Shown here: piece after piece, positions 1 to 64,000 of the stretch
How the letters are laid out: each line of letters begins with the position of its first letter
Position numbering within the stretch: the first letter of the stretch is position 1
IMG/VR virus record: IMGVR_UViG_3300027911_000001
Coordinates: 100,831 to 164,830 of that record
Direction: 5' to 3' (one strand)
Origin: a virus
DNA: 64,000 nt
The notes under the pieces: generated by a model
What the model saw: only the letters and a program-made list of their open reading frames with translations
Database searches by the model: none
What the model was told of the DNA's origin: nothing
Program-made: the position numbers and the translations under genes

Positions 1-446
1 TTGGCGCTCCAAGCAATCAAATTCAAATCCAAATTCAACTATTGGTAAACGATGAACTAGAGTTTCGTTTTTCTGGTTCTGGCGGTAGCGGCAAGCAAGG
101 CGCTCAAGGCCCGGCAGGACCAACTGGCCCGACTGGACCGCAAGGCATCAATGCATTTGGGAATGTCGTCAGCGTATCTACCAAAACCGGCCCTTATACC
201 CTTTTGGCCAGCGACTTTGTCATTTTGGGAGATTGTACTTCGGGTGCTTTTTCTTTAACTTTACCTACCGCAGCGGCAGGAGTAGGAAGAATTTTCTTTA
301 TTAAAAAGATCGATTCTACAGCAAATGTTTTGACCATACAGGCAAATGGAGCAGAGCTTATTGACGGACTTAATACTAAACCGCTCTCTTCACAATGGCT
401 ATCCGTTACTTTGGTTTCCAACGGTACGAGCTGGTTTTTACTTTAA
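1..446 (+). CDS. Collagen-like tail fibre protein, 5' end outside the window
   Basis: The frame is open to the left window edge, so this is the C-terminal part of a longer protein; the TTG at 42 is probably not the start. Visible residues begin with an alternating Q-I run, then a glycine-rich linker, then GXY triplets of collagen type (GKQGAQGPAGPTGPTGPQG). The last ~95 residues form a beta-rich domain common at the tips of phage fibres, with an alternating pattern ending in a TIQANGAELIDG-like strand and an aromatic GTSWFLL end. The role is inferred to be a trimeric virion fibre or fibre connector. It is the first of a plus-strand fibre cluster and ends 15 bases before the next gene. Confidence 0.75.
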   Translation, partial: GAPSNQIQIQIQLLVNDELEFRFSGSGGSGKQGAQGPAGPTGPTGPQGINAFGNVVSVSTKTGPYTLLASDFVILGDCTSGAFSLTLPTAAAGVGRIFFIKKIDSTANVLTIQANGAELIDGLNTKPLSSQWLSVTLVSNGTSWFLL

Positions 447-461
447 TAGAGGAAATGATAA

Positions 462-3029
462 ATGAGTTATTCGCCGTTTTTCTTTAATCAAAATCAATCC
501 TCTCAAGTCTTAAAGGGCTCTGTTTCCGGAACGCTTACATTTCAAGCCGCTTCCACCACTGCTACCTACGCCCTTATTTGGCCATCAGCACAAGCTTCCG
601 GGGTCCAAATTTTACAAAATGACGGATCTGGGAATCTTAGTTGGGTAAGCAATCCAGGAGGCAGCGTAACGTCTATTTCTATAGCGTCCACCAATGGGTT
701 TGCCGGAAGTTCTTCTGGCGGCACTACCCCTACTCTAACCCTATCAACAACCATAACAGGTTTATTAAAGGGTAATGGTACTGCGATTTCAGCCGCTATC
801 TCGGGCACGGATTATTTGGCCGGAACTTCCGGATTAGGTACAGGAATTCTAAAATCTACCACTGGGACTGGCGCTCTAACGATTGCCGTTGCTGGAGATT
901 TTCCCACCTTAAATCAAAACACTACTGGATCCGCTGGAAGTATATCCGGCACGAATACCATTACAAATAGTAATTTAGCTCAGATGCCTGCCCATACTTA
1001 TAAGGGCAACAATACTGGAAGTACGTCGAACGCTGCGGATATTACAGGTACCCAATTAACTGCCGATCTTGATCTGTTTACGACTAGCCTACAAGGAGTC
1101 GTTCCTGGATCGGGCGGCGGTTCTACAAATTTTTTAAGAGCTGACGGAACTTGGGCGGCTCCTGCCGGCGCAGGTATTACATTAGCAGCAGTTGGGTCTA
1201 CTCCAAACGCAAATGCTGCCAGTATTTCTGGAAGTACGCTAAATTTACAGCCAGCAGACGCAACAAATCCTGGTGTAGTTTCTAATACAACCCAATCTTT
1301 TGCAGGTGCTAAAACATTTATTACCGATACCACTGTTTCGGCGAATTCATCTGGCGGACTTACTTTTTTAGTACAAAATACAAACAATGTAAGCGGAAGC
1401 GCGGACGCTCATTTAAGAGTGCAAGTTCAACAAGGCGGAGGAGACCCTCACCTTTGGTGGAGCGTGCAAGGATTAAGCGCATCTACTTGGACCGCTGGAG
1501 TTCATCAAGCCGGGGGCAGTCAGTTCAGAATATCTAATAGCGGTCAGCCCGGCACATCAGATATGATGGTGATGAATAATGGAACCGGTAATACTGCGTT
1601 CACCGGGACATTAGCTGCTTCAAATCTTTCTGGAACAAATACCGGCGATCAAACTATAACTCTTACTGGCGATATCACAGGATCGGGTACAGGTTCGTTC
1701 GCAACAACAATTGCTAATAATGCCGTAACAAATGCTAAAGCTGCTCAAATGGCAGCCAATACCATCAAGGGTAATAATACCGGATCTACAGCAAATGCTT
1801 TAGATTTGACAGTAAGCCAAGTTCAAACGATGCTCGGTACTTCTGGTACAAATACAGGAGATGTCACTCTTACAGCGGTTGGATCGACTCCTTCTGCTAA
1901 TGGCGCGTCATTATCTGGACAAGCTTTAACTTTACAGCCTGCTGATGGAACTCATCCAGGACTTATCACTTCGGCAGCACAAACAATTGGTGGGGCTAAA
2001 ACATTTGCTTCCACAATTTCTGCCTCCAATCTATCCGGAACAAATACCGGCGACCAAACAATAACTTTAACTGGGGATATAACAGGTAGTGGAACGGGAT
2101 CTTTTGCTACTACGCTAGCTACTGTTAACGCAAATGTTGGATCTTTTGGAACTGCTTCTTCTGTTGGAACCTTTACCGTCAACGCAAAGGGATTGGTTAC
2201 AGCCGCCTCTAATACGTCTATACTAATCACAGAATCCCAAGTAACTAATTTGGTCTCAGATTTAGCCGGCAAGCAAGCTACTGGAAATTATATTACAGCC
2301 CTAACGGGAGATGCCACTGCTTCGGGGCCGGGATCCGCAGCTCTTACTCTTGCCACTGTTAATGCGAATGTTGGTTCATTTACCTATGCTTCTATAACTG
2401 TTAACGCGAAAGGTTTAATAACCGCCGCTTCAAATGGCACGGCTCCATTAACAAACCCAATGACTACATTGGGCGACATAATATACGAAAACGCAACTCC
2501 TGCGGCTACAAGACTTGCTGGAAATACCAGCGCTACCAAAAACTTTTTAACTCAAACGGGTAACGGAACAATATCAGCTGCTCCAGTCTGGGGAACGATT
2601 GCCGCTGGCGATGTACCGACACTAAATCAAAATACCTCGGGATCAGCTGGGAGCGTTTCTGGCACTAATGTGGTCACTAATAGTAATTTATCTCAAATGG
2701 CAACGCTCACCATTAAAGGTAATAATACTGGTGGAACAGCAAACGCTGCAGATTTAACCGCTGCTCAAGTATTGACGATGTTGGGAATATTTGCAGGCAC
2801 GACCGCCATTTCTAACGGCGGCACATCAGTATCCGTTACATTCAGTACTGCTTATGCTAATACTTCTTATAGTGTAACAGCCAACTTTTTAAACACTACT
2901 GATTCCAATACACAATTTCAGCCTATAACTATTACGGCTCAAAGTACTACTGGATTTACGGCTACATGGAATGCCCCAGTACCAACCGCCAACTATTTGT
3001 TATCTTGGCAAGCAAATAAGAATAATTAA
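462..3029 (+). CDS. Long repeat-rich tail fibre protein (855 aa)
   Basis: A low-complexity, Thr/Ser/Asn/Gly-rich fibre protein. Long-period repeats are visible: NTGDQTITLTGDITGSGTGS occurs twice, IKGNNTGSTANA-like units occur three or more times, and LATVNANVGSF and VNAKGLVTAAS occur twice each. Such repeats are typical of long shaft fibres. The last ~75 residues form a separate beta-sandwich unit (VSVTFSTAYANTSY to NYLLSW) that recurs three times in the next gene, so the two proteins share a tip or attachment domain. The start is an ATG behind an AGAGGA ribosome site. The role is inferred to be host-surface recognition. Sequence repeats make recombination within the gene likely. Confidence 0.85.
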   Translation: MSYSPFFFNQNQSSQVLKGSVSGTLTFQAASTTATYALIWPSAQASGVQILQNDGSGNLSWVSNPGGSVTSISIASTNGFAGSSSGGTTPTLTLSTTITGLLKGNGTAISAAISGTDYLAGTSGLGTGILKSTTGTGALTIAVAGDFPTLNQNTTGSAGSISGTNTITNSNLAQMPAHTYKGNNTGSTSNAADITGTQLTADLDLFTTSLQGVVPGSGGGSTNFLRADGTWAAPAGAGITLAAVGSTPNANAASISGSTLNLQPADATNPGVVSNTTQSFAGAKTFITDTTVSANSSGGLTFLVQNTNNVSGSADAHLRVQVQQGGGDPHLWWSVQGLSASTWTAGVHQAGGSQFRISNSGQPGTSDMMVMNNGTGNTAFTGTLAASNLSGTNTGDQTITLTGDITGSGTGSFATTIANNAVTNAKAAQMAANTIKGNNTGSTANALDLTVSQVQTMLGTSGTNTGDVTLTAVGSTPSANGASLSGQALTLQPADGTHPGLITSAAQTIGGAKTFASTISASNLSGTNTGDQTITLTGDITGSGTGSFATTLATVNANVGSFGTASSVGTFTVNAKGLVTAASNTSILITESQVTNLVSDLAGKQATGNYITALTGDATASGPGSAALTLATVNANVGSFTYASITVNAKGLITAASNGTAPLTNPMTTLGDIIYENATPAATRLAGNTSATKNFLTQTGNGTISAAPVWGTIAAGDVPTLNQNTSGSAGSVSGTNVVTNSNLSQMATLTIKGNNTGGTANAADLTAAQVLTMLGIFAGTTAISNGGTSVSVTFSTAYANTSYSVTANFLNTTDSNTQFQPITITAQSTTGFTATWNAPVPTANYLLSWQANKNN

Positions 3030-3042
3030 TTATGATATATAA
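3030..3042 (+). promoter_or_regulatory. Putative late promoter, motif A
   Basis: TTATGATATATAA between two fibre genes, directly after the stop codon of the upstream gene and 11 bases before the next ATG. It matches a recurring extended -10-like element seen upstream of other virion genes in this window. No -35 box is visible. Confidence 0.5.
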
Positions 3043-3053
3043 TAGGATGTATT

Positions 3054-3908
3054 ATGCCACTTAAACCATTATCTAGCCGACAAGTTGCCAACTACGATGC
3101 CCTAGGTAATATTGGGTCACCGGCTGACGATACTTTAGACGATATATTAGCTAGGATTAATGCTATTTTAGGTGGAATCACCGGCAACGCTATCTACATA
3201 GCCAAAGAAGTTGCTCTAACCTCTGGGCTTGGAACTACAAGTCTGACCGTTTCGATTCCCGTTCAGCAAGATACTTCATATGTAATCTATGCAATTTTTG
3301 AAAATACGTCAGACTCCTTTCCTCAGTTTCAACAAATTACCGTAACTAACAAAACAACCACAGGTTTTACCTTTAAATGGAATGCCCCCTTAAGTAGCAA
3401 TAACTACACTATTTCTTATATCGTACCATTCAAGGCGTTTATTACGGGGGAATCTACCTTAAGTTTAAGCGCTACGTCTCAAAGCGTTCCCGTTTTGCAG
3501 AATGGATCAACTTATGGTATCATTTCCTCTTTAGAAAATTATACGGATTCTTTTCCACAATTTCAAACCTCAGTAGTTACGGCTCAAAGTAGTAGCGCTT
3601 TCAGTTCCAATTGGAACGTGCCTACAGACTCGGCAAATTATGTAGAAAGTTACACTCTACCGCCTCCTGCTGGCAAGGTATCTATAGGATCTGCTCAAAC
3701 TTCCGTAACTGTTACATTGCCTATTAACTACAATACTTCAAGTTACGCTGTCGCTTTGACTATGGCTAATAGCACTGATCCATCGGTTCAATTTCAGCCA
3801 ATGTTGGTTACGGCCAAGACAGGCACGACGTTTGTGGTCAGCTGGAATGTGCCTACGGCGTCTGCCAATTATTCATTGTACTATTATGTGATAAGTTTGA
3901 CTCCATAA
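3054..3908 (+). CDS. Fibre-associated protein with three tandem beta-sandwich domains
   Basis: A 284-residue protein. A short N-terminal segment of ~45 residues is followed by three copies of a ~75-residue domain. Each copy has the landmarks: a T-V-S-I/L-P strand, an N-T/Y-[ST]-D-S-x-x-Q-F-Q block, a TGFTFKWN-like block (SSNWN, FVVSWN) and a closing NY-x-x-S/Y-Y strand. The C-terminus of the preceding 855-residue fibre carries a fourth copy. The copies are diverged, so this is an old duplication. The role is inferred to be a tail-fibre tip, decoration or carbohydrate-binding protein. The start is an ATG with AGGATG upstream. Confidence 0.75.
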   Translation: MPLKPLSSRQVANYDALGNIGSPADDTLDDILARINAILGGITGNAIYIAKEVALTSGLGTTSLTVSIPVQQDTSYVIYAIFENTSDSFPQFQQITVTNKTTTGFTFKWNAPLSSNNYTISYIVPFKAFITGESTLSLSATSQSVPVLQNGSTYGIISSLENYTDSFPQFQTSVVTAQSSSAFSSNWNVPTDSANYVESYTLPPPAGKVSIGSAQTSVTVTLPINYNTSSYAVALTMANSTDPSVQFQPMLVTAKTGTTFVVSWNVPTASANYSLYYYVISLTP

Positions 3909-3954
3909 GTGTATGGTTTTAAAAGAGTTTTTGTGTTTTTATAAATGTTAATCT

Positions 3955-3967
3955 TTAATGATATATA
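3955..3967 (+). promoter_or_regulatory. Putative late promoter, motif A
   Basis: TTAATGATATATA in the 78-base gap before the 856-residue fibre gene, followed by a strong AAAGGAG ribosome site. The bases just before it (AATCTTTA) also resemble the core of the second recurring element (motif B). The rest of this gap shows nothing else. Confidence 0.5.
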
Positions 3968-3986
3968 GGGTTTAAAGGAGTTTTCA

Positions 3987-6557
3987 ATGGGAAGTTTTAG
4001 ATTTGGGGCATTAGTTGAGCAATTGGCTACTGTCGCTACGGCAGCAGGCACTACGACTTTAGTCAATACCAGTAAACAAAATCAAGTTTTTACTGGAAGT
4101 ACGACTCAGACCATTGTTTTACCTGATGCGACTACAATGTCTATCGGGCAATTCTATAATATTTATAATCAAAGTACGGGTAATTTAACGCTGCAATTTA
4201 ACGGCGGAGCAGCCTTTACTGATGCTAGCGGAGCAAACTATTCTACTATTTCTCCAAAATCTTCTCTAACCATTACCGTTCAAACTATCGGAACTTCAGC
4301 TGGAACATGGGCCGTTACATCTTCCGCTTCTGGCGGAACATCAGCTTCTTCTGGTAAAAACTACATTTCGAATTATGTTCCTAGTTTAGGTAGCGGTAAT
4401 CCCAATCCCGGAAATGGCAATTTTGAATCAGGCTCTACTGCGGGATGGTCATTGGCCCATTCTGCCTTATCTAGCCTAATCCCCAGCTCTACAGCTACTC
4501 CTGGATCTGCATTTAGTTCTTCGAGCGGTGGAACAGCTGCTAACGGTAACTTATCCTTTACGATCGTATCTTCTGGCCAACTTGCCGGATTATATTCTGG
4601 AGATTTAGCTTCAAGCTCAGCTTCTACCGCTGGAGATATGCTCATATCCAACGCTTTCTTTATTGATTCTGAAGATCAATCAAAATCAATGAGTATTCAA
4701 TTGTACTATAAGGCCAATTCTGGCGCTTCCAATTTGAATTTTAGCGGCACCTCTTCCAACAGCTATGCCGTGTATATATACGATGTCACTAACGCTGTTT
4801 GGATTCAACCTGCAGGCGTATACAATCTGATTCAAGGTTCTGGCGCTGGAGTCTTGAACGCAACGTTTCAAACTTCATCTAATGGCACCAATTACCAACT
4901 TGCTTTAATAAATATCAATGCATCTGCTGGCGCATTCGCGTTATATGTAGACAATTTTTTCGTAGGTCCTAGCAGTTCTTTCGGAATTGGAACAGCTAAG
5001 GCTCCTACCGTTCAAGTTCTGACCGCAAGTTCTGGAACATATACGACTCCTGCTGGCGTGTCATATATCCAAGTTAAAATGGTTGGCGGCGGCGGCGGCG
5101 GCGGATGTAGCGGTACTGGCGGAGGATCTGCGGCTAACGGTGGAGGAAATACGACGTTTGGCGCAGCTACCGCTGGCGGCGGAGCCGGCGGAGCGCAAAG
5201 AGGCGGCGGACCGGGCTCAGGCGGCTCTAATACTCCGGCTTACACCACTTTAGTAAATTTAACTGGCGGAACCGGTAGCGGCGGCGCATTTACTAATGCA
5301 ACATCGGTGGGAATGACCGGAGGCAATGGTGCTAGTGGTCCGTTTGGAAGCGCTGGCGGCGGCGGCTCTGGATCTGGATCTGCTCCGGGAGCATCAGCAG
5401 AAAACTATAGCGGATCGGGCGGTGGCGGGGCAGGCACTGGTGATGTATCAAGCAGTGGAGCTGGCGGCGGCGGTTGCGCAGGCGGCTATTTAGAATTTAT
5501 TATAACGAATCCCGCAACTACATATTCATTTACTACGGGATCCGGCGGATCTGGCGGATCTGCTGGAACTAGCGGTGCCGCAGGTGGTAACGGCGGTAAC
5601 GGTGCCATCTACGTTGAAGAATTTTACTTAAATACGTCAGGCGGATCGGGCAGCGGACCAGTCGTTGCTTTTGATATATTGCCTCAAAAAATTCCAACAG
5701 GTACCTTAAATGGTTCTTTTAACTTAACCACTTGGGCAGCTAATCAGGTTGACAAGGATACAGCGGCGGGATATAACGCTTCTAATGGAACATATACTGT
5801 TCCTATCTCTGGATTTTATTCTGTTTCCGTTCTAATAGAACTTGCTGGAACAATTTCTAATACATCGGTTGCTGTTGTAGAAGTTCTTGTTAATAACGTT
5901 GAGGCTTTTACAAACTCCAATCTATCTGATGGATCAAGATCTTCGTTACCGGTATTTGCATCTAAAATTATTTTCTGTAATGCTGGAGATGCAATTACAG
6001 TAAAAACTCAGGCTGCTAATATAACCGGCCCTAGTTATACTAATGGATCTGGATCCGGATATAGCGGATCTTACCTATCGATTAATATGGTAGGCGGTTC
6101 TGGCGCAGGATCAAGTCCTAGTATTGGTAGCGTTAATTGTAAATATCAAAATACAGCGGGGACAACCATAGCAGGCCAAGCAACTGTTCCATTTGCAACA
6201 AAAGTATATGATAGCAACAATGCTTTTAATGGCTCTACTGGTGTTTTTACAGCGCCTGTTAGCGGTAAATACAGAATTAGCTTCAATCTATTTGCAGCTC
6301 CAAGCTTAACGTCAACCCAATACATATCGGCATATACCTTATGTACTTCTGTCCCAGAAGGGTTGTCGGCTCAAGCAGATTTAGTCGCTATTCAATTCGG
6401 CTCTAGCACTGCTCAAAATCATGCGTTGTCATCGACCAAAACTTATTGGTTAAATGCCGGAGATACTTTGGCAATACAAGCCGCTAGCGATGTTTCCACT
6501 ACTTTATCCGCAACCGCTGGAAGAAATGTAATCTGTATTGAGTTAGTAGGAAGCTAA
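3987..6557 (+). CDS. Tail fibre / adhesin with glycine-rich and C1q-like domains (856 aa)
   Basis: A modular fibre. Residues ~1-115 are a beta-rich attachment-like domain. Residues ~135-330 look like a carbohydrate-binding jelly roll (NGNFESG...AGWS near its start, and a YVDNFFVG strand near its end). Residues ~340-550 are a glycine-rich domain with GGGGGGG and GGAGG runs, ending in AIYVEEFYL, as in polyglycine-sandwich adhesins. Two C1q/TNF-like jelly rolls follow (each with YTVPISGFYSVS- or FTAPVSGKYRIS-like strands and an NAGD loop). The likely role is receptor binding at the distal fibre. The start is an ATG after AAAGGAG. Domain boundaries are estimated by eye. Confidence 0.82.
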   Translation: MGSFRFGALVEQLATVATAAGTTTLVNTSKQNQVFTGSTTQTIVLPDATTMSIGQFYNIYNQSTGNLTLQFNGGAAFTDASGANYSTISPKSSLTITVQTIGTSAGTWAVTSSASGGTSASSGKNYISNYVPSLGSGNPNPGNGNFESGSTAGWSLAHSALSSLIPSSTATPGSAFSSSSGGTAANGNLSFTIVSSGQLAGLYSGDLASSSASTAGDMLISNAFFIDSEDQSKSMSIQLYYKANSGASNLNFSGTSSNSYAVYIYDVTNAVWIQPAGVYNLIQGSGAGVLNATFQTSSNGTNYQLALININASAGAFALYVDNFFVGPSSSFGIGTAKAPTVQVLTASSGTYTTPAGVSYIQVKMVGGGGGGGCSGTGGGSAANGGGNTTFGAATAGGGAGGAQRGGGPGSGGSNTPAYTTLVNLTGGTGSGGAFTNATSVGMTGGNGASGPFGSAGGGGSGSGSAPGASAENYSGSGGGGAGTGDVSSSGAGGGGCAGGYLEFIITNPATTYSFTTGSGGSGGSAGTSGAAGGNGGNGAIYVEEFYLNTSGGSGSGPVVAFDILPQKIPTGTLNGSFNLTTWAANQVDKDTAAGYNASNGTYTVPISGFYSVSVLIELAGTISNTSVAVVEVLVNNVEAFTNSNLSDGSRSSLPVFASKIIFCNAGDAITVKTQAANITGPSYTNGSGSGYSGSYLSINMVGGSGAGSSPSIGSVNCKYQNTAGTTIAGQATVPFATKVYDSNNAFNGSTGVFTAPVSGKYRISFNLFAAPSLTSTQYISAYTLCTSVPEGLSAQADLVAIQFGSSTAQNHALSSTKTYWLNAGDTLAIQAASDVSTTLSATAGRNVICIELVGS

Positions 6558-6674
6558 TTGAAAGATCTTAGAGGTCTAGCCCTAGTTGGTCTATGTTTAC
6601 TGGCTATGTATATGATTGGCTCTGGAATCATGGACATGCTTAGGGCGATCGGCAGCGCTATTTGCCCGCATTAA
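6558..6674 (+). CDS. Small single-span membrane peptide (38 aa, TTG start)
   Basis: An open frame begins at a TTG immediately after the TAA of the large fibre gene, with TAGGAAG as a possible ribosome site. It encodes a charged MKDLRG start, one hydrophobic span of ~20 residues (LALVGLCLLAMYMIGSG) and a short tail. Its position as the last plus-strand gene before the convergent junction at 6675 and its membrane-span composition argue for a real gene, perhaps a lysis or membrane accessory factor. The TTG start and short length keep certainty low. Confidence 0.45.
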   Translation: MKDLRGLALVGLCLLAMYMIGSGIMDMLRAIGSAICPH

Positions 6675-6678
6675 AATG

Positions 6679-6915
6679 TTAGTCATCTAATGCTTTTGCC
6701 CATTCTTTCATTTCCTTGATTTGATCTTCTAAAGAGGATATAACTTGGTCTTTTTCCATTAGCGTTTTTTTCAATTTGGGAACTTCTTTATCATAAGCGC
6801 TTTTCCAAGTAAGCGCTAGCATTTCGAAGTCTTTTACGTTTTGCTCTGATGTTGCAAGATCTTCTTTTAGTTTTGTGATCTCATCATGACACCACGGACA
6901 AATGTCGCTACTCAT
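6679..6915 (-). CDS. Small coiled-coil protein with one CxxC pair
   Basis: A 78-residue protein that begins at an internal ATG (MSSDICPWCHDE), preceded by GAAGG and overlapping the upstream stop by 8 bases; a longer frame to 6954 lacks such a signal. It has a CPWC pair near the N-terminus, then a charged heptad-like helix to the end (ITKLKEDLATSEQN...). It is the last gene of the long minus-strand block, facing the fibre cluster. Function unknown. Confidence 0.65.
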   Translation of the reverse strand: MSSDICPWCHDEITKLKEDLATSEQNVKDFEMLALTWKSAYDKEVPKLKKTLMEKDQVISSLEDQIKEMKEWAKALDD

Positions 6916-7267
6916 TCGGCACCTTCTTTGGACTATTTTTCTTTCCAACTTCAATGATATATCTGGGAAAGTTTTCTTTAGATTGAAGTAAATCTATTAA
7001 TTCTTGCCTATGAGTTTCGGGTAAGTTATCTGCAAAATCATACAGATCTTTTAAAACAATTGAATAGGCATTACACAGTGCTGTTCCCATGGGTGTCAGG
7101 TGAGCATCCCAATCCGAAGCAATGTTTTTGACTCTAGAATTGATAGATAGTAAGTCTATTCTTAGGGGTTCTTTTTCTTCCTCTTGCTCTCTAAGATCAT
7201 CTGGACAACCCGCAAAATTACATGGCTTTTCGTCAGTACATAGGCCGCATTCTCTAAATTTTGTCAT
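6908..7267 (-). CDS. Hypothetical protein with N-terminal cysteine cluster
   Basis: 119 residues, family not recognised. Four cysteines lie in the first 21 residues (C7, C10, C16, C21), suggesting a small metal site. The remainder is helical and acidic. It overlaps the aminotransferase gene upstream by 14 bases and the small coiled-coil gene downstream by 8, so the three are translated from one message. Confidence 0.65.
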   Translation of the reverse strand: MTKFRECGLCTDEKPCNFAGCPDDLREQEEEKEPLRIDLLSINSRVKNIASDWDAHLTPMGTALCNAYSIVLKDLYDFADNLPETHRQELIDLLQSKENFPRYIIEVGKKNSPKKVPNE

Positions 7268-8243
7268 TTTTTAAAATTTCCTTTACCATTTTCTTAGTGT
7301 CTTCTCTACTGTTAGCTAGGTTAACTCTAACACTATCATAATCAGCTCCACAGGCTCTTCCGTCCATAAATTGGACCGAGGCTTTTTCAAATAAATCCCT
7401 TAGTCCTTGGTCTACTTCTGCAAAGTAAAACATCCCTACTTTTGGCATGGGTTGATCAGAAAATAAACGGCTTAATTTCATAAACTCATCTTTGTTATCT
7501 TCTATTAGGCGCTTAGATTTGTCCAAATAAGTAGACCAATTGACCTCTTTGATCATCTTATTGGCTAACCATTGGTCAGCCTGACTAACCCCCACAGTAT
7601 CGTAAGAGACATATCTAACTGCTGAATCATAAACCTCTTTGCTCTCAGTCGCTAACCATCCAATACGAATTCCATTTATCCCCGATATCTTAGCAAAACT
7701 ACCAACCATAGCTAAATGTTTTGGGTAACTGCAGTTATTTGGAATATTATATGTAGGGCTATGATAGCAAGAATCCCAAATATTGGTGATTGCATTCCAA
7801 ATAGACCCATCTTCGTTTTCGTGTATGGCGCCTGTTGGATTCGCAGGAGAATCTATAAGTCTTATTGCTTTTTTATTATATTCTAAAGCATCATCATTTT
7901 TTAAAATAAGCCCATTTTTGTTAGCTATGCCTGGATAAAAGGGGAAATAAAGCTTCCTACACGCTAAATATTCGGTATACGTCTCCTTCATGGCATGAAT
8001 TGCTGCATTTATGGCCTGCGTAGCCCCGCTCGTAATAACCAAATATTGATAATCTAAACCGGTAAGCGCTCTAATGAAGGCCTGAGCGTTGCTAACCAAT
8101 TCTGGATTTCCAGCGTGAGGGGGATATCCGAATGTTTCGATTGGCGGCCTTAAAAGTAAAAGAAATGGATTTTCTTGAGTCATTAGGGCTCTTAGACCAC
8201 GAGTGTCTCCCCAGCCAAATAAGTGTTTATATTGTTTATCCAT
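7254..8243 (-). CDS. PLP-dependent class I/II aminotransferase-like enzyme
   Basis: A fold-type I PLP enzyme of 329 residues, short for the family (usually ~350-400). Landmarks in order: TSGATQAINAAIHA (phosphate-binding loop), a PFYPG segment, the DSPANPTGA motif, MVGSFAKISGINGIRIGW with the expected Schiff-base lysine (SFAK), and a C-terminal VRVNLA with the arginine that binds the substrate carboxylate. The arrangement recalls the alliinase/tryptophan-aminotransferase branch or histidinol-phosphate aminotransferases. Substrate cannot be told from sequence. It is rare cargo for a phage. It overlaps both neighbours and so belongs to the early operon. Confidence 0.85.
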   Translation of the reverse strand: MDKQYKHLFGWGDTRGLRALMTQENPFLLLLRPPIETFGYPPHAGNPELVSNAQAFIRALTGLDYQYLVITSGATQAINAAIHAMKETYTEYLACRKLYFPFYPGIANKNGLILKNDDALEYNKKAIRLIDSPANPTGAIHENEDGSIWNAITNIWDSCYHSPTYNIPNNCSYPKHLAMVGSFAKISGINGIRIGWLATESKEVYDSAVRYVSYDTVGVSQADQWLANKMIKEVNWSTYLDKSKRLIEDNKDEFMKLSRLFSDQPMPKVGMFYFAEVDQGLRDLFEKASVQFMDGRACGADYDSVRVNLANSREDTKKMVKEILKNDKI

Positions 8244-8439
8244 CTATTAGATTCCCGCTTTTATCGGTTGGCCATTCATAATGTTTTTCATTTCCGTACG
8301 GACTCACGAATTCATTGCATTCTGGACAAGATTCGCCACTAGGTGAAGCACAGTCTCTAGATTTGTCTTGCCATTCATTAAGGCATTCTTCACATTTAAA
8401 GAACCTATAACCAGGACCCCAATCAGTCTTGTGTTTCAT
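8236..8439 (-). CDS. Small zinc-ribbon protein
   Basis: 67 residues with two paired-cysteine knuckles (FKCEECLNEW near residue 15 and CASPSGESCPECNEF near 30-43), enough for one zinc site. Aromatic residues and a short acidic tail follow. It overlaps the aminotransferase start by 8 bases. One of several tiny zinc-ribbon proteins encoded in this block. Function unknown; a protein- or nucleic-acid-binding adaptor is possible. Confidence 0.7.
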   Translation of the reverse strand: MKHKTDWGPGYRFFKCEECLNEWQDKSRDCASPSGESCPECNEFVSPYGNEKHYEWPTDKSGNLIDG

Positions 8440-8641
8440 TTTTAATGCCCAATTTATCTTTCTCTTCCTTAGTTATACATTTCTCGCAACAATCGTAAGT
8501 ACGAGCATAACCAGCGAAGAATCCAAAATGGGTCACTTCTTCTTGCCAGATATTTCTACATCGATTACAGTATACAGAACAAAGCTCCGTTGTCTCTTTT
8601 AATTGTTGTGCCCACAATTGCGTGAGTTTATATCCCCTCAT
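8423..8641 (-). CDS. Small cysteine-rich zinc-binding protein
   Basis: 72 residues with CSVYCNRCRNIW near the middle and YDCCEKC later, an apparent four-cysteine metal site. The start is an ATG at 8641 overlapping the TGA of the small gene upstream (TGATG) with AGGAG behind it; a GTG one codon earlier is less likely. It overlaps the next zinc-ribbon gene by 17 bases. The two neighbours may be related (both carry a C-x-x-C followed by NxW). Function unknown. Confidence 0.65.
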   Translation of the reverse strand: MRGYKLTQLWAQQLKETTELCSVYCNRCRNIWQEEVTHFGFFAGYARTYDCCEKCITKEEKDKLGIKNETQD

Positions 8642-8751
8642 CACTTTCTCCTAAATACAGCTCTAGTTACCCCAATTAGGGTATCTCCGGCTATCATAGC
8701 CAAAAAGAAAGTTAGAAATGGATGATTGGCCATAAATTCATAGATGTTCAT
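8641..8751 (-). CDS. Small membrane peptide (36 aa)
   Basis: An ATG frame fills the gap between the CYTH gene and the next zinc-ribbon gene and shares its stop with that gene's start (TGATG). It encodes MNIYEFMANHPF, a hydrophobic span (LTFFLAMIAGDTLIGV) and a positive tail ending RRK, as in a single-pass membrane peptide. Exact packing into the operon supports it. Function unknown. Confidence 0.6.
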   Translation of the reverse strand: MNIYEFMANHPFLTFFLAMIAGDTLIGVTRAVFRRK

Positions 8752-8752
8752 A

Positions 8753-9364
8753 CTATTCCTTTGTTTTTGCTTCTGTTGCCTCGTTATCATACTTAACATA
8801 CATTTCAAATAAAGACAAGCGTTTTCTTTTCTGTGGCGTAATTCCTAATGGGGCCAAAAGCTTTTCGTAGCCTTGAACTACCTCCCAGGCTTCATCCTCG
8901 GTTAGCCCTATATCTTCGTTAGCCTCTGCTTCAACAAAGTGCTTGGTACCGCCTGATTCGTCAATAACGCTGTAAAAAACAATGTTTCCTTTTTCGAAGT
9001 AGTATATATCGCAGAGCTTTGTAATTGAGAAGGATCTCTTGTATCCTAATCCTTCACAAAAAGCATTTACTAGATCCGACGTATTTAAATCAACTCTTAG
9101 ATTTACTTCTGTCCTAACTACGTTATTTGCTTCCTTACGCTTCTTCTTAAAAGTCAGCTCCGCCCGCTTGTCACTGGTTGATTCTGGAGGCATCCTATAT
9201 CTTAAAAAGTCATCCTTTCCTCTAACATAATATACATCTTTAGACTCTACATATAAAAAACTAGTGGGGTTTAAGCTTTTAGCCAAGGCCTTAAACTCCA
9301 ACCTATCGATTCCGCTAGCATCGAATTTTAGTTCAATTTCTGTATAGTGTTTTACTTCACTCAT
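8753..9364 (-). CDS. CYTH-domain protein (triphosphate-binding enzyme)
   Basis: 203 residues with features of the CYTH superfamily (adenylate cyclase class IV, thiamine triphosphatase, RNA triphosphatase): an N-terminal ExExK signature (EIELKF, ~residues 9-14), then strands of alternating charge (LRYRM, ELTFKKKR, TEVNLRVD) and VEAEAN near residue 145. These residues normally line a tunnel that binds triphosphates and metal. Which triphosphate it acts on cannot be read here. It overlaps the membrane protein gene upstream by one base. In a phage it could cleave a nucleotide or RNA 5'-triphosphate, or make or destroy a nucleotide signal. Confidence 0.75.
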   Translation of the reverse strand: MSEVKHYTEIELKFDASGIDRLEFKALAKSLNPTSFLYVESKDVYYVRGKDDFLRYRMPPESTSDKRAELTFKKKRKEANNVVRTEVNLRVDLNTSDLVNAFCEGLGYKRSFSITKLCDIYYFEKGNIVFYSVIDESGGTKHFVEAEANEDIGLTEDEAWEVVQGYEKLLAPLGITPQKRKRLSLFEMYVKYDNEATEAKTKE

Positions 9365-9870
9365 TAGGCGTCACTATTATACACTTTCTCCAGTTCATCA
9401 ACCCTGGCAATCTTGTAAACCATAAATCTTTGGTTGCAAGTTACGCCGGCATCTCTAAGGTTGCAGAGTTTATTTAAGCTTACGCCGTTTTTAATTTCTT
9501 CACTAAAAGTCTTTTTGATATCATCAATTTCTTGTGCTAAAAAATCTTCTTTAATTTGTTTATATGCTTCGACATGTGCCGTTACTTGTTGCATATTATC
9601 TACAGCTTTTTCGCTAAACATCTTATTTGCGCTTGGCATATATCCGCAAATATCGCAAACTTGTTCTTCTACTAAGGATTCCCCTTTATAAATATGGGCT
9701 TTAACCCAATTATGGGTTCCCTTTTTACAAAGCTTACTTTGGTCTACTTCACGGGGTCCATTTTCCTTTAAAATTTTTCTAGTCTCAAGCCAGATATAAA
9801 TTTGCTCTAATACTCTTGGTCCAAAAAACCCGACTGAAATTCCAGATACCCAATAAATTAACAATAACAT
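9364..9870 (-). CDS. Membrane-anchored protein with a metal knuckle
   Basis: 168 residues. An N-terminal hydrophobic helix (LLLIYWVSGISVGFFG) is followed by a soluble part with a C-x3-H...C-x2-C cluster (LCKKGTHNW and QVCDICGY, residues ~48-77) and a helical C-terminus. The start is an ATG with AGGAAA nine to ten bases upstream. Not recognised. It likely sits on the cytoplasmic side of the inner membrane. Confidence 0.65.
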   Translation of the reverse strand: MLLLIYWVSGISVGFFGPRVLEQIYIWLETRKILKENGPREVDQSKLCKKGTHNWVKAHIYKGESLVEEQVCDICGYMPSANKMFSEKAVDNMQQVTAHVEAYKQIKEDFLAQEIDDIKKTFSEEIKNGVSLNKLCNLRDAGVTCNQRFMVYKIARVDELEKVYNSDA

Positions 9871-9872
9871 AT

Positions 9873-10370
9873 TTATGTTTTCCTGTGTTTCTCTTTAAGC
9901 TTATCCCATTTAATTTTCTTATCGTTTTCCGTGGGATACCTACCTGTTTCATAGTAATACTCGTACTGCCATATATCAAGGTCTTTTTGTCTATGGAGTA
10001 TGTATAAGGGAAACTTACAGTTAGTATCCTTATAGATGTCCTCCCAATATACAGCGCTATCTATTTCCCAATCTAGAAGCCTCTTCCTGTGATGTTTCTT
10101 ATTCTCTTCTGAATCCAGAGCTTCTTCTATCTTTGGATCAAATTTTCTTTTATTGTCTATCCAGGCCTTGTGATGCCCTAGTTCATGTATGAGATCCAAA
10201 ACAGTGCTAAGCTTAGAAGCATTAGCCCTAACAAAAAAGGTAATTTCCGTTCCATCGATAGTCCATTGCGCTATATCTTTAGAGTACTTAACATAAGGCT
10301 TAAAACGAACAGACAGGCCCATTCCTTGAGCGTATTTTATTAGTCTGTTGATCTCGTCGTCCCTAACCAT
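9873..10370 (-). CDS. Putative zinc metallopeptidase, HELGHH motif (ImmA/IrrE- or SprT-like)
   Basis: 165 residues. LIHELGHHKAW (~residues 60-70) is a full HExxH motif. Downstream DWEIDSAVYW supplies an acidic third ligand in the arrangement seen in ImmA/IrrE-type minimal peptidases. There is no fused HTH. A second protein of this kind is encoded at 49757-50125. Known ImmA-type enzymes cleave repressors; the target here is unknown. It overlaps the primase stop by one base. Confidence 0.65.
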   Translation of the reverse strand: MVRDDEINRLIKYAQGMGLSVRFKPYVKYSKDIAQWTIDGTEITFFVRANASKLSTVLDLIHELGHHKAWIDNKRKFDPKIEEALDSEENKKHHRKRLLDWEIDSAVYWEDIYKDTNCKFPLYILHRQKDLDIWQYEYYYETGRYPTENDKKIKWDKLKEKHRKT

Positions 10371-11233
10371 TACTTTTTACTCTCCGCGTGCTTAAAAGCG
10401 CTTGATATCGTTGTTAACCATTCTTTACGTTTAAAGTCTCTTTCTTCAACATAGTACCGATCTAGCAATTCTATGGCATCATCTTCGCTTAAGCCAGATA
10501 AGGCTAAATCCATGGCTAATGCGTAGAAGGCCTTATTTCTGCCTTTGGAAAAATCAATCCCTACACTCAACTGTTTTTTAGCCCACTTACTGACGTTATC
10601 GTAGTTAGCGACGTTTGTCAAGTTTTCTTTTTTGACTCTTTCTTGGGGTTTTAAATGTTCCCATCTATTAAGCCAAGCTAAAAAGTCCTCCACTTTGACC
10701 CTATCTTTTATCTCTAATAAGCGCTGTTTCTTGCCCGTATCAGGCCTAATAACTCCCGGAATACGTACGGATCGACTAGGGTTTTTACAGTTTTGGTCAA
10801 ATAAGGACGATATATTTAAAGCCCATAAGTATAAATTTCGGTAGGTTTTCTCATCTAGGTCTTTGTCAAGGGTAACCAAAGTATGGACTGACTTATTGCC
10901 GCTAAATATAGTGGCCGTATAAGGCATCCGGAGGGCCTTTAAATGGTCTAATTGCTGTTTTAGGCCTCCTGTGTCTTGTTCGAATAAGAAGGTGCGAAAT
11001 GAGGTACATGCCTCATCGTTACGGTAGCCCTTAATAGGGTTTATGGCCAATAAAACAAGGTCTTCTTGGGTAACAGTCTTGTTTTTAACCTTAGGATTTG
11101 GGCTTACCAGGGTGATTTGGCCGCTAACCAACGAGGATATTGGTATGCTATGGTAAGCCCATTTAGAGTCCGAGACTACTACTTCTTCATCTGGATTAAA
11201 GCATAGATCTAGAATTGTCTTTAGATCGCTCAT
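10370..11233 (-). CDS. Archaeo-eukaryotic-type DNA primase (AEP) with PriCT-like tail
   Basis: 287 residues. The N-terminal two thirds match an AEP primase core: FRTFLFEQDTGGL (motif I acidic pair), then TIFSGNKSVHTLVTLD (the SGxKSxH motif II, ~residue 110), then PSRSVRIPGVIRPD (the R-x-R-x-PG block). The C-terminal ~65 residues (GRNKAFYALAMDLALSGLSE...) resemble a helical PriCT primase-accessory domain. It would make primers for the phage Pol III alpha and DnaB-like helicase encoded nearby. No zinc-binding DnaG-type primase is visible in the window. The ATG is only ~35 bases from a TTGACA box. Confidence 0.75.
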   Translation of the reverse strand: MSDLKTILDLCFNPDEEVVVSDSKWAYHSIPISSLVSGQITLVSPNPKVKNKTVTQEDLVLLAINPIKGYRNDEACTSFRTFLFEQDTGGLKQQLDHLKALRMPYTATIFSGNKSVHTLVTLDKDLDEKTYRNLYLWALNISSLFDQNCKNPSRSVRIPGVIRPDTGKKQRLLEIKDRVKVEDFLAWLNRWEHLKPQERVKKENLTNVANYDNVSKWAKKQLSVGIDFSKGRNKAFYALAMDLALSGLSEDDAIELLDRYYVEERDFKRKEWLTTISSAFKHAESKK

Positions 11234-11239
11234 AGTATA

Positions 11240-11268
11240 TAGTTAACACACAGCCTGTTGTTTGTCAA
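11240..11268 (-). promoter_or_regulatory. Possible early promoter of the primase gene
   Basis: A perfect TTGACA lies 17 bp from TAACTA, a poor -10 box, and the ATG of the primase follows 6 bases later. The geometry copies the better promoters at 20596 and 36917, but the -35 lies inside the end of the homing endonuclease gene and the -10 is weak. Confidence 0.3.
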
Positions 11269-12478
11269 GATATTTAAAGGAAAAACCGTGTATTTTATTT
11301 GTTTTGCCCCTACAAACACTTTTAATAGATGAGACATGGGCTCCTATCTCTTTAGCCGCTTCTGACGCCGATGTAAAAATCTTGTTATTTTCTAAACATA
11401 TTACTTGTTTTTTTACGCTTTTTGAGGGCTCCATATGCTCGCAACATTCTTTTAACCAACCGTTTTTACACGCGGAGGCGTAAGCGGACGCAGATTGTTT
11501 TTTCCAATCTGACCTTTTACAAAACAATCCAGCGTCTTGTTTGCACATTTCATATGTCCAATATATATCCGTACGACGTATTTTAGACATATGCTCGCAA
11601 CATTCTTTTAACCAACCATATTTACTCGCAGTCCCATAAGAACTCGGGGAATTTCTACACCAAGAGGTCCTTGTTATATATTTTAATGCTTCTTCTTTAC
11701 ATCGTTCTTTCGTCCAGTATCCCTTGGGCTTTGAAAATATAGTCATGTGCTTTGTAAATTCTTTTATCCATCCATTTCTCCTAGCTGAATTGTACGCGCC
11801 TGGGGATTTTTTATTCCATTCACTGATAAAATCATATTTTAGGGAGTCTTTTTTGCATTCTTCATAAGTCCAAACAAGGATGCTGCCGCCTAAATTCCCT
11901 CCCTTAACTTTATTCAAGATAGTCCATCCTTTTTGTGCGTATTCTTCAATAAGCTGTATTTCTTTTTTTCCGGCCATTTCTTTAGGATAAAAAATATCGT
12001 AAGTTTTAAAAATATATTTTATTCCTAATTTTTCCTTATACCATTTACTACGATTTTTATGATTTAGATATCTTTCTTTATAGTTAAACGTAAGTCCTAT
12101 ATAGACAGAATTATCTTCAAATTCAAACGCGTATAGCCCTCTCTTGAAGCTATTCCCCTGTATTTCCATATGAGAACAAACTTCATCAATCCATCCATTT
12201 CTGTAGCTTATAGAGGATGCGCTTACAGAATAAACAGAAAAGTCCGTCCTCGTTTTGAACTTCAGCGCTTCTGTTTTACATCTATCCTTAGTCCAATAGC
12301 CGTCGTAATTTTTGCCGGCATTCATGTGGGAGGTTATTTCTTCAAGCCATTTATTTCTACGCGCAGCTTGATAAGCTCCCACATTTGCTGCCTTAAATCT
12401 TGACTTTGCGTCATACTTCAATGCGATGTCTTTGCATCTATCCTTAGTCCAATAGCTATGGGGCTTTTTATCGCTCAT
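11243..12478 (-). CDS. GIY-YIG homing endonuclease with five repeats and a NUMOD/IENR1 tail
   Basis: 411 residues. The GIY-YIG nuclease core lies at ~115-195 (RGLYAFEFEDNSVYIGLTFN, then KERYLNH). It is flanked by five ~44-residue repeats, two before and three after, each starting YWTKDRCK-like and ending NGWLxExxxHM-like. The repeats alternate with linkers and are probably DNA-binding modules. The C-terminus (SASEAAKEIGAHVSSIKSVC) is an IENR1/NUMOD1-type helix-turn-helix. This is a free-standing mobile gene inserted between the primase and the 151-residue gene. No intron can be seen. Confidence 0.9.
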   Translation of the reverse strand: MSDKKPHSYWTKDRCKDIALKYDAKSRFKAANVGAYQAARRNKWLEEITSHMNAGKNYDGYWTKDRCKTEALKFKTRTDFSVYSVSASSISYRNGWIDEVCSHMEIQGNSFKRGLYAFEFEDNSVYIGLTFNYKERYLNHKNRSKWYKEKLGIKYIFKTYDIFYPKEMAGKKEIQLIEEYAQKGWTILNKVKGGNLGGSILVWTYEECKKDSLKYDFISEWNKKSPGAYNSARRNGWIKEFTKHMTIFSKPKGYWTKERCKEEALKYITRTSWCRNSPSSYGTASKYGWLKECCEHMSKIRRTDIYWTYEMCKQDAGLFCKRSDWKKQSASAYASACKNGWLKECCEHMEPSKSVKKQVICLENNKIFTSASEAAKEIGAHVSSIKSVCRGKTNKIHGFSFKYLDKQQAVC

Positions 12479-12481
12479 ATA

Positions 12482-12511
12482 GTGATATTAAACGATCATA
12501 AAGCTAGTCAA
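12482..12511 (-). promoter_or_regulatory. Putative early sigma70-type promoter
   Basis: TTGACT, 18 bp spacer, TATCAC, directly before the ATG of the homing endonuclease gene. The sequence CACTATATG at the start codon is shared with the strong promoter at 44975. No ribosome site is visible, so the message may be leaderless. Confidence 0.45.
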
Positions 12512-12963
12512 GTGAAAATATCCGTTGATGTGGCAATATCTGTCTTAGGAATAACCGCTTCAGAAACAGCCGTTCCAGACATTCTATCGATGGCCCCAAA
12601 AGTCTCTATTACTTCGTCGCGTTGCTTCTTTTCTTGTGCCGCTTTTTGTTCTTCTTGAAATTTAGCAATAGCCGCCATAACTTTGTCTCTTTCTGCCTTC
12701 ATTTCTTCCATACGAGCCTTTAGCGTTTCAACGGTATATCTAATAACAGTAAACTTTGGAATCTCTCCGCCATTCGGACCAATGTGCATGGTTTGTACCT
12801 TTTTGGTACCTTCTATGGTTTTGCCATCCTTGCTTAGGACTGCGGCATCTTCCAATACAGCTGTTGTTTCTCCGTTCTCTAATACTTTTCTCCATTTGGA
12901 TTTGCTTCCAAAAACTTCTAGTGATAGTGCGGACATTTCTTCATTTTCTTGTCTAGTAGGCAT
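12508..12963 (-). CDS. Hypothetical protein
   Basis: 151 residues, not recognised. The N-terminal half is beta-rich (LSLEVFGSKSKWRKVLENGE, then HIGPNGGEIPKFTVIRYT); residues ~80-115 form a charged helix with coiled-coil character. The ATG is preceded by AAGGAG, three bases after the helicase stop. Sitting directly downstream of the DnaB-like helicase gene, it could be a replication accessory protein, but the sequence does not show this. Confidence 0.6.
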   Translation of the reverse strand: MPTRQENEEMSALSLEVFGSKSKWRKVLENGETTAVLEDAAVLSKDGKTIEGTKKVQTMHIGPNGGEIPKFTVIRYTVETLKARMEEMKAERDKVMAAIAKFQEEQKAAQEKKQRDEVIETFGAIDRMSGTAVSEAVIPKTDIATSTDIFT

Positions 12964-12965
12964 AT

Positions 12966-14102
12966 TTACTCCTTGGTTTCGGGTTTAGGTTCAGCAATTA
13001 AAGCTTCAAGGCCATTTCTCTCTTTGGCATCGTTTTTTGAATTAACCATCTTTTTAAACTGGTCGGTATAAGGAATAAAATGTCCCCTATCAAAACCCGT
13101 CTTAATAGTTCCGCCCTCAAAACTAGGTAGAAAACGATTCTTATGGACAATCCATTTAGTCATTAAGTTTTCTTTATCTGCCACAATCTCAAGAGCTACC
13201 GTGCAGGGCGTAATTAGAGTCTTGCATCCCTTGATTCTTTCTTCAAAACTCTTAGTACCTTCATGGTCGTTTGGCCAAAGCTGAGACATTACCACGAACA
13301 CTCCAGGATAAAAGTTTTTGTAATAATCGAACATGCTAATCATTTCGAGCATTATCAAATCCTGCTTCATATTTGGATTCTTTTTGGATATGTTCACTTT
13401 TTGAGCATAATCCAATATTACCATGTCGTAAACAGTATCAGTTTTAACTAAATTTTCCATTATGGACCGAATACCCTCGACACTGGTTGTCCTATTGTGC
13501 TTATCCTCTCCGATGACCGTAACACCCTTTTTGGCCCAAATTTCAATGTATTTTGATAGTTCCAAAACCTGATCTTCGTTGAATTCATTCTGTTTATTAA
13601 AATTATATCCCTTATAGAGGCATGTAAGCCTAGCATAAACCTGGCTAGGTCTTTCTTCAGGACTAATGACTAATACTTTTCTGTTGGATCCAGTCGTAGG
13701 GTTCTTTTGTTTAATGGTGCTTAAGACTAAATTGGCTACTGCGGTACTTTTACCCTTACCTGATATTCCACCGCATAGAATGATATTTCCAGGCCAACAA
13801 CTAACGTGGTCCTTGAAACATTCGTTCATAAACATCATGGAACTTTTGGTGCCACGAAAATAACCTTCGTTTTCTTCAACTATGCTAGTAATTTCTTCAT
13901 CAGTCATTATGCCAACATTGGCATTTTTAGATTTGGCAATATCTTCTTCATTTTTAACAATTTTTTGATATTCTTGCTCGTATTTATAAGTATCGACAAA
14001 AAGCCTTTTCTCTTGGAGGGCTTCCTTTTTCTTAGAAAGTTCCTTTGCTTTTATGGCATCCTGCTCGATGCCTTCTTGATATTTTTTTAAAGCATCACTC
14101 AT
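12966..14102 (-). CDS. DnaB-like replicative helicase (RecA fold)
   Basis: 378 residues. A charged helical N-terminal ~85 residues replaces the usual DnaB N-domain. The RecA-type ATPase core follows: Walker A GGISGKGKST (111-120), a VISPEERP block, Walker B MVILDYAQ (~230-237), and VVMSQLW with the sensor residue. This is the layout of DnaB/gp41-type hexameric 5'-3' helicases, although short. It overlaps the upstream 198-residue gene by 8 bases. With the primase, Pol III alpha and SSB it makes a nearly complete replisome. Confidence 0.8.
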   Translation of the reverse strand: MSDALKKYQEGIEQDAIKAKELSKKKEALQEKRLFVDTYKYEQEYQKIVKNEEDIAKSKNANVGIMTDEEITSIVEENEGYFRGTKSSMMFMNECFKDHVSCWPGNIILCGGISGKGKSTAVANLVLSTIKQKNPTTGSNRKVLVISPEERPSQVYARLTCLYKGYNFNKQNEFNEDQVLELSKYIEIWAKKGVTVIGEDKHNRTTSVEGIRSIMENLVKTDTVYDMVILDYAQKVNISKKNPNMKQDLIMLEMISMFDYYKNFYPGVFVVMSQLWPNDHEGTKSFEERIKGCKTLITPCTVALEIVADKENLMTKWIVHKNRFLPSFEGGTIKTGFDRGHFIPYTDQFKKMVNSKNDAKERNGLEALIAEPKPETKE

Positions 14103-14691
14103 CTGAATCTTCCAATTCTTTCATACTCTTCTCAAAATCGTCATCCCATACGACTTCCTGGTGTAAACCATGTTGTTTGATGAAATCATCGGTAATTTCA
14201 AATTCTGGTTTCTTATCTACGGCATTTTTTACCGCTTGATCAATTTCGATTAGATCCTGATCGATATCTAATAAATCGTCATCTTCCTTAGCATTATCAT
14301 CGTCAGGAGTATCTGTTGAACTACGTAATTTTTTAGTATCCTCGGCTTTTTGAGCCATGGCTTGTATTTTAGCTTGCATTTCAGGAGTTACTACATCTTT
14401 TCTGATCTTAACGGTATCGTAATAGATGATAATAGCAGCCTCTAAGGCATTTAAAACCATAGAAATCCATATTTTTAGTTTACTTTTATGGTGATTTGGA
14501 TTTACACAAGCATGCACGATCAAACGTCTTCTGTTAGTTGTAAGATCTTCTTTTTCGAATTGATGGTCTTTTAGATTGCCTAATAAGGTGATAAGCGCTT
14601 CGATTCGTTCAGACCTATCGCTGGGCAAGCGATCGTCGTAAGATAATATCCAGGCTCTTACGATTTCTTCAAAAGTAGGTGCTTCGGCCAT
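14095..14691 (-). CDS. Hypothetical acidic protein upstream of the helicase gene
   Basis: 198 residues. A helical N-terminal domain (~1-115) is followed by a very acidic, disordered-looking region (TDTPDDDNAKEDDDLLDIDQD) and a short acidic C-terminal helix. Its gene overlaps both the helicase and the neighbouring gene, so a helicase-loader or adaptor role is possible by context only. No motif supports it. Confidence 0.55.
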   Translation of the reverse strand: MAEAPTFEEIVRAWILSYDDRLPSDRSERIEALITLLGNLKDHQFEKEDLTTNRRRLIVHACVNPNHHKSKLKIWISMVLNALEAAIIIYYDTVKIRKDVVTPEMQAKIQAMAQKAEDTKKLRSSTDTPDDDNAKEDDDLLDIDQDLIEIDQAVKNAVDKKPEFEITDDFIKQHGLHQEVVWDDDFEKSMKELEDSDE

Positions 14692-14692
14692 T

Positions 14693-15574
14693 TTACTCTC
14701 CAGCGTTTTCTAGATATTCTTTAGCTATCTTAACTTCTTCCCTAAGCTCAGGGTTATTCCAGTTCTTATCAAAGAATTCCTTAACAATCTTAACTTTGGT
14801 CTTTTTAGACGATTTTTTAAAGAGCCATTCTTCTGTATTTGTCTCTTTATAATCCAAGAACTGTTCTGGGTTTAGGCTCCAGATATTGTTACTCGGATCC
14901 ATATCGCTATTAGTTATATCATTAGTTGAAAGAGCCTTCTTCCTGATAGGCACGCAAACGTACCATTTCTTTTTATATCTATAAACTGGGCCTTCTTGAT
15001 TTTTAAAATTCTTCTTAACGGTCTTAAATACCCCAGAATTCAAAGGATGGTAATCATAAGCTGAATGATTCTCTAAGAGATCCTCGATATCCAAAGGGGG
15101 CTGTTTTGTACCTGTGAATACCAAAAACTCTTCGGCTACTAAGCCCTTTATGTTTTTGGCCTTTTGTTTACATACCCTAACAAGGTCTTGAAGTCGTTGT
15201 TTCAAAAAACATGTAAAGTCGGCTTTATTTTTATTTAAAATATCTTCTTTTTCACATTTTCTTTGATTTAACTTTTTGAATAATTTCTTGAACTTAGCAA
15301 GCTTTTTGGCTTTTCTTTCTAAAGCAAAAAGTCCAATATAGGTAGCCAAATAGATCTTAGAGGTGCTCATTACATCTTCCCAATCTAATCCTACCATAAT
15401 GAACAGACTTTTGTAAACATTAAAAGTGCTAGTTGCAAAGTTTTCTATGATAGCATTGTATGGGTCCATTTCGCTTCTAGTAGCTACATGGGTTATACTT
15501 TTTAGATATTTGTGCCTTAAGTAGCACAGCTCAAAGGATTCCTTATAAAAAATCCTTTTTTCTTTAGTTTCCAT
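14693..15574 (-). CDS. Hypothetical protein with a possible sigma-region-2-like segment
   Basis: 293 residues. Residues ~35-90 (FNVYKSLFIMVGLDWEDVM, then IYLATYIGLFALERKAKK) resemble the helical pattern of sigma-factor region 2, and FLKQRLQDLVRVCKQKAKNIKG reads like a DNA- or polymerase-binding helix. There is no convincing region 4. A transcription role is only a guess; the clear sigma factor of the window is at 41996-43051. The gene lies between the recombinase gene and the helicase module. Confidence 0.5.
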   Translation of the reverse strand: METKEKRIFYKESFELCYLRHKYLKSITHVATRSEMDPYNAIIENFATSTFNVYKSLFIMVGLDWEDVMSTSKIYLATYIGLFALERKAKKLAKFKKLFKKLNQRKCEKEDILNKNKADFTCFLKQRLQDLVRVCKQKAKNIKGLVAEEFLVFTGTKQPPLDIEDLLENHSAYDYHPLNSGVFKTVKKNFKNQEGPVYRYKKKWYVCVPIRKKALSTNDITNSDMDPSNNIWSLNPEQFLDYKETNTEEWLFKKSSKKTKVKIVKEFFDKNWNNPELREEVKIAKEYLENAGE

Positions 15575-15592
15575 TGATTATCCCTTTGATGC

Positions 15593-16642
15593 TTACTTAT
15601 TATCCAGTTTACGAACTTCTTCTAAAATTGCCTTGGCTAGCTTAGGATCGTCTTTGATAGCTAAGGCTGCTTCCTTTTTACCATTAAATTTCTTATCTTC
15701 AAACTGATAGGTCCTATTGTTTTCAGTTTTAAGAACGCCTAAATTTTTTGCAAGCCAGAAGATCTCTTCATGTTGGTTAATGATGCCTTGATCGTAACTC
15801 AACGTGAATACGCCAGCTCTACCAGCTTGTCCGATAGATGATTGTTCCATCTTAACAAAAACTTTGTGTCCATTAAGAAGCTTATTGCCCCTGGCGTCTT
15901 TCATATCTTCTTCTTCAAATGTCTTACCTTCGATATCTTGTTTATCTTCTGCGGCACCTGCACGCTTCAAGGATATGTAGTATTCAAAAGCATGCTTTGT
16001 ATACCAAGAAGCGCTCATCTTTTCTTTAGGACCGTAGCTTCCGGCATCTAAATTGGCAGCCATTTGAGCCGTCCCGATCAAAAGAATTTTATTCTTTTTA
16101 CAAAATGGAATAAGCTTACCTAAGCCATTTTTTAGGGTTAGAGCTTGATCCCCCATTAAGTGATTGGCTACAGAATCGGTATCTCCCCTTTTGATCCCCA
16201 TAATACCGTTTAAAGAGTCTATAGCGATCATGCGAAGCGGCATTCCATCCTGTACCATAGTCTTTATGTCGCCTTCGACCCTATCAAAAATTTCTGTAGC
16301 TTGATTTGTGTCGTAAATGATAGATCTTTCTTGATCTATTCCAGGAATAGCCTGATGTTGGAGCTGGCCTCTCATTTCGGTATTGAAATAGATTGAAATT
16401 CCTTCTTTGTCTCTGGCTTGCATTTCTTTAATTAAGGCATAGATAGAAAGCGACTTTCCAGCTTTGGGCTCAGAAAAGAAAAGGATAGAAGAATTCTTAG
16501 GAATCCCATTTGCTTTATTCGCAAATATCCAGTCAAAATATGGGCTTGGGGTATATAGACAGTTCTCCGGAGCGAAACTATCGTATTCGTAATCCACTGC
16601 GTCATCATATGCTTTAAGTTGTTTAAGCCACTTGTTTCCCAT
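15593..16642 (-). CDS. UvsX/RecA-like recombinase
   Basis: 349 residues. Walker A is EPKAGKSLS (58-66), Walker B is LRMIAIDSL (~133-141), followed by a LLIGTAQMAANLD sensor segment and a GxxxWYTKHAFEYYISLKR loop. The length and order fit the phage UvsX branch of RecA, which coats ssDNA and drives strand exchange. It is flanked by a possible mediator (16654-17166) and the gp32-like SSB, mirroring the uvsX-uvsY-gp32 functional trio of T4-like phages. The SbcC/SbcD pair at 34651-41141 would supply its ssDNA substrates. Confidence 0.82.
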   Translation of the reverse strand: MGNKWLKQLKAYDDAVDYEYDSFAPENCLYTPSPYFDWIFANKANGIPKNSSILFFSEPKAGKSLSIYALIKEMQARDKEGISIYFNTEMRGQLQHQAIPGIDQERSIIYDTNQATEIFDRVEGDIKTMVQDGMPLRMIAIDSLNGIMGIKRGDTDSVANHLMGDQALTLKNGLGKLIPFCKKNKILLIGTAQMAANLDAGSYGPKEKMSASWYTKHAFEYYISLKRAGAAEDKQDIEGKTFEEEDMKDARGNKLLNGHKVFVKMEQSSIGQAGRAGVFTLSYDQGIINQHEEIFWLAKNLGVLKTENNRTYQFEDKKFNGKKEAALAIKDDPKLAKAILEEVRKLDNK

Positions 16643-16653
16643 TTTGTTTTCCT

Positions 16654-17166
16654 TTATTTTTTACCGCTTGTTATGTGTAAATTTTTATCTGCTAGCCCTG
16701 ATCGAGATAACATGTACATTTCCTGTTTCATGTAAGATGTTACATTTTCCAATACCTTAACCTTACCTTCAAAATTCGAAATAATAGCCTTAAGTTGATT
16801 AATCCTATCTAATGCTGCGACATAACTTGGGTCTTTAATCAAAAAAGCATCCCTTAGATCAGAACTTCCTGCACTTTTAGGTTTCCCCTCTAGGTATTCA
16901 GCGTACGACCCAAGTATTACTTCCGCCTTAGACTGTTCTTTGGCTTTTTCCGCGAGCAAAAGCTGATATCCTAAGTTACTTAAATGTTGCTTCAACATCC
17001 TATAACTACTGTTAAACTCATGCGAAAGCTCAGTATACGTAGATGGATTAACTGTTTTAGCCTCAATAAGCCTAGATTCTGCTTCTCTTATAATGCCCAT
17101 ATCAAGTCTAAGCTCTGGAGACTTGCCGAAAGCACTTAAAACTATGGCTTGCTCAGTATCGCTCAT
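16654..17166 (-). CDS. Hypothetical helical protein, candidate recombination mediator
   Basis: 170 residues, almost wholly helical with coiled-coil stretches (YRMLKQHLSNLGYQLLLAEKAKEQ, broken here for length, and AALDRINQLKAIISNFEGKV). No family recognised. Its place between the SSB and UvsX genes suggests a UvsY-like mediator; this is inference from context. It is preceded by an unusual intergenic stretch with three hairpins. Confidence 0.55.
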   Translation of the reverse strand: MSDTEQAIVLSAFGKSPELRLDMGIIREAESRLIEAKTVNPSTYTELSHEFNSSYRMLKQHLSNLGYQLLLAEKAKEQSKAEVILGSYAEYLEGKPKSAGSSDLRDAFLIKDPSYVAALDRINQLKAIISNFEGKVKVLENVTSYMKQEMYMLSRSGLADKNLHITSGKK

Positions 17167-17185
17167 TTTTATCCTTTAAGAATGT

Positions 17186-17239
17186 GCGGGTCTCTCCCCG
17201 CCTGTCACGATTTCACTCGTCGCCAGAGAGCGACTCTGG
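17186..17239 (-). other. Three consecutive hairpins in the SSB-downstream gap
   Basis: In the 88-base gap between the SSB gene and the 170-residue gene, three perfect inverted repeats stand side by side: GCGGG/CCCGC (17186-17201), ACGA/TCGT (17207-17220) and CCAGAG/CTCTGG (17223-17239). Local GC content is far above the surroundings. No T-run follows on either strand, so it is not a simple terminator; no tRNA features are present. It may be an RNA stability or processing element that sets the expression ratio of the two genes. Confidence 0.5.
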
Positions 17240-17254
17240 ATTCTCTGTGTTAAT

Positions 17255-18322
17255 TTAGAGTGTGCCGTTATTAAGAGCGTCCATAAACTCGGCATCGCTA
17301 AGTTGAGTTACATCTTGGGTTTTAGCCTTTGGGGTAACCTTGGTTTCCGTAGCTTTCTTTGTAGAAGAAGGAGTTACTGGAGTCACAACGGTAGTTTTAG
17401 CTGCTACAGCAACGGTATCCTCTACGAAATTAACCATAGTATCCGTAGTTTGTTTAGCAGAAGTGGTCTCTGCTGTAGAACTATCATCGCTATCGTCATC
17501 GCCGCCATGATCATCGTCCGATGCCGTAGGAGTAGCTGCAGCATTTTTAGCAAATAGGGTATCTAGGTAAGTAGACTTCCCTGTACCAAGGTCAGAAGTT
17601 TTCACAATTTCTGCTACTTGTTCTGCTGTTGGTCTAAAAAATAGCTTATCTAGCTCAGCCGCTTCGGTTTTAAGTCTAGAGACGATTTCATCATTAAGAG
17701 AATGCGAAACGTCTTTCTTAACCTTCCCAATTCCAGGTACAGAAATCTCTTCTTGAAGAACGCTAACCCCAAAACTAGTTTCATTATTGGTTCCAGTTCT
17801 AGTAAAAACGAAATACCTACCATCTTCCGGGCTAAGAGGGTATACTTCAGAGGCCTCTAACTTCTTGATTAGAGCGTCTAAGACCACCTTACATTTGTGG
17901 CGGATTTGAAGAACTCCAATATTGCCATTAGCATCAATGACATTCAGATGATGGGCACTATCTAGGTTATAAAGACCTTCTCGACCAACTAGAGGATTTA
18001 AGCGATCCACAACAGCCTTATTGCCTGTCTTTTTAGCTTCTTCGAGCTTGGCCTTCAAAGTTTCCAAACGCTCCTTGGCTGCATCTGGAATTTCAACCAT
18101 TTTGGTTTCTCGATTTTTCTTCTCAGGACTAGCAAATGGCTTCTTTTTGCCATCTGTAGTCGAATAACCCCAATGTACGCCATAATGTACGGACCAACGG
18201 TTTGAGTCCGCTAGATCGCCAATTCCTGGTAAAATACGATAAACTTGATCTCCGTCTTTTAGTTTAAAGATTTTACGTTTAGTATAGCCCCCATTACCGC
18301 CTCGTCCATTACCAATTTTCAT
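17255..18322 (-). CDS. gp32-like single-stranded DNA-binding protein
   Basis: 355 residues. The N-terminal region (YTKRKIFKLKDGDQVYRILP, then WSVHYGVHWGY) has the pattern of phage gp32-family SSBs. The central domain includes a possible metal or DNA site (LNVIDANGN, IRHKCKV). The last ~100 residues are low-complexity and acidic (DDDHGGDDDSDD), ending with a short LSDAEFMDALNNG helix that probably recruits replication partners. It binds ssDNA for replication and recombination. There is no separate promoter; it is read from upstream. Confidence 0.78.
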   Translation of the reverse strand: MKIGNGRGGNGGYTKRKIFKLKDGDQVYRILPGIGDLADSNRWSVHYGVHWGYSTTDGKKKPFASPEKKNRETKMVEIPDAAKERLETLKAKLEEAKKTGNKAVVDRLNPLVGREGLYNLDSAHHLNVIDANGNIGVLQIRHKCKVVLDALIKKLEASEVYPLSPEDGRYFVFTRTGTNNETSFGVSVLQEEISVPGIGKVKKDVSHSLNDEIVSRLKTEAAELDKLFFRPTAEQVAEIVKTSDLGTGKSTYLDTLFAKNAAATPTASDDDHGGDDDSDDSSTAETTSAKQTTDTMVNFVEDTVAVAAKTTVVTPVTPSSTKKATETKVTPKAKTQDVTQLSDAEFMDALNNGTL

Positions 18323-18323
18323 T

Positions 18324-18521
18324 TTACTTTCCTTTCTTTCTTTTTACAATTGAAGTTTTAATTTCATAAAATTGAGGATTAGAAGCTGTCAACTCATGTA
18401 CAGGCCTATCTCTAGCTTCATGCACAGCATCTTTTAGTTCATCGAATAGAACCCAATATCCATTGGATTCGGCTCCATTTTCTTCTTCCCAAAAACCGTA
18501 TTGCTTTAGTGATGGTTTCAT
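18324..18521 (-). CDS. Small hypothetical protein
   Basis: 65 residues, not recognised. The sequence is mixed alpha/beta with a basic C-terminus (VKRKKGK). It lies two bases upstream of the SSB gene and downstream of a possible promoter, so it may be the first gene of an SSB-UvsX transcript. Confidence 0.55.
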   Translation of the reverse strand: MKPSLKQYGFWEEENGAESNGYWVLFDELKDAVHEARDRPVHELTASNPQFYEIKTSIVKRKKGK

Positions 18522-18532
18522 TTGTTTCCCTA

Positions 18533-19309
18533 CTATCTATTCTTACACAATCTAGATATATTTGTCAAGACATTTTTTACATTCTTAGAGCTAATTTCTT
18601 TAATTGTAAATGTTCCTTGAACTGATCTTACTTTATCTGCACCTTCTCCAGCTACAACCAAAAAAGATCTTGCGCCGATTCGACCCAATGTGCCGATTAA
18701 GTCTAGAGCTAATGATTCGTCATCAGTAGTCATAACAATAGGAGTGAGTTTATCTTGATGATCGATTTCGATAGCTTGCTCTGATAGAGAATTGATTACA
18801 TGTAGACCAATGATTTCAGATCCAACTTGTTCATTAACTGCTTGTTTTAACAGGTTCACAAAATCTTCCTTACTTTTCATAGGACGATTATAATCATTTT
18901 TCATAAGAAGCATAGGATACTCAACGATACCAAGTTCATTGGCCTTATCTTCCAAATGCCTAGCAATGATCTCAAATAAATTTCCGGTAGGCGCTCTATT
19001 TGCATAAAGTTCTTCTGGCAATCTGTTAGCTAAGTCTTTATAGAAGCCTTCTGGATCGGAAGAAAAACACTTAAATTCTTTGGTGGCCGTCTCTTGGAAA
19101 GTTCCCTTGTCTGAGCCTAAAACTAGAATAAAAGTGGCACTTAACCTAAGTTGTGTTGTATATTCGTCCTTTAAAGTTTTGTATCGATCCCTAGCATTTC
19201 GTCGTCGTCCCTCTCTTCCAGCATAGGTTTCCGGTGGTCCTGCCGTAATATCCTCATTGATATAGGGCCTAATTTTATTAATTTCCTGCAATACTTTACT
19301 TAGCGACAT
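18533..19309 (-). CDS. Conserved-looking hypothetical protein of the replication block
   Basis: 258 residues, family not recognised. An N-terminal basic helical stretch (YAGREGRRRNARDRY) leads into alternating strands and helices (FILVLGSDKG, GSEIIGLHVINS, RIGARSFLVVAGEG), suggesting an alpha/beta fold. No catalytic motif is evident. It is packed between the 107-residue gene and the SSB group. Confidence 0.55.
   Translation of the reverse strand: MSLSKVLQEINKIRPYINEDITAGPPETYAGREGRRRNARDRYKTLKDEYTTQLRLSATFILVLGSDKGTFQETATKEFKCFSSDPEGFYKDLANRLPEELYANRAPTGNLFEIIARHLEDKANELGIVEYPMLLMKNDYNRPMKSKEDFVNLLKQAVNEQVGSEIIGLHVINSLSEQAIEIDHQDKLTPIVMTTDDESLALDLIGTLGRIGARSFLVVAGEGADKVRSVQGTFTIKEISSKNVKNVLTNISRLCKNR
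18540..18568 (-). promoter_or_regulatory. Possible early promoter before the SSB group
   Basis: TTGACA, 17 bp spacer, TAAGAA(T), at the end of the 258-residue gene; a ribosome site (AGGGA) and the ATG of the 65-residue gene follow. The -35 is perfect and the -10 is weak. Confidence 0.4.
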
Positions 19310-19310
19310 T

Positions 19311-19634
19311 CTATTTCTCCTTTATTCTATTTTCTACTTGTTCAATTAACATTTCTGTTCTCAATTTTCTATCCTTTAAATTCTGTAATCTCTCTATGTC
19401 GTGCTTTACGTCATTAACTTCCGACATAGGGACAGCGTCTTTAAACAAATCTTGCGGGGATGCCCATTCTTCTACAGTGATAGTGCATTTAACGATACCA
19501 CAGCTTTCCCAGCATTTACTGTGCTCTTTTAAGTCCTCCATACTTCCAAAAACTACATTTCCTCCCATGGCCTCGCCCAGTTCGTGTTGGAAATCGACCC
19601 CATCCATATAGATGGTCTTGCTTGGCTTATTCAT
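19311..19634 (-). CDS. Hypothetical protein
   Basis: 107 residues, not recognised. It has a mixed N-terminal part with three cysteines (KCWESCGIVKC) and a C-terminal coiled-coil helix (VNDVKHDIERLQNLKDRKL). It shares a base with the start of the next gene and is part of the continuous early operon. Confidence 0.55.
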   Translation of the reverse strand: MNKPSKTIYMDGVDFQHELGEAMGGNVVFGSMEDLKEHSKCWESCGIVKCTITVEEWASPQDLFKDAVPMSEVNDVKHDIERLQNLKDRKLRTEMLIEQVENRIKEK

Positions 19635-19876
19635 TAGATGACCCTCAAATATTTTTTAATCTCAGTTAAAGACTTGAATCTTTTTTCAAAGATTTTTGCT
19701 TCTTGTTTACCTTGATAGTTATCTTGGAAGGATTTCTGGACCTTAAGCCTACCGTCCGCAGAAGAAAAATCTACAAAGATACGCTTAGAGATCTCGTTTA
19801 CACTAACCTGTAAAATAGCATCTTTGCCTAGTTTCTTACTTTTAATTACTTTATTCTGAAATGGGTTATCTTGCAT
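19634..19876 (-). CDS. Small basic hypothetical protein
   Basis: 80 residues, basic, with a predicted beta-hairpin core (AILQVSVNEISKRIFVDFS) and a C-terminal helix. Not recognised. It overlaps the end of the subtilisin gene by 11 bases. Confidence 0.55.
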   Translation of the reverse strand: MQDNPFQNKVIKSKKLGKDAILQVSVNEISKRIFVDFSSADGRLKVQKSFQDNYQGKQEAKIFEKRFKSLTEIKKYLRVI

Positions 19877-20588
19877 TGAGTATTTCCCTTATTAGTTTAC
19901 CTGTTCTTTTAGCTGTTGCTTGACTGGTTCCAGACATAGAGTGATAATATCCGCCTGGAGTAGTAGAGATGACACTTTGCCCAATCTCTGAAGCGTTAAC
20001 TAAGGATCCAAAATTGGACGTCTTGGCTAATGTGCCATCTCTTTCTGAATTACTAACTACGATCTCATTTTTTAAGAAATAAGATGCTGGATAATAATAA
20101 TACCCATCTTTGTTCAACTCTTTACCGTCATTACCTGCCGCAACTACGAAGGTGACTTCTGGATGGTTTTTAATTAAATAATACTCGTCTCCATGGAATT
20201 CTGGACCACCGCTAGAAAAGTTCACTATATTGGCCCCATTTTTAATGGCTTCTTTAATAGCTAAAACTTCTCTTCTTATATTTTGAGATGCGGTAGCATC
20301 ATCTGTATAATACTTATATATCAATAAACAAAATCCCGGATTGGGACCGTAATTCATAGCGATCGTGCTAACGATCCCAGCAATATGGGTTCCGTGGCCA
20401 TTATTATCCGCGATGCCTTTTCCAGTAAAGTCTTTATGTCCGGCAGAACATAGGCTAGCTTGAAATCTTGGATCATTTAAATCAAGCCCTGTGTCAATCA
20501 CAGCAACTCTAAGCAACTTTTGCTCGGTTTTGGCAATTGACGCGGTAAAGGCCAATATCAGTAAGGCTATATAGAACATTTGCTTCAT
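19866..20588 (-). CDS. Secreted subtilisin-like serine protease (S8)
   Basis: 240 residues from the ATG at 20588; an upstream TTG is part of the promoter. A signal peptide is evident (MKQMFYIALLILAFTASIA). The catalytic set is complete: Asp32 (VIDTGLD), His65 (NGHGTH), oxyanion Asn153 (AAGNDG) and Ser222 (SGTSQA). There is no long pro-domain, and at ~220 mature residues it is short for the family. It should act outside the cytoplasm. It is not near head genes, so it is unlikely to be a prohead protease. Possible roles are envelope weakening, receptor removal or attack on rival proteins. It is driven by its own promoter, apparently leaderless. Confidence 0.88.
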   Translation of the reverse strand: MKQMFYIALLILAFTASIAKTEQKLLRVAVIDTGLDLNDPRFQASLCSAGHKDFTGKGIADNNGHGTHIAGIVSTIAMNYGPNPGFCLLIYKYYTDDATASQNIRREVLAIKEAIKNGANIVNFSSGGPEFHGDEYYLIKNHPEVTFVVAAGNDGKELNKDGYYYYPASYFLKNEIVVSNSERDGTLAKTSNFGSLVNASEIGQSVISTTPGGYYHSMSGTSQATAKRTGKLIREILNAR

Positions 20589-20595
20589 ATTATAT

Positions 20596-20624
20596 ACTCT
20601 ATCAAATATATTGACATGTGTCAA
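20596..20624 (-). promoter_or_regulatory. Early promoter of the subtilisin gene
   Basis: TTGACA, 17 bp spacer, TAGAGT, then 7 bases to the ATG. No ribosome-binding site fits between, so the transcript would start at or next to the A of the start codon. Confidence 0.6.
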
Positions 20625-20632
20625 TAAAAATC

Positions 20633-23600
20633 TTATGTTTCTACAAAAATACTTAGAACGGCCATCTCGTTAGATTTCATAGCCCTTTTTTTCATGAAAA
20701 TCGTACATATAGAGCCTTTTTTTACGCCTTCTGGATATTCAAGTTCACCAGAATCATAACTAGGCCACAGGACTTTTTCAACAATAGTCCCGTTACCACA
20801 ATCTACAATCATCTTTAGCGCTCTTTTGGTTCCCTTGGAATAGGAAAACTCTTTGGCTTCGATTATGTAACAAGTCACAGCTACATATATATCTCTTTCC
20901 ACTTGAGAGCCTTCTAGCTTATCTAGGCGCCCTAGCACGCTGCCATCAACTAAAAGAACCGACTTGCCCCAGATAGGATCTATAACCTTACCTTGATTTG
21001 TGTTTTCGTCTAATATTTTGCTGTATTTTTTACCCAAATCATGCAGATCGATAGGCATCGTTGGCAAGACTTGCTTTTTCATAGCTGCATCTTTAAGAGG
21101 ATGTAGGTCAATATATTCTTGCGGGACCTTACCTTCCTTTGGTTGCAAGGCCCTCATTTTTTTCAGCTTTTGATCGGCTTCTGCTTTTTTATCTCTAAAC
21201 TTTTTAATTTCGACGGCATTTTCATAAGCCTTAAGTTTTTCAATTAAAGAAGAGCTGGGAGGAAATAGACTATCCATAATGCCAACGTGAATCAGCTTAT
21301 GAGACAAAGAAGGTCCCGCAACGTCTTTGTCTACAAAATCTTGGATGTCTTTATATGGACGATTAGCGACGATAGGCTCGATAGTTTTTTCACCGATACC
21401 TCTTATAATACCAAGTTTTGCTCTAATTTTATGATTAGTATAATCAGGAACCATTTGATCGCTAGATAAGTTAATATCAGGAGGAGCTACCAAATGTTTT
21501 GTATGTGGCCAGAATTTCCCTGTAACTTCTTTTTCATCTGCATTTGTTAATACCGCAGCCCACCACGCCAAAGGATAATTATGGCGCAAAAACATGCAGG
21601 CATATGTAATATATGCATAACTAACAGCATGGCTCTTATTGAAAGAATAACGTCCGAAAGTTTCGATACGATTCCATAACATCTCGGCCTCTTCTTTGCT
21701 CATAAGCTTAGAAGCACCGGCAATGAATTTAGGGCGTTGATTTGCTAATTCAACAGCCTTTTTCTTACCAATATTTTCTCTTAGGATCTCAGCTTCTTGT
21801 CCTGAAAATCCACCGATTTCTTTTGCAATCTTGGTAATTTGTTCTTGATAAACTAAAACAGAATATGTCTCTGGGATAAGCTTATCTAAGATCTTAATAT
21901 CCTCATAAGAATTTCCATTCCTACGATAGACGTATTCTTGGGCCATATTCCTGCCCGTATTTTCGTCGATGAAATCTAACGGACCTGGGCGAACCAAGGA
22001 TAAAATGACAGCTAAATCATCGATACTTTTAGGTAGAATGTCTTTTACGAAAGGGATCATTGACTTTGTATTGATCTGAAAACATGTCTCAGTATCACCA
22101 TTCCACACAGATTTAAAGGCTTCCTCATCGGAAGGCAAATCCCAAACATAGGTGTCTTTGGTGCCATGCATAAAATGCCCAACGCGATATAATTGATTTT
22201 CTTCTTTATTAATCAAATCTAAACAAACTCTGATATCAGCCAATTGGTGAATAACTAGTAGGTCGTATTTGACGAGCCCGCTTTCTTCGCAAGCTTTAGC
22301 TTCCGGCTGCGTAATGTTGCCTTCTTTGGTTGGAACGGTGTTATAAATGGGCTCATTGCTAAGAATGAAAGCGCTGGCATGGCGACTTACAGATCTAACC
22401 AATCCTAAGGATTTCTTAACAACTTCCCATTCCTTTGGGTAGTCTGTGGAATATTTTTGTAGATCTTCGTTTTGCTCAATTAAACCAGGATGAACGTTGC
22501 CGTCATCATCCTCATAACCAAACACATACTTTTGGTCTGAGACTCCCTGGGGAGGCTGCGGTAAGCCTTCCGACAATAGAGCTATCTTTGGGGATACCTT
22601 ACCATTAAAATATCGATCTACGTCCTTGATAGCGCTTTTGAGCCTTACGGTAGTCCGAGTAGATACCTGGGCGGCCTTGCTACCCCAGCGTTTATAAAGG
22701 TAACCAGAATGACCGTCTTCGCCCACCAAAAGCTCTCTAGACTCTAAATCTGAGTCGATATCAGCTAATGCATTTCTATTAATACGATCCATAGAATAGA
22801 ACCGTGAGAAAGATAGCTCGTGTCTAAATGGATTAACCTGCGTAATACCTAATAGGTAAACCAATAGAGAACCGGCTGCAGAACCTCGTCCAGGGCCTGT
22901 AAGCTGCCCATTTTCCTTGTAATGATCTAAGATGTCGCATATAGGCAGGAAATAGGCAGTCATATCCATTTTACCATTTCGATGAATAACGTCTAGTTCT
23001 TCCTTTAGTCTAGCCTCATAAATAGGGTCTCCCCATTTCATACGACCGTTTTTCTCTATCTTGGCCATGATTTGTTTTATGGGCTCTTCAGCGCCTACAT
23101 CGGCTAATTTCCATGTGTACTTTAGCTCAAAGCCATCAAAAAGCCTAGCCCAGGAGTCGTTATTTGCTAATATTTTAGCGGTTTCTTCCATTGGAAGTCC
23201 CATATATTGATCTAGGTACTCGATAATCTCCAAATTAGTTTTCATGTGTTGGTTGGCAGCAATACGGCTCTTGCCCTCCAAAACTACATTTTGGACTGGT
23301 TTGTCATTTTTATTAGCATAATACGCATAATCTGATACCAAAACAGGGACCGTGTATCGTCTAGCAAGAGCATAAAGGAATTTATTAACCTTTAGGGTTA
23401 CATCAAAAGGAAGAGGCAGAAAGCCTTCGTGAGTGCCCACCGACAAAATATCTTTGCCTACTTCAGAGTAAACCCCATTTGCTACTTTGGAAACAACTCT
23501 GGTATGGCCAGGACGATCAACCAGATCTGAAGCCTTGATTTTTCTTGCTCTATCTGTAGTCAAAAAATCAGTAGCAAGCAATGCATCCTTGGTTTTGTCA

Positions 23601-24184
23601 GTATATACAATTTCAACCACTCTTGCAAACTTTTTGCTCCATGGTTCAGCGATCATTGCAACTCTAAGTCTACCAGGGAAAAGGGAGTTTAGTTTTTCAA
23701 ATAGTTTAAGTCCAATATTGGCGTCTGAGGCTAAGAAAGCTTTGCCTACTATGTCATGTTCACCGCCAATAACAATATTGATTTTGTGCTTAGATAAGAT
23801 TTCTAAATCGGTCCAGGTCAAAAGGTTCTGCTTTTCATCTCTAATATTTATGGTTTGAAAATCTGTCCTGGAAATCAATTGGCAAAGCGCCTGATAAGCA
23901 TCTTGGTTTTCAGCATAAGCTGTAATTAGGAAATATTTGCAACGATCGGCTTTTGTGCCCGAAGTTATCGGACATGAGGGATCTTTAAAATATAGCTGAA
24001 TCCCTAAGATGGGCTTAATACCACTCTTCTTGGCAGCGCTATAAGTCTTCAAAGCTGAATACAGATATCCAAGATCTGTGCAAGCGAAATGGGTGCGTTT
24101 TAATTCCTTGGCACGGTCCAAAAGAACCTGGAGTGTGCTTGCGCTTAGATAGGACTCAGGCATACTGTGACAAGACACGTTCAT
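20633..24184 (-). CDS. dnaE: DNA polymerase III alpha subunit (C-family replicase)
   Basis: 1183 residues, full length for a DnaE-type polymerase. It has an N-terminal PHP domain (begins CHSMPESYLSASTLQVLL), then the C-family catalytic core with GPGRGSAAGSLLVYLLGITQ (phosphate-binding) and the acidic ADIDSD motif (usually PDIDLD), then the fingers (SVSRHASAFILS; YVYRRNG; YQEQITKIAKEIGGFSGQEA), a helix-hairpin-helix segment (IRGIGEKTIEPIV) and a C-terminal OB-like domain. The first PHP histidines are partly changed (CHSMPES), so PHP exonuclease activity is doubtful; a separate DnaQ-like exonuclease is encoded at 24435-25079. It replicates the phage genome. Confidence 0.93.
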   Translation of the reverse strand: MNVSCHSMPESYLSASTLQVLLDRAKELKRTHFACTDLGYLYSALKTYSAAKKSGIKPILGIQLYFKDPSCPITSGTKADRCKYFLITAYAENQDAYQALCQLISRTDFQTINIRDEKQNLLTWTDLEILSKHKINIVIGGEHDIVGKAFLASDANIGLKLFEKLNSLFPGRLRVAMIAEPWSKKFARVVEIVYTDKTKDALLATDFLTTDRARKIKASDLVDRPGHTRVVSKVANGVYSEVGKDILSVGTHEGFLPLPFDVTLKVNKFLYALARRYTVPVLVSDYAYYANKNDKPVQNVVLEGKSRIAANQHMKTNLEIIEYLDQYMGLPMEETAKILANNDSWARLFDGFELKYTWKLADVGAEEPIKQIMAKIEKNGRMKWGDPIYEARLKEELDVIHRNGKMDMTAYFLPICDILDHYKENGQLTGPGRGSAAGSLLVYLLGITQVNPFRHELSFSRFYSMDRINRNALADIDSDLESRELLVGEDGHSGYLYKRWGSKAAQVSTRTTVRLKSAIKDVDRYFNGKVSPKIALLSEGLPQPPQGVSDQKYVFGYEDDDGNVHPGLIEQNEDLQKYSTDYPKEWEVVKKSLGLVRSVSRHASAFILSNEPIYNTVPTKEGNITQPEAKACEESGLVKYDLLVIHQLADIRVCLDLINKEENQLYRVGHFMHGTKDTYVWDLPSDEEAFKSVWNGDTETCFQINTKSMIPFVKDILPKSIDDLAVILSLVRPGPLDFIDENTGRNMAQEYVYRRNGNSYEDIKILDKLIPETYSVLVYQEQITKIAKEIGGFSGQEAEILRENIGKKKAVELANQRPKFIAGASKLMSKEEAEMLWNRIETFGRYSFNKSHAVSYAYITYACMFLRHNYPLAWWAAVLTNADEKEVTGKFWPHTKHLVAPPDINLSSDQMVPDYTNHKIRAKLGIIRGIGEKTIEPIVANRPYKDIQDFVDKDVAGPSLSHKLIHVGIMDSLFPPSSSLIEKLKAYENAVEIKKFRDKKAEADQKLKKMRALQPKEGKVPQEYIDLHPLKDAAMKKQVLPTMPIDLHDLGKKYSKILDENTNQGKVIDPIWGKSVLLVDGSVLGRLDKLEGSQVERDIYVAVTCYIIEAKEFSYSKGTKRALKMIVDCGNGTIVEKVLWPSYDSGELEYPEGVKKGSICTIFMKKRAMKSNEMAVLSIFVET

Positions 24185-24438
24185 TCAGAATCCTTTGGTT
24201 TTCTAGAATTCATTTTTTCAAGCATTAGCATTACTTTGGTATGCCTATCAGACATATACTTATCGTATTTCTTATAATCACGATAAAAATCTATACAAAA
24301 AATATGAGTCAGTAGAATAATGTGAATGGTAAATCCACCGCCAGGAATCTTTTTATGGTGCTTAAACCAAGAAAGACCCCATTTAATATTGCAATCTGGT
24401 TCGTGGAAATTACCTACTAATTCAAATTTAACTTTCAT
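24181..24438 (-). CDS. Small hypothetical protein between polymerase and exonuclease genes
   Basis: 85 residues, not recognised. It has an N-terminal strand, a central hydrophobic stretch (FTIHIILLTHIFCIDFY) and a basic C-terminal helix. ATGA overlaps on both sides tie it to the exonuclease and polymerase genes, so a replisome accessory role is possible from position only. Confidence 0.55.
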   Translation of the reverse strand: MKVKFELVGNFHEPDCNIKWGLSWFKHHKKIPGGGFTIHIILLTHIFCIDFYRDYKKYDKYMSDRHTKVMLMLEKMNSRKPKDSE

Positions 24439-25079
24439 TCTGACTCCAGCAATGAGATCAGGTCCACCTGTTGGCTTCCGCCGTCTTTTTTGCTAGCCAT
24501 TAGTTCCAAAAGCTTCTTGTAGACTTCGACTGTGGCTAAGGTGTCAGCTTTAGCTGTATGGGCTTGACCCATGGAAATATCGAAATACTTAACCATACTT
24601 ACAAGGGTTCCAGTATCTGGCGGTAGCCACTGGGCATCTTTTAGAAAGTTCACGACTACTTTTGGATCTACTTGATTATAGCTAATCATGGAATCCCATT
24701 CTTTAAATGGCAAAACGTAAGCTTGTACGAATGCTACGTCGAATCCTAGATTATATCCCAAAGCTCTTAGGTTGCTATATTTTCCAGATTTCTTCAAATG
24801 TCTTTTTAACATTTCTGTTATTTTTACTTTAGCTTCAGAATAAGTGATAGTTTCTGGATCTTCCAGATGTTGATTAATATTGATTCCATTTACTTTTAGA
24901 GCCTGTTCTTCTGCCAAAGGGAGGCGCCCATCATTAGGCTTAAGTTTTAAATCTAGTTCTTCAACTACTTTAAAATCTTCAGTAACTACAGCCATGTACA
25001 ATGTGAGTAAATCGGAAGTCAAAGGGCTAAACCCTCCGGTCTCGCTATCCATCGCAATAAAAAATCCTGGGTTTGACAT
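24435..25079 (-). CDS. dnaQ: DnaQ-like 3'-5' exonuclease (Pol III epsilon-type, DEDDh)
   Basis: 214 residues with all DEDDh motifs: ExoI IAMDSETGG (D11, E13), ExoII LGYNLGFDVAF (Asp), ExoIII AHTAKADTLAT (His and Asp, DEDDh spacing). The C-terminal tail (QQVDLISLL) resembles a sliding-clamp-binding peptide. It is the probable proofreader for the polymerase encoded two genes downstream. The polymerase gene is a separate cistron, as in bacterial dnaQ/dnaE pairs. Confidence 0.87.
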   Translation of the reverse strand: MSNPGFFIAMDSETGGFSPLTSDLLTLYMAVVTEDFKVVEELDLKLKPNDGRLPLAEEQALKVNGININQHLEDPETITYSEAKVKITEMLKRHLKKSGKYSNLRALGYNLGFDVAFVQAYVLPFKEWDSMISYNQVDPKVVVNFLKDAQWLPPDTGTLVSMVKYFDISMGQAHTAKADTLATVEVYKKLLELMASKKDGGSQQVDLISLLESE

Positions 25080-25261
25080 TAAGTTTGCCTCAAGAATTCT
25101 GGAGAATAGATGTGGGGCTCTTCTTTGTTGCTGAAATATTCATCCATTTGCGCCGATAATCCGATAAAAGGGTAGACTTCATCGGTATATTTCATATCCT
25201 TATCAAGTTCGTCTGCCATTTTTTTGAAACCTGACATAACATCTTCGTCTCGATTTTTCAT
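25079..25261 (-). CDS. Small acidic hypothetical protein
   Basis: 60 residues from the ATG at 25261, which has an AAAGGA ribosome site and follows the stop of the upstream gene by one base; the longer frame to 25315 lies inside that gene. Acidic and helical, not recognised. It shares a base with the exonuclease start. Confidence 0.6.
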   Translation of the reverse strand: MKNRDEDVMSGFKKMADELDKDMKYTDEVYPFIGLSAQMDEYFSNKEEPHIYSPEFLRQT

Positions 25262-25262
25262 A

Positions 25263-26087
25263 CTATTTCCTTTGATCGCACTTTTCGCAATAATCATATT
25301 GCTCAGTGAAACCATGGTAATTCTTCCAAGAATGGTCGCAAGTTTTTACAGTCTTAGGCGAATCAAACCATTCCGTTACTGTGATCCTGCCTTCTCCTCC
25401 AGGTCCATCGCATTTGCTACCACCAGAACCGCCCGATCCTCCGCCCCCAATCATTCGAACATAATAGCTCATTCCATTGGAAGCATTTGCAGTAGGAAGG
25501 GTCACCGTAATAATACCGTTACCTGCTAAAAAAGGAGCATCGTCTTTTTCTTCTTTACAGGAAGAGTCTAAGTCATTTAAAAACACCGAGTAATCTTGAA
25601 GCCTTTCTCTAAAAGTCACATCGTCCTCAACCTCTTTAGAGATAATACTAGCTACATTTCTAAACATGCCAAGCCATTTTCTCCCCAAATCGTCCAGTTG
25701 TTGGCCCTGGGCGACATCTAAAACGTCATCAAATACATATTCTAGCAGACTTCCGAAAGGCTTGCTTAAGATAACTTCTTGAAGAGTCCCTTCTAAAAAT
25801 AAACGAAGCATATGCGTAACAGTGCTTTCCCATAAGGTTTCGGGTTGGAGACCGGTGAGAGTCTTATACTGGAAGACTTCGCTAAAACGTTGAGCATTTT
25901 CAAAAATAGTAACGTTGATTGCATATTTTGTAGCGTCTACAGCATGATCCGGCGCAAGAGAGGTAACAAGCGACTTATAAGTTTGCGGATCAACAATCAT
26001 AGCCCTACCGTCGTCTTCTGTATTAAAATCACGGTCTAAAGGTGATTTTGGCACTATCCATTTAAAATGTTTGATTTCTTGGCTCAT
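25263..26087 (-). CDS. Hypothetical protein with a fibre-like glycine-rich hairpin and zinc tail
   Basis: 274 residues. The N-terminal ~190 residues are a helical domain of unknown family. Then comes a beta segment, a run MIGGGGSGGSGG, and RITVTEWF, the same plan as the end of the glycine-rich domain of the tail fibre at 3987-6557. The C-terminus (CDHSWKNYHGFTEQYDYCEKC) is a C-x2-C-type metal knuckle. The mixture of a fibre-tip-like hairpin with a zinc knuckle in a replication-block gene is odd. Function unknown. Confidence 0.6.
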   Translation of the reverse strand: MSQEIKHFKWIVPKSPLDRDFNTEDDGRAMIVDPQTYKSLVTSLAPDHAVDATKYAINVTIFENAQRFSEVFQYKTLTGLQPETLWESTVTHMLRLFLEGTLQEVILSKPFGSLLEYVFDDVLDVAQGQQLDDLGRKWLGMFRNVASIISKEVEDDVTFRERLQDYSVFLNDLDSSCKEEKDDAPFLAGNGIITVTLPTANASNGMSYYVRMIGGGGSGGSGGSKCDGPGGEGRITVTEWFDSPKTVKTCDHSWKNYHGFTEQYDYCEKCDQRK

Positions 26088-26698
26088 CTGAATCTTTCCT
26101 TCCTAATCTCAATAGAACTACCACGCTTACCGTGGATATCTTTACTATAGTCTTCTACTAAGTTACTTGTCAAGTCAATAATTTTTAATTCGTCGCCGTA
26201 CCAAAGACAAACGATCCCTTCTTTTCTGGTGCCAATCTTGGTTTCTTTAGTCTTTTCAATGGGTTTACTTTCTATTCCAAGCCTAGCCTCATTAGCAAGC
26301 TTATCACAGCGCTCATTATGCTCGTGACCCGCATGCCCCTTTACCCATTTGGTCTTTACGTTTAAGCGTTTAACCAAAAATTGGAGCTGCTTGAACTTAT
26401 CTATCTTATTTTGTTGTTTAAATCTATAGGTTCCGCTAGCCCATCCCAAAACGATCTGGGAGTCGGAGCATAGCGTAACGTCTGGGTCTTTATAAATTGC
26501 CGGGTATGCGATTATATGTTTTAAAACTTCTGCTAAACCCATTATGGCGCCCATCAACTCTGCATCGTTATTTGACGCCCCAGACATATGTCCAGAACCC
26601 TCAGAAAGCTTTTCTCCATCAATAACTATGACATATCCATAGCCACCCGGCTTGGTCGGAACAGTCGCCGAACCGTCTGAGTAGACCAGGATTTCCAC
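26084..26698 (-). CDS. rnhA: Ribonuclease H type I
   Basis: 204 residues. The RNase HI core covers ~1-140: YSDGSA (Asp7/8), NNDAELMGA (Glu), LCSDSQIVLGW (Asp) and VKGHAGHEHNERCDKLAN (His and Asp). All catalytic acids are in place. A ~60-residue C-terminal extension is not recognised. It would remove RNA primers from Okazaki fragments, working with the polymerase and ligase of the same block. It overlaps its upstream neighbour by one base. Confidence 0.88.
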   Translation of the reverse strand: MEILVYSDGSATVPTKPGGYGYVIVIDGEKLSEGSGHMSGASNNDAELMGAIMGLAEVLKHIIAYPAIYKDPDVTLCSDSQIVLGWASGTYRFKQQNKIDKFKQLQFLVKRLNVKTKWVKGHAGHEHNERCDKLANEARLGIESKPIEKTKETKIGTRKEGIVCLWYGDELKIIDLTSNLVEDYSKDIHGKRGSSIEIRKERFR

Positions 26699-26937
26699 TA
26701 GGTAACTTCCTTTTTAAGCATCTCCACGGCTTCTAGATAGATCTTTTCTACTTCTTCTTCGCTTAGCATCAAAAGCCTAGCAATGGTCTTATCCTTGATC
26801 TCACCTTGATTTTGAGATAAATACTTAATCAATGAGTTACCGTTTTTGGCACTTCTGATAAAGTCTGGATCCTCTAAGATCTTTTTCTTTAAGAAATCGT
26901 TAAACACTGCGCTTACCAAATTTCCCTTGGAGTACAT
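26698..26937 (-). CDS. Small helical hypothetical protein
   Basis: 79 residues from an ATG with AAGGAG upstream; the start lies inside the end of the upstream coiled-coil gene (38-base overlap in another frame). Helical with a possible HTH-like stretch (IKDKTIARLLMLSEEEVEKIY). Not recognised. Confidence 0.55.
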   Translation of the reverse strand: MYSKGNLVSAVFNDFLKKKILEDPDFIRSAKNGNSLIKYLSQNQGEIKDKTIARLLMLSEEEVEKIYLEAVEMLKKEVT

Positions 26938-27283
26938 TGTTGTCTCCTTGTTTTGATAACTTATCATAGGCCTCTCTGTTCTGTTTTATGTAACTTTCAA
27001 TTTCAAGACTAGCTTTATCATTTAAAGAAAGATCGTTTTTTAATTGACCAAGCCTAACTTTGGTCTTTTTTAAGTTTTCTTTTGATTTTTTATATTCTTC
27101 AGCAATAGCAACAGTTTTGTTCTTTTTCAAAAAATCAATATTCTCTTGAAGTTTTCTTTCCATACTAGATAAAAGGTCAACCTCTTTTTGGACTATATCT
27201 AGGTTATTCTTAAAAGTCTTTAACTTACTTTCAGCATCTTTTATATTGCGATCGAGCTTGATGAGATCCTCTTGCTTAGACAC
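26900..27283 (-). CDS. Coiled-coil protein (GTG start)
   Basis: 127 residues from the GTG at 27283, which has GGAG nine bases upstream; the frame extends further but without a signal. Nearly the whole chain is heptad-like coiled coil (DAESKLKTFKNNLDIVQK and similar). Function unknown. Confidence 0.55.
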   Translation of the reverse strand: MSKQEDLIKLDRNIKDAESKLKTFKNNLDIVQKEVDLLSSMERKLQENIDFLKKNKTVAIAEEYKKSKENLKKTKVRLGQLKNDLSLNDKASLEIESYIKQNREAYDKLSKQGDNNVLQGKFGKRSV

Positions 27284-27284
27284 T

Positions 27285-28907
27285 TTATTTTGATCTCCAA
27301 CGCCCACCAATGGAAAAGATCATTTGTCTGGACCCGTTACTGTAAACTAAACAAGATGCGTGGCACCAACTCGATGTTCCTTCAGTATACGGTAATTTTA
27401 AATAAGTACTGGTTCCGACTTGCCAAAAACCTCTGATGATCTTTGGCGTATGGCTATGTCCTACAACGCAATTTCCATAGCCCTTCTCTAAGGTATTAGC
27501 TGAACCCTTTGATCCATTAGCACCTTTATCTCCGTGGGCTCCTAGCTCAACGCCTGCAACTCTGTAGCTTTCATCTCTTTTTAGCCATCTGACTTTTTCT
27601 GGATGCTTTAAACCAATTAGGCTCTCTATGGCAAACTTAATAGGATCTTCCCCTCTAATCATGGGAGATATGAGTTTAGAAGCAAAATCTAAGTTTTGGG
27701 GATCTCTATTATACATACCCCTTGGTATATAGTGTTTAGATACGAAATCATGGTGGTTTGACGCTACTATTACTACTTCGTTACATTTTTCGGTTTCTTC
27801 GTCTAGAACTTTAGCGCAAGCCCTAAGCTCTTGTTCTAGACTTAGCTTATTCTGAGCCATAAGCATGGCCCTTAAGATTTGATTATCCTCTTCGTGATGA
27901 TTTACAGATACACCACTAAAAAAATCGTGATGGACTCTGATAGGATTTCCGCAAAGCTCTGATACCTCATCCCAAGCTTTAGCAGCTGTTGGGTCGGTTT
28001 CGGTAACGTGATAATCGCCAATAACCATATGGGATGGATCTAATTTTCCAATTTTTCCATTCTTAACGTATACGGTTCTTTCTACGAAAGCGCCGCTTTT
28101 CTCTGCTTGAATCTGTGTAAAATGATAAAATTTATCATCTTCTATTTCTACGACGATAGCACCAAGAACATGATCGTGGAGAGCAATTAATCCATTCTTA
28201 TCGTGAGATCCGTCCTTTTTTTGATAGGAAGCTCGCGTGATAGCTCCGGTAGACATCATAATATGAGGCATCTTATTATCGCCAACAGCCACAGGTTCCA
28301 TAAACTGTTTTGGGCTAGCTACGATAGTACTGCCGTTTCTTTGGCCAATTCTAGCTAAAGAGCTTAATGGATTAACGCTTCTAGGAGGAACCTTAATTGC
28401 GCTAATATAGATATTTGAGTTAAGATATGTTTTATCAAAAACCCATTGTTCGTCGGCCAATTCTGAATCCATTTCGGCCACTTCATTGCCTGCGGGCAAT
28501 ATAAGTAACAGAGCTTTATTTTTCTCACAGTAAACTCTTAAATTTTTAAGAAATCCTTGATGTACAGGCGAACCGTTGACAGCCGTCGTTATAACAAATC
28601 TTTTATGCGTCTTTATTGACTTAGAAAGACTAGAAGATATACCGTTTTTCTTAATTTTCTCTTCTACGACTTCATCCAATGACTCTGGATGGTATTTTTT
28701 TACATAACTTACAAGACCTTCCATATTTCCAAACTGGTCTCTTAGAGTGTCTTTGCTGTACCCTAGCAAGATCATATCGGCCTTGCTAGGGTATTTCTTA
28801 CTTTTACTAATCGCTTTCAGGTATACATCTAAAAGCTCTTTACCCTTAGGGGTTAACTCTTTTCTGTTTTTTCTTTGCATAGAGCGTTCCCTTCGAGTAG
28901 ACATATT
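27285..28907 (-). CDS. Calcineurin-like metallophosphoesterase, resembling phage T5 A1
   Basis: 540 residues from the ATG at 28907, two bases after the upstream stop; the longer frame to 29213 overlaps the neighbour and is spurious. After a basic N-terminal HTH-like domain come metallophosphatase motifs in the C-terminal half: VIGDYHV (D-x-H), VHHDF, VASNHHDFV (GNHD-like), LGAHGDKG and VGHSHTP (GHxH). Size and layout recall the pre-early A1 protein of T5, tied to host DNA breakdown and second-step DNA transfer; that match is from memory and not proven. It could instead be a DNA nuclease or a nucleotide phosphatase. Confidence 0.7.
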   Translation of the reverse strand, partial: NMSTRRERSMQRKNRKELTPKGKELLDVYLKAISKSKKYPSKADMILLGYSKDTLRDQFGNMEGLVSYVKKYHPESLDEVVEEKIKKNGISSSLSKSIKTHKRFVITTAVNGSPVHQGFLKNLRVYCEKNKALLLILPAGNEVAEMDSELADEQWVFDKTYLNSNIYISAIKVPPRSVNPLSSLARIGQRNGSTIVASPKQFMEPVAVGDNKMPHIMMSTGAITRASYQKKDGSHDKNGLIALHDHVLGAIVVEIEDDKFYHFTQIQAEKSGAFVERTVYVKNGKIGKLDPSHMVIGDYHVTETDPTAAKAWDEVSELCGNPIRVHHDFFSGVSVNHHEEDNQILRAMLMAQNKLSLEQELRACAKVLDEETEKCNEVVIVASNHHDFVSKHYIPRGMYNRDPQNLDFASKLISPMIRGEDPIKFAIESLIGLKHPEKVRWLKRDESYRVAGVELGAHGDKGANGSKGSANTLEKGYGNCVVGHSHTPKIIRGFWQVGTSTYLKLPYTEGTSSWCHASCLVYSNGSRQMIFSIGGRWRSK

Positions 28908-28908
28908 A

Positions 28909-29601
28909 TTACGCTTGAGCCGCTTCTTGTGGGGCAGCCTCAGGAGCTGGGGCTGGGGCTGGATCGGCAGACGGAGCTTCAGGGGCCGAAGGAGCGGCCT
29001 CGGCTTGAGGAACTTCTTGCGTTTGAGCAGAAGCGGGAGCCGCTTCGGATTCTGGAGCTTTCGGAACAGAAACGATATAAGCTTCCAAAATATTGATCGA
29101 TCCGCCTTCAGTACCCACAGGGATATTATCTCCAACTTTAGCGCCGTTAAGCTTGATACGAGTTTCTTCATGCTGTAAAGCTCCAACCATAAACTGAATT
29201 CTAGGGTTGACAACTTTACCGCTTGGATCCACTTCGTTTAGAACAATAAAAGTATCGTTGTTAACCGTATCAACTTTGGTAAAAAGGCCCCTGGCTACAG
29301 ACTGATTGACTAAAGCAGCTAGTTCGTTTGCGTTATTTTCTGTCATGTGCTTATTAATGAACTCATCCGTAAGAGGTTCAGCCGCGTTATAGGCTTGTAA
29401 AACAGAATTAAGTTTATTGTTCAATAGCTTCAAAGCTTCTTTGATACCTAACAAATCTTTAGCCATAGGTTCAATGGATTGTAGCCCCTGAACTACTTGA
29501 CCTAAATTACCGCTTAATTGGGCTACTGCACCTTCTAAATCTTCTAGACGTTCAGATGCCGTTTTCTTATTTTCCGTACTTGCTTGATTCGTTTCTGACA
29601 T
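28909..29601 (-). CDS. Hypothetical protein with coiled coil and Ala/Pro-rich tail
   Basis: 230 residues. The N-terminal ~80 residues are coiled coil (RLEDLEGAVAQLSGNLGQVV). A small beta-rich domain occupies ~85-175. The last ~50 residues are Ala/Pro/Glu-rich and disordered (PSADPAPAPAPEAAPQ). There is a strong ribosome site (AAGGAG). Not recognised; this kind of tail often spaces proteins in assemblies. Confidence 0.6.
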   Translation of the reverse strand: MSETNQASTENKKTASERLEDLEGAVAQLSGNLGQVVQGLQSIEPMAKDLLGIKEALKLLNNKLNSVLQAYNAAEPLTDEFINKHMTENNANELAALVNQSVARGLFTKVDTVNNDTFIVLNEVDPSGKVVNPRIQFMVGALQHEETRIKLNGAKVGDNIPVGTEGGSINILEAYIVSVPKAPESEAAPASAQTQEVPQAEAAPSAPEAPSADPAPAPAPEAAPQEAAQA

Positions 29602-29645
29602 TGTTTTCTCCTTGTTATTGATTATTTCTCGTTATGAGAACTTTG

Positions 29646-30569
29646 TTACACTTTTCCAGCACTTTTTAGATTTGCCATAATAAGTCCGCTTAGATTTCCC
29701 TTACCTGTAGCTGTAGCCCTACTAACTTGGGAAAAAGCTAACATTTCTTGGGTAGCATAGTCAGGCATAGGGACTCTATCTTTAGGTAGGGCTGCTACTT
29801 TACCTTTTTGCCGTTCAGTAGCCTCTCTATTTCTTTCCATAATCTCTTCCGAGGTCATCTCATGGGCAGGTTTTTCCAAAGGTTTATAATCTGGTTCAAA
29901 CTCGGCAGGTAGGCTATTTTTAGGTTTAGCAGTTCTTTGAATAGGCGCTACTGGCTTAGAAATAGGCTTTTGTACTGGTTTGGGTTGCTGCTTAGGAGAG
30001 CCGATAGAATTTAAGGTCTTTTTCTTAGGCTGTGCCATTGGCTGTCGAACGGGTTCTGGCATAGAAGCTTGAGCTTCCTCAGATTCTGTAGCCCCCTTGG
30101 TTGCCGCCGAAGCCAACTGTTTTAAAATATCTACTTCTAGGCTATTAAAAGGACTAACAACGACTCCAGCGGGAGCAGCCGGTTGGCGCATACCTAGCAT
30201 GGTTTCCATTAATTCTTTGGCGATTTTTCTGATTTGCTTCTGAACAATGGCCGCAGCTCTAGGGTCTGCGTCTACATCTTCAAAAAGATTATGGTCCATA
30301 ATTAGCTTATATAACTTACCTTGTTCTAGGCGAAGGGTAGCATCGGTCATAGCCTCCTCAAAACTATCATCTTCATCTTCTTGATTATCCACGACTTCTT
30401 GAACTAGTTCTTCCACATTATAGCTTTCTTGGCTAGCTCTTGCGGCTTCATTTTTAATCTCAGTATCAGAGGCAGGAGTATAGGTTTCTGGTTCTTTCCA
30501 TTTACCGCCCTCATATACAGGGGCTCCATCTCTAAACGGCTCATCGTCATTCCAAATATTAGTACCCAT
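29646..30569 (-). CDS. Hypothetical protein, mostly disordered, early promoter-driven
   Basis: 307 residues from the ATG at 30569 behind AAAGGAG. Acidic N-terminus, a helical middle (residues ~85-125), then a Pro/Lys/Gln-rich linker (PKQQPKPVQKPISKPVAP) and a conserved-looking C-terminal helix. Not recognised. It is the first gene after a near-consensus promoter, so it is probably expressed early and strongly. Confidence 0.6.
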   Translation of the reverse strand: MGTNIWNDDEPFRDGAPVYEGGKWKEPETYTPASDTEIKNEAARASQESYNVEELVQEVVDNQEDEDDSFEEAMTDATLRLEQGKLYKLIMDHNLFEDVDADPRAAAIVQKQIRKIAKELMETMLGMRQPAAPAGVVVSPFNSLEVDILKQLASAATKGATESEEAQASMPEPVRQPMAQPKKKTLNSIGSPKQQPKPVQKPISKPVAPIQRTAKPKNSLPAEFEPDYKPLEKPAHEMTSEEIMERNREATERQKGKVAALPKDRVPMPDYATQEMLAFSQVSRATATGKGNLSGLIMANLKSAGKV

Positions 30570-30586
30570 TCGTAACTCCTTTAAAC

Positions 30587-30615
30587 AATATACCATCTAG
30601 ACTGGCATGTGTCAA
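30587..30615 (-). promoter_or_regulatory. Strong early sigma70-type promoter
   Basis: TTGACA, 17 bp spacer, TATATT (5 of 6 to consensus). A short leader with AAAGGAG and the ATG at 30569 follow. Confidence 0.75.
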
Positions 30616-30630
30616 GTCTTTTTTCATAAA

Positions 30631-30987
30631 TTAAACAAACGTTATCGGGAATGGGAGGGAAGTAACAGCGGCCTCAAAAGGCCCCCTATAGTTACACATG
30701 CACCATTCATCAACATAGACCTTTCTACGTAAGCCCTTAAGGCGTGTTTCAGCTTCGTCCCCCAAAATAATAAAGTCGCAGATTTCGCGTTTAGAGAAGA
30801 CGCCGGGATATTTTTCATTTATTAATTCAATATATACATATCGATAATTATTGCTGGGTACGATTATAACTGCTGCCGGCCCTTCCATTAAAATTTCCAT
30901 TAATGCGCTAGTTTTTCCAGTACCGCGTTCGGCCACAACTAAACCGCCCCTACGTAAGGCTTTTTTGATTTCTTCTTTTTTATTCAT
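30631..30987 (-). CDS. Small P-loop ATPase
   Basis: 118 residues. Walker A is AERGTGKTS (~residues 19-27); KVYVDEW (~88-94) is a good Walker B. It has the core of a P-loop NTPase but is too short for a full helicase or AAA+ module. It overlaps the RuvC-like gene by 8 bases. The exact role is unknown. Confidence 0.65.
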   Translation of the reverse strand: MNKKEEIKKALRRGGLVVAERGTGKTSALMEILMEGPAAVIIVPSNNYRYVYIELINEKYPGVFSKREICDFIILGDEAETRLKGLRRKVYVDEWCMCNYRGPFEAAVTSLPFPITFV

Positions 30988-31606
30988 AAAGACCTCTTTT
31001 GCGCTTTAAGTGATAGGCCAGAGCTATAACTAAGCTATCTGCTAAATCTTCATCCTTTTTACGTAAGGGCTGTTTAAAATACTTTCCAAACACTTCATTA
31101 GCTCTGCGGATAGCCACATGCTTCTTATTGATTTTACCGATTCTCTTACCTGTCTCTATATCATAAACTACGTTAGTTTTGCTTTGGCTTTTATATTTTT
31201 TCCATTTTTTATTATGCTCTTTTTCTTCAGCATTCATCCGGGATTCCGCTTCTTTTCGCCATTCACCGGTCTGTAAGTATACGGATTTAATACCGGTTTC
31301 CTTGATAAGCCTAGCCACCAAATAATGGATCCATTCTAAAATCTTTTGACTATGGCTACTTTTGCTATTTGCTGCGGTTTCTTCAATTACTAACACATCA
31401 GGCGTATGTAATTCGAAAAGCTTCTCTATCTCTTCATAGCACAGAGCGGCCCAGATAACGTAAGAGGAGGGATAACTTTCGCTATCTGGGCACTCTATTT
31501 TGGGTATTTGACCATATGCTTCAAGCTGGATATTGTCGGTAGAAATGGTCAAGCACCATCCCGTTTTAGTTGAAATATCGAGGGTTAGGACTCGCTCAGG
31601 TTTCAT
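30980..31606 (-). CDS. RuvC-like Holliday junction resolvase
   Basis: 208 residues in the RNase H-fold RuvC family. The four acidic residues are visible: LTLDISTKTGW (Asp9), VLVIEET (Glu), and KKDEDLADSLVIALA (two Asp near the C-terminus). A basic insert (KKWKKYKSQSKTN) lies between. It would cut branched DNA before packaging. It is encoded with the small P-loop ATPase downstream and zinc-ribbon protein upstream. Confidence 0.8.
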   Translation of the reverse strand: MKPERVLTLDISTKTGWCLTISTDNIQLEAYGQIPKIECPDSESYPSSYVIWAALCYEEIEKLFELHTPDVLVIEETAANSKSSHSQKILEWIHYLVARLIKETGIKSVYLQTGEWRKEAESRMNAEEKEHNKKWKKYKSQSKTNVVYDIETGKRIGKINKKHVAIRRANEVFGKYFKQPLRKKDEDLADSLVIALAYHLKRKRGLYE

Positions 31607-31844
31607 TTACTACTTCTGTTATGTCTTCTCTACCAAAGTCACAACTTGGACATTTATTACCATTTATAACTATAATATTGTGACCATTAGAGCAAACATA
31701 AGATGTGGAACGGCTATTTAAATCATGTGCATGAAATTTGCCCTCCTCATCATAAAAAGAGGGGCAATACATAGCCGTAGAACGCATTAGACCCATAGAA
31801 ATGGTGCTTTTACGTTCTTGTTCTTTGCACTTTGGACAAATCAT
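31596..31844 (-). CDS. Zinc-ribbon protein
   Basis: 82 residues with CPKC at residues 3-6, YVCSNGH near the middle and CPSC near residue 65, a pair of zinc knuckles. It overlaps the RuvC-like gene by 11 bases and the next upstream gene by 4. Function unknown. Confidence 0.65.
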   Translation of the reverse strand: MICPKCKEQERKSTISMGLMRSTAMYCPSFYDEEGKFHAHDLNSRSTSYVCSNGHNIIVINGNKCPSCDFGREDITEVVNET

Positions 31845-32140
31845 GCTTCGCCACGACTCTTACGTAATTCTAAACAAACCTTAACGATTGTATTTTGTCG
31901 TTTTTTTACTTCTCGTAAGCCACTAGATAAAAGCTTGACATCTGCCTTAGCCTGTGTGTACTCAGGACTATCGTTAAGCTCAGCAATAGTATCGTGAATG
32001 GCTTGAGAGGCCTGGGTTACACGTTTGTTAAGCCCTTCCGAATCAGCCGCTTCAAGTTCAGCCAAAACTTCCCTCCAATCGTCTCCGATTTTTTTAGCCA
32101 ATTTCTCTAACTCGCTTAGTTGTTCCTTAGGTTTTCTCAT
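31841..32140 (-). CDS. Small coiled-coil protein
   Basis: 99 residues, all helical (LSELEKLAKKIGDDWREVLA; SSGLREVKKRQNTIVKV). Not recognised. Its gene has an ATGA-type overlap with the zinc-ribbon gene downstream. Confidence 0.55.
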   Translation of the reverse strand: MRKPKEQLSELEKLAKKIGDDWREVLAELEAADSEGLNKRVTQASQAIHDTIAELNDSPEYTQAKADVKLLSSGLREVKKRQNTIVKVCLELRKSRGEA

Positions 32141-32144
32141 TATA

Positions 32145-32354
32145 TTACTCCTTTACGCAATCGTCTTTATTAACGATAACTTTGTTATAATCTTCTGGTT
32201 TACCCGCAATATTATATTTCTTTACTCCTTCGGTAAAATCAACTAAATATTTATAGCTGTCTTCTTTTAGAAGCTTTCCTTCGACATCTGCCTTTGAAAT
32301 AATATTAATTCCGCCTGTATTTATAGCTAATGCAATCGTACATACTACTAACAT
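32145..32354 (-). CDS. Small exported protein
   Basis: 69 residues from the ATG at 32354 (AGGATGG upstream); an ATG three codons earlier is possible. It begins with a short hydrophobic signal-like stretch (MLVVCTIALAINTGG) and continues as a soluble mixed domain ending in a single Cys (DDCVKE). Probably periplasmic or membrane-attached. Not recognised. Confidence 0.5.
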   Translation of the reverse strand: MLVVCTIALAINTGGINIISKADVEGKLLKEDSYKYLVDFTEGVKKYNIAGKPEDYNKVIVNKDDCVKE

Positions 32355-32356
32355 GT

Positions 32357-32554
32357 TTACCATCCTAACTTTTCTGTTGCTTTTAATAGGGCCTCATCTG
32401 GATCAGCCCTAAGTCTTTCTATTTCCTCAATCAATTCCAGCACTTTCAAATTGTCAGCATAATGACCATAATACTTGGCCTTTATCTTTAATAAGTCTAA
32501 CCCATCTTGGGTACTAATGTCAATACTTTTCGTAGGAGGATTTGGATTATTCAT
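32357..32554 (-). CDS. Small hypothetical protein
   Basis: 65 residues, helical (LKVLELIEEIERLRADPDEA), no motif recognised. It lies between two small genes with 2-base spacings on both sides, as part of the early operon. Confidence 0.5.
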   Translation of the reverse strand: MNNPNPPTKSIDISTQDGLDLLKIKAKYYGHYADNLKVLELIEEIERLRADPDEALLKATEKLGW

Positions 32555-32556
32555 AG

Positions 32557-32856
32557 CTATCCTATAATATTGATTACGTGATTATACCATTCGGGCTCTT
32601 GAAATTCATCCAGTTCGCCCTTTTCATTTTGAAGCATCCAAACTCTTTTTCCTCTAAAACACCAGTTTCTCCTGCCAAGGGCTCGTTCTTCTATCAGAAC
32701 CCCTTCATACCATCCAGCTTCGTCGCAAAACGATATATCGTTTCTAGCATCGTATTCTGATTTGAAAATATGTTGAAGGTCTAGACGTTTAAATCCATAT
32801 TCTGGATTTTCCTGAAATTTAAAGAAAGCAACTAGGAATACAGTATCTTTATTCAT
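32557..32856 (-). CDS. Hypothetical protein
   Basis: 99 residues, aromatic-rich alpha/beta (VFLVAFFKFQENPEYGF; AGWYEGVLIEERALG). The pattern EAGWYEGVLIEE recalls small phage proteins annotated only as hypothetical. It overlaps the cytochrome gene stop by 4 bases. Confidence 0.55.
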   Translation of the reverse strand: MNKDTVFLVAFFKFQENPEYGFKRLDLQHIFKSEYDARNDISFCDEAGWYEGVLIEERALGRRNWCFRGKRVWMLQNEKGELDEFQEPEWYNHVINIIG

Positions 32857-33173
32857 TCCTTAGCCCCTTCATCTACCCATCTAACAACCAGATCCCGCTC
32901 ATCCTGTGGCATATCTCTACCAGAAGGCATTTCTTTTGAGAGAATCTTTTCTTTGATCTTATCTTTATATTTGAAAGCGTTTGCGTAAACTTGCCAATTT
33001 TTGTCGCCCATATAATCATGACACACAGAGCAACGGTTATTAAATACAGGCTTTGTATCTTTGGTATACGTAAGAGGAGCTGTATCTTGGTATTCAGGGG
33101 CGAGATGCTTGGCTACTAAAAGCAAACCTAGTAGAATTGTAGCTTGGAGAATGACTAAGTGTTTAAGTTTCAT
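32853..33173 (-). CDS. Membrane-anchored monoheme c-type cytochrome
   Basis: 106 residues. An N-terminal signal anchor (LVILQATILLGLLLVA) is followed by the pattern of bacterial c-type cytochrome domains: KPVFNNRCSVCHDYM with the heme motif CSVCH (48-52), then EMPSGRDMP with a candidate distal Met (82 or 88), then DERDLVVRWVDEGAKE, like the W-I/V-x-x-G-A ending of soluble cytochrome c units. The heme would be attached in the periplasm by the host. Cytochromes are extremely unusual in phages. It could tap or divert host electron flow. It overlaps the ligase gene and the 99-residue gene by 4 bases each, so it is a fixed part of the operon. Confidence 0.78.
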   Translation of the reverse strand: MKLKHLVILQATILLGLLLVAKHLAPEYQDTAPLTYTKDTKPVFNNRCSVCHDYMGDKNWQVYANAFKYKDKIKEKILSKEMPSGRDMPQDERDLVVRWVDEGAKE

Positions 33174-34369
33174 TCGTAATCCCTTATGGCTATCCCCACG
33201 GGAAATCTTGGAACACCGTTCGCCCCCGTAAGCCCTTGGAATTTAACCGTAAGTCGCTTGCCTTTCCAAAGCTTATGATTTTCAAAGTATTCTTTGAGTT
33301 TAGCTGTTTCTCCAGACATTTTAGCAAGAAACTCTTTCCCATCTGACGTGACGCATACGAAAGCGCCAACGTGTCCTGCGAGTTTTCCGCGTCCTTCATC
33401 AATTCCGGTAATTTCGAATTCCTCATCTTTAAATTCCTTAATTTTGATTAAATCTACGGAACGTTTGTTCACATACAGACCCTTAACATTCCTAAGCATG
33501 GCGCCTTCATATCCATCTTTTTTAAAGATATCGTACCAATATCCAGTTTCGTTTTCATTTACTAGTGTTGTATCGACTAGTCTTACATAGTCAAATGCCG
33601 AATTTCCAATTGTAATACATTTATAGAGATAGCCGTGTCTTTTCTCAAAGGTGTCTCCGTTAATTGTGTCATAAATGTAATAACCAACATCCGTGCATTG
33701 AGCGTCCGGCTCTTCCTGTCTCACTAGATGTACGATATGCTCGAAATTGTCCTTAAATTCATGGTTATATAACTCGCCATCAAGAACGATATCGGCGAAT
33801 TCAAACATTCTCTCGATCTCTTTAATAATGTGGGGACAGCTTGTAATGGGCTTTCTAGTTCTAGACCAAAGGGTACACTTGCCGTTTTTTACAATTGCTA
33901 TACATCGAATGCCATCTAATTTAGGTTGGATATAACAAGGATAGCTGATCTTATGTCCTTGCTTTTCGAACGTGTGAGCTAACATTGGTTCAATACCGCC
34001 CTCAATTATATTGTCTACTTCTCCTTTTTCTGCCGCTTCAATGGTTTCAACGTAACCTTTCTTCTTTTGCTTTTCCCAGCGGGCCTTAGCCTCTTTTTCA
34101 GCCTGGATAGCCGGAGTCGTTGCATTTGCTTTCCCTTCGTTTTTACCTTCATAAATAGTATCAAAGGTAGTTTGCGGGCTATCCGTATCTACTTGCCCAT
34201 ATTCGGTTTCCATTATATAGCCGGTAGAATGGTCAGAATCTTCGTAAGTACATATCTTCCAATACTGTATTGCGCCAGTGTTAGTCTTTTTATATAGTAC
34301 GGGCAAGAAAGTGCCTATACTAATCGGTTCTCTAGTGACTTTGGTTACTTTTATCGTTCCTACTTTCAT
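33170..34369 (-). CDS. ATP-dependent DNA ligase with WGR-like N-terminus
   Basis: About 399 residues; the start is uncertain (ATG at 34369 or 34381, neither with a good ribosome site). The N-terminal ~90 residues (QYWKICTYEDSD, then YGQVDTDSPQTTF) resemble a WGR domain. The nucleotidyltransferase core carries the adenylation motif PKLDGIRCI (Lys is the nucleophile), VLDGELYNHE, KDGYEGAMLRN (motif IV) and LIKIKEF (motif V), followed by an OB domain (RLTVKFQGLTGANGVPRFP). It joins Okazaki fragments with RNase H and the polymerase. Confidence 0.87.
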   Translation of the reverse strand: MKVGTIKVTKVTREPISIGTFLPVLYKKTNTGAIQYWKICTYEDSDHSTGYIMETEYGQVDTDSPQTTFDTIYEGKNEGKANATTPAIQAEKEAKARWEKQKKKGYVETIEAAEKGEVDNIIEGGIEPMLAHTFEKQGHKISYPCYIQPKLDGIRCIAIVKNGKCTLWSRTRKPITSCPHIIKEIERMFEFADIVLDGELYNHEFKDNFEHIVHLVRQEEPDAQCTDVGYYIYDTINGDTFEKRHGYLYKCITIGNSAFDYVRLVDTTLVNENETGYWYDIFKKDGYEGAMLRNVKGLYVNKRSVDLIKIKEFKDEEFEITGIDEGRGKLAGHVGAFVCVTSDGKEFLAKMSGETAKLKEYFENHKLWKGKRLTVKFQGLTGANGVPRFPVGIAIRDYE

Positions 34370-34370
34370 A

Positions 34371-34607
34371 TTAATAGTCATCGCTTTCAAAAGTCGTTTC
34401 GGTATATTCTAGTTTTACGTGTTCTGTAAGTAATTTATGGCTAGTAAGATGAGACAATACCGCTTCGATAATAGCCACAGAGGGTAGCTCTCCCATTTCT
34501 ACTTCTTTATGCGATATAGTCATTGGCAATCTCAAATTAGTCATATTGATCTTTGCATTACTTATAATCTGGTCTAGGTCTTTTTTGGTAATCAACGCCG
34601 ATTGCAT
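34371..34607 (-). CDS. Small hypothetical protein
   Basis: 78 residues, helical, with an AGAGGG ribosome site. LRLPMTISHKEVEMGELPSV is its most distinctive stretch. Not recognised. It lies directly upstream of the ligase gene. Confidence 0.55.
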   Translation of the reverse strand: MQSALITKKDLDQIISNAKINMTNLRLPMTISHKEVEMGELPSVAIIEAVLSHLTSHKLLTEHVKLEYTETTFESDDY

Positions 34608-34625
34608 TTTATGCCCTCTATAAGT

Positions 34626-34654
34626 ACCGTAACATCGTTAAAACAAAACGTCAA
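34626..34654 (-). promoter_or_regulatory. Possible early promoter upstream of the ligase group
   Basis: TTGACG, 17 bp spacer, TACGGT, overlapping the end of the SbcC-like gene; AGAGGG and an ATG follow. The -35 is good and the -10 weak. Confidence 0.35.
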
Positions 34655-36909
34655 GGACTATTTTTAATAAAACTTGTCTCGCCATCTCTAACTACGGTAA
34701 TCCTATCCAAAATATACTCCTTTGCGACGGGATCATGCTCAACAATCAATACTTTACGATCTCCAGATATACCCTTGATCATATCTAGAGTATTTTCTTT
34801 ACCTAAGGTATCGAAACCATTCATAATTTCATCTAATAATAGGAAATCAGCCCCAATATTGGTTCTTTCGGTAATAAAACTAGCAACTGCCAAATCTATA
34901 GACAGATCTACTGCGGATCTTTCTCCCCCTGATAGACTCTTTACCGGTACGTTTAACTCGCCGTCATTATCCAAGCATGCGTTGATTTGCTCTTTAAGGG
35001 CTCCGGAACCTGTTTCTTTTACGCCTTCTAAGCGAATAGTAGCATTGGCCATAGTTGGGACGGCTCTTAGTATGGTAGTCGCCATACTAGAAATGCTATC
35101 TAGGGCATCATCAAAAGAACAAGAAAGATATGATTTTAAGCACCTCTTGACTTCCTCTGAGAGTCCCAGTTTTTTAGCTATTTCTTCTGTTTTGGCATTT
35201 GCTTTATCAGCTTTAAGTTTATGATCTAATTCTTGTGCTTTTAGATTAAATAATTGTCTATTGTAACGATCCAAATTTTCACTGTAGGTCCTTAATTCAG
35301 CGGTAGCCCTATATTCTTCTTGTTCTAATTTTGATATTTCGTCCTGAATCCTAGTATTTTCAATTACGTGTTTATCGTTTAACCTTTTTTGTTCTAATAG
35401 AAACTCTTCCAAGGCAATTTGATTCTTGAAAGTCTGATTTTTTAGATATTCACATTCTTTGGTTTGTTCTTGTTTTAAAAGCTCTCTTACATCGTTTAAC
35501 TTTTTTATCAAAGAAAGTTCTTCTTCGCTTATCCTATATCTTGCCTCTTCTGTTAATACCGAAATCTGTGATTCGATGGATTTTCTCAATTCGACTTGAT
35601 TCGCAGAATAGTCTTTATTTATTCCGGCGGTACGAGTAGTTAATTCTACCTTAGCATCTTCTATGGATAATTTTAAGATATCTACTTTTTCGGAAGCCTG
35701 TCCGGAAGCCATTATATTGGCCTTATGTTGATTTAATTCTTCTAAGAGTTTACTTTCTTCTAATTTAGATGCATCTGTAATCCAAGTCTGTTCACAGACA
35801 TGGCAAATTCCAGACCTAAGATGCTTGAGCTGGCCCATTATTTTTTGGGCAGATTCTCTAGAGGCTTTTCCAATTTTTACAGTGTCTGACTCTATAGCTA
35901 AAGCAGAAGATAATAATAAAATTCTATCATTGGACTCCATCTTTGCTTTATTTATCTTATTTTCGAACTCATGCTTAAGTTCTAGTAATTTCTGCGCCAA
36001 AGCCGATTTTAGGTCAGATATATCTTTGTTTTTTTGTGCTTGGCGATCTCTTTCATCGCTTTTAACCATTCCAATGCGGCCTTCTAGGTCATTCTCTTGC
36101 TCCAAAATCTCATTTAAGGTCTTTTTATCAAAATCCGCCACCTCTAACTGAGGTTTATTACGTTCTAAAGAGATCTTTTCTTGGTTCTGAGCGGCTCTAT
36201 TGTCTAGTAAAACCTTCTTATAGTTAGCTAAACACTCTTTTAGGGCGTCGATATGGCTAAGATCAGCAGTAGGCTTTGCCGGAGGGCTTCCGATCGATTC
36301 TAGGGCTTCTAACGTGGCATCTAAGGCCGATTGGGATCCAGTTAAATCCAATTGAGCTAGACCTAGTTCTTGGTCTAAAATCTTAGATTTGGCATATACT
36401 ATCTCTATTTTTGAGCGTATATCGTTTAAACCAAGACAATCCGTTAGGAACTCATTCATTTTAGCAGGAGTCATGTTTAAAAAGAACCCCTGCTCGCCCT
36501 GTCTTTTATGAATGAGAGGCCTAAATAGATTGCGTGGTAATCCTAGGATTTCATCAAGTTTTTCTTCAGTAATCTTAGAAGCTCCCTTGGTTTCTATTCC
36601 ATCGATAGAAATGGTGAGTTTTTTGCCTCTATCGACTACAACTGACTTTCCATTCCAATCAAGCTCTAGAGAACAGTGAATGGGTTCATCCGTGAGCCGA
36701 CTTTGTAATATTGTAGTAGGCAGACCGTCTAGGCCTAGAGTCCAACTGATAGCGTTAAAAATTGTAGATTTACCGGAACCTGAGCTGGCTCCTGTATTAA
36801 TATTTTGAGCATCTACTTGAATTAATGAGCCAAGGGCAGTAAAGTCGATTTCTTGGTTTTCCGTGAACCGCCCAATATTTTTTAGACTTAATTTTTTTAG
36901 CTTTAGCAT
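34651..36909 (-). CDS. SbcC/Rad50-like recombination ATPase (T4 gp46-type)
   Basis: 752 residues. Walker A is GASSGSGKSTIFNA (~40-53), followed by a Q-loop region (HKRQGEQGFFLN). Two long coiled-coil arms flank a zinc-hook CxxC (GICHVCEQTW, ~residue 368). The C-terminal half-site has the ABC signature VKSLSGGERSAVD and Walker B DFLLLDEIMNGFD. The partner nuclease is encoded at 40152-41141. Together they resect DNA ends to feed UvsX recombination. The gene has its own promoter and an apparently leaderless start. Confidence 0.9.
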   Translation of the reverse strand: MLKLKKLSLKNIGRFTENQEIDFTALGSLIQVDAQNINTGASSGSGKSTIFNAISWTLGLDGLPTTILQSRLTDEPIHCSLELDWNGKSVVVDRGKKLTISIDGIETKGASKITEEKLDEILGLPRNLFRPLIHKRQGEQGFFLNMTPAKMNEFLTDCLGLNDIRSKIEIVYAKSKILDQELGLAQLDLTGSQSALDATLEALESIGSPPAKPTADLSHIDALKECLANYKKVLLDNRAAQNQEKISLERNKPQLEVADFDKKTLNEILEQENDLEGRIGMVKSDERDRQAQKNKDISDLKSALAQKLLELKHEFENKINKAKMESNDRILLLSSALAIESDTVKIGKASRESAQKIMGQLKHLRSGICHVCEQTWITDASKLEESKLLEELNQHKANIMASGQASEKVDILKLSIEDAKVELTTRTAGINKDYSANQVELRKSIESQISVLTEEARYRISEEELSLIKKLNDVRELLKQEQTKECEYLKNQTFKNQIALEEFLLEQKRLNDKHVIENTRIQDEISKLEQEEYRATAELRTYSENLDRYNRQLFNLKAQELDHKLKADKANAKTEEIAKKLGLSEEVKRCLKSYLSCSFDDALDSISSMATTILRAVPTMANATIRLEGVKETGSGALKEQINACLDNDGELNVPVKSLSGGERSAVDLSIDLAVASFITERTNIGADFLLLDEIMNGFDTLGKENTLDMIKGISGDRKVLIVEHDPVAKEYILDRITVVRDGETSFIKNSP

Positions 36910-36916
36910 CTCTTAC

Positions 36917-36945
36917 AGAATAACACGCTTAAAGGGAAAAGTCAA
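36917..36945 (-). promoter_or_regulatory. Early promoter of the SbcC-like gene
   Basis: TTGACT, 17 bp spacer, TATTCT, then 7 bases (GTAAGAG) to the ATG. The only purine-rich stretch is two bases from the ATG, too near for ribosome binding, so a leaderless message is expected. Confidence 0.6.
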
Positions 36946-36949
36946 TTAA

Positions 36950-37183
36950 TTAAAGTTCATCTTCCTTAGGTAATCTGAGTTCTTCCGGGTGGATCATAGG
37001 AATGACTTTGCCTTCAGATGTAGCCACAATACAATGGCCTGGAACATTAGGAATAAGACCTAAGAAGTACACTAGCTGTCCCTTAGTTAAGGGGTGACCT
37101 TTGTGATCAACTTCATCCCACCATTTAGGGTCGAAAATGACAGCCTCGCAGTGCTGAAAACCTAACTTTGGATGATAGGACAT
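36950..37183 (-). CDS. Small hypothetical protein (SH3-like barrel?)
   Basis: 77 residues rich in beta-type sequence (CEAVIFDPKWWDEVDHKG; QLVYFLGLIPNVPGHCIVA). It could be a small SH3-type barrel, but no family is recognised. It sits two genes below the ClpP-like gene. Confidence 0.5.
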   Translation of the reverse strand: MSYHPKLGFQHCEAVIFDPKWWDEVDHKGHPLTKGQLVYFLGLIPNVPGHCIVATSEGKVIPMIHPEELRLPKEDEL

Positions 37184-37429
37184 TTATTTCTCCCTAAAAT
37201 TGCGGTCAGAATTTTCTAAATTTGATTCAATGACTTCTAAATCGACTTCCACTGACTTTGCCTGTATTCCATTGTCTATTACTATCTTAGATGCGTTAGA
37301 GGGGCCTGAAAGTTGTCTTTTCATTTCAAGCCCACACGAACATGGAATTTTGGATGGAATGTCTTTTGATATACGATAAAATCTGCTTAGCGATTCTTTA
37401 CAATCGCAAATATAGTATATCAAAGGCAT
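37184..37429 (-). CDS. FmdB-like zinc-ribbon protein
   Basis: 81 residues. CDC near residue 8 and PCSCGLEMKRQLSGPS at ~30-45 give the two knuckles and the following RxLSGPS stretch typical of FmdB-type regulatory zinc ribbons. Function in the phage unknown. Confidence 0.6.
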   Translation of the reverse strand: MPLIYYICDCKESLSRFYRISKDIPSKIPCSCGLEMKRQLSGPSNASKIVIDNGIQAKSVEVDLEVIESNLENSDRNFREK

Positions 37430-37432
37430 ACA

Positions 37433-38317
37433 TTACCAATTCATCGGAAGGGGGCGTTTTGTCATATTTGTATAATGGACAATAAATTGCTGTTTGATAG
37501 CTTCTTCTGTAGCAGAACTAACTTTATCGTTAGCATTAGCCAAGCCTACACGAGCGTTCATAGCGCCGGTATTAAGCGGACAATTGTCCAAATCATAGGC
37601 AATATCTAAGCCCATAAAATTGACATGGTGGGTTGTTACACCGGTCAAAGACGGATCGCACTTAACAGCTACAATTTTGTCAGCATATCCCTGTTCTGTG
37701 GATACAGAACCAGTTAGCCACATCTCGTGATCGTATTGCTTGGTATAACTTTCGTAACTTTGTTTTCCGTTGGTACGCTTGACAGTTTGTTCGTCAAGTT
37801 CTTTAACGCGATCTAACCAGAGCTGTTGTCTGTTTTCCATTTGAGACTTAACAGATCCGCCAAATTCACCTTCGGCTTGGCCCATAGCATGATGGCTCAT
37901 AAGAACGCCGTATCTTAGGATATATCGGTCATCTAACTGTTGAACCAACTGGAAAGCCATGGAAGCGGCGAACAGAGTAATGGTGTGTACAGGTCGTCCG
38001 AGGCCTTTTAGAGCTTCGATCAATTCAAGACCTGCTTGAATACTGCCGCCTGGAGAAAAAAGAAATAGATAAAGAGGTCTTTTTCCTGTAATTTTTTCTT
38101 TGACCCCACCGAGGCCGGCATCCAATTCTTTAGCTTTGGAAATTACCGCAGCCACAGATTCTCCGTTGATTTCTGAGTTAAGAACAATGGTGTTATTCTT
38201 GGAAATCGTAATCAATTGAGTGCCACTGTTTTCTGTACTTGAAACAGAGTTTTTGGGCACAAAAATAAAGCCGACAACTAGGGCGGCAATTAACAAAACC
38301 TTACTTACTTTATTCAT
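37433..38317 (-). CDS. Exported ClpP-like serine protease
   Basis: 294 residues from the ATG at 38317 (AAAAGG upstream; an ATG three codons earlier is possible). An N-terminal signal or anchor (VLLIAALVVGFIFV) precedes a ClpP/crotonase-fold protease: SPGGSI at ~88-93 (oxyanion loop), nucleophile Ser119 (LFAASMAFQL), base His142/143 (VLMSHHAMG) and Asp213 (GYADKIV). Cytoplasmic ClpP lacks a signal peptide, so this enzyme should work in the periplasm or at the membrane, nearer to SppA or NfeD-type proteases in use. It lies outside the head genes, so a prohead role is unlikely. Confidence 0.78.
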   Translation of the reverse strand: MNKVSKVLLIAALVVGFIFVPKNSVSSTENSGTQLITISKNNTIVLNSEINGESVAAVISKAKELDAGLGGVKEKITGKRPLYLFLFSPGGSIQAGLELIEALKGLGRPVHTITLFAASMAFQLVQQLDDRYILRYGVLMSHHAMGQAEGEFGGSVKSQMENRQQLWLDRVKELDEQTVKRTNGKQSYESYTKQYDHEMWLTGSVSTEQGYADKIVAVKCDPSLTGVTTHHVNFMGLDIAYDLDNCPLNTGAMNARVGLANANDKVSSATEEAIKQQFIVHYTNMTKRPLPMNW

Positions 38318-39044
38318 TATTTTCATCCTTTTCTTCTTCAGAGTTTTTAGCTTCTTTTAATAGTATATCATAAGTGTCTTCTTTAGAATTTGAGTCTTCT
38401 TTTTCCACTTTTCTTTTCATATTGGCCAATTCACTGAGCATCTCACCTGCAGTACGATTTCTAGGAGTGATAGAGATCTCGCTATCGCTTATCCGTGTGA
38501 TATCAACGCCGGACTCTCCGAGATTCAATCCTACAGCTGGGGATTTGCCATTTGGCATTTTTTCAGTGGTCAATTTATCCAATAATTCCACGGCCTTTTG
38601 ATATCTATCGATATCGCGGCCATCAATTTCACCAGCTATTCTATCGTCTCCGGTAGCGAGAAATCTAGTCATTTTACGACCAATTTTAGCTTGATAGAAT
38701 TGTTGAATTTGAAGCACAAAGTCTTGGTTTACAAGTTTAGCATGCAAAATACGCTCTTTCATATTGGCGTCTAAAATCTCAAATTGCTCCATTTTTGTAA
38801 GATACCAATTGAACTTTTGGGCCAAATACAGAATTATCTCTTTTTTGATTCCGATCGTTTTAGCAATTTCATGATAGGTCTTACCACTCATATAAAGGTC
38901 TAGGGCCTTTGTCATGCCTATATCGCTGATAGTCATTAAACCCGGAAGACCCCCGTCTTTGTAAACCTGAATTTGTTGTAATTCTTTGGCAGTAATATCA
39001 GTCGTTTTATTATCAATTAAAGTTAGCGGATTTTCTTTTTTCAT
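38310..39044 (-). CDS. HTH DNA-binding protein, candidate small terminase subunit
   Basis: 244 residues. A helix-turn-helix is visible at ~43-80 (ALDLYMSGKTYHEIAKTIGI). A helical middle section and an acidic tail (KNSEEEKDENNE) follow. The N-terminal HTH, helical oligomer region and acidic tail fit a small terminase subunit, but the gene is 16 kb from the large subunit gene and in the early block. A transcription or replication regulator is an alternative. Confidence 0.5.
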   Translation of the reverse strand: MKKENPLTLIDNKTTDITAKELQQIQVYKDGGLPGLMTISDIGMTKALDLYMSGKTYHEIAKTIGIKKEIILYLAQKFNWYLTKMEQFEILDANMKERILHAKLVNQDFVLQIQQFYQAKIGRKMTRFLATGDDRIAGEIDGRDIDRYQKAVELLDKLTTEKMPNGKSPAVGLNLGESGVDITRISDSEISITPRNRTAGEMLSELANMKRKVEKEDSNSKEDTYDILLKEAKNSEEEKDENNE

Positions 39045-39592
39045 ATATTATCAACTTTATTACTTTTTTTACAATTATGAGATCTAGGAAGTATTTGCAA
39101 ATTCCACGGTACGTGCAGTCCACAGACATTTTCTCCTTGTAGCGGAATTATATGATCAACATGAAGAGGCTCTTCTGATAACCATTGCAATTCCTTAGCT
39201 AAAGTGTAAAATTCTCTTATTTCTGCTAACTGATTCTCATTTAACCACAAAGGCATGGCTTTTGCTTTTATGGCTCGTCTTCTTGATCCATAAAAATTTA
39301 ATTTATGTCTATTATTTTTTTTCCAGTTTTTTATCGCTTCTGGAGTTTTTTCTGGATTTAAATCTTTCCATTTTTGTTTTGCTTTTTTTACTATTTCTGG
39401 ATGTGATTTAGCATAATCATTTAAAACATGCTGATTATCTCTCGCCCATTCCCTGGCCCTGTTCCTTAATTTTTCTCTGTTTTTTTCTCTATATTGTTTT
39501 GACCATACATTCTGGGACTTTCTTTTACACTCCGGGCAAGTTCTATTTTTGGTTTGATCATAGACGTGACCTACTTTTTTGCATTTTTTCAT
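39041..39592 (-). CDS. HNH homing endonuclease
   Basis: 183 residues. The N-terminus has a CPEC knuckle and a long basic helical region with repeats (NREKLRNRAREWARDN; NPEKTPEAIKNWKKNN). The C-terminal HNH nuclease is LHVDHIIPLQGENVCGLHVP, then NLQILPRSHNCKKSNK. It is a free-standing mobile gene between small early genes, the second homing endonuclease in the window. Confidence 0.88.
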   Translation of the reverse strand: MKKCKKVGHVYDQTKNRTCPECKRKSQNVWSKQYREKNREKLRNRAREWARDNQHVLNDYAKSHPEIVKKAKQKWKDLNPEKTPEAIKNWKKNNRHKLNFYGSRRRAIKAKAMPLWLNENQLAEIREFYTLAKELQWLSEEPLHVDHIIPLQGENVCGLHVPWNLQILPRSHNCKKSNKVDNI

Positions 39593-39942
39593 ATTTGTTT
39601 TCTTTTCATGGCTAGGTTACCATCAATAAATAGCTCTACTTTGATGCCATCCCAAAATAATGCGTGTACGGATTGCTCCAAAGCTGAAAATCGCTTTTCT
39701 ATATTGCTTTGCCCATATCCGTCTAAAGTAAGACGGTAGGAGACAAAAGAGCCGGACCATTTAAGGTCTGTGCCTTCTGCAACTACTGGAGACAAATCAT
39801 ATTCAATATTGACTTCTTTAACGCCTTCAAAAAATACCAAAGGAAACATCTTTAGGTTCTTTTCCTGGACAGAAGATATCTTGCCAGTTATAGCGGTTAT
39901 CTGAGCCATTTCTTTAAGAACGGTCGCTGTAGGTGTTGTCAT
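39589..39942 (-). CDS. Hypothetical protein
   Basis: 117 residues, beta-rich C-terminal part (WSGSFVSYRLTLDGYG; ALFWDGIKVELFIDGN). Not recognised. It overlaps the HNH gene start by 4 bases, which suggests that the HNH gene is co-translated. Confidence 0.5.
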   Translation of the reverse strand: MTTPTATVLKEMAQITAITGKISSVQEKNLKMFPLVFFEGVKEVNIEYDLSPVVAEGTDLKWSGSFVSYRLTLDGYGQSNIEKRFSALEQSVHALFWDGIKVELFIDGNLAMKRKQI

Positions 39943-39943
39943 T

Positions 39944-40021
39944 TTATTTCCTTAAAATTATAAATCTAAGAACAATAGCGATCGCAGCAAGCAAAGGCAT
40001 ATAATCCATTACGGTTTTCAT
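39944..40021 (-). CDS. Very small membrane peptide (25 aa)
   Basis: ATG frame with an ATGA overlap to the 45-residue gene upstream and one base before the next ATG. It encodes MKTVMDYMP, a hydrophobic span (LLAAIAIVLRFIIL) and RK. The exact fit into the gap supports a real gene. Function unknown. Confidence 0.5.
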   Translation of the reverse strand: MKTVMDYMPLLAAIAIVLRFIILRK

Positions 40022-40155
40022 TTTTCGTATCCATTCTCAGGAGTTTCCTGTACTGTGTGGCCGCAATGCTTACATTCCCACCAAGACTCGTCGTGTTCTC
40101 CTCCGCAAAATTCCATAGCTGTAAAGTGGCAGTAGGGCTGCAATTCGACGCTCAT
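40018..40155 (-). CDS. Small zinc-knuckle protein (45 aa)
   Basis: ATG frame coupled to the stop of the SbcD-like gene (ATGA). It has CHFTAMEFCGGEH and WWECKHCGHTVQ, four cysteines and three histidines in 45 residues, so a zinc-binding miniprotein. Function unknown. Confidence 0.55.
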   Translation of the reverse strand: MSVELQPYCHFTAMEFCGGEHDESWWECKHCGHTVQETPENGYEK

Positions 40156-41141
40156 AATACTCCCAGCTCTTTCATAAATGAAACTAGCCTTTCTCTATCC
40201 AGGCCTTTTGTGGGTTCAAAGGTAGAATCAATAAAATCTTTTAAACTCTTGCCTGTTTTTCTATTAGCTGGCTTTGATTTATCGGTTACTTTAGTTGAAA
40301 TAGATGCAATACCCTTAAACTTATGCTTTTCTTTGCCAATCCATTCGGACGAGCCTATAAGCTCGACGGAAGCTCTTGAGCCTTCTGGAATCATGGGTTC
40401 GACTTCGCCTTCTTTGTATTCATAGGCATAAATAGGAGTACAGACTTTATTAGTGTAAAAGAACTCTTCTTCTAGTATATCGCCAGTTTCATCGTCATGG
40501 GTAACTAGCCAAATACCCTTTTCTTTGTTGGCGTCGGAAGCGGTCATCCAACGAGGCGCTCCTGGATAACGAACTTTGCCCACGGTACTTCTAGTATGGA
40601 TATGACCAGAAATAACAACGTTGTAATCTAGATCTTTAGGATCGATACCATCTTTAATGAAGAAACCGTTATCGTAAGCTCCGCCTTGAAATTCAGAATG
40701 GCAAATTAGTACTTCTGCGCCTTGGGATCTTAATTTATTGGATTCTTCTACTAAACGCTTCTTATCATGAATATACGGGACAAAACCAAATATACCCATA
40801 GCTACGGGACTCTGAATGATATGTAAATTTGGACTATCGATTAAATTAAAAATATACAAAGAATTTTCGAGATCATTGTCGTCGCTTTGATTCTTTTTAT
40901 CATGGTTGCCCACTAAAACATAAACGGGCCTATATCTAGCCAAAGTAACCAGCCAGCGTTGCCAAAACGTAAGGTTATCTGTTCTTAACACCCCAAACGT
41001 ATCGTTCAGGTCGCCGAGGATGACTATTTGATTTGCGTCATTATCAGCAGCTACAATTTCTACAAAAGTCATTAGACTTTCCATCTCGGATTTTTGGCTA
41101 TGTTTAAAATGTGGATCTCCTACGTATAGTGTCTTACTCAT
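40152..41141 (-). CDS. SbcD/Mre11-like nuclease (T4 gp47-type)
   Basis: 329 residues with all metallophosphoesterase motifs: YVGDPHF (D-x-H), ILGDLND (GD), VGNHDKKN (GNHD), LICHSEF and SGHIHTRS (GHxH). The C-terminal ~110 residues would bind the SbcC-like ATPase. It forms the end-processing nuclease complex with the 34651-36909 product. It overlaps the next gene upstream by 4 bases. Confidence 0.88.
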
Positions 41142-41467
41142 TTTCCGGGCTCCAAAGTCTTCTCTATAAATTCGCCCTTTTCATCAGCTTCTTCATATTT
41201 AATATTACCACGAATTATTTCCGATTGAAGATCGATCCAGGATTTGAATTCTTTGGTTTCGGTCATTCTTTGAAATGCGGCTCTTTTATTATGTAACTGA
41301 TCTCTATGTTCTCTAGATTCCCCAACGGCACCGCTAGCGTCGTGGGTAATCCTGACTCCCGAATTGACCTTGTTTTGATTCTGACCGCCTTTGCCTCCAG
41401 CCCTAAATGTATCAATACGTAGATCTTTAGCGGTTACGCTAAAAACAAGTTTTTTCTTTTTACTCAT
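41138..41467 (-). CDS. Release-factor-like GGQ domain protein
   Basis: 109 residues from the ATG at 41467. The core is the class I release factor peptidyl-hydrolase domain: [20 protein letters not shown] with the GGQ tripeptide, then VRITHDASG and an R-E-H-R-D-Q helix. There are no codon-recognition domains, so it is of the ArfB/PrfH type that acts on stalled ribosomes or damaged decoding centres. In a phage it could rescue ribosomes when host mRNA or tRNA is cut by defences. It is coupled to the Cys-rich gene upstream by an 8-base overlap. Confidence 0.82.
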
Positions 41468-41636
41468 TTGGACACTCACAGGTATATTTTTTACAAGCAT
41501 TGCATTTACAGTCTTTACTTGTCCATTCAAAATACAATTTGCCTAAATCAAGTAATTTGCATCCACATGAAGACGGTATAAATCCCCAAGCAGTAAATCC
41601 TTTTGAAATTCCGAACGCAAACCTACCGATTCTCAT
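41460..41636 (-). CDS. Small cysteine-rich protein (58 aa)
   Basis: An ATG frame shares one base with the stop of the co-chaperonin candidate (TAATG) and ends inside the GGQ gene start. The first part is [14 protein letters not shown]; the second half is Cys-rich ([22 protein letters not shown]), seven cysteines in all. It may be a metal-binding miniprotein. Coupling on both sides makes it likely real. Confidence 0.55.
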
Positions 41637-41947
41637 TAGGAAATCTCTGGCGGGGACGTGTATTCCACATCGGAGATATTAGCGATAATGAATTCACCCA
41701 AAGAATCCTTAGTTTTATATCGAGCCTTTGCCCAAGGTTGCGTGGACAGGGATTCTTCTTTTATATAAGCTAAAGAGCCGGCGACAATCTCAATCCCATC
41801 TGGCAACAAAGCGTTAACCAAAACCTTAAGTCCCACCAGTTCGTTCTTTTGGGAGACGGTAGCCCAACCAGATTTGATCTGTGTTTTGAGCCCCGTTTGT
41901 TCATAGGCTTCTAAGATAAGCTTTCCATTGTGCGACATAGTGACCAT
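41636..41947 (-). CDS. Small beta-rich protein, candidate GroES-like co-chaperonin
   Basis: 103 residues, driven by a perfect promoter. A flexible loop-like stretch (GLKTQIKSGWATVSQKN) precedes beta segments (LKVLVNALLPDGIEIVAGSL, AYIKEESL) and an ending GEFIIANISDVEY that resembles the last strand of GroES (LIMSESDILAIV). The phage encodes its own GroEL-like protein (46916-48682), and T4-like phages encode cochaperonin gp31, so such a partner is expected. The match is by pattern only and is weak. Confidence 0.4.
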   Translation of the reverse strand: MVTMSHNGKLILEAYEQTGLKTQIKSGWATVSQKNELVGLKVLVNALLPDGIEIVAGSLAYIKEESLSTQPWAKARYKTKDSLGEFIIANISDVEYTSPPEIS

Positions 41948-41966
41948 AGCAAATTCTCCTGTCTAA

Positions 41967-41995
41967 AGTATATATTTTGTACAGTCGTTTGTCAA
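41967..41995 (-). promoter_or_regulatory. Consensus early sigma70-type promoter
   Basis: TTGACA, 17 bp spacer, TATACT, directly after the sigma-factor stop codon. A 19-base stretch with AGGAG leads to the ATG at 41947. It is the best -35 match in the window and would drive the SbcD-HNH-ClpP-like group. Confidence 0.8.
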
Positions 41996-43051
41996 CTAAA
42001 AATTGATACCACGTAACCTTAACACTTTTTGATGTAAAGGAGGTAGCTTTTTAATAGATTCACCAATATTTTCGTGGGTTTCTGCAGATATTAAATGGTC
42101 TTCGGCGTTACCTTTAGTGTCTGGGGTATGATCATAAGCAGAATAGTTATCTTCGTCAATTGTCACTTCGACGCTAACAATAGAGGCAGCATTAAGTAAA
42201 TCTTGCAAATCTCCAGCCAAAACTTGGTTCTTGGGTACATTAATACCCTCGCTGGCATCTTCTCTGAAACTATTGTTAATAGCAGCGGCTAATTCCTGTA
42301 CATCGGTAATGCCTTGTCTGCCACGTATACCATTCGCTTTGTATAGGATTCTGCGATCTTGAGGATAAAAATGTAGGGTTGTTTCGCTATAGGCTTTGAT
42401 TAGATTGCCCGTACTTCTACCAAGGATAGTGCTCCTGAATACTTCCGAATACTCTCCAGTGCCCGCTACGCCGGTATACTTATCTACGGCAGAGCTTAGA
42501 CCCATAACACTCACATTAATCATGTCTAGAAGGGTTAGGGTGCTTTTGGGGACTTTTCTGTAGAATAGTTTGGCCGCATTAATAGCTAATGGGAGATTAT
42601 TCTCTTGTAAGATGCGTCTAGCCCGTTCTACTCTAGCGAATAGCTTTTCAGCCTTTTGACCTAGGGGACCACGCCAATTTTTCTTAATGAATGTAATTAA
42701 GTTAAAATTGATATCGAACTTCTTAAGTCCTTCAATATCCTCACCTTTTAGGCATGGAGTGATCTTTTCGGAGAAGATTTCGCTACTTTCTCTAAAGTAA
42801 ACCTTGGCAAACAAAATGTTCCGATCAGTCACCTTGATCTTTTGAATGAATTTTTTATATATTTGAGAAGAATACTTATAGCGTAAGATCTCTTCTTTAA
42901 AGAGCTTTTCAGCGAGTCTAAGTTCGTCAACTTGTTCTTTTTGGCTAGTATTGTCTAACTTATTAGCAGCCAAAACAAGCGCGATGGAATTCGCGAGATT
43001 GTAGAAGGAATTGTCGTAGGATTCGAAGACTTTCTTTGTAGTGCGGGCCAT
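41996..43051 (-). CDS. Phage RNA polymerase sigma factor, lacking a full region 4
   Basis: 351 residues. Residues ~150-230 are sigma70 region 2-like (NLPLAINAAKLFYRKVPKS, LLDMINVSVMGLSSAVDKYT, then YSEVFRSTILGRSTGNLI); a region 3-like stretch follows. The C-terminus ends IKKLPPLHQKVLRLRGINF, where region 4 starts, so the -35-reading helix-turn-helix is missing. A sigma without region 4.2 would fit promoters that have only an extended -10, as proposed for motif A, which also precedes this gene. It probably directs late transcription with host RNA polymerase. Confidence 0.78.
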   Translation of the reverse strand: MARTTKKVFESYDNSFYNLANSIALVLAANKLDNTSQKEQVDELRLAEKLFKEEILRYKYSSQIYKKFIQKIKVTDRNILFAKVYFRESSEIFSEKITPCLKGEDIEGLKKFDINFNLITFIKKNWRGPLGQKAEKLFARVERARRILQENNLPLAINAAKLFYRKVPKSTLTLLDMINVSVMGLSSAVDKYTGVAGTGEYSEVFRSTILGRSTGNLIKAYSETTLHFYPQDRRILYKANGIRGRQGITDVQELAAAINNSFREDASEGINVPKNQVLAGDLQDLLNAASIVSVEVTIDEDNYSAYDHTPDTKGNAEDHLISAETHENIGESIKKLPPLHQKVLRLRGINF

Positions 43052-43058
43052 ACACTAC

Positions 43059-43069
43059 ATATATCATAA
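43059..43069 (-). promoter_or_regulatory. Motif A promoter of the sigma-factor gene
   Basis: TTATGATATAT, then 7 bases to the ATG of the sigma gene, with no ribosome-binding site. If it is a promoter for the phage sigma, the factor would amplify its own synthesis. Confidence 0.5.
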
Positions 43070-43071
43070 AA

Positions 43072-44583
43072 CTACTTTAACTTTACGTACTTGATAAGGT
43101 CTTCCCCACTATCTTGATAACAAGCAAGCCTATCCTCCAAATGACGTTCTAAAACAAAGTTACCAACCACATCAAAATCCCAGATTGTTACTTTTGGCTT
43201 TGGACCACATTTATCTTTGTATGGATTGGATCCGGCCAGCCTAATACTACGCCCGATTGCGCCTTGGCGAGTTTTAATGTCTGAAGATCCCCCAACCCAA
43301 TTTACAGTGTTGGTTCCTGGAAATATATTGGACCCTACGTGAATGCACGATGTTCCTACGAGAACCTTAATTTCATTTTTATTAAATCTATCGATTTGTT
43401 CTTGAGGGTCTACCTTTTCCAATCCTAATTCGGCAAGCCGATCAGGTTTTGTTTCTGAATGGGCGTACCCAAAGGAAACGGATAGTAAACTCTTAAGTTG
43501 AACTATTTGAGATAATTCTTCTACTAGGATAAGAGTCTGTTCGCCCCTAGCAGCCAAAGCATTAGCAAGCTTAGCGGTAAACTTTGCAATATTGCGATTC
43601 CTTAAAAATAACTCACGTTTTATCATGAGAGGGTCGCTTGCTGTTAGATTGGGATCAGAAGACTCTATTTTTACAATTTTATAGTCGTGAGGACAAATAT
43701 AGCCCTTTTTAACTGCGTCGCTTGTTGATAAGGTATGGACAGTTTCTCCTATAATACTTTGAAGTAATTTTTGGCCACCGTCATTGCGAATCTGTGTGGC
43801 CGACAAAAAGAAACGATACGGTACATCTGCCAAAACACCGTGACACACTTCTTCTAAAGTATCGGAACCCCATGCATGGGATTCGTCCACTATCAACATA
43901 TCTAATTTGGAAAAAAACTTCCATTCTTCCGAGTCCCGTTTAATATTGCATAGTGAATCGCCAATACAAACGGTGATACGTTTGCCAATCTTCTTTTTGC
44001 CGTCACCAAATTTTCCAATATTGCCTTTGCCTAGATGCAACTCAAGCTTCTGCACTAATTCATTAAAAATAGCCTTACTTGGAGCTACAATGGCGCACTT
44101 AAGCCCCATTTCTCTACAGAGCTTTAAAATAATGGCGCTTTTTCCCGTACCTGTCGCCATTTCTACATTGCCGTGAATAATAGGAATAAGTTTATTTACG
44201 GATATATCTTGATCTTCAGTAAGATTCCAGGGCAATGGCTTGGCCCATGGTATCTTTTTAGGCGTCGGATATTTGATTCCGTTAGCAATATCCAAACAAA
44301 TTCCGCTTTCGGCAACTAAATAGGGAATTGAACCGGGTCTTATGTATTTTAAGCCATTTTCTTCAAATATAAGGGTTTGGTTAATCCGGGATTTCAGCAA
44401 ATCGTAGGTCAGTTTATATTTTTCGGGATTCGATGTTTTAAACCAGTGATTCTTAGATAGACGCTTAAGCTCATATTTGGCAGCGAGATCCACATAGCTT
44501 AGGGACTTGACAAGTTGGTCCATTTCTTCTTGAGAAGCTGAACGAATGTAGGCTTTTGTGGGAGAATGGATTAATAATTTCAT
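43072..44583 (-). CDS. DExH-box superfamily 2 helicase (UvsW-like)
   Basis: 503 residues. The N-terminal ~125 residues are a possible DNA-binding domain. Helicase motifs: VEMATGTGKSAI (I), LIVDESHAWG (II), FFLSATQI (III), VLVGTSCIHVGSN (V) and RQGAIGRSIRLAG (VI). The order and size match the UvsW/RecG-like branch-migration helicases of T4-like phages, which act with UvsX and resolve R-loops or forks. It is coupled to the basic 59-residue gene upstream by ATGA. Confidence 0.85.
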   Translation of the reverse strand: MKLLIHSPTKAYIRSASQEEMDQLVKSLSYVDLAAKYELKRLSKNHWFKTSNPEKYKLTYDLLKSRINQTLIFEENGLKYIRPGSIPYLVAESGICLDIANGIKYPTPKKIPWAKPLPWNLTEDQDISVNKLIPIIHGNVEMATGTGKSAIILKLCREMGLKCAIVAPSKAIFNELVQKLELHLGKGNIGKFGDGKKKIGKRITVCIGDSLCNIKRDSEEWKFFSKLDMLIVDESHAWGSDTLEEVCHGVLADVPYRFFLSATQIRNDGGQKLLQSIIGETVHTLSTSDAVKKGYICPHDYKIVKIESSDPNLTASDPLMIKRELFLRNRNIAKFTAKLANALAARGEQTLILVEELSQIVQLKSLLSVSFGYAHSETKPDRLAELGLEKVDPQEQIDRFNKNEIKVLVGTSCIHVGSNIFPGTNTVNWVGGSSDIKTRQGAIGRSIRLAGSNPYKDKCGPKPKVTIWDFDVVGNFVLERHLEDRLACYQDSGEDLIKYVKLK

Positions 44584-44759
44584 CTAAAACACGTTGGACA
44601 GTTTGGAACGCCATGGTCACAGTACTGTGGCGTACATCGACATTCCTCTTCAATTATCTTCTTTTTGTCATTACGTCTAGATTTAATAAGAGCACGTTTC
44701 CCGCGCTTTTTTGGACCATCAGTTTTATTAACCGGCCTGCGGCCATTTGATTTTCTCAT
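44580..44759 (-). CDS. Small basic protein with C-terminal cysteine cluster
   Basis: 59 residues from the ATG at 44759. The N-terminal half is very basic (KKRGKRALIKSRRNDKKK) and the C-terminus has five cysteines (CRCTPQYCDHGVPNCPTC), suggesting a nucleic-acid-binding zinc protein. It overlaps the lipoprotein-like gene by the stop and the helicase gene by ATGA. Confidence 0.55.
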   Translation of the reverse strand: MRKSNGRRPVNKTDGPKKRGKRALIKSRRNDKKKIIEEECRCTPQYCDHGVPNCPTCFR

Positions 44760-44761
44760 AT

Positions 44762-44968
44762 TCAAGGTTTACCACAAATGCAGTCGTAATCCTGCTTATC
44801 ATATTTTCGTATAGTCTTAAGGCAAATAGCATCCGTATACAGATCAGGACAGCGCTTTTGACAAGTCTCTTCGGTTTCCTTATCGTGGGCATTCCAAGGA
44901 TATTTTGTGTCATTAATAATTTTGGGTTCTGGACATGACAATGCAAGATAAAAAGCTACAGCAATCAT
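44762..44968 (-). CDS. Small lipoprotein-like secreted peptide
   Basis: 68 residues. It starts with a short signal peptide ending in a lipobox-like LALSC (Cys12), followed by a soluble part with four more cysteines (CQKRCPD, AICL, YDCICG). It would be attached to the envelope from outside the cytoplasm. Small early lipoproteins in phages often block superinfection (for example Llp of T5), but nothing here proves that. It has a strong promoter and an apparently leaderless start. Confidence 0.6.
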   Translation of the reverse strand: MIAVAFYLALSCPEPKIINDTKYPWNAHDKETEETCQKRCPDLYTDAICLKTIRKYDKQDYDCICGKP

Positions 44969-44974
44969 ATAGTG

Positions 44975-45003
44975 ACTATAGCAGGTGTAGACTATAAAGT
45001 CAA
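44975..45003 (-). promoter_or_regulatory. Strong early sigma70-type promoter
   Basis: TTGACT, 17 bp spacer, TATAGT, 6 bases, ATG at 44968. No ribosome-binding site exists, so the mRNA should be leaderless. It starts the early transcription unit that runs left from here. Confidence 0.75.
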
Positions 45004-46617
45004 CTATTTTTTGTCTTTTTTATTTAGAAAAGATTCTTGAGGGCTATTAGCCATTAGTTTGGCTAGTTTCTTTTCGGCAGCCATAGACTTTCGAAGCGCT
45101 AGAGCTTGGCCTATAATCTTGATCTCGGATTTGGTCAAATTTGGCATGGTTTTTGCCATAAAATTCTCAAACTCTTCTCTTTTGGCCCAAATGGCGTATT
45201 CTTGCTCAGCGCGTTTAAGAAGCTCAGATTTACCTAAATTTGGTTTAGGCATTGATTTAAGTTCGCCTAATACTCTTTTATGTTCTTTTACAGCGTCTTG
45301 TTTTAATTGTGTTCTAAGCGGATCGCTGAATTTATGATCGCGAGATAATCCTATAGAGTGGCCTGCGTCCGAAGTTCCAGCCATTTTTTTACTAGTTTCT
45401 CTAAATTCTGTATTTGTGTGTACGCCTTTTTCATGCCCAGTAGAAGTGGCTGGCCCGTAATGATCTCTGGTGAGAGCCTTACCTAAGTTAGGCTTAGGTT
45501 GTGATTTAATGCTTTGAAGTTTTTCTTTGTGTGCTTCTTTTGCGCCTTCAATAGCTATCTTATGGCTTAAACTATCTCCGCGAGCTTTATGGGCAGCAGC
45601 TCTCTTGATTCTATTACCAGGCACAGGATTAGCAAGAATATCTTCCTTAGCTAATGCGGCTCCGCCAGTTAGAGTTTGTGGAGCGCCCATTCCAGATCCT
45701 GCCGTCATTGCTTTATCCATTTTAGGCATTTGTGGGGAGGCTCTGTCATGGATATGAGCAGGAGCAGATTTTCCTTGGCTAAGAGAGCCCATATATTTTT
45801 TAGCATGTGCTCCAGCTTCAGCCATAGTACTAAAAGGTTCTTTTGTACTGCCTATTCCGGCAGGCCTTCCGCTATGTCTAACATTAAATTTGCCATCGGG
45901 CTGTTTGCCGACACTTACGGTTCCATGCTCGGCATGAGTGAAATTTCCGCCACCTTCATGTCTCCAGCCCTTTAGTCCTTTCACAGGAGTATATTTACCA
46001 GCTGGAGCGTGAGCTGGGGCTATTTTAGAACCTGGGACTTGAGCTTTTTCCAACTGTTCGGATTTATCTAATAGTTCGATTGTAAAGGATGGTTCGGATT
46101 TAAAGATAGAATCAACATCAGAATCTTTTTCTGCAGATTGATTTGGAACCAATTCAGCATTGCAAGATTTGTTGCACGGCGCTACGGTCAGGGTCGCTTT
46201 ACGAGCTATGGATTCCAAGATGTACTGCCCTTCTTTTTTTAATTTTGAGCCTTCAATAGAAAATCCAAGCACGTTTACAGAATCTGGATTTTTGTTTTTG
46301 TCTGAATATTCAAACATGCTAATAACATGTTTACAGACTTCAGAATCGAATAATTCGCCTAAAATATAAATGTATGGAACGCCGCACTTTTCCCAATAGT
46401 ATTCCATGCGATCATCTTCGCAGTCTTCGGGACTAAAGATTTTCTTTGCTTTTACGACACGGCCTAAAACCTGGGTGGGTAGCTTTGATTCGTGTTCAAA
46501 ATTGATTATGCCTTCTCCGCGATGTAAGGAACTGATATCACAGCCTTTTACGGAAAGGATTTCACCGCTAGAGTCCAAATGCTCTGATGCAAGAATGCCA
46601 TCTATCCAAAAACTCAT
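45004..46617 (-). CDS. Prohead protease fused to a scaffold-like region
   Basis: 537 residues. Residues ~1-125 follow the phage prohead serine protease plan: GILASEHLDSSGEILSVKG, then GIINFEHESKLPTQVLGRVV (His in FEH), a strand YIYILGELFDSE, and VNVLGFSIEGS (Ser in GFSIEG). The remaining ~400 residues are hydrophilic and basic with repeats (PKPNLGK occurs twice, in K-S-x-PKPNLGK-S/A-L units) and a helical C-terminus, as expected of a scaffold that is digested during maturation. The gene has a motif B element just upstream. Confidence 0.75.
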   Translation of the reverse strand: MSFWIDGILASEHLDSSGEILSVKGCDISSLHRGEGIINFEHESKLPTQVLGRVVKAKKIFSPEDCEDDRMEYYWEKCGVPYIYILGELFDSEVCKHVISMFEYSDKNKNPDSVNVLGFSIEGSKLKKEGQYILESIARKATLTVAPCNKSCNAELVPNQSAEKDSDVDSIFKSEPSFTIELLDKSEQLEKAQVPGSKIAPAHAPAGKYTPVKGLKGWRHEGGGNFTHAEHGTVSVGKQPDGKFNVRHSGRPAGIGSTKEPFSTMAEAGAHAKKYMGSLSQGKSAPAHIHDRASPQMPKMDKAMTAGSGMGAPQTLTGGAALAKEDILANPVPGNRIKRAAAHKARGDSLSHKIAIEGAKEAHKEKLQSIKSQPKPNLGKALTRDHYGPATSTGHEKGVHTNTEFRETSKKMAGTSDAGHSIGLSRDHKFSDPLRTQLKQDAVKEHKRVLGELKSMPKPNLGKSELLKRAEQEYAIWAKREEFENFMAKTMPNLTKSEIKIIGQALALRKSMAAEKKLAKLMANSPQESFLNKKDKK

Positions 46618-46620
46618 TGA

Positions 46621-46644
46621 GAAACCCTCTAGGGTAAAGATTGG
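46621..46644 (-). promoter_or_regulatory. Motif B element (structural gene control)
   Basis: CAATCTTTA-CC-CTAGAGGG followed by TTTC, immediately before the ATG of the prohead protease gene and preceded by CTTTTAAAG. The GAGGG can serve as the ribosome site. The element recurs at 55191, 60931 and 61158. Confidence 0.55.
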
Positions 46645-46677
46645 TCTTTAAAAGGGATTTAAAGATAAGTTATGGTT

Positions 46678-46908
46678 TTATTTAGTATTTTTGCCCAAAT
46701 CTACGTGAGCGGCCAGATACCCGCGCCTAAACATTGACGCCATAAGAGAAAAGGTTTGGATGTCCTCTATTCCGCACAAACTATTCATGATATGCTCTGT
46801 TTTGATCCGCAATTCTTTTAGTTCTTCTTTAGACATGAGTTCTTCTACACAATCAAGATCCAATAAGGTTATATTGGCGTAGTAACCGACTAGTTTTGTT
46901 CGTTCCAT
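46678..46908 (-). CDS. Small hypothetical protein downstream of the chaperonin
   Basis: 76 residues from the ATG at 46908 (AGAGGA upstream); the start lies after the chaperonin stop. Helical (LMSKEELKELRIKTEHIMNS). Not recognised; a chaperonin partner is possible only by position. Confidence 0.55.
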   Translation of the reverse strand: MERTKLVGYYANITLLDLDCVEELMSKEELKELRIKTEHIMNSLCGIEDIQTFSLMASMFRRGYLAAHVDLGKNTK

Positions 46909-46915
46909 AATTCCT

Positions 46916-48682
46916 CTACGGACGTAAATTGGCTTCATTTACATGATGCCCAGCGTTATCTATAGCCCTGGTATATTCCTGATCGGCTTTATATTCTGCC
47001 AATTCAGCTCCAGCGTCTCTAGGAGCCACGACAAGGCCGCCTAGGGTGCCCAGAACACCGGCTATAGAGACAGCGCCCACTAGGGACTCTTCCACTGCTT
47101 TTACGGCGTCGAATAAGCCAAGTTCCATAGGATCGCCATATTCCTCTAACTCGATATTATAGACTAGGTGAGGCTCCTGAACTAATTTAGTGATGATATC
47201 GCCTATTTCTTCAGGATTGTATCCAGCATTATCCAAGAGAGCTTTCGGTAAGCCCAATAGGGCTTCCATAAGGATTTCTTTAGCTGGATCGTCAGCATGC
47301 AATTCTTTAGCTAATTTGACAGCCATGTCGATAGCAATCCTTGTTCCTCCGGGCAATATGCCGTGCCTAATAGAGGACCTCATAGCCATCGTCGCATCTT
47401 CTACGCGATCGTGTTTTTCTTTAAGATCTGCACCAGAACCTGCGAATACTGTAAGTTTTGCTATGCCGCAAGTCAATAAAGCGATTCGTTCTTCCAACCA
47501 TAGTTTTTCTGACTTTGTTTCAGAATTTTTGATCATTTGCTTAAGATCGTCGGCTCTAACTTCCACATTCATTGGATCTGGTTCGCCAACTACGGTAGAC
47601 CTGAATCTATATCCTTCAAATTGATCCATTCCTGATCCCAAGTCTTTTAGGGTCGCTGTGCTTAGTTGGGTGCCAAGTCCAAATACTTTTGCGCCAGTAA
47701 AAGCGGCTAAGTCAATCAAAAAAGCTTGTTGGCTATTCTGAAATTGCCTCATGGGTGTCTTAACAGGCAAAATATTGATAGTTTCTGGATTTGCAAAGTT
47801 AAATGCCATGGTTGTTAGGACATTATCGCTGAACCCATGTGCCACAACTACGATATTTTTAAAGTTTTCGTCTCCGGCAGCGTATAGATCGCCTACTTGA
47901 TTTAAAATAGGAGTAATTTGAATTAAATCATTTAATGCTCCATCAAATAGCAAAAACAATGGCTTTTGTAAAAAAGTACGTTGATTACCTTGATCGTTAA
48001 TAAAAACATTGCTAAATTTACCAAGATCATCGTAGCCTGTGTAGAGAGGAAGACCGTCGATTCTATCGATCTTGTATCCTTCTTCTCCAGGCATTTCTTT
48101 AATAGTAATATGAGAACTATCCCCAAAACCGATTAACTCGAAACATTCGTAGACCTTATTGGCCATTTCTTCATCGCCGTTAGCGCTGATTTTGCCAACT
48201 TTTTTAAGTAGATCTTGGTTTTCTATAGTAATCGCGATAGCGCGTTCTCTAATGTATGGGACCAGTATTTCATTTACGGCTTTTTTGATCTTACGAACAG
48301 CTTTTTGTGGCGAATATTTAGGATTGCGTTCACAGTATTCAAATAAATTTTTAATAAGCTGATAGGCTAAAATTGTAGTAGTAGTTGTACCGTCGCCAGC
48401 CCCTTCACCTACACGTTGCGCTACGTCTCTGGCTGTTTCGATAATTACGTGATCAATAGCATCGATAGATCCCAAAGCATTGAAAATGGATACGCCGTCT
48501 TTAGTTACCCTATTTGAGACTCCTGGAAGGTCAGATTCCATCAGGGTGGTTCTGCCTCCTGGTCCTAAGCTAGATCCAACTATCTCCGCGATTCTACTGG
48601 TAATATTCAAAACTTTCTTTTTGATTATATTACGATCAGATATGAAAATTTTTGGGGTCGTCTTAGCTTTTCTGTATGACAT
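46916..48682 (-). CDS. groL: GroEL-like group I chaperonin
   Basis: 588 residues, longer than E. coli GroEL (548). Family landmarks: SLGPGGRTTLMES (~38-50), VTKDGVSIFNAL, GEGAGDGTTTTTILAYQLI (ATP and Asp catalytic loop), ILPGGTRIAIDMAVKL and an end of GLVVAPRDAGAE. The C-terminus is polar and lacks the GGM repeat. The apical domain is diverged. It folds phage proteins, possibly the capsid, in a double ring. A motif A promoter lies just upstream, so it is expressed late. Confidence 0.93.
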   Translation of the reverse strand: MSYRKAKTTPKIFISDRNIIKKKVLNITSRIAEIVGSSLGPGGRTTLMESDLPGVSNRVTKDGVSIFNALGSIDAIDHVIIETARDVAQRVGEGAGDGTTTTTILAYQLIKNLFEYCERNPKYSPQKAVRKIKKAVNEILVPYIRERAIAITIENQDLLKKVGKISANGDEEMANKVYECFELIGFGDSSHITIKEMPGEEGYKIDRIDGLPLYTGYDDLGKFSNVFINDQGNQRTFLQKPLFLLFDGALNDLIQITPILNQVGDLYAAGDENFKNIVVVAHGFSDNVLTTMAFNFANPETINILPVKTPMRQFQNSQQAFLIDLAAFTGAKVFGLGTQLSTATLKDLGSGMDQFEGYRFRSTVVGEPDPMNVEVRADDLKQMIKNSETKSEKLWLEERIALLTCGIAKLTVFAGSGADLKEKHDRVEDATMAMRSSIRHGILPGGTRIAIDMAVKLAKELHADDPAKEILMEALLGLPKALLDNAGYNPEEIGDIITKLVQEPHLVYNIELEEYGDPMELGLFDAVKAVEESLVGAVSIAGVLGTLGGLVVAPRDAGAELAEYKADQEYTRAIDNAGHHVNEANLRP

Positions 48683-48700
48683 TATTATCTCCTGCTCAGT

Positions 48701-48711
48701 TTATATCACAA
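48701..48711 (-). promoter_or_regulatory. Motif A promoter of the chaperonin gene
   Basis: TTGTGATATAA overlapping the stop of the small gene upstream; CAGGAG and the chaperonin ATG follow. Confidence 0.5.
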
Positions 48712-48870
48712 ATCAAATTGATTAACTTTAATAACGGACATGGTCCCTAGGTCAATTTCAGTCATTTCATGAAACGCCTGACCGTCGCCTTCTTCACAGG
48801 CCTTTTGTAAAAATTCGTAGTCTTCTTCGCTAATTTCCATTATCTTATGGATACATGCTATAATTTTCAT
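48706..48870 (-). CDS. Small acidic hypothetical protein (54 aa)
   Basis: An ATG frame at 48870 with AGGAGTGGT as the ribosome site fills the gap between the endolysin and chaperonin genes. It encodes MKIIACIHKIMEISEEDYEF, a helical acidic middle and a C-terminal strand. Not recognised. Its stop codon overlaps the motif A promoter of the chaperonin gene. Confidence 0.6.
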   Translation of the reverse strand: MKIIACIHKIMEISEEDYEFLQKACEEGDGQAFHEMTEIDLGTMSVIKVNQFDL

Positions 48871-48878
48871 ACCACTCC

Positions 48879-49331
48879 TTAGACGTCAAAACTATGGTCA
48901 TACTCTCCATCCCAAGCATCCGGCGCTAGTGCTGGGCTAGCGCTTGGAACAAAAATCCTATGTCCTGATTTGGGTTGTCCTAATTGAAAATGAACCCATG
49001 TTTTTGTCCATCTTCGATCTTCAAGATATATACCAAGATCTGACATTAGTTGAAGATTTTGCAATACCCAAGCCCATAAGCTACCGTCCGTGTCTGATAT
49101 ATCGACCGCTAAGCCCAACATATGTTTGCTACCTGGGGCTGCTCCTGGCGTAGAAGCATTTATGGAAGGTGGCCTCCATCCAGAATTAACCGTCATAGGG
49201 ATATTCCAAGCCTCCCTAATTTTATTAATAGGAATTAGCAATCTATCTAGATTATCAGATATCTCCTGGGTATAATCGGACGCATACTGGACATCTCTTC
49301 CCATAAGCAGTTCTTTTTTAGAAATAGCCAT
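48879..49331 (-). CDS. M15-type peptidoglycan peptidase, probable endolysin
   Basis: 150 residues. The zinc site of the VanY/M15 family is present: SGWRPPSIN and GSKHMLGLAVDISD (His and Asp), with a third ligand in TWVHFQLG. There is no signal peptide, so it would need a holin or another export route. It likely cuts stem-peptide bonds of the cell wall at lysis or entry. It has a strong ribosome site (AAGGAGAC) and a motif A promoter. Confidence 0.82.
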   Translation of the reverse strand: MAISKKELLMGRDVQYASDYTQEISDNLDRLLIPINKIREAWNIPMTVNSGWRPPSINASTPGAAPGSKHMLGLAVDISDTDGSLWAWVLQNLQLMSDLGIYLEDRRWTKTWVHFQLGQPKSGHRIFVPSASPALAPDAWDGEYDHSFDV

Positions 49332-49340
49332 AAAGTCTCC

Positions 49341-49369
49341 TTGACATATATCTATTGGTATTATATCAT
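49341..49369 (+). promoter_or_regulatory. Consensus early promoter for the plus-strand island
   Basis: TTGACA, 17 bp spacer, TATCAT on the plus strand, with GGAGG and a TTG start further down. Its -10 box overlaps a motif A on the minus strand. Confidence 0.7.
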
Positions 49370-49371
49370 AA
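49361..49371 (-). promoter_or_regulatory. Motif A promoter of the endolysin gene
   Basis: TTATGATATAA on the minus strand, upstream of the M15 peptidase gene and overlapping the -10 box of the plus-strand early promoter. Confidence 0.5.
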
Positions 49372-49390
49372 AAGTTGGCTGGAGGTAGAT

Positions 49391-49708
49391 TTGAAAATAG
49401 ACGTAGTTTTTGGACAAAAAGAGCCTAAAAAAGTAACATGGTACAGACCCATATTGGATTTTCCCAATCTAATTAAGTATGATGGGAAAAAATGGCAATG
49501 GTTTGCTTATCATAAGGTAGATACCTATATTACAGATTATGTATTTAATTTTGCTGAAATTCCTCCATATGATCCAGTTTATCATACCGATATACCTACT
49601 TTTGAAGACTTATTCGATTTGCCTAAGGATAGCTGTCAATGCGGGGCCATTCATACCAGCTTTCCTGGAATGCATATGTTTTATTGTCCTAAATGGAGCC
49701 GTAAATAG
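49391..49708 (+). CDS. Hypothetical protein with zinc-knuckle tail (TTG start)
   Basis: 105 residues from a TTG six bases after GGAGG; an in-frame start upstream at 49355 lies in the promoter. It is aromatic-rich (KKWQWFAYHKVDTYITDYVF) and ends with SCQCGAIHTSFPGMHMFYCP, a likely metal knuckle. First gene of the plus-strand island. Not recognised. Confidence 0.65.
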   Translation: MKIDVVFGQKEPKKVTWYRPILDFPNLIKYDGKKWQWFAYHKVDTYITDYVFNFAEIPPYDPVYHTDIPTFEDLFDLPKDSCQCGAIHTSFPGMHMFYCPKWSRK

Positions 49709-49756
49709 TGAAAAACCTTAAAAGTCCTAAATAGGCACTTTATAGCGAGAAACTTT

Positions 49757-50125
49757 ATGGATTACAGGGAACTATACAGAAACTTAGCCCAGGAATTAAG
49801 CAATCTGAACTGCGCCGTATATGACCCTAATCATTGGGGCCATTCTTTCAGAGCGAAAAGAAATGTTGATTTTATAGTTATTAGGAATGACTTGACCTAT
49901 AAAGAGAAGTTTTTTGTTTTAGCTCATGAAGCTGGACATTTATTTTACATGAAAAAGGGAAATATGTTCAATAGATCGAGAAAAATCAGAACAGAAGATC
50001 AGGCCAATTGGTTTGCCCTTAGATTGCTTAAATTTTATAAAATAGACAGAATAGAATATTTTATAGTTTTTAATAAAGCAAAAATATCGGAAAAGAAAAG
50101 AAAGAAAACGTGGTTTGAGTTATGA
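49757..50125 (+). CDS. ImmA/IrrE-type zinc metallopeptidase
   Basis: 122 residues. FVLAHEAGHLFYMKKG (~residues 54-69) holds HExxH; RTEDQANWFALRLL supplies the third acidic ligand in the E-x-x-A-N-x-F-A form typical of ImmA/IrrE. No DNA-binding domain is attached. Enzymes of this family often cleave repressors. A paralogue-like protein is at 9873-10370. It overlaps the next gene by 4 bases. Confidence 0.82.
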   Translation: MDYRELYRNLAQELSNLNCAVYDPNHWGHSFRAKRNVDFIVIRNDLTYKEKFFVLAHEAGHLFYMKKGNMFNRSRKIRTEDQANWFALRLLKFYKIDRIEYFIVFNKAKISEKKRKKTWFEL

Positions 50126-50325
50126 GTGTATTTTGGTTACTTTTATTATTCGGTATTTTAGTTAGAATTGCAGCATACAGAAAAGCCGGAGACGCTCCAT
50201 TACCGGTTCAAGTCAAAAAGTGTCCGCTTCACAGTTGGGAATATCTAGAACAGCCTGGAATGGAAGGCGTAACTTATATGCAATGTAAGGATTGTAAGAT
50301 GATTCCAAATGGAGGAAGAGAGTGA
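50122..50325 (+). CDS. Membrane-anchored zinc-ribbon protein
   Basis: 67 residues. An N-terminal membrane helix (VFWLLLLFGILVRIAAY) is followed by a soluble part with CPLHSWEY and MQCKDCKMIPNG, a C-x2-H/C-x2-C zinc site. It resembles the layout of the minus-strand protein at 9364-9870 (also a membrane helix plus zinc knuckle). Function unknown. Confidence 0.65.
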   Translation: MSVFWLLLLFGILVRIAAYRKAGDAPLPVQVKKCPLHSWEYLEQPGMEGVTYMQCKDCKMIPNGGRE

Positions 50326-50564
50326 GCTTTAAATCAGAATATTTACAGGAATGGGCAAATGACCCCATCTTTGAGGAATACTATGTAGAATGGGTTAAAT
50401 ATCATTATGATTACGAGCGATACGATAGATATGAATATCATACAAGGCCATATCGCCCAAGAATGCACCGAATAGAAGATAAAGAAATATATAATAGCGC
50501 TAAACTAGCTGCGGTTAGAGATGTAGAAAGAATGTTTTCTGAGATTGCCCCAGCGAGACATTAA
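50322..50564 (+). CDS. Tyrosine-rich hypothetical protein (GTG start)
   Basis: 80 residues starting at a GTG with GGAGGAAGA upstream. The middle is rich in Tyr, Glu and Arg (YHYDYERYDRYEYHTRPYRP). Its stop overlaps the stop of the convergent MuF-like gene (TTAA), with no terminator between them. Not recognised. Confidence 0.55.
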   Translation: MSFKSEYLQEWANDPIFEEYYVEWVKYHYDYERYDRYEYHTRPYRPRMHRIEDKEIYNSAKLAAVRDVERMFSEIAPARH

Positions 50565-51328
50565 GCGGCCTTGTTCTGTTTATCGTACTCGCTATGCCCA
50601 ATGCGAATAAAAGAAATATGTCCCGCGCCATTAAAGCCCCATCCACTAGGAATATGGGAAGGAGTGCATCTACAACGAGGATGACTACCCAGAATAGACG
50701 GCTGGCCGCCCTTTTTATAGTAACCAGCAGATAGCTCTGACATTTTATAAACTCTAGGCGTTATCTTATCTGGCATCAAGTACAAATCAATACAAACTTC
50801 ACAAGTAGAGTTATCTTTGATTACATTAAAAAACACAGAAGGGTCATCTTCGCCTACGCTTGCTGCGGATCTTGTGATCTCCATGGCGGATCCAAGATTG
50901 CGCGTCTTGGTTCCCTCGGACATAGCTATAGTTTCCAAATGGCTTTTGGCTTTATCAAGCTCTTCGCTTATAGCTTTGCTGATCTCTTGCTCAGGAATCT
51001 TCTCTCCACTCATTTGAGCTTCTCTAGCTAGACCATCCATCTTTTGAGCTATAACATTTGAAGTCTTCGCCTTTAATGTAGAAATATAAGCTAAGGAGCC
51101 CATCAAAATGCCTTTTAAAACATCGCTTTCAACATGGTTCAGGTACTTGTTATTCATTGATTGAATAAATAGGGCCGCTAGTCCAATACTAGGTTCGAAA
51201 CCAACTAAAGTATGTCTTTTGTGACGTAAAGAGGGAACGTCTCCCAATAGCCTAAGGGACATTCGGTCGAATAAATCGCCGACTATTCTATCTATCTTTT
51301 CTTTAGATTGAGAACTAATTCCATGCAT
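50561..51328 (-). CDS. MuF-like head morphogenesis protein
   Basis: 255 residues. A helical N-terminal region is followed by a C-terminal Mu F/SPP1 gp7-type domain: DNSTCEVCIDLYLMPD, then GSHPRCRCTP and a closing GHISFIRIG strand. The C-x2-C...H-x-x-C-x-C set is the usual signature. Such proteins join the portal to the DNA exit path in head assembly. Two genes downstream of the portal, in the expected order. Confidence 0.82.
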   Translation of the reverse strand: MHGISSQSKEKIDRIVGDLFDRMSLRLLGDVPSLRHKRHTLVGFEPSIGLAALFIQSMNNKYLNHVESDVLKGILMGSLAYISTLKAKTSNVIAQKMDGLAREAQMSGEKIPEQEISKAISEELDKAKSHLETIAMSEGTKTRNLGSAMEITRSAASVGEDDPSVFFNVIKDNSTCEVCIDLYLMPDKITPRVYKMSELSAGYYKKGGQPSILGSHPRCRCTPSHIPSGWGFNGAGHISFIRIGHSEYDKQNKAA

Positions 51329-51332
51329 TTTG

Positions 51333-51713
51333 TTATCTAAATTGGCCGTTACGAGACATTAGAGACAATACATTAGATCCAGCACTGGTGGTTACTCCAT
51401 CGGTAAGATAAGAGGTAGCGTCTTTTATAGGAATGGAAACTGCATGAGTGCTGAGTAAATTGGTGCCACATAGAACTGGGCCGACGCCCGAAGTAATCGT
51501 AAAAGGGGGCCGTAAAGGATTTGGGGTTTGAATAAAAGGCAACGTACCCGGATTGCCATATAATGGGTACGGGTTGTATGGGACGCCAATAGGCGGATTC
51601 AAGGTTATTGTAGGTTGAGACTTAAGCAATTGAATTTGCTTTTCAAGCTCTTTAATGGTTTCATCTTTAATAGCAATAAGTTTTTCTAGGGCTTCAATAG
51701 TTTTGTTTTCCAT
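51333..51713 (-). CDS. Hypothetical structural-region protein
   Basis: 126 residues. An N-terminal coiled coil (IAIKDETIKELEKQIQLLK) leads to a proline-rich middle (PYNPYPLYGNPGTLPF) and a Ser/Thr-rich end. Not recognised. Sits between the portal-associated gene and the MuF-like gene, so probably a head or scaffold accessory factor. Confidence 0.55.
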   Translation of the reverse strand: MENKTIEALEKLIAIKDETIKELEKQIQLLKSQPTITLNPPIGVPYNPYPLYGNPGTLPFIQTPNPLRPPFTITSGVGPVLCGTNLLSTHAVSIPIKDATSYLTDGVTTSAGSNVLSLMSRNGQFR

Positions 51714-51716
51714 ATT

Positions 51717-52337
51717 TTAAACCTTCTTGGCTACATTTTCCAAATTTAGAATAGAGCTAATATCGTTCGTGGCTTTAGAAGAATCATCGTTCCATTTCTT
51801 AAATATATCGGTAACGATCTGTTCTTGCAGAGATAAGGCTTTTTGTTGTGGAGGAGCCATATTTGCTTGGATCTTGGAGGTTAGTTTTAAAGGGGCCATA
51901 GGAGCAGACTTGGCCATTCTAGCGCCCTTTACACTTTCCATAGACTTGATCAAATTTAGATTAATATACATGGATCTGATATCACCTAAAGTTTTCTTTA
52001 AATCGGTTACATCGCCTGAACCAATTTCACTTTTTGAGATCATGGTTTCAAGCTTTTCGATATGTTGATCCAATTCATCGCCTTGAGGATTCTCAGGTTG
52101 AGCTATCTCTTCGCTTCCTTCGGGTATTTCGGTTTCGGGAGATCCTGGCTGTCCGGGTTGTTGTCCAGCGGCCTGAGCTTGTGCCATAGCATCGGCCTGC
52201 ATCGCTTGTTGTTGAGCCTGATCCAATTGTGCTTGCTGGAGGCCTTGTTCAAAACCAAGGCGCCATGCTAAGTCAACGCTTTCCATGTATTTAATTTTCA
52301 AATTATCGTATTTTGATTTATAATCTATTCTAGACAT
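51717..52337 (-). CDS. Hypothetical scaffold-like protein
   Basis: 206 residues. A Gln/Ala-rich N-terminal helix (QAQLDQAQQQAMQADAMAQA), a Pro/Glu-rich linker and a C-terminal helical segment. The composition and its place directly after the portal gene fit a scaffold or portal-chaperone protein. No family recognised. Confidence 0.55.
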   Translation of the reverse strand: MSRIDYKSKYDNLKIKYMESVDLAWRLGFEQGLQQAQLDQAQQQAMQADAMAQAQAAGQQPGQPGSPETEIPEGSEEIAQPENPQGDELDQHIEKLETMISKSEIGSGDVTDLKKTLGDIRSMYINLNLIKSMESVKGARMAKSAPMAPLKLTSKIQANMAPPQQKALSLQEQIVTDIFKKWNDDSSKATNDISSILNLENVAKKV

Positions 52338-52339
52338 AT

Positions 52340-54199
52340 TTATACACCTTCTTCATCGGATTCCAACATATCCTGGATATTCATTTCCATAAGTTCTTTT
52401 ACTAGCTGCGGACTTCTGGGAGCTACCAGAGCTTTTATAGCGTTGGGATTTGCTTGCATTAAAAGCTGAAAATTTTGTAACCAGAACGGATCGCGCTTGA
52501 AACGAAGCATTGGATCTAGGATAGCTGTCGGGCTTCCGAAAAACTTATCTTTAATTTGACCGACATCGGCGTAAAAATCTAGCACTTGTCTAAAACGCTC
52601 ATTAAAGGGAACCCTGCCGCCGATAGCTTCTCCAACTGGCTCTTGATCTACTTCTCTTTGTAGAGTATCGTAGTCGTAAAATAGAGCTGAATCTTGTTGT
52701 AATCTGGCCGCTTCTTGTTCGCGGCTTTCTGAGTCAAGTCCAGAAAATCTAACTTCGATCAATTGGGCTAGTTCTGGATCAATGATTGGAACTAGGCGTT
52801 GATTAAAAAAGTTTTGCCATCCAAGGATCAAAGGCCTAAGCCCGGAATCGCGAGCCGCAGTCATTTTAAATTCATTATTTGATTCTGAAAGAGTTTGGGA
52901 ATTCGTACCTTTACTTAAATGTCCGTAGCCTGGAATTTCATCAGGTGATACGCCAAACGCAGACAAGATATTTCTAGCCACTTGATCATAGGTGAAGTTG
53001 AACTCGCCATTCTCAAGCTTATCTTGAGTGGAAGTCCATTGTACGTCATCTTCCTTAGCGATACCAAAAATAGGGGTTCTAAATGCGTTAGATACCGAGT
53101 TGATACTGGCATTGAATTGCATTTTAATAGCATCAAGCATCTGTTGATCAACTTCATCACTTTTAATAACCAACATACCCTTTGCCGACTTACCGTTTTG
53201 GAAGTATGTCTTCCAATAGGCTTCGATGGATATATGAGTAGTAACACAGTTAACGCAGGTGTCTAATGGTGAAAGCGGATATCCATTATGCTCGATGTCC
53301 GTACTAGGAAACAAGTTGTATATGAGCATTTCATTGTGTGTAAATGCTTGTCTTGGTTGCATTTCAATAACTTGCAACCATGCGTACTCATCTTCTTTTA
53401 ATTTATTTATATCGATGCTAATTCTAGAACCTTCCATGGCTTCTAGGGCCTTTAGGGCCAATTCGCGTAAATTGTTCCCTACTGATTCACCTTTTCGAAC
53501 TGCACGATATATGGTCGCTACGTCTACTGGTCTAAATCTATGAAAAGGAAAATTTCCATTTTTATCAGCTTTTACAGATCTATCGTAGATAATTTCTGTG
53601 CCATGTTGACCGAAGGATAATCCGTTAATGGTTTGGATACTTAAAAAATCAGATAGAACCATCTGATCTTGGTGCTGTAAGCCTTCCGTATGTCCACAAT
53701 TAAGAAGTATTTTTTCGAGTTTTTTTGTTCTCTCTGTAATTTTAGCGTATTGTTCAGGAGTTAATATCTTTAGAAATTCAGGCTTGATTTCAATTTCCAT
53801 GCCGACATCAAAGCGATCTTTTTTAAGATGTCCATAAAGTTTCATTATATTGCCGCGAGTTCTTAGGATAGCAGCAATTAAATGGTCAGTGACTCTTACG
53901 GTCTTGATTAGCTCTGGAGGAAGTAGTCTAGTGCGAGCTTTGAATAGGCCTAAAAAGTTAGCTTGAGGAGCCGGCAACTCTGAAAAAGCTAAGCTTGGGG
54001 CTTTTCTCTTAGCGGCGGATCCGCTTAAAGATTTAATGGCATCACTAAGAGGCTGTTTTTCGCCCTTATTAAGATCAGTGCCAGGAATATGAAGCTGACT
54101 TAGAGCTTTGGCCAATGAGATGAGGGAGTGCTCGGTTGCCCCTTCTTCAGGAGAATCGCCAATAGCTAGGACTATCTTTTTCTTTTCGTTTTCGTCCAT
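52340..54199 (-). CDS. Portal protein
   Basis: 619 residues. The body shows the plan of HK97/SPP1-like portals: TRGNIMKLYGHLKKDRFDVG, LSDFLSIQTINGLSFGQHGT, and FTHNEMLIYNLFPSTDIEHN then GYPLSPLDTCV, followed by SKGTNSQTLSESNNEFK in the wing region and a long helical end. It forms the dodecameric DNA gate at one head vertex. There is a motif A promoter with AGAGGG directly upstream. Confidence 0.85.
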   Translation of the reverse strand: MDENEKKKIVLAIGDSPEEGATEHSLISLAKALSQLHIPGTDLNKGEKQPLSDAIKSLSGSAAKRKAPSLAFSELPAPQANFLGLFKARTRLLPPELIKTVRVTDHLIAAILRTRGNIMKLYGHLKKDRFDVGMEIEIKPEFLKILTPEQYAKITERTKKLEKILLNCGHTEGLQHQDQMVLSDFLSIQTINGLSFGQHGTEIIYDRSVKADKNGNFPFHRFRPVDVATIYRAVRKGESVGNNLRELALKALEAMEGSRISIDINKLKEDEYAWLQVIEMQPRQAFTHNEMLIYNLFPSTDIEHNGYPLSPLDTCVNCVTTHISIEAYWKTYFQNGKSAKGMLVIKSDEVDQQMLDAIKMQFNASINSVSNAFRTPIFGIAKEDDVQWTSTQDKLENGEFNFTYDQVARNILSAFGVSPDEIPGYGHLSKGTNSQTLSESNNEFKMTAARDSGLRPLILGWQNFFNQRLVPIIDPELAQLIEVRFSGLDSESREQEAARLQQDSALFYDYDTLQREVDQEPVGEAIGGRVPFNERFRQVLDFYADVGQIKDKFFGSPTAILDPMLRFKRDPFWLQNFQLLMQANPNAIKALVAPRSPQLVKELMEMNIQDMLESDEEGV

Positions 54200-54209
54200 G
54201 TACCCTCTA

Positions 54210-54220
54210 TTATATCACAA
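54210..54220 (-). promoter_or_regulatory. Motif A promoter of the portal gene
   Basis: TTGTGATATAA followed by TAGAGGG (ribosome site) and the ATG of the portal gene at 54199. The spacing to the stop of the upstream gene is one base. Confidence 0.5.
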
Positions 54221-54221
54221 C

Positions 54222-55181
54222 TTATTCAGTGGACAGAAGTGTGACGTTGGCTTGATTGATTGATGTATTTGTAACCGATAGGCTATATACTGTGCTATTT
54301 AACAAAAACAGTCCTGGAAAGATCTGCCCAATTGCAACGGTTGGTTCTATTGTAGGACCGGAAACAGCATCATTGATTAAAACTTCTAAATTCTGATCAC
54401 TTTCTAAATAGATCATGCTTTTGGCCATAGAATAGAAAGCGATAGCTTCGGTAGTGATGGGGCCTTCCTGAGGCAATGAACCAGCATATGAAAACTGAAC
54501 CCACTTGTCAGTTACAAGAGTTACAATATAGGAATTTTGACTGACTGGAGAAAATCCGCCAGAAATAACTAGCGTGTCGCCGACCTGTACTCCGCCGGCA
54601 CTAAAAATTCTTACTTGATTGGCAAAGGTAGAGCCAAGAGTAATTGGGCCTTCGACTATGCCATTTGGATTAACAACAGAGAAGCTAGTGGTAGTTTTGG
54701 AGATGATTTGCCAAATGCCGCCGGATGAACCTTGATTTAGTTGATTAAAATCACTACCTATTAGAACATTATCTCCGACTTGAACAGAAGATAGGTTAGG
54801 AAGAGTGCCACCGGTAAAAGTATAGGTAAGAATAGGGCCATTTACAGAAGTTGTAACTTGACTTGTAGCATCGGTGCCAATGGTTCTAAGCGTTCTAAAT
54901 ACGGGAGGAGTACCTCCGCTATTAGTTAACTGATAAATGCTAGTATTAAGGGGTACAAGAGCTAAAGAGTATTGAGTCGAACCGTCTTGAGATAGAGCCC
55001 TGGTACCGCTGAAGAGAGACAGGGTGGTGCCTGGAGGCACTTCAAAGGTCTCAGAGAGGGCGCCAGAAATACCTGGATTGCTGGTTTCTCGAGTCCAGCG
55101 AAAATTGGACTTTGAGGGTGAATTCGAATAGCAGTCACCTTCATAAGCTTGTAGAAAGATTAAGGTTTTTAGTGTGGCCAT
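54222..55181 (-). CDS. Hypothetical virion protein
   Basis: 319 residues, beta-rich and Ser/Thr/Gly-rich, with repeated segments of the type VQVGDNVLIGSDF / VQVGDTLVISGGF and TTSFSVVNPNG. It begins MATLKTLIFLQAYEGD. The duplication within it suggests two beta domains. It lies between the terminase and portal genes. The role is inferred to be a head or tail decoration or joining protein; not recognised. Confidence 0.6.
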   Translation of the reverse strand: MATLKTLIFLQAYEGDCYSNSPSKSNFRWTRETSNPGISGALSETFEVPPGTTLSLFSGTRALSQDGSTQYSLALVPLNTSIYQLTNSGGTPPVFRTLRTIGTDATSQVTTSVNGPILTYTFTGGTLPNLSSVQVGDNVLIGSDFNQLNQGSSGGIWQIISKTTTSFSVVNPNGIVEGPITLGSTFANQVRIFSAGGVQVGDTLVISGGFSPVSQNSYIVTLVTDKWVQFSYAGSLPQEGPITTEAIAFYSMAKSMIYLESDQNLEVLINDAVSGPTIEPTVAIGQIFPGLFLLNSTVYSLSVTNTSINQANVTLLSTE

Positions 55182-55190
55182 TTAATTCGA

Positions 55191-55210
55191 TCCTCTAGAG
55201 TAAAGATTGC
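55191..55210 (-). promoter_or_regulatory. Motif B element
   Basis: CAATCTTTA-CT-CTAGAGGA upstream of the 319-residue gene, preceded by TTTTTAAAAG. The AGAGGA can act as a ribosome site. The rest of the 59-base gap shows nothing. Confidence 0.55.
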
Positions 55211-55240
55211 TTTTAAAAAGAACTACGTAACCTATTAATA

Positions 55241-57106
55241 TTACATGTTAAAATTGAAGCCGCCCTTCTTTTTGGACGTACTAACCCAAACCGAATTGCC
55301 GCTGATCCTTTTAGCTATTTCTTGTTTCATTTGTTCATTAACTGTCATATCAGGCTTATGAACGAGCCCAACTTTTGATGGATCGTCGGTATATTCCACA
55401 CTAGGCCTATAGTGTCCGCGTACGGCCCAGAGATTTTGACCGATATATCTTAGGGAATCGCAAATATCCGCAATACCAATTTCATCGGCTGGGTTTGGCG
55501 TTACATTGCCTTGGCCATCCAATTGGAACCGATGCTTTGAAATAGCGGAGATAGCTCTCTTATTGGTCTCATTTTGTAAGATTTTAAACCAACGTTTCCC
55601 GCTAGAAGTCATGATCTTAGACCTAACAGCTGAAATTCCTCCCATAACGTCCTTCGTATACTTCGGGCACTTCATACCATTTTTATTAAAAGATAGGATA
55701 TAAGCAGGCATTGCAGTATCAACAAACCATTTTACAGGGTTGTATTTGTCTCTGAAGCTCTTAGCGGTTTGCAGGATATCGTCAAATTCTAAACCAGGAC
55801 AAGCGTACGTCTCCACAAGCCACCACTCGCCATTTGGAATCTTAGCTACAACAAGAATAGTAGTATCGTGGCTAAATCCCCAGTCAACTCCACAGTAAAA
55901 TTCTATATTCGCCTTCTGCATTTCATGAAGCAAGGTAATATCTGAAACATTTTGGGATTTGGTAGGCCCAATTAAGGTTTCATACGCTTGTTTGTTGGTT
56001 ATAACATTACCCTTTTCAAGGCTTGAACTAAATCTAGGGTAAACCAGTCCTTCGCTGCCTGGCCGTCTGCATAAAAGTTGGGATTCGGCAATATCTGGAT
56101 CATTTTCTTTAAATTTTTGAATAACAGAAGAAATAGGCTTATAAAAGCCACCAGTAGCAGAAGCGTCTTTTTCAGATAATCTTTTTTTACATAATGGCAA
56201 CAAAGGACACTTAACGCATCCTTCGTGGGCGTCTTTTATTAATGAATATTTGACTTTTTCTATGTCTGCTAATTCTGTAAATTCTTGAACTGTAAGATTT
56301 TTTAATGGAAGGTTTTTGCTAACATAAATGTCCTGTTTTGGACCGGCTGGAAGATGTCTAGATGTTGGGCATCTTTCAGTAAGATCCACTAGATTCCATT
56401 TTAGAACTTTATAGTTCATGTCGTCAGCTTTTTCTAAAGCCTCCGCTACGTTACCGAAAGAGTACTTATAGCTGGAAACCAAAACCATCATTCCATAAAT
56501 ACCCTTAGAGAAACCAGTGATGTTTCTACCTTCTTTAAGAGCAGCCTTATCGGCAAGATCTAATTCATCTAGGAACAAGACGTTAGAATGTAAACCGTTC
56601 ATACCTTTTGATGAACAGATAACAATTTTAATATAAGGATTTTTTCCTTGAGGAGTTCGATATCTTATAACGCGTTTATTGGAAGATCTTGGCTCCCAGC
56701 CTGCGGCATCTAGCAGAGGAGAAATTTTTAAAATAAAGCCTTCAATATAACCAAGAGCAATGGATGACTGAGACTCGATAGCGGCGGCATGGCCTACTTC
56801 TAATTGAAAATGAACTAAAAGTAAAAGCTCCAAAATAGTGACGATGATCGTTTTAAGACCTTCTCGGCATGAGATCATGATGGCGCCAGGCCTACGGTCG
56901 CCCCAATTGTGCTTAAAGGTTTCGTATATATACCAAGCAGCATCGAGAGGATTAGAGGATGAGTCGGGATCGGAATTTTCCGTAGGAAGCTCTAGATCGA
57001 GATAAAACTTAGCCCAATCCTTAATTTCTGCTGCTGAATTAAGCGGCGTAAGCATTAGTTCGGAGAGATGTTTCTTTTTTTCTTCCGTTAAAAGACTAAA
57101 GTCCAT
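55241..57106 (-). CDS. terL: Large terminase subunit
   Basis: 621 residues. The ATPase part has a diverged Walker A (ISCREGLKTIIVT, ~84-96) and Walker B with catalytic Glu (VLFLDELDLAD, ~183-193). The C-terminal nuclease starts YCGVDWGFSHDTT (first Asp) and has a late acidic site (NPADEIGIADICD). Unusual is a cysteine cluster between the domains (EGCVKCPLLPLCKKR), which may bind metal. It packages DNA through the portal. The start is an ATG 7 bases after a motif A, with no ribosome site. Confidence 0.88.
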   Translation of the reverse strand: MDFSLLTEEKKKHLSELMLTPLNSAAEIKDWAKFYLDLELPTENSDPDSSSNPLDAAWYIYETFKHNWGDRRPGAIMISCREGLKTIIVTILELLLLVHFQLEVGHAAAIESQSSIALGYIEGFILKISPLLDAAGWEPRSSNKRVIRYRTPQGKNPYIKIVICSSKGMNGLHSNVLFLDELDLADKAALKEGRNITGFSKGIYGMMVLVSSYKYSFGNVAEALEKADDMNYKVLKWNLVDLTERCPTSRHLPAGPKQDIYVSKNLPLKNLTVQEFTELADIEKVKYSLIKDAHEGCVKCPLLPLCKKRLSEKDASATGGFYKPISSVIQKFKENDPDIAESQLLCRRPGSEGLVYPRFSSSLEKGNVITNKQAYETLIGPTKSQNVSDITLLHEMQKANIEFYCGVDWGFSHDTTILVVAKIPNGEWWLVETYACPGLEFDDILQTAKSFRDKYNPVKWFVDTAMPAYILSFNKNGMKCPKYTKDVMGGISAVRSKIMTSSGKRWFKILQNETNKRAISAISKHRFQLDGQGNVTPNPADEIGIADICDSLRYIGQNLWAVRGHYRPSVEYTDDPSKVGLVHKPDMTVNEQMKQEIAKRISGNSVWVSTSKKKGGFNFNM

Positions 57107-57113
57107 ATGTTGT

Positions 57114-57124
57114 ATATATCACAA
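57114..57124 (-). promoter_or_regulatory. Motif A promoter of the terminase gene
   Basis: TTGTGATATAT, 7 bases, then ATG. It overlaps the T-rich tail of the terminator that ends the tail-tube transcript, so one transcript stops where the next starts. Confidence 0.5.
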
Positions 57125-57157
57125 AATAAAAAGGGGGAAGCTTTCGCTATCCCCCTT
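57122..57157 (-). terminator. Intrinsic terminator after the tail tube gene
   Basis: On the minus strand a G5/C5-based stem (AAGGGGGA...TCCCCCTT, with an inner AGC/GCT stem and GAAA loop) is followed by TTTTTATTTT. It is 29 bases after the tube gene stop and is the clearest terminator in the window. Confidence 0.85.
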
Positions 57158-57185
57158 CAAATAAATAGCTAATCTTTTTATAAGA

Positions 57186-57728
57186 TTAAGGCCAGCTAGG
57201 CGTGCCTTCGCCGTCAGTCGGATTGCCCGATGCATCTGTGGTAGATTCATCGAATGCTGCAATGCCGGTATAGCTGATATTGGTTTTAGTAGTAGCGCGT
57301 GCCGAATAGTTTTCACTGTCCGAAGTAGGCATCGCTCCGGTGACAACCATAATGGTGTCGCCAGTTTGACGATCTACGACTTTAACTACCGAACCCGAGT
57401 AGCCCAAAAGAGCGCCAAGGGTGGGGAAGTTACCAAGAACTGTGGTGCCGGCTCCAACAACTCGGAATCCACTGCAGTTTAAGGTTACTTCATTGTACGC
57501 TGTTACGGCGATTTCTCTTGCAGAGTATTGGCCAAGAGTATGAATTGCTTCTACTGATAGGCCTCTAGTTCTACTAACCGTATCATATACACCAGCCAAT
57601 TGCAAAGTGCCAGTATTGTTTGGTAAATAAAGCAAAGCTCTTCCGCCAGTAACGGTATATGTTCCACCAGTTGGAACAGGTGCCCCATTTTTAGTAGGAC
57701 TGTAATTTGGTAATTGTGCTCCTGCCAT
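57186..57728 (-). CDS. Tail tube protein (probable)
   Basis: 180 residues, beta-rich (TYTVTGGRALLYLPNNTGTL; LSVEAIHTLGQYSAREIAVT). Its position directly after the sheath gene and before a terminator, its length (T4 gp19 is ~160) and a likely beta-barrel pattern support a tail tube. No specific motif is decisive. A ribosome site AAGGAG precedes the ATG. Confidence 0.65.
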   Translation of the reverse strand: MAGAQLPNYSPTKNGAPVPTGGTYTVTGGRALLYLPNNTGTLQLAGVYDTVSRTRGLSVEAIHTLGQYSAREIAVTAYNEVTLNCSGFRVVGAGTTVLGNFPTLGALLGYSGSVVKVVDRQTGDTIMVVTGAMPTSDSENYSARATTKTNISYTGIAAFDESTTDASGNPTDGEGTPSWP

Positions 57729-57749
57729 GTTATTCTCCTTATATTAAAA

Positions 57750-59888
57750 TTATGCCGATTGTTGAACAGCCGAAATACTGAACGAAATCGGAATAAAGTA
57801 GATAGCTGTTGCAAGATAAATGTTAACCGAAACTGTCATAGTAGGTGCCACAATGCTGATTTTAGCATTGTTGAAACCTAAAGGCGCTCCATTGCTTGGA
57901 GCGATCAATTTCAATTGCATATATCCATTCATCTTTTGTGTTAAGAATGCCGAAGCAGAAGCTGCAGAAACGTCAGCTAATGATTGACCGACAAAAGCAT
58001 TCGCAAAAGAATACTTCAGGTCAATTGCAATGAGATCGGCATCGTAAACAGCTTGAATGCTATTATAGACAAAGTTAGCGTCAACCCCGTAAGTCGTTTG
58101 ATCCGAAACCCAACGAACTCCGCCGACATCTGTAAACAATGGCAACAATCCAGCAGAAAGAGCTTCGCTGGTATCGCCAGGTGAACCGCTATTGTAATCG
58201 GCTGGATCTACAAGAGAAATAACGTTTGCGTACTTATTAACGATGGCTTTGTAGAATCCGCCAGCTTGCATTCCAGCTGCCACAACTGAAGCGTACCAAG
58301 GTTGGAACAAAGTGACGACTCCGAGAGAGTCAACTTGGTTAACTTGTTGGAAGGCTAAAGAACATCTGAAACTTGCCAACCCCTGGGCTTGAACGGCAGC
58401 ATTTGCAAAAGTTCCATTGTAAGAAAGAATGCAAATACGATTTTTTCCAAGGCTCGGATTACTGTACTCGATGCAATGACTCTTAAGAAGAGCGTTTACA
58501 GCAGCGATAGTATATGTAGAACTTGGACTTGTCAAACCAGCGATAATATCTAAAGTTGCATCTTGGGAAAACAATGGAACGATAATATTGCAGTTAATAG
58601 CGCCAAGTGAATTTACGGCATTAACAATATCGGCTGCTAATGTAGCTCCTCGTGCTCCACCAGCTAAGAAAGCTGGAGCTGCCATTGGGATCGGTAATCC
58701 AGCAGTAGCAGTAGGAACAAAAGTCAACAAACGGCTAGTAGCCATAGCTTGCGCGAAGTTATATGCGCTCATTTTGATACGGCCAGGCTCATCCCCTGCT
58801 CCAGTAGAACAAATTCCGATAGCCGAAACAGCGTCAAGAGCCGAAGTTGGCAATTGGTTTGCGGCTGGAATAACAGTAGCGGAATATCCAGTTTGGGAAG
58901 CGATGAAATTGGCCAAAGTACCAATCGTGGCGTATTGGTTTAGTTGAATAGTCAGGTTTGCACCAGTCCCGCCTGTTACTGTGGTAGTCAAAACTCCAGC
59001 AGAAATGGTCAAGGTAGCAGTGGTTCCAACGTAACCGACCTCTAATGCTATTTGTGCATTAGCTGTTAGGGTCTCTGAAACTCCCAAGTTAACATTGGAA
59101 TCTTGAATTTCAATTTCAGGCTCTTGAGAAGAAACGCTAAGCCCAGGAGCTAATCCTAAGGCAGCTAGATCTCCAGGAGTAGAATCGATCAATTCGAAAG
59201 ATTTACCCCAACCTTTGGCCCAAGCAGAGTTATCGACGGCCATAGTCAAAGTGATCGTATTCGGTGCAACGCCAGGCGATGCCACGATACCGGCTGGAAG
59301 CAAGGTATTTAAATTAGTAACCAATGCGGATACGTTAGCTGGGCTACCAGAAACAGGTCCGACAGCAGCTACGGCTCCGCCGTTTTGACGAATACTGAAG
59401 ACAGTTCCATTTAGAGGAGCGCCAAAAACAGGAATGGTAATTCCAGAAATGCTGGGAGCGGTTTCAGCATTTACGGAAAGAATTTGATATTGATCGCTAT
59501 TACCTAAAACGCCATAATTTTTATGGGAAATAGTTCCATAAGAGGTGGCCAAAACAGCGTTAGCTTTGGCTCCTGTATTGGTTTTGATGACATAGATCAA
59601 AGTTGCAGTTCCGTTGATATTAGCATCGTTTGATGGAGCAGTTAATGCCTGAAAAGCATCGACTAACTGACCATCAGTGAATGTTTGGAGGATTTTGTCG
59701 AATTGATCTGGAGTATATACGCTATTTTTAGCAGAAACTTGCTCGTAGCTAGGGCCTCCATCAGCTTCGCCCATAATAACGACGATACCAGAAGAACTAA
59801 TACCGACGGGTTGGCTAATTACGCTATAATTGACGTACGCGCCAGGAACATTGGTATTTACAAAAGTAGTGCTTAGTCTTTGAGACAT
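57750..59888 (-). CDS. Contractile tail sheath protein
   Basis: 712 residues. It begins FVNTNVPGAYVNYSV with VVIMGEADGGP shortly after, the N-terminal arm and first domain typical of phage sheaths. The middle contains an inserted beta-rich region (~170-350, with VTLTMAVDNS and TATLTISAGV strands). The C-terminal conserved sheath domain has YNGTFANAAVQAQGLASFRC, RWVSDQTTYGVDANFVYNSI and a last strand IYLATAIYFIPI. It fixes the phage as a myovirus. The ribosome site is AGGGAG. Confidence 0.88.
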   Translation of the reverse strand: MSQRLSTTFVNTNVPGAYVNYSVISQPVGISSSGIVVIMGEADGGPSYEQVSAKNSVYTPDQFDKILQTFTDGQLVDAFQALTAPSNDANINGTATLIYVIKTNTGAKANAVLATSYGTISHKNYGVLGNSDQYQILSVNAETAPSISGITIPVFGAPLNGTVFSIRQNGGAVAAVGPVSGSPANVSALVTNLNTLLPAGIVASPGVAPNTITLTMAVDNSAWAKGWGKSFELIDSTPGDLAALGLAPGLSVSSQEPEIEIQDSNVNLGVSETLTANAQIALEVGYVGTTATLTISAGVLTTTVTGGTGANLTIQLNQYATIGTLANFIASQTGYSATVIPAANQLPTSALDAVSAIGICSTGAGDEPGRIKMSAYNFAQAMATSRLLTFVPTATAGLPIPMAAPAFLAGGARGATLAADIVNAVNSLGAINCNIIVPLFSQDATLDIIAGLTSPSSTYTIAAVNALLKSHCIEYSNPSLGKNRICILSYNGTFANAAVQAQGLASFRCSLAFQQVNQVDSLGVVTLFQPWYASVVAAGMQAGGFYKAIVNKYANVISLVDPADYNSGSPGDTSEALSAGLLPLFTDVGGVRWVSDQTTYGVDANFVYNSIQAVYDADLIAIDLKYSFANAFVGQSLADVSAASASAFLTQKMNGYMQLKLIAPSNGAPLGFNNAKISIVAPTMTVSVNIYLATAIYFIPISFSISAVQQSA

Positions 59889-59903
59889 GTTTATTTCTCC
59901 CTA

Positions 59904-60179
59904 TTAAATCTTTTTGATTCCGAAATTTTTAAGACCTGCATCAAAATTAGCAGGGTCATCGTTTTTCGTAGAAACTAGATGAAGCCAAAGGACATCTTCT
60001 AGTTTTCCGGTCATTCCATACTTTTTCTTATTTTGAGTCCAATAAGATTTAAAAGCTGCTCTTTTTTGTTTATCAGAAAGAGGTCTAACGGCTTCTTTAT
60101 AAAGAGAAGCGCGAAAAGCGGCGGCTTCTTCTAAACTCATTTCCTTGCTATCTTGCGATTGAGATTGTTTTTTAGCCAT
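59904..60179 (-). CDS. Hypothetical tail-region protein
   Basis: 91 residues from the ATG at 60179, just after the upstream stop. A basic, helical chain (LSDKQKRAAFKSYWTQNKKK) ending AGLKNFGIKKI. Not recognised. It precedes the sheath gene, a place used by many phages for small assembly or adaptor proteins. Confidence 0.6.
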   Translation of the reverse strand: MAKKQSQSQDSKEMSLEEAAAFRASLYKEAVRPLSDKQKRAAFKSYWTQNKKKYGMTGKLEDVLWLHLVSTKNDDPANFDAGLKNFGIKKI

Positions 60180-60180
60180 A

Positions 60181-60927
60181 TTATTTACCAATTTTAGCCT
60201 TAATTTCTGCTGTACTTAGTCCGTGTTTTTCCATCTCAGATTTGCTAATATCTGGACGTCCGGATTCGCTCGATCTTGGGGCTGGGGCATCTGGGCCATT
60301 ATGGCCTACGGCGGCAGCAGATTGCGCTTGTGCGTTTTTACGTTTCGAATGCATGTGTTCGCAAAATTTAGACAACTTTGCAGATAATACCAACCTTGGA
60401 ATAGAAGCTTGTTCAGCTTCAGATTTTTGTTCTGGTTTTGCCATATCGTGTCCTTCTTTAGCTTCGGCCTCTTTATTGGCTGACATATGTTCCTCTACGT
60501 CGTGTTCGACTTTTTCGCCCAATTGAGCGTCGGCCTTAAGATCTGGGTTTTCGGCCTTATCCATATGGGAGGCCTTTTCTTTAGCTAGGTCGCCCTTAAC
60601 TTTATCCTTAAACTCATAACGAGGCTCCATACCGTCTACGTTATTGTTGCCTTCGGCTTCTTCTTTTGGATTCTTACTTGGGGAGATCTGTTTTGCAAGC
60701 CTCGGACCCGAAGAATCTTTGGAACTACCTGATTTTACTTCATATTCTTTATAATCGCGCTCGAGAGCTTTTTGTTTGGTCTCGATAGGTCCATACTTAA
60801 CATCTGGCCTAGTGGAATTCTCGGTTTCGTATTTAGCTAAATCCGATTTAGCCAAGATTTCCTTGGTTTTAGCTAGAACTAATAATGCGGCTTCCCTAGC
60901 AGAAATCAGTTTTTTACTATCAGACAT
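60181..60927 (-). CDS. Hypothetical hydrophilic virion-region protein
   Basis: 248 residues, highly charged and low in hydrophobics, largely disordered (KNPKEEAEGNNNVDGMEP; EAKEGHDMAKPEQKSEAE) with short helices at both ends and an AEIKAKIGK tail. It may be a scaffold or internal protein. First gene of the tail transcription unit; two motif B elements precede it (60931 and 61158). Confidence 0.6.
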   Translation of the reverse strand: MSDSKKLISAREAALLVLAKTKEILAKSDLAKYETENSTRPDVKYGPIETKQKALERDYKEYEVKSGSSKDSSGPRLAKQISPSKNPKEEAEGNNNVDGMEPRYEFKDKVKGDLAKEKASHMDKAENPDLKADAQLGEKVEHDVEEHMSANKEAEAKEGHDMAKPEQKSEAEQASIPRLVLSAKLSKFCEHMHSKRKNAQAQSAAAVGHNGPDAPAPRSSESGRPDISKSEMEKHGLSTAEIKAKIGK

Positions 60928-60930
60928 GTT

Positions 60931-60954
60931 GAAACCCCTATAGCCTAAAGATTG
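60931..60954 (-). promoter_or_regulatory. Motif B element
   Basis: CAATCTTTA-GG-CTATAGGGG then TTTC, directly before the ATG of the 248-residue gene; it shares the GGGTTTC ending with the copy at 46621. Preceded by TTTAAATAT. Confidence 0.55.
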
Positions 60955-61157
60955 ATATTTAAACTTTTTGACGATGCTTTTTGTTTATAAAATTCCATAA
61001 CTTTCGCATACTTATACATTTTGAATCGCTATTCTCCGACTTAAAAATACAGAGGGCGGCGCAAAAGCGCTGGGCGGCTGCTTTAACTGGATGTTTTAAC
61101 CTTAATACCCTGTTTGCCTAAATTAGGGGGTTGCTTAGGTGTAAATGACAAAACTCA

Positions 61158-61180
61158 GCCCTCTTAAGATAAAGATTGTC
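61158..61180 (-). promoter_or_regulatory. Second, distal motif B element
   Basis: CAATCTTTA-TCTTAAGAGGG on the minus strand, ~230 bases upstream of the tail operon start and close to the divergent plus-strand promoter. It is the least conserved copy in its second half. Confidence 0.4.
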
Positions 61181-61194
61181 TGAAAAGAAATAAG

Positions 61195-61221
61195 TTGACA
61201 TTTAAACACTTATGATATAAT
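61195..61221 (+). promoter_or_regulatory. Promoter of the NAD operon
   Basis: TTGACA (61195-61200), 15 bp spacer, TATAAT (61216-61221). The -10 lies within TTATGATATAA (61210-61220), the motif A sequence. The 15 bp spacing is short for sigma70, so the site may respond both to the host sigma70 and to the phage late factor. Confidence 0.6.
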
Positions 61222-61294
61222 CTTTATGTTAAGGCAAGTTCTATTGAGTCCTAGATTGATATGGACAAAGTAAGAACTAGATAAGGAGCCCCAA

Positions 61295-62077
61295 ATGATC
61301 TATGTAAGCGGAGAACCGCTCAGTCTAACCACCTTCCCAGACAACACGTCCCAGTGTTGGAAACTTCCAGACCATATGCTATCTAGCCCATTCGTAATGA
61401 TTCGTTGGGATTATTCCAATGAAGCTGAAGTTATGCACTTGGCTCAATTAAAACAGCTCTTAGATCATTATAAGGTCGATGCCTGTCTGACTATCAATTA
61501 TCTTCCTTATGCTAGGCAAGATAAGGAAATTGATAACAATGCTACATTCGCACTTAGAACATTCGCTCATATTATAAATTCTTTACATTTTAAATTGATT
61601 ACCATAATGGATCCACATAGCAAAGTCGCTTTGGATTTAATCCATAATTCTGCAGCTACATACCCTATAGTAAAATTGCAAGAGACTATTCAGAAAGTGA
61701 GGGCAGATCTGTTATGCTATCCAGATAGGGGCGCACTTGCCAAATACACTAAAGAGTACGATTTAGAGCTGGGATATATCAAACATATATATGGTGAAAA
61801 AGTAAGGGATCAACTTACTGGAAATATTACAAGTTATAAAGTTATCGGTAACGCTACCGACAAAAATGTCTTGATTGTAGATGACATTTGCGATGGCGGT
61901 GCTACCTTTAAATTACTAGCCAAAGACCTGTTGGCAGCTGGAGCAAGAAGCGTGTCGCTTTTTGTAACCCATGGAATCTTCTCGCGTGGTGTGAGAGTTC
62001 TATTCGATTCAGGTATCGATCGTATTTTTACTAAAGATGGTGAAATAAGTAAACAGTACGATCGTCAACAATTCTAA
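61295..62077 (+). CDS. PRPP-synthetase-like enzyme, candidate ADP-ribose pyrophosphate synthetase (NARP1 Adps)
   Basis: 260 residues, shorter than ribose-phosphate pyrophosphokinases (~315). Prs landmarks: NYLPYARQDKE (ATP site, 68-78), IMDPHSK (104-110) and the PRPP loop VLIVDDICDGGATFKL (192-207). The gene is followed 14 bases later by a NAMPT-like gene. In the described phage pathway NARP1, such a Prs homologue puts pyrophosphate on ADP-ribose, and the NAMPT homologue adds nicotinamide to give NAD+. The pairing and order support that role; a plain PRPP synthetase feeding NAMPT (making NMN) is the alternative, but no NMN adenylyltransferase is visible here. Ribosome site AAGGAG. Confidence 0.85.
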   Translation: MIYVSGEPLSLTTFPDNTSQCWKLPDHMLSSPFVMIRWDYSNEAEVMHLAQLKQLLDHYKVDACLTINYLPYARQDKEIDNNATFALRTFAHIINSLHFKLITIMDPHSKVALDLIHNSAATYPIVKLQETIQKVRADLLCYPDRGALAKYTKEYDLELGYIKHIYGEKVRDQLTGNITSYKVIGNATDKNVLIVDDICDGGATFKLLAKDLLAAGARSVSLFVTHGIFSRGVRVLFDSGIDRIFTKDGEISKQYDRQQF

Positions 62078-62091
62078 TTATAGGAGATTAT

Positions 62092-63570
62092 ATGAAGAAT
62101 TTATTGTCTACGTTATTGTGTGATTTTTATAAGATTTCGCATCGGCTTATGTATCCAGAAGGAATGGAAATCTGCTATTCTACTTGGACCCCTAGAGCTT
62201 CCCGCATGAAAGATGTCAATGAAGTTGTAGTGTTTGGTAATCAAGCTTTTGTTAAAGAATATTTAGTTGAGTTTTTTAACAAGAATTTTTTTGGCATTCC
62301 TAAAGAAAAAATGGCCTCAGACTATAGACGTATTATTAAAAATACACTAGGCGTCGCCAATCCAGATAGCAGTCATCTGGAAGCTCTTCATGATTTAGGA
62401 TATCTACCTTTATTGGTGAAAGCTATCCCAGAAGGAACCAAAATCCCTCTTAGGACGCCAGCCCTTACTATACAAAATACGGATAAGCGCTTTTTCTGGT
62501 TAACCAATTACATTGAGACTTTGATTTCTTGTGAGCTTTGGGGAGCTTATACAGCAGCAACAATTGCCTATGAATATCGTAAGATTTTAGATAAAGCTGC
62601 TATGGAAACCGTAGGTAATACAGAATTCGTACAATTTCAAGGTCACGATTTCTCTATGCGAGGAATGTTAGGACTTAAGGGCGCTCTTAAAACAGGCATG
62701 GGACATCTTGTTAGTTTTGCTGGAACAGATACCATCCCCGCAATTCTCGGGGCCGAATACTACTATGGAGCCAATGTTGAAAAAGAGCTTGTTGGAACTA
62801 GTATTCCCGCTACTGAGCATTCCATCCAATGCGCTTATGGCGACGATATGGCTTATTTAGAAAATATACTCAGCAGAGTACATTCTTCAGGTTTCGTTTC
62901 TATTGTTAGTGATGGCTATGACTTTTGGGATGTAATCGGCAGAGTTATTCCTGCTCTAAAAGATAAAATTATGGCTCGTAATGGCGGTCCATTAGGAGAT
63001 AGAGTAGTCATTCGTCCGGACTCGGGAGATCCTGTTCTAATTATCTGTGGAGACCCAGAAGGTAAAACGGAGTTGGAGCGTAAAGGTGCAGTTGAAGCTC
63101 TTTGGGATATCTTTGGCGGAACCGTAACTGAAAAAGGCTACAAACTTCTCGATTCTCATATTGGGCTAATCTATGGGGATGCTATTACTCTCAATAGAAC
63201 CAAAGAAATTATGACCAGACTAGAGAAGAAGGGGTTTGCCTCTATCAATGCGGTTTTGGGAATTGGGTCCTATACTTACCAGTATAACACTAGAGATACT
63301 TTTGGATTTGCTCTCAAGAGCACTTTATGTGTGATAAACGGTGAAGAAAAGCAGATCTTTAAGAATCCTAAGACTGACGATGGCATTAAGAAAAGCCAAA
63401 AAGGTAAGGTTCATGTCTATAAAAATGGCAGCAAGATTACATGGACAGATGGTCATGGTTTAGACTCTGACCTTTCAACTGACATGCTCCAACCTATTTT
63501 TAAAGACGGTAAACTTCTAAACGAGGTAACGTTCTCAGAAATCAGAGAAAGGCTAAAGAATCAAAAATGA
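62092..63570 (+). CDS. Nicotinamide phosphoribosyltransferase-like enzyme, candidate NARP1 Namat
   Basis: 492 residues, the size of NAMPT. Motifs: DFSMRG (186-191), SFAGTDT (208-214), PATEHS with the key His243 (239-244), VSDGYDFWD (272-280), IRPDSGDP (307-314) and a late FGFALKST segment. These correspond to the nicotinamide and phosphoribosyl sites of NAMPT. In NARP1 the substrate is ADP-ribose pyrophosphate instead of PRPP; which one this enzyme prefers cannot be read from the sequence. Ribosome site AGGAGA. It overlaps the macrodomain gene by ATGA, so all three are made together. Confidence 0.88.
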   Translation: MKNLLSTLLCDFYKISHRLMYPEGMEICYSTWTPRASRMKDVNEVVVFGNQAFVKEYLVEFFNKNFFGIPKEKMASDYRRIIKNTLGVANPDSSHLEALHDLGYLPLLVKAIPEGTKIPLRTPALTIQNTDKRFFWLTNYIETLISCELWGAYTAATIAYEYRKILDKAAMETVGNTEFVQFQGHDFSMRGMLGLKGALKTGMGHLVSFAGTDTIPAILGAEYYYGANVEKELVGTSIPATEHSIQCAYGDDMAYLENILSRVHSSGFVSIVSDGYDFWDVIGRVIPALKDKIMARNGGPLGDRVVIRPDSGDPVLIICGDPEGKTELERKGAVEALWDIFGGTVTEKGYKLLDSHIGLIYGDAITLNRTKEIMTRLEKKGFASINAVLGIGSYTYQYNTRDTFGFALKSTLCVINGEEKQIFKNPKTDDGIKKSQKGKVHVYKNGSKITWTDGHGLDSDLSTDMLQPIFKDGKLLNEVTFSEIRERLKNQK

Positions 63571-64000
63571 GTAAAATAACTACAATTAAAGGGAATCTAT
63601 TCGATGCGCCAAAGGGATCCATTATAATTCATGCATGCAATTGTAAGGGTGTATGGGGATCAGGTATTGCAGCACAATTTGCGAAAAGATTCCCTAAAGC
63701 TAGGGAAGTGTATTCTAAGCTATGTTCTGAAAAGGGAAGCTCCCTACTTGGCACATGTTTACTAATTCCTGCTGGCGATTATATCATTGGATGTCTGTTT
63801 ACCTCTAAAAACTATGGGAGCTATGTTGATAGTCCCCAGAAGATTCTAGAAAGTACCAGAAAAGCTGTAAGGGATATGATTGGCCAAAATTTGGACGACA
63901 GACCTATGCATATGTGTAAGATAAACTCAAATCTATTTAAAGTACCGTGGGGAGATACCAAATCTGTGCTAAAAGAGTTCGATAAGGAATTCACGGTATA
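63567..64000 (+). CDS. Poa1-type macrodomain (ADP-ribose-1''-phosphate phosphatase-like), cut by the window end
   Basis: At least 144 residues; the frame reaches the right edge with the family's C-terminal motif already present, so only a few residues are missing. Macrodomain features: KGNLFDAP near the start (Asp13), IHACNCKGVWGSGIA (H22 to A35) with the Asn and the glycine loop, LFTSKNYGS (78-85), and KINSNLFKVPWGDT (118-131). The order and wording closely match yeast Poa1p, which removes the 1''-phosphate of ADP-ribose-1''-phosphate. The ATGA coupling to the NAMPT-like gene suggests it serves the same NAD pathway. ADP-ribose binding or protein de-ADP-ribosylation are alternatives. Confidence 0.85.
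   Translation, partial: MSKITTIKGNLFDAPKGSIIIHACNCKGVWGSGIAAQFAKRFPKAREVYSKLCSEKGSSLLGTCLLIPAGDYIIGCLFTSKNYGSYVDSPQKILESTRKAVRDMIGQNLDDRPMHMCKINSNLFKVPWGDTKSVLKEFDKEFTV

Follow-up and report, generated by a model that had tools for sequence, protein, structure and literature searches.

A viral NARP1 operon with a coupled Poa1-like macrodomain gene, a candidate ADP-ribose feeder for NAD+ reconstitution

The window analyzed here is a 64,000-nucleotide stretch that forms the terminal part of a bacteriophage record of 164,830 nt, and three genes lie at its 3' end. They encode an Adps-like ADP-ribose pyrophosphate synthetase (61295–62077, 260 aa), the nicotinamide ADP-ribose transferase Namat (62092–63570, 492 aa), and a Poa1-like macrodomain (63567–64000 and a further 10 nt up to record nt 109; 147 aa overall). 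All three are plus-strand ORFs in the ORF list, and Pfam and PHROGs assigned them to the families Pribosyltran/ribose-phosphate pyrophosphokinase, NAPRTase/NAMPT, and Macro, respectively. A gap of 14 nt separates the Adps and Namat genes, and the Namat and macrodomain genes overlap in the sequence ATGA, exactly as the first-pass annotation had described this plus-strand three-gene operon. Within the window the macrodomain ORF comprises 144 aa and is open at its end. The 3' terminal 99 nt of the record are identical to its 5' 99 nt, and this exact end repeat indicates that the record, which IMG/VR classes as linear, probably represents a full circular assembly of ~164.7 kb. The macrodomain gene is therefore completed across the join, where four further codons give the ending KEFTVYDF and a stop. 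Good ribosome-binding-like sequences precede the Adps and Namat genes, and minus-strand genes flank the operon on either side, so that the three genes look like a self-contained plus-strand cassette that may be carried on a single transcript. A promoter-like site, TTGACA-N15-TGA-TATAAT, was located by sequence match on the plus strand at 61195–61221, 73 nt 5' of the Adps start; the chance expectation for a perfect TTGACA-N15-TATAAT in the window is 0.13. A second TTGACA-N15-TATAAT lies on the plus strand at record nt 111–137 (L277), 1 nt past the macrodomain stop, and a scan of all but ~830 nt of the genome gave no third TTGACA/TATAAT match with a spacer of 14–18. The two promoter-like sites, both plus-pointing, bracket the three-gene operon.

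The Adps-like protein matched phrog_619 in PHROGs (E 3e-65), and its identity was 38% to the Adps of Bacillus phage SPbetaL1 and 35% to that of ICP1, compared with 20% to E. coli Prs. It contains the PRPP-type loop VDDICDGGAT, in which the 5-phosphate loop reads DGGAT rather than the DTGGT of E. coli Prs; this loop is variable among 99 viral Adps. Its neighbor was 61% identical to SPbetaL1 Namat, and its PDB match (E 1e-200) was to 9W5X/9W5W, which are the SPbetaL1 Namat structures with nicotinamide and NAD+. The mark reported to occur only in Namat is the clamp-helix motif GSX-phi-X-phi-X-phi-TRD, whose third and seventh positions are aromatic (PMC12774641). Alignment to this published motif placed GSYTYQYNTRD at residues 392–402 of the window protein (63265–63297, plus strand), in which both aromatics are present as Y394 and Y398. 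Most of the 130 Namat relatives that we collected carry the motif in some form. KVP40 NadV lacks it and shows GGGLLQQLDRD at the same place, and this enzyme is of the PRPP-using type both in the classification of PMC12774641 and by earlier work. The window residue R38 aligned with the clamp residue Arg40 of SPbetaL1, and the SPbetaL1 catalytic residues F189, D215, and R306 correspond to F187, D213, and R308; the clamp Arg and the catalytic residues were tested in that same study. The clamp motif, the clamp Arg, the 61% identity to Namat, and an adjoining Adps homologue whose identity to phage Adps exceeds that to E. coli Prs support the assignment of the pair as a predicted NARP1 system, which upholds the NARP1-like pair of the first-pass annotation.

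The macrodomain scored 42.9 bits against the Pfam Macro model, for which the curated cut-off is 22, and the macrodomain fold was matched as well. Its AlphaFold model (pLDDT 92.7) matched yeast Poa1p with ADP-ribose first, followed by DarG and TARG1, and Poa1p was also the best solved sequence match (E 1e-29). Poa1p is thus the nearest family by both sequence and predicted fold, with a TM score by query of 0.84–0.93 and an identity of 36–39%. The corresponding PDB entries, 6LFQ–6LFU, were deposited as ADP-ribose-1''-phosphate phosphatase. The window protein has H22, V29, and F124 at the positions mutated in these entries (H23A, S30A, and F152A, the last from 6LFU). Active-site residues of Poa1p have been named as H23, N26, S30, and G33 (PMC12846349), and two of these four are kept, as H22 and N25. 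The equivalents of His23, Asn26, and Phe152 are therefore present, while those of Ser30 and Gly33 are replaced by Val29 and Ser32. From this resemblance, the protein could plausibly act as a phosphatase or deacylase.

The frequency of this gene arrangement was evaluated with 130 viral loci collected by Namat-based searches, which are unbiased towards macrodomains, and which were reduced to 107 by clustering at 85% Namat identity. The first-pass annotation had called for such a count in phage genomes and had named the absence of the macrodomain beside other NARP1 pairs as one refutation of its reading; 18 of the 107 dereplicated loci have a macrodomain at most 3 kb from the pair, touching or inside it in 13 of them, and the gene occurs with NARP1 in cultured phages as well. 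The macrodomain is the commonest accessory family adjoining viral NARP1. Whole-record Pfam searches of the dereplicated set, with records treated as independent, gave 12 macrodomains within 3 kb of NARP1 and 10 far from it, against 1.57 expected nearby, which corresponds to a 15.6-fold enrichment (binomial p 5.6e-9). The association is hence not due to chance. Its placement varies, being 3' of Namat, 5' of Adps, or between the two genes, as in L030, L216, L258, RYC, and Skimmer. Fifteen label changes were counted on the Namat tree, of which at least 10 are forced by well-supported branches, and the macrodomains near NARP1 are spread across both halves of the macrodomain tree. This spread indicates that macrodomains were recruited to NARP1 more than once and from several lineages, in a count that does not separate gain from loss. 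The two macrodomain subtypes were told apart by the tree, as separate HMMs for them returned the same matches. Approximately 83% of the viral NARP1 loci have no macrodomain nearby, and the pair therefore does not need one.

Accessory genes near NARP1 differ strongly among relatives. In the clade of the window, the slot 3' of Namat holds a macrodomain in the window, L009, and L021, NADAR in L012, NADAR and a macrodomain in L013, and NADAR, a nucleoside-deoxyribosyltransferase-like gene, and a macrodomain in L005; it is empty of these genes in L003 and L069. Among 79 bacterial NARP1 loci, NADAR was found in 18, metallophosphoesterase in 19, ADP-ribosylglycohydrolase in 11, and macrodomain in 8. 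This bacterial set includes Paenibacillus foliorum (L142), whose NARP1 has been shown to be active (PMC12774641). A property common to the macrodomain, NADAR, and ADP-ribosylglycohydrolase families is the release of ADP-ribose, which is the substrate of Adps. No NADAR gene was detected in the genome of the present virus. Chromosomal operons that join NARP1 with NADAR, ADP-ribosylglycohydrolase, macrodomain, metallophosphoesterase, and Nuc_deoxyri_tr2 were observed in Bacteroidota (L172, L185, L195, L205, L208, L210, and L211), and operons of the same kind in Paenibacillus (L143 and L144); Pedobacter soli (L210) encodes an ADP-ribosylglycohydrolase–NADAR fusion. Nuc_deoxyri_tr2 (PF15891) occurs inside NARP1 operons in 6/107 viral and 6/79 bacterial loci (e.g., L005:9950-10423, L015, L224, and L261), and its product is possibly a further enzyme of ADP-ribose derivatives. 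A small HAD-like protein with no confident Pfam match often lies between Adps and Namat (14/107 viral and 9/79 bacterial loci; L026, L029, L035, L060, L075, L077, and others), and it was never found with a macrodomain in the same locus among the 107 viral ones. RyR/RyDEP was considered as a frequent alternative accessory and rejected, as 49 viral NARP1 records gave a single match, distant from the pair (G051).

Ten NARP1 loci of named phages, chosen by an even spread of Adps matches, were inspected, and a macrodomain was near three of them and near none of the other seven. Vibrio phages RYC and Skimmer have the order Adps–macrodomain–Namat, and Pseudomonas phage HHBS18_1 has its macrodomain two genes past Namat; two of these three macrodomains score at or just above the Pfam cut-off and that of RYC just below. 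The gene is ~10 kb off NARP1 in Felix-O1-like phages (e.g., phiWec172). Myxococcus phage Mx1, which encodes the nearest full-length macrodomain among named phages, has no NARP1 within 6 kb of it. The SPbetaL1 system (PMC12774641) shares with the window the gene pair and its order, the Namat clamp motif, the clamp Arg, and the catalytic residues, whereas the loci of SPbetaL1 and ICP1 lack a nearby macrodomain. The three-gene form itself is not new, since the annotation of Rheinheimera phage Barba19A already contains it (gp033–gp035; PMC6715854). There the macrodomain, Adps, and Namat genes abut as well, but the macrodomain comes first, and the authors read the genes as nucleotide salvage and host signaling. 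Pseudomonas phage Adele (PaAdele_024, _022, and _020; PMC12846349) also has NARP1 with a Poa1p-like macrodomain downstream, and both a feeder role and the comparison with Poa1p were speculated for this one phage in December 2025. In the related HHBS18_1, small genes split the three, while the Namat and macrodomain genes of the window overlap; the window macrodomain is moreover of the Poa1-like VWGSG type, unlike that of Adele. Iyer et al. suggested soluble derivatives of ADP-ribose as the targets of macrodomain and NADAR proteins in phages, and pointed out that NADAR occurs close to genes of NAD+ salvage (PMC9503650). In the open-access papers searched, to which the first report of NARP1 does not belong, we found no earlier measure of the macrodomain–NARP1 association or demonstration of repeated recruitment, and likewise no earlier description of bacterial NARP1 operons with several ADP-ribose-releasing families.

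These observations are best read as a NARP1 module for NAD+ reconstitution to which a feeder enzyme is coupled, and we assign this reading a probability of roughly 0.58. Host defenses would split NAD+ into nicotinamide and either ADP-ribose or one of its derivatives. The macrodomain, as a third enzyme of the pathway, would hydrolyze derivatives that carry a blocking group on the 1'' position or close to it, such as ADP-ribose-1''-phosphate, acetyl-ADP-ribose, and other adducts, to give free ADP-ribose. This would then be pyrophosphorylated by Adps with ATP, and Namat would join the product with nicotinamide to form NAD+. We infer the catalysis by the macrodomain, its substrate, the flow of its product into Adps, and the role in counter-defense from the gene order, the NARP1 signatures, the Poa1p-like fold, the non-random and repeated association, and the other ADP-ribose-releasing families. 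The reading is also favored by a proven parallel in mycobacteriophage DyoEdafos, where the accessory enzyme RyDEP within the NARP1 operon converts 2'cADPR into ADP-ribose, from which NAD+ is made via Adps and Namat (PMC13232231). That feeder differs in being an RyR-domain glycosidase for 2'cADPR and 3'cADPR rather than a macrodomain. ADP-ribose-1''-phosphate would be the likeliest single substrate, at less than even odds. It is attractive because it is what RES-type toxins produce from NAD+, as reported for NatT (PMC11535050) and MbcT (PMC8883491), and because Adps should need a free 1''-OH. Against this variant, RES-type NAD+ phosphorylases have not been linked to phage defense, and deletion of NatT caused no change in phage susceptibility (PMC11535050). 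The feeder reading as a whole is opposed by the loss of two of the four named Poa1p residues and by the many viral loci that have no macrodomain, and a common operon does not prove a common pathway. An origin of the macrodomain substrate in tRNA repair within this genome was dropped, since KptA/Tpt1 had no match in the virus record.

The strongest competing explanation, which we consider unlikely but worth keeping in view, is that the macrodomain works independently of the pair as a counter-defense hydrolase or a signal sponge, which would strip ADP-ribose off DNA, RNA, or protein or act on Thoeris-type signals. It would then adjoin NARP1 since both defeat NAD+-based immunity, and its ADP-ribose product would be unimportant to Adps. 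DarG and TARG1, the fold matches next after Poa1p, both act on ADP-ribosylated macromolecules, and phage macrodomains have been proposed to act mainly against soluble ADP-ribose signals and toxins (Iyer et al. 2022, PMC9503650). They are also common far from NARP1, with 2,561 records matching a second type. However, a macrodomain gene that overlaps Namat by ATGA, or that sits between Adps and Namat, is coupled more tightly than a general defense island requires, and NARP1 operons repeatedly contain several unrelated families that release ADP-ribose.

PRPP-like breakdown to a cyclic phosphate or 1''-phosphate is the analogy behind a second, improbable alternative, which is metabolite repair. 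Unstable ADP-ribose pyrophosphate would decay into ADP-ribose cyclic phosphate or 1''-phosphate, and the macrodomain, acting alongside the metallophosphoesterase in bacterial operons, would restore ADP-ribose and stop the leak. This would account for the metallophosphoesterase in 19 of the 79 bacterial operons, and for macrodomains with NARP1 in phages and chromosomes regardless of host defense. Consistent with it, the cyclic phosphate product of Tpt1 is acted on by Poa1p and MacroD (PMC8883491). Literature on the breakdown of ADP-ribose pyrophosphate was however not found, neither gene is near most viral NARP1 loci, and NADAR and ADP-ribosylglycohydrolase are ill-suited to phosphate repair. 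It is very improbable that the pair is an ordinary PRPP synthetase and NAMPT producing NMN: the fold families are indeed those of Prs and NAMPT, and Namat retains PRPP-dependent NMN activity in vitro (PMC12774641), but we dropped this assignment in view of the clamp motif and Arg, the altered 5-phosphate loop, and the closer similarity of both proteins to proven Namat and phage Adps. That the macrodomain is an unrelated neighbor placed by phage gene shuffling is hardly credible, since the variability of accessory genes around NARP1, which would suit it, is outweighed by the enrichment of macrodomains and their first rank among the accessory families.

The feeder reading can be extended, tentatively and at somewhat worse than even chances, to NARP1 as the last stage of a broader system for recovering ADP-ribose. 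Adps and Namat would be combined with interchangeable releasing enzymes, namely macrodomain, NADAR, ADP-ribosylglycohydrolase, RyDEP, and perhaps the nucleoside-deoxyribosyltransferase-like protein and metallophosphoesterase. In phages and bacteria, ADP-ribose originating from toxins, from signals, and from modified macromolecules would in this way be recycled into NAD+, as would the ADP-ribose-1''-phosphate produced by RES-type NAD+ phosphorylases, which NARP1 alone should not use. If this is true, NARP1 would be a general sink that returns many ADP-ribose products of immunity and toxins to NAD+, beyond the reversal of NADases, and the accessory gene carried by a phage would predict which defenses it survives. 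Orphan genes for macrodomains, NADAR, and ADP-ribosylglycohydrolase on bacterial chromosomes would likewise gain a role.

A noncoding stretch of ~230 nt with a closing helix was observed directly 3' of the macrodomain gene and behind the second promoter-like site, at nt ~138–372 of the record (G000; L277:138-372). A search of viral contigs with a 16-nt core gave 71 loci. This structured RNA family comprises at least 28 distinct phage sequences of ~160–260 nt, from this search and the other loci of the analysis together, which share a 3' core and a seven-pair closing helix; homologues include L121:7300-7530, L012:1-262, L350, L354, L360, and L362. Their cores are GCGGCGUGGAAAGCUG and AGYCAGAGURGCGNCUGGCC. 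An Rfam search with this RNA gave no match at E up to 1. The closing helix covaries strongly, as most pairs vary on both sides and each is paired in at least 24 of the 28 sequences; the selection of members by sequence cores inflates the conservation of the cores but not this covariation. Only two other members (L012 and L121) are near NARP1 or macrodomain-plus-NAMPT loci, and the RNA is therefore a general phage RNA rather than a part of NARP1.
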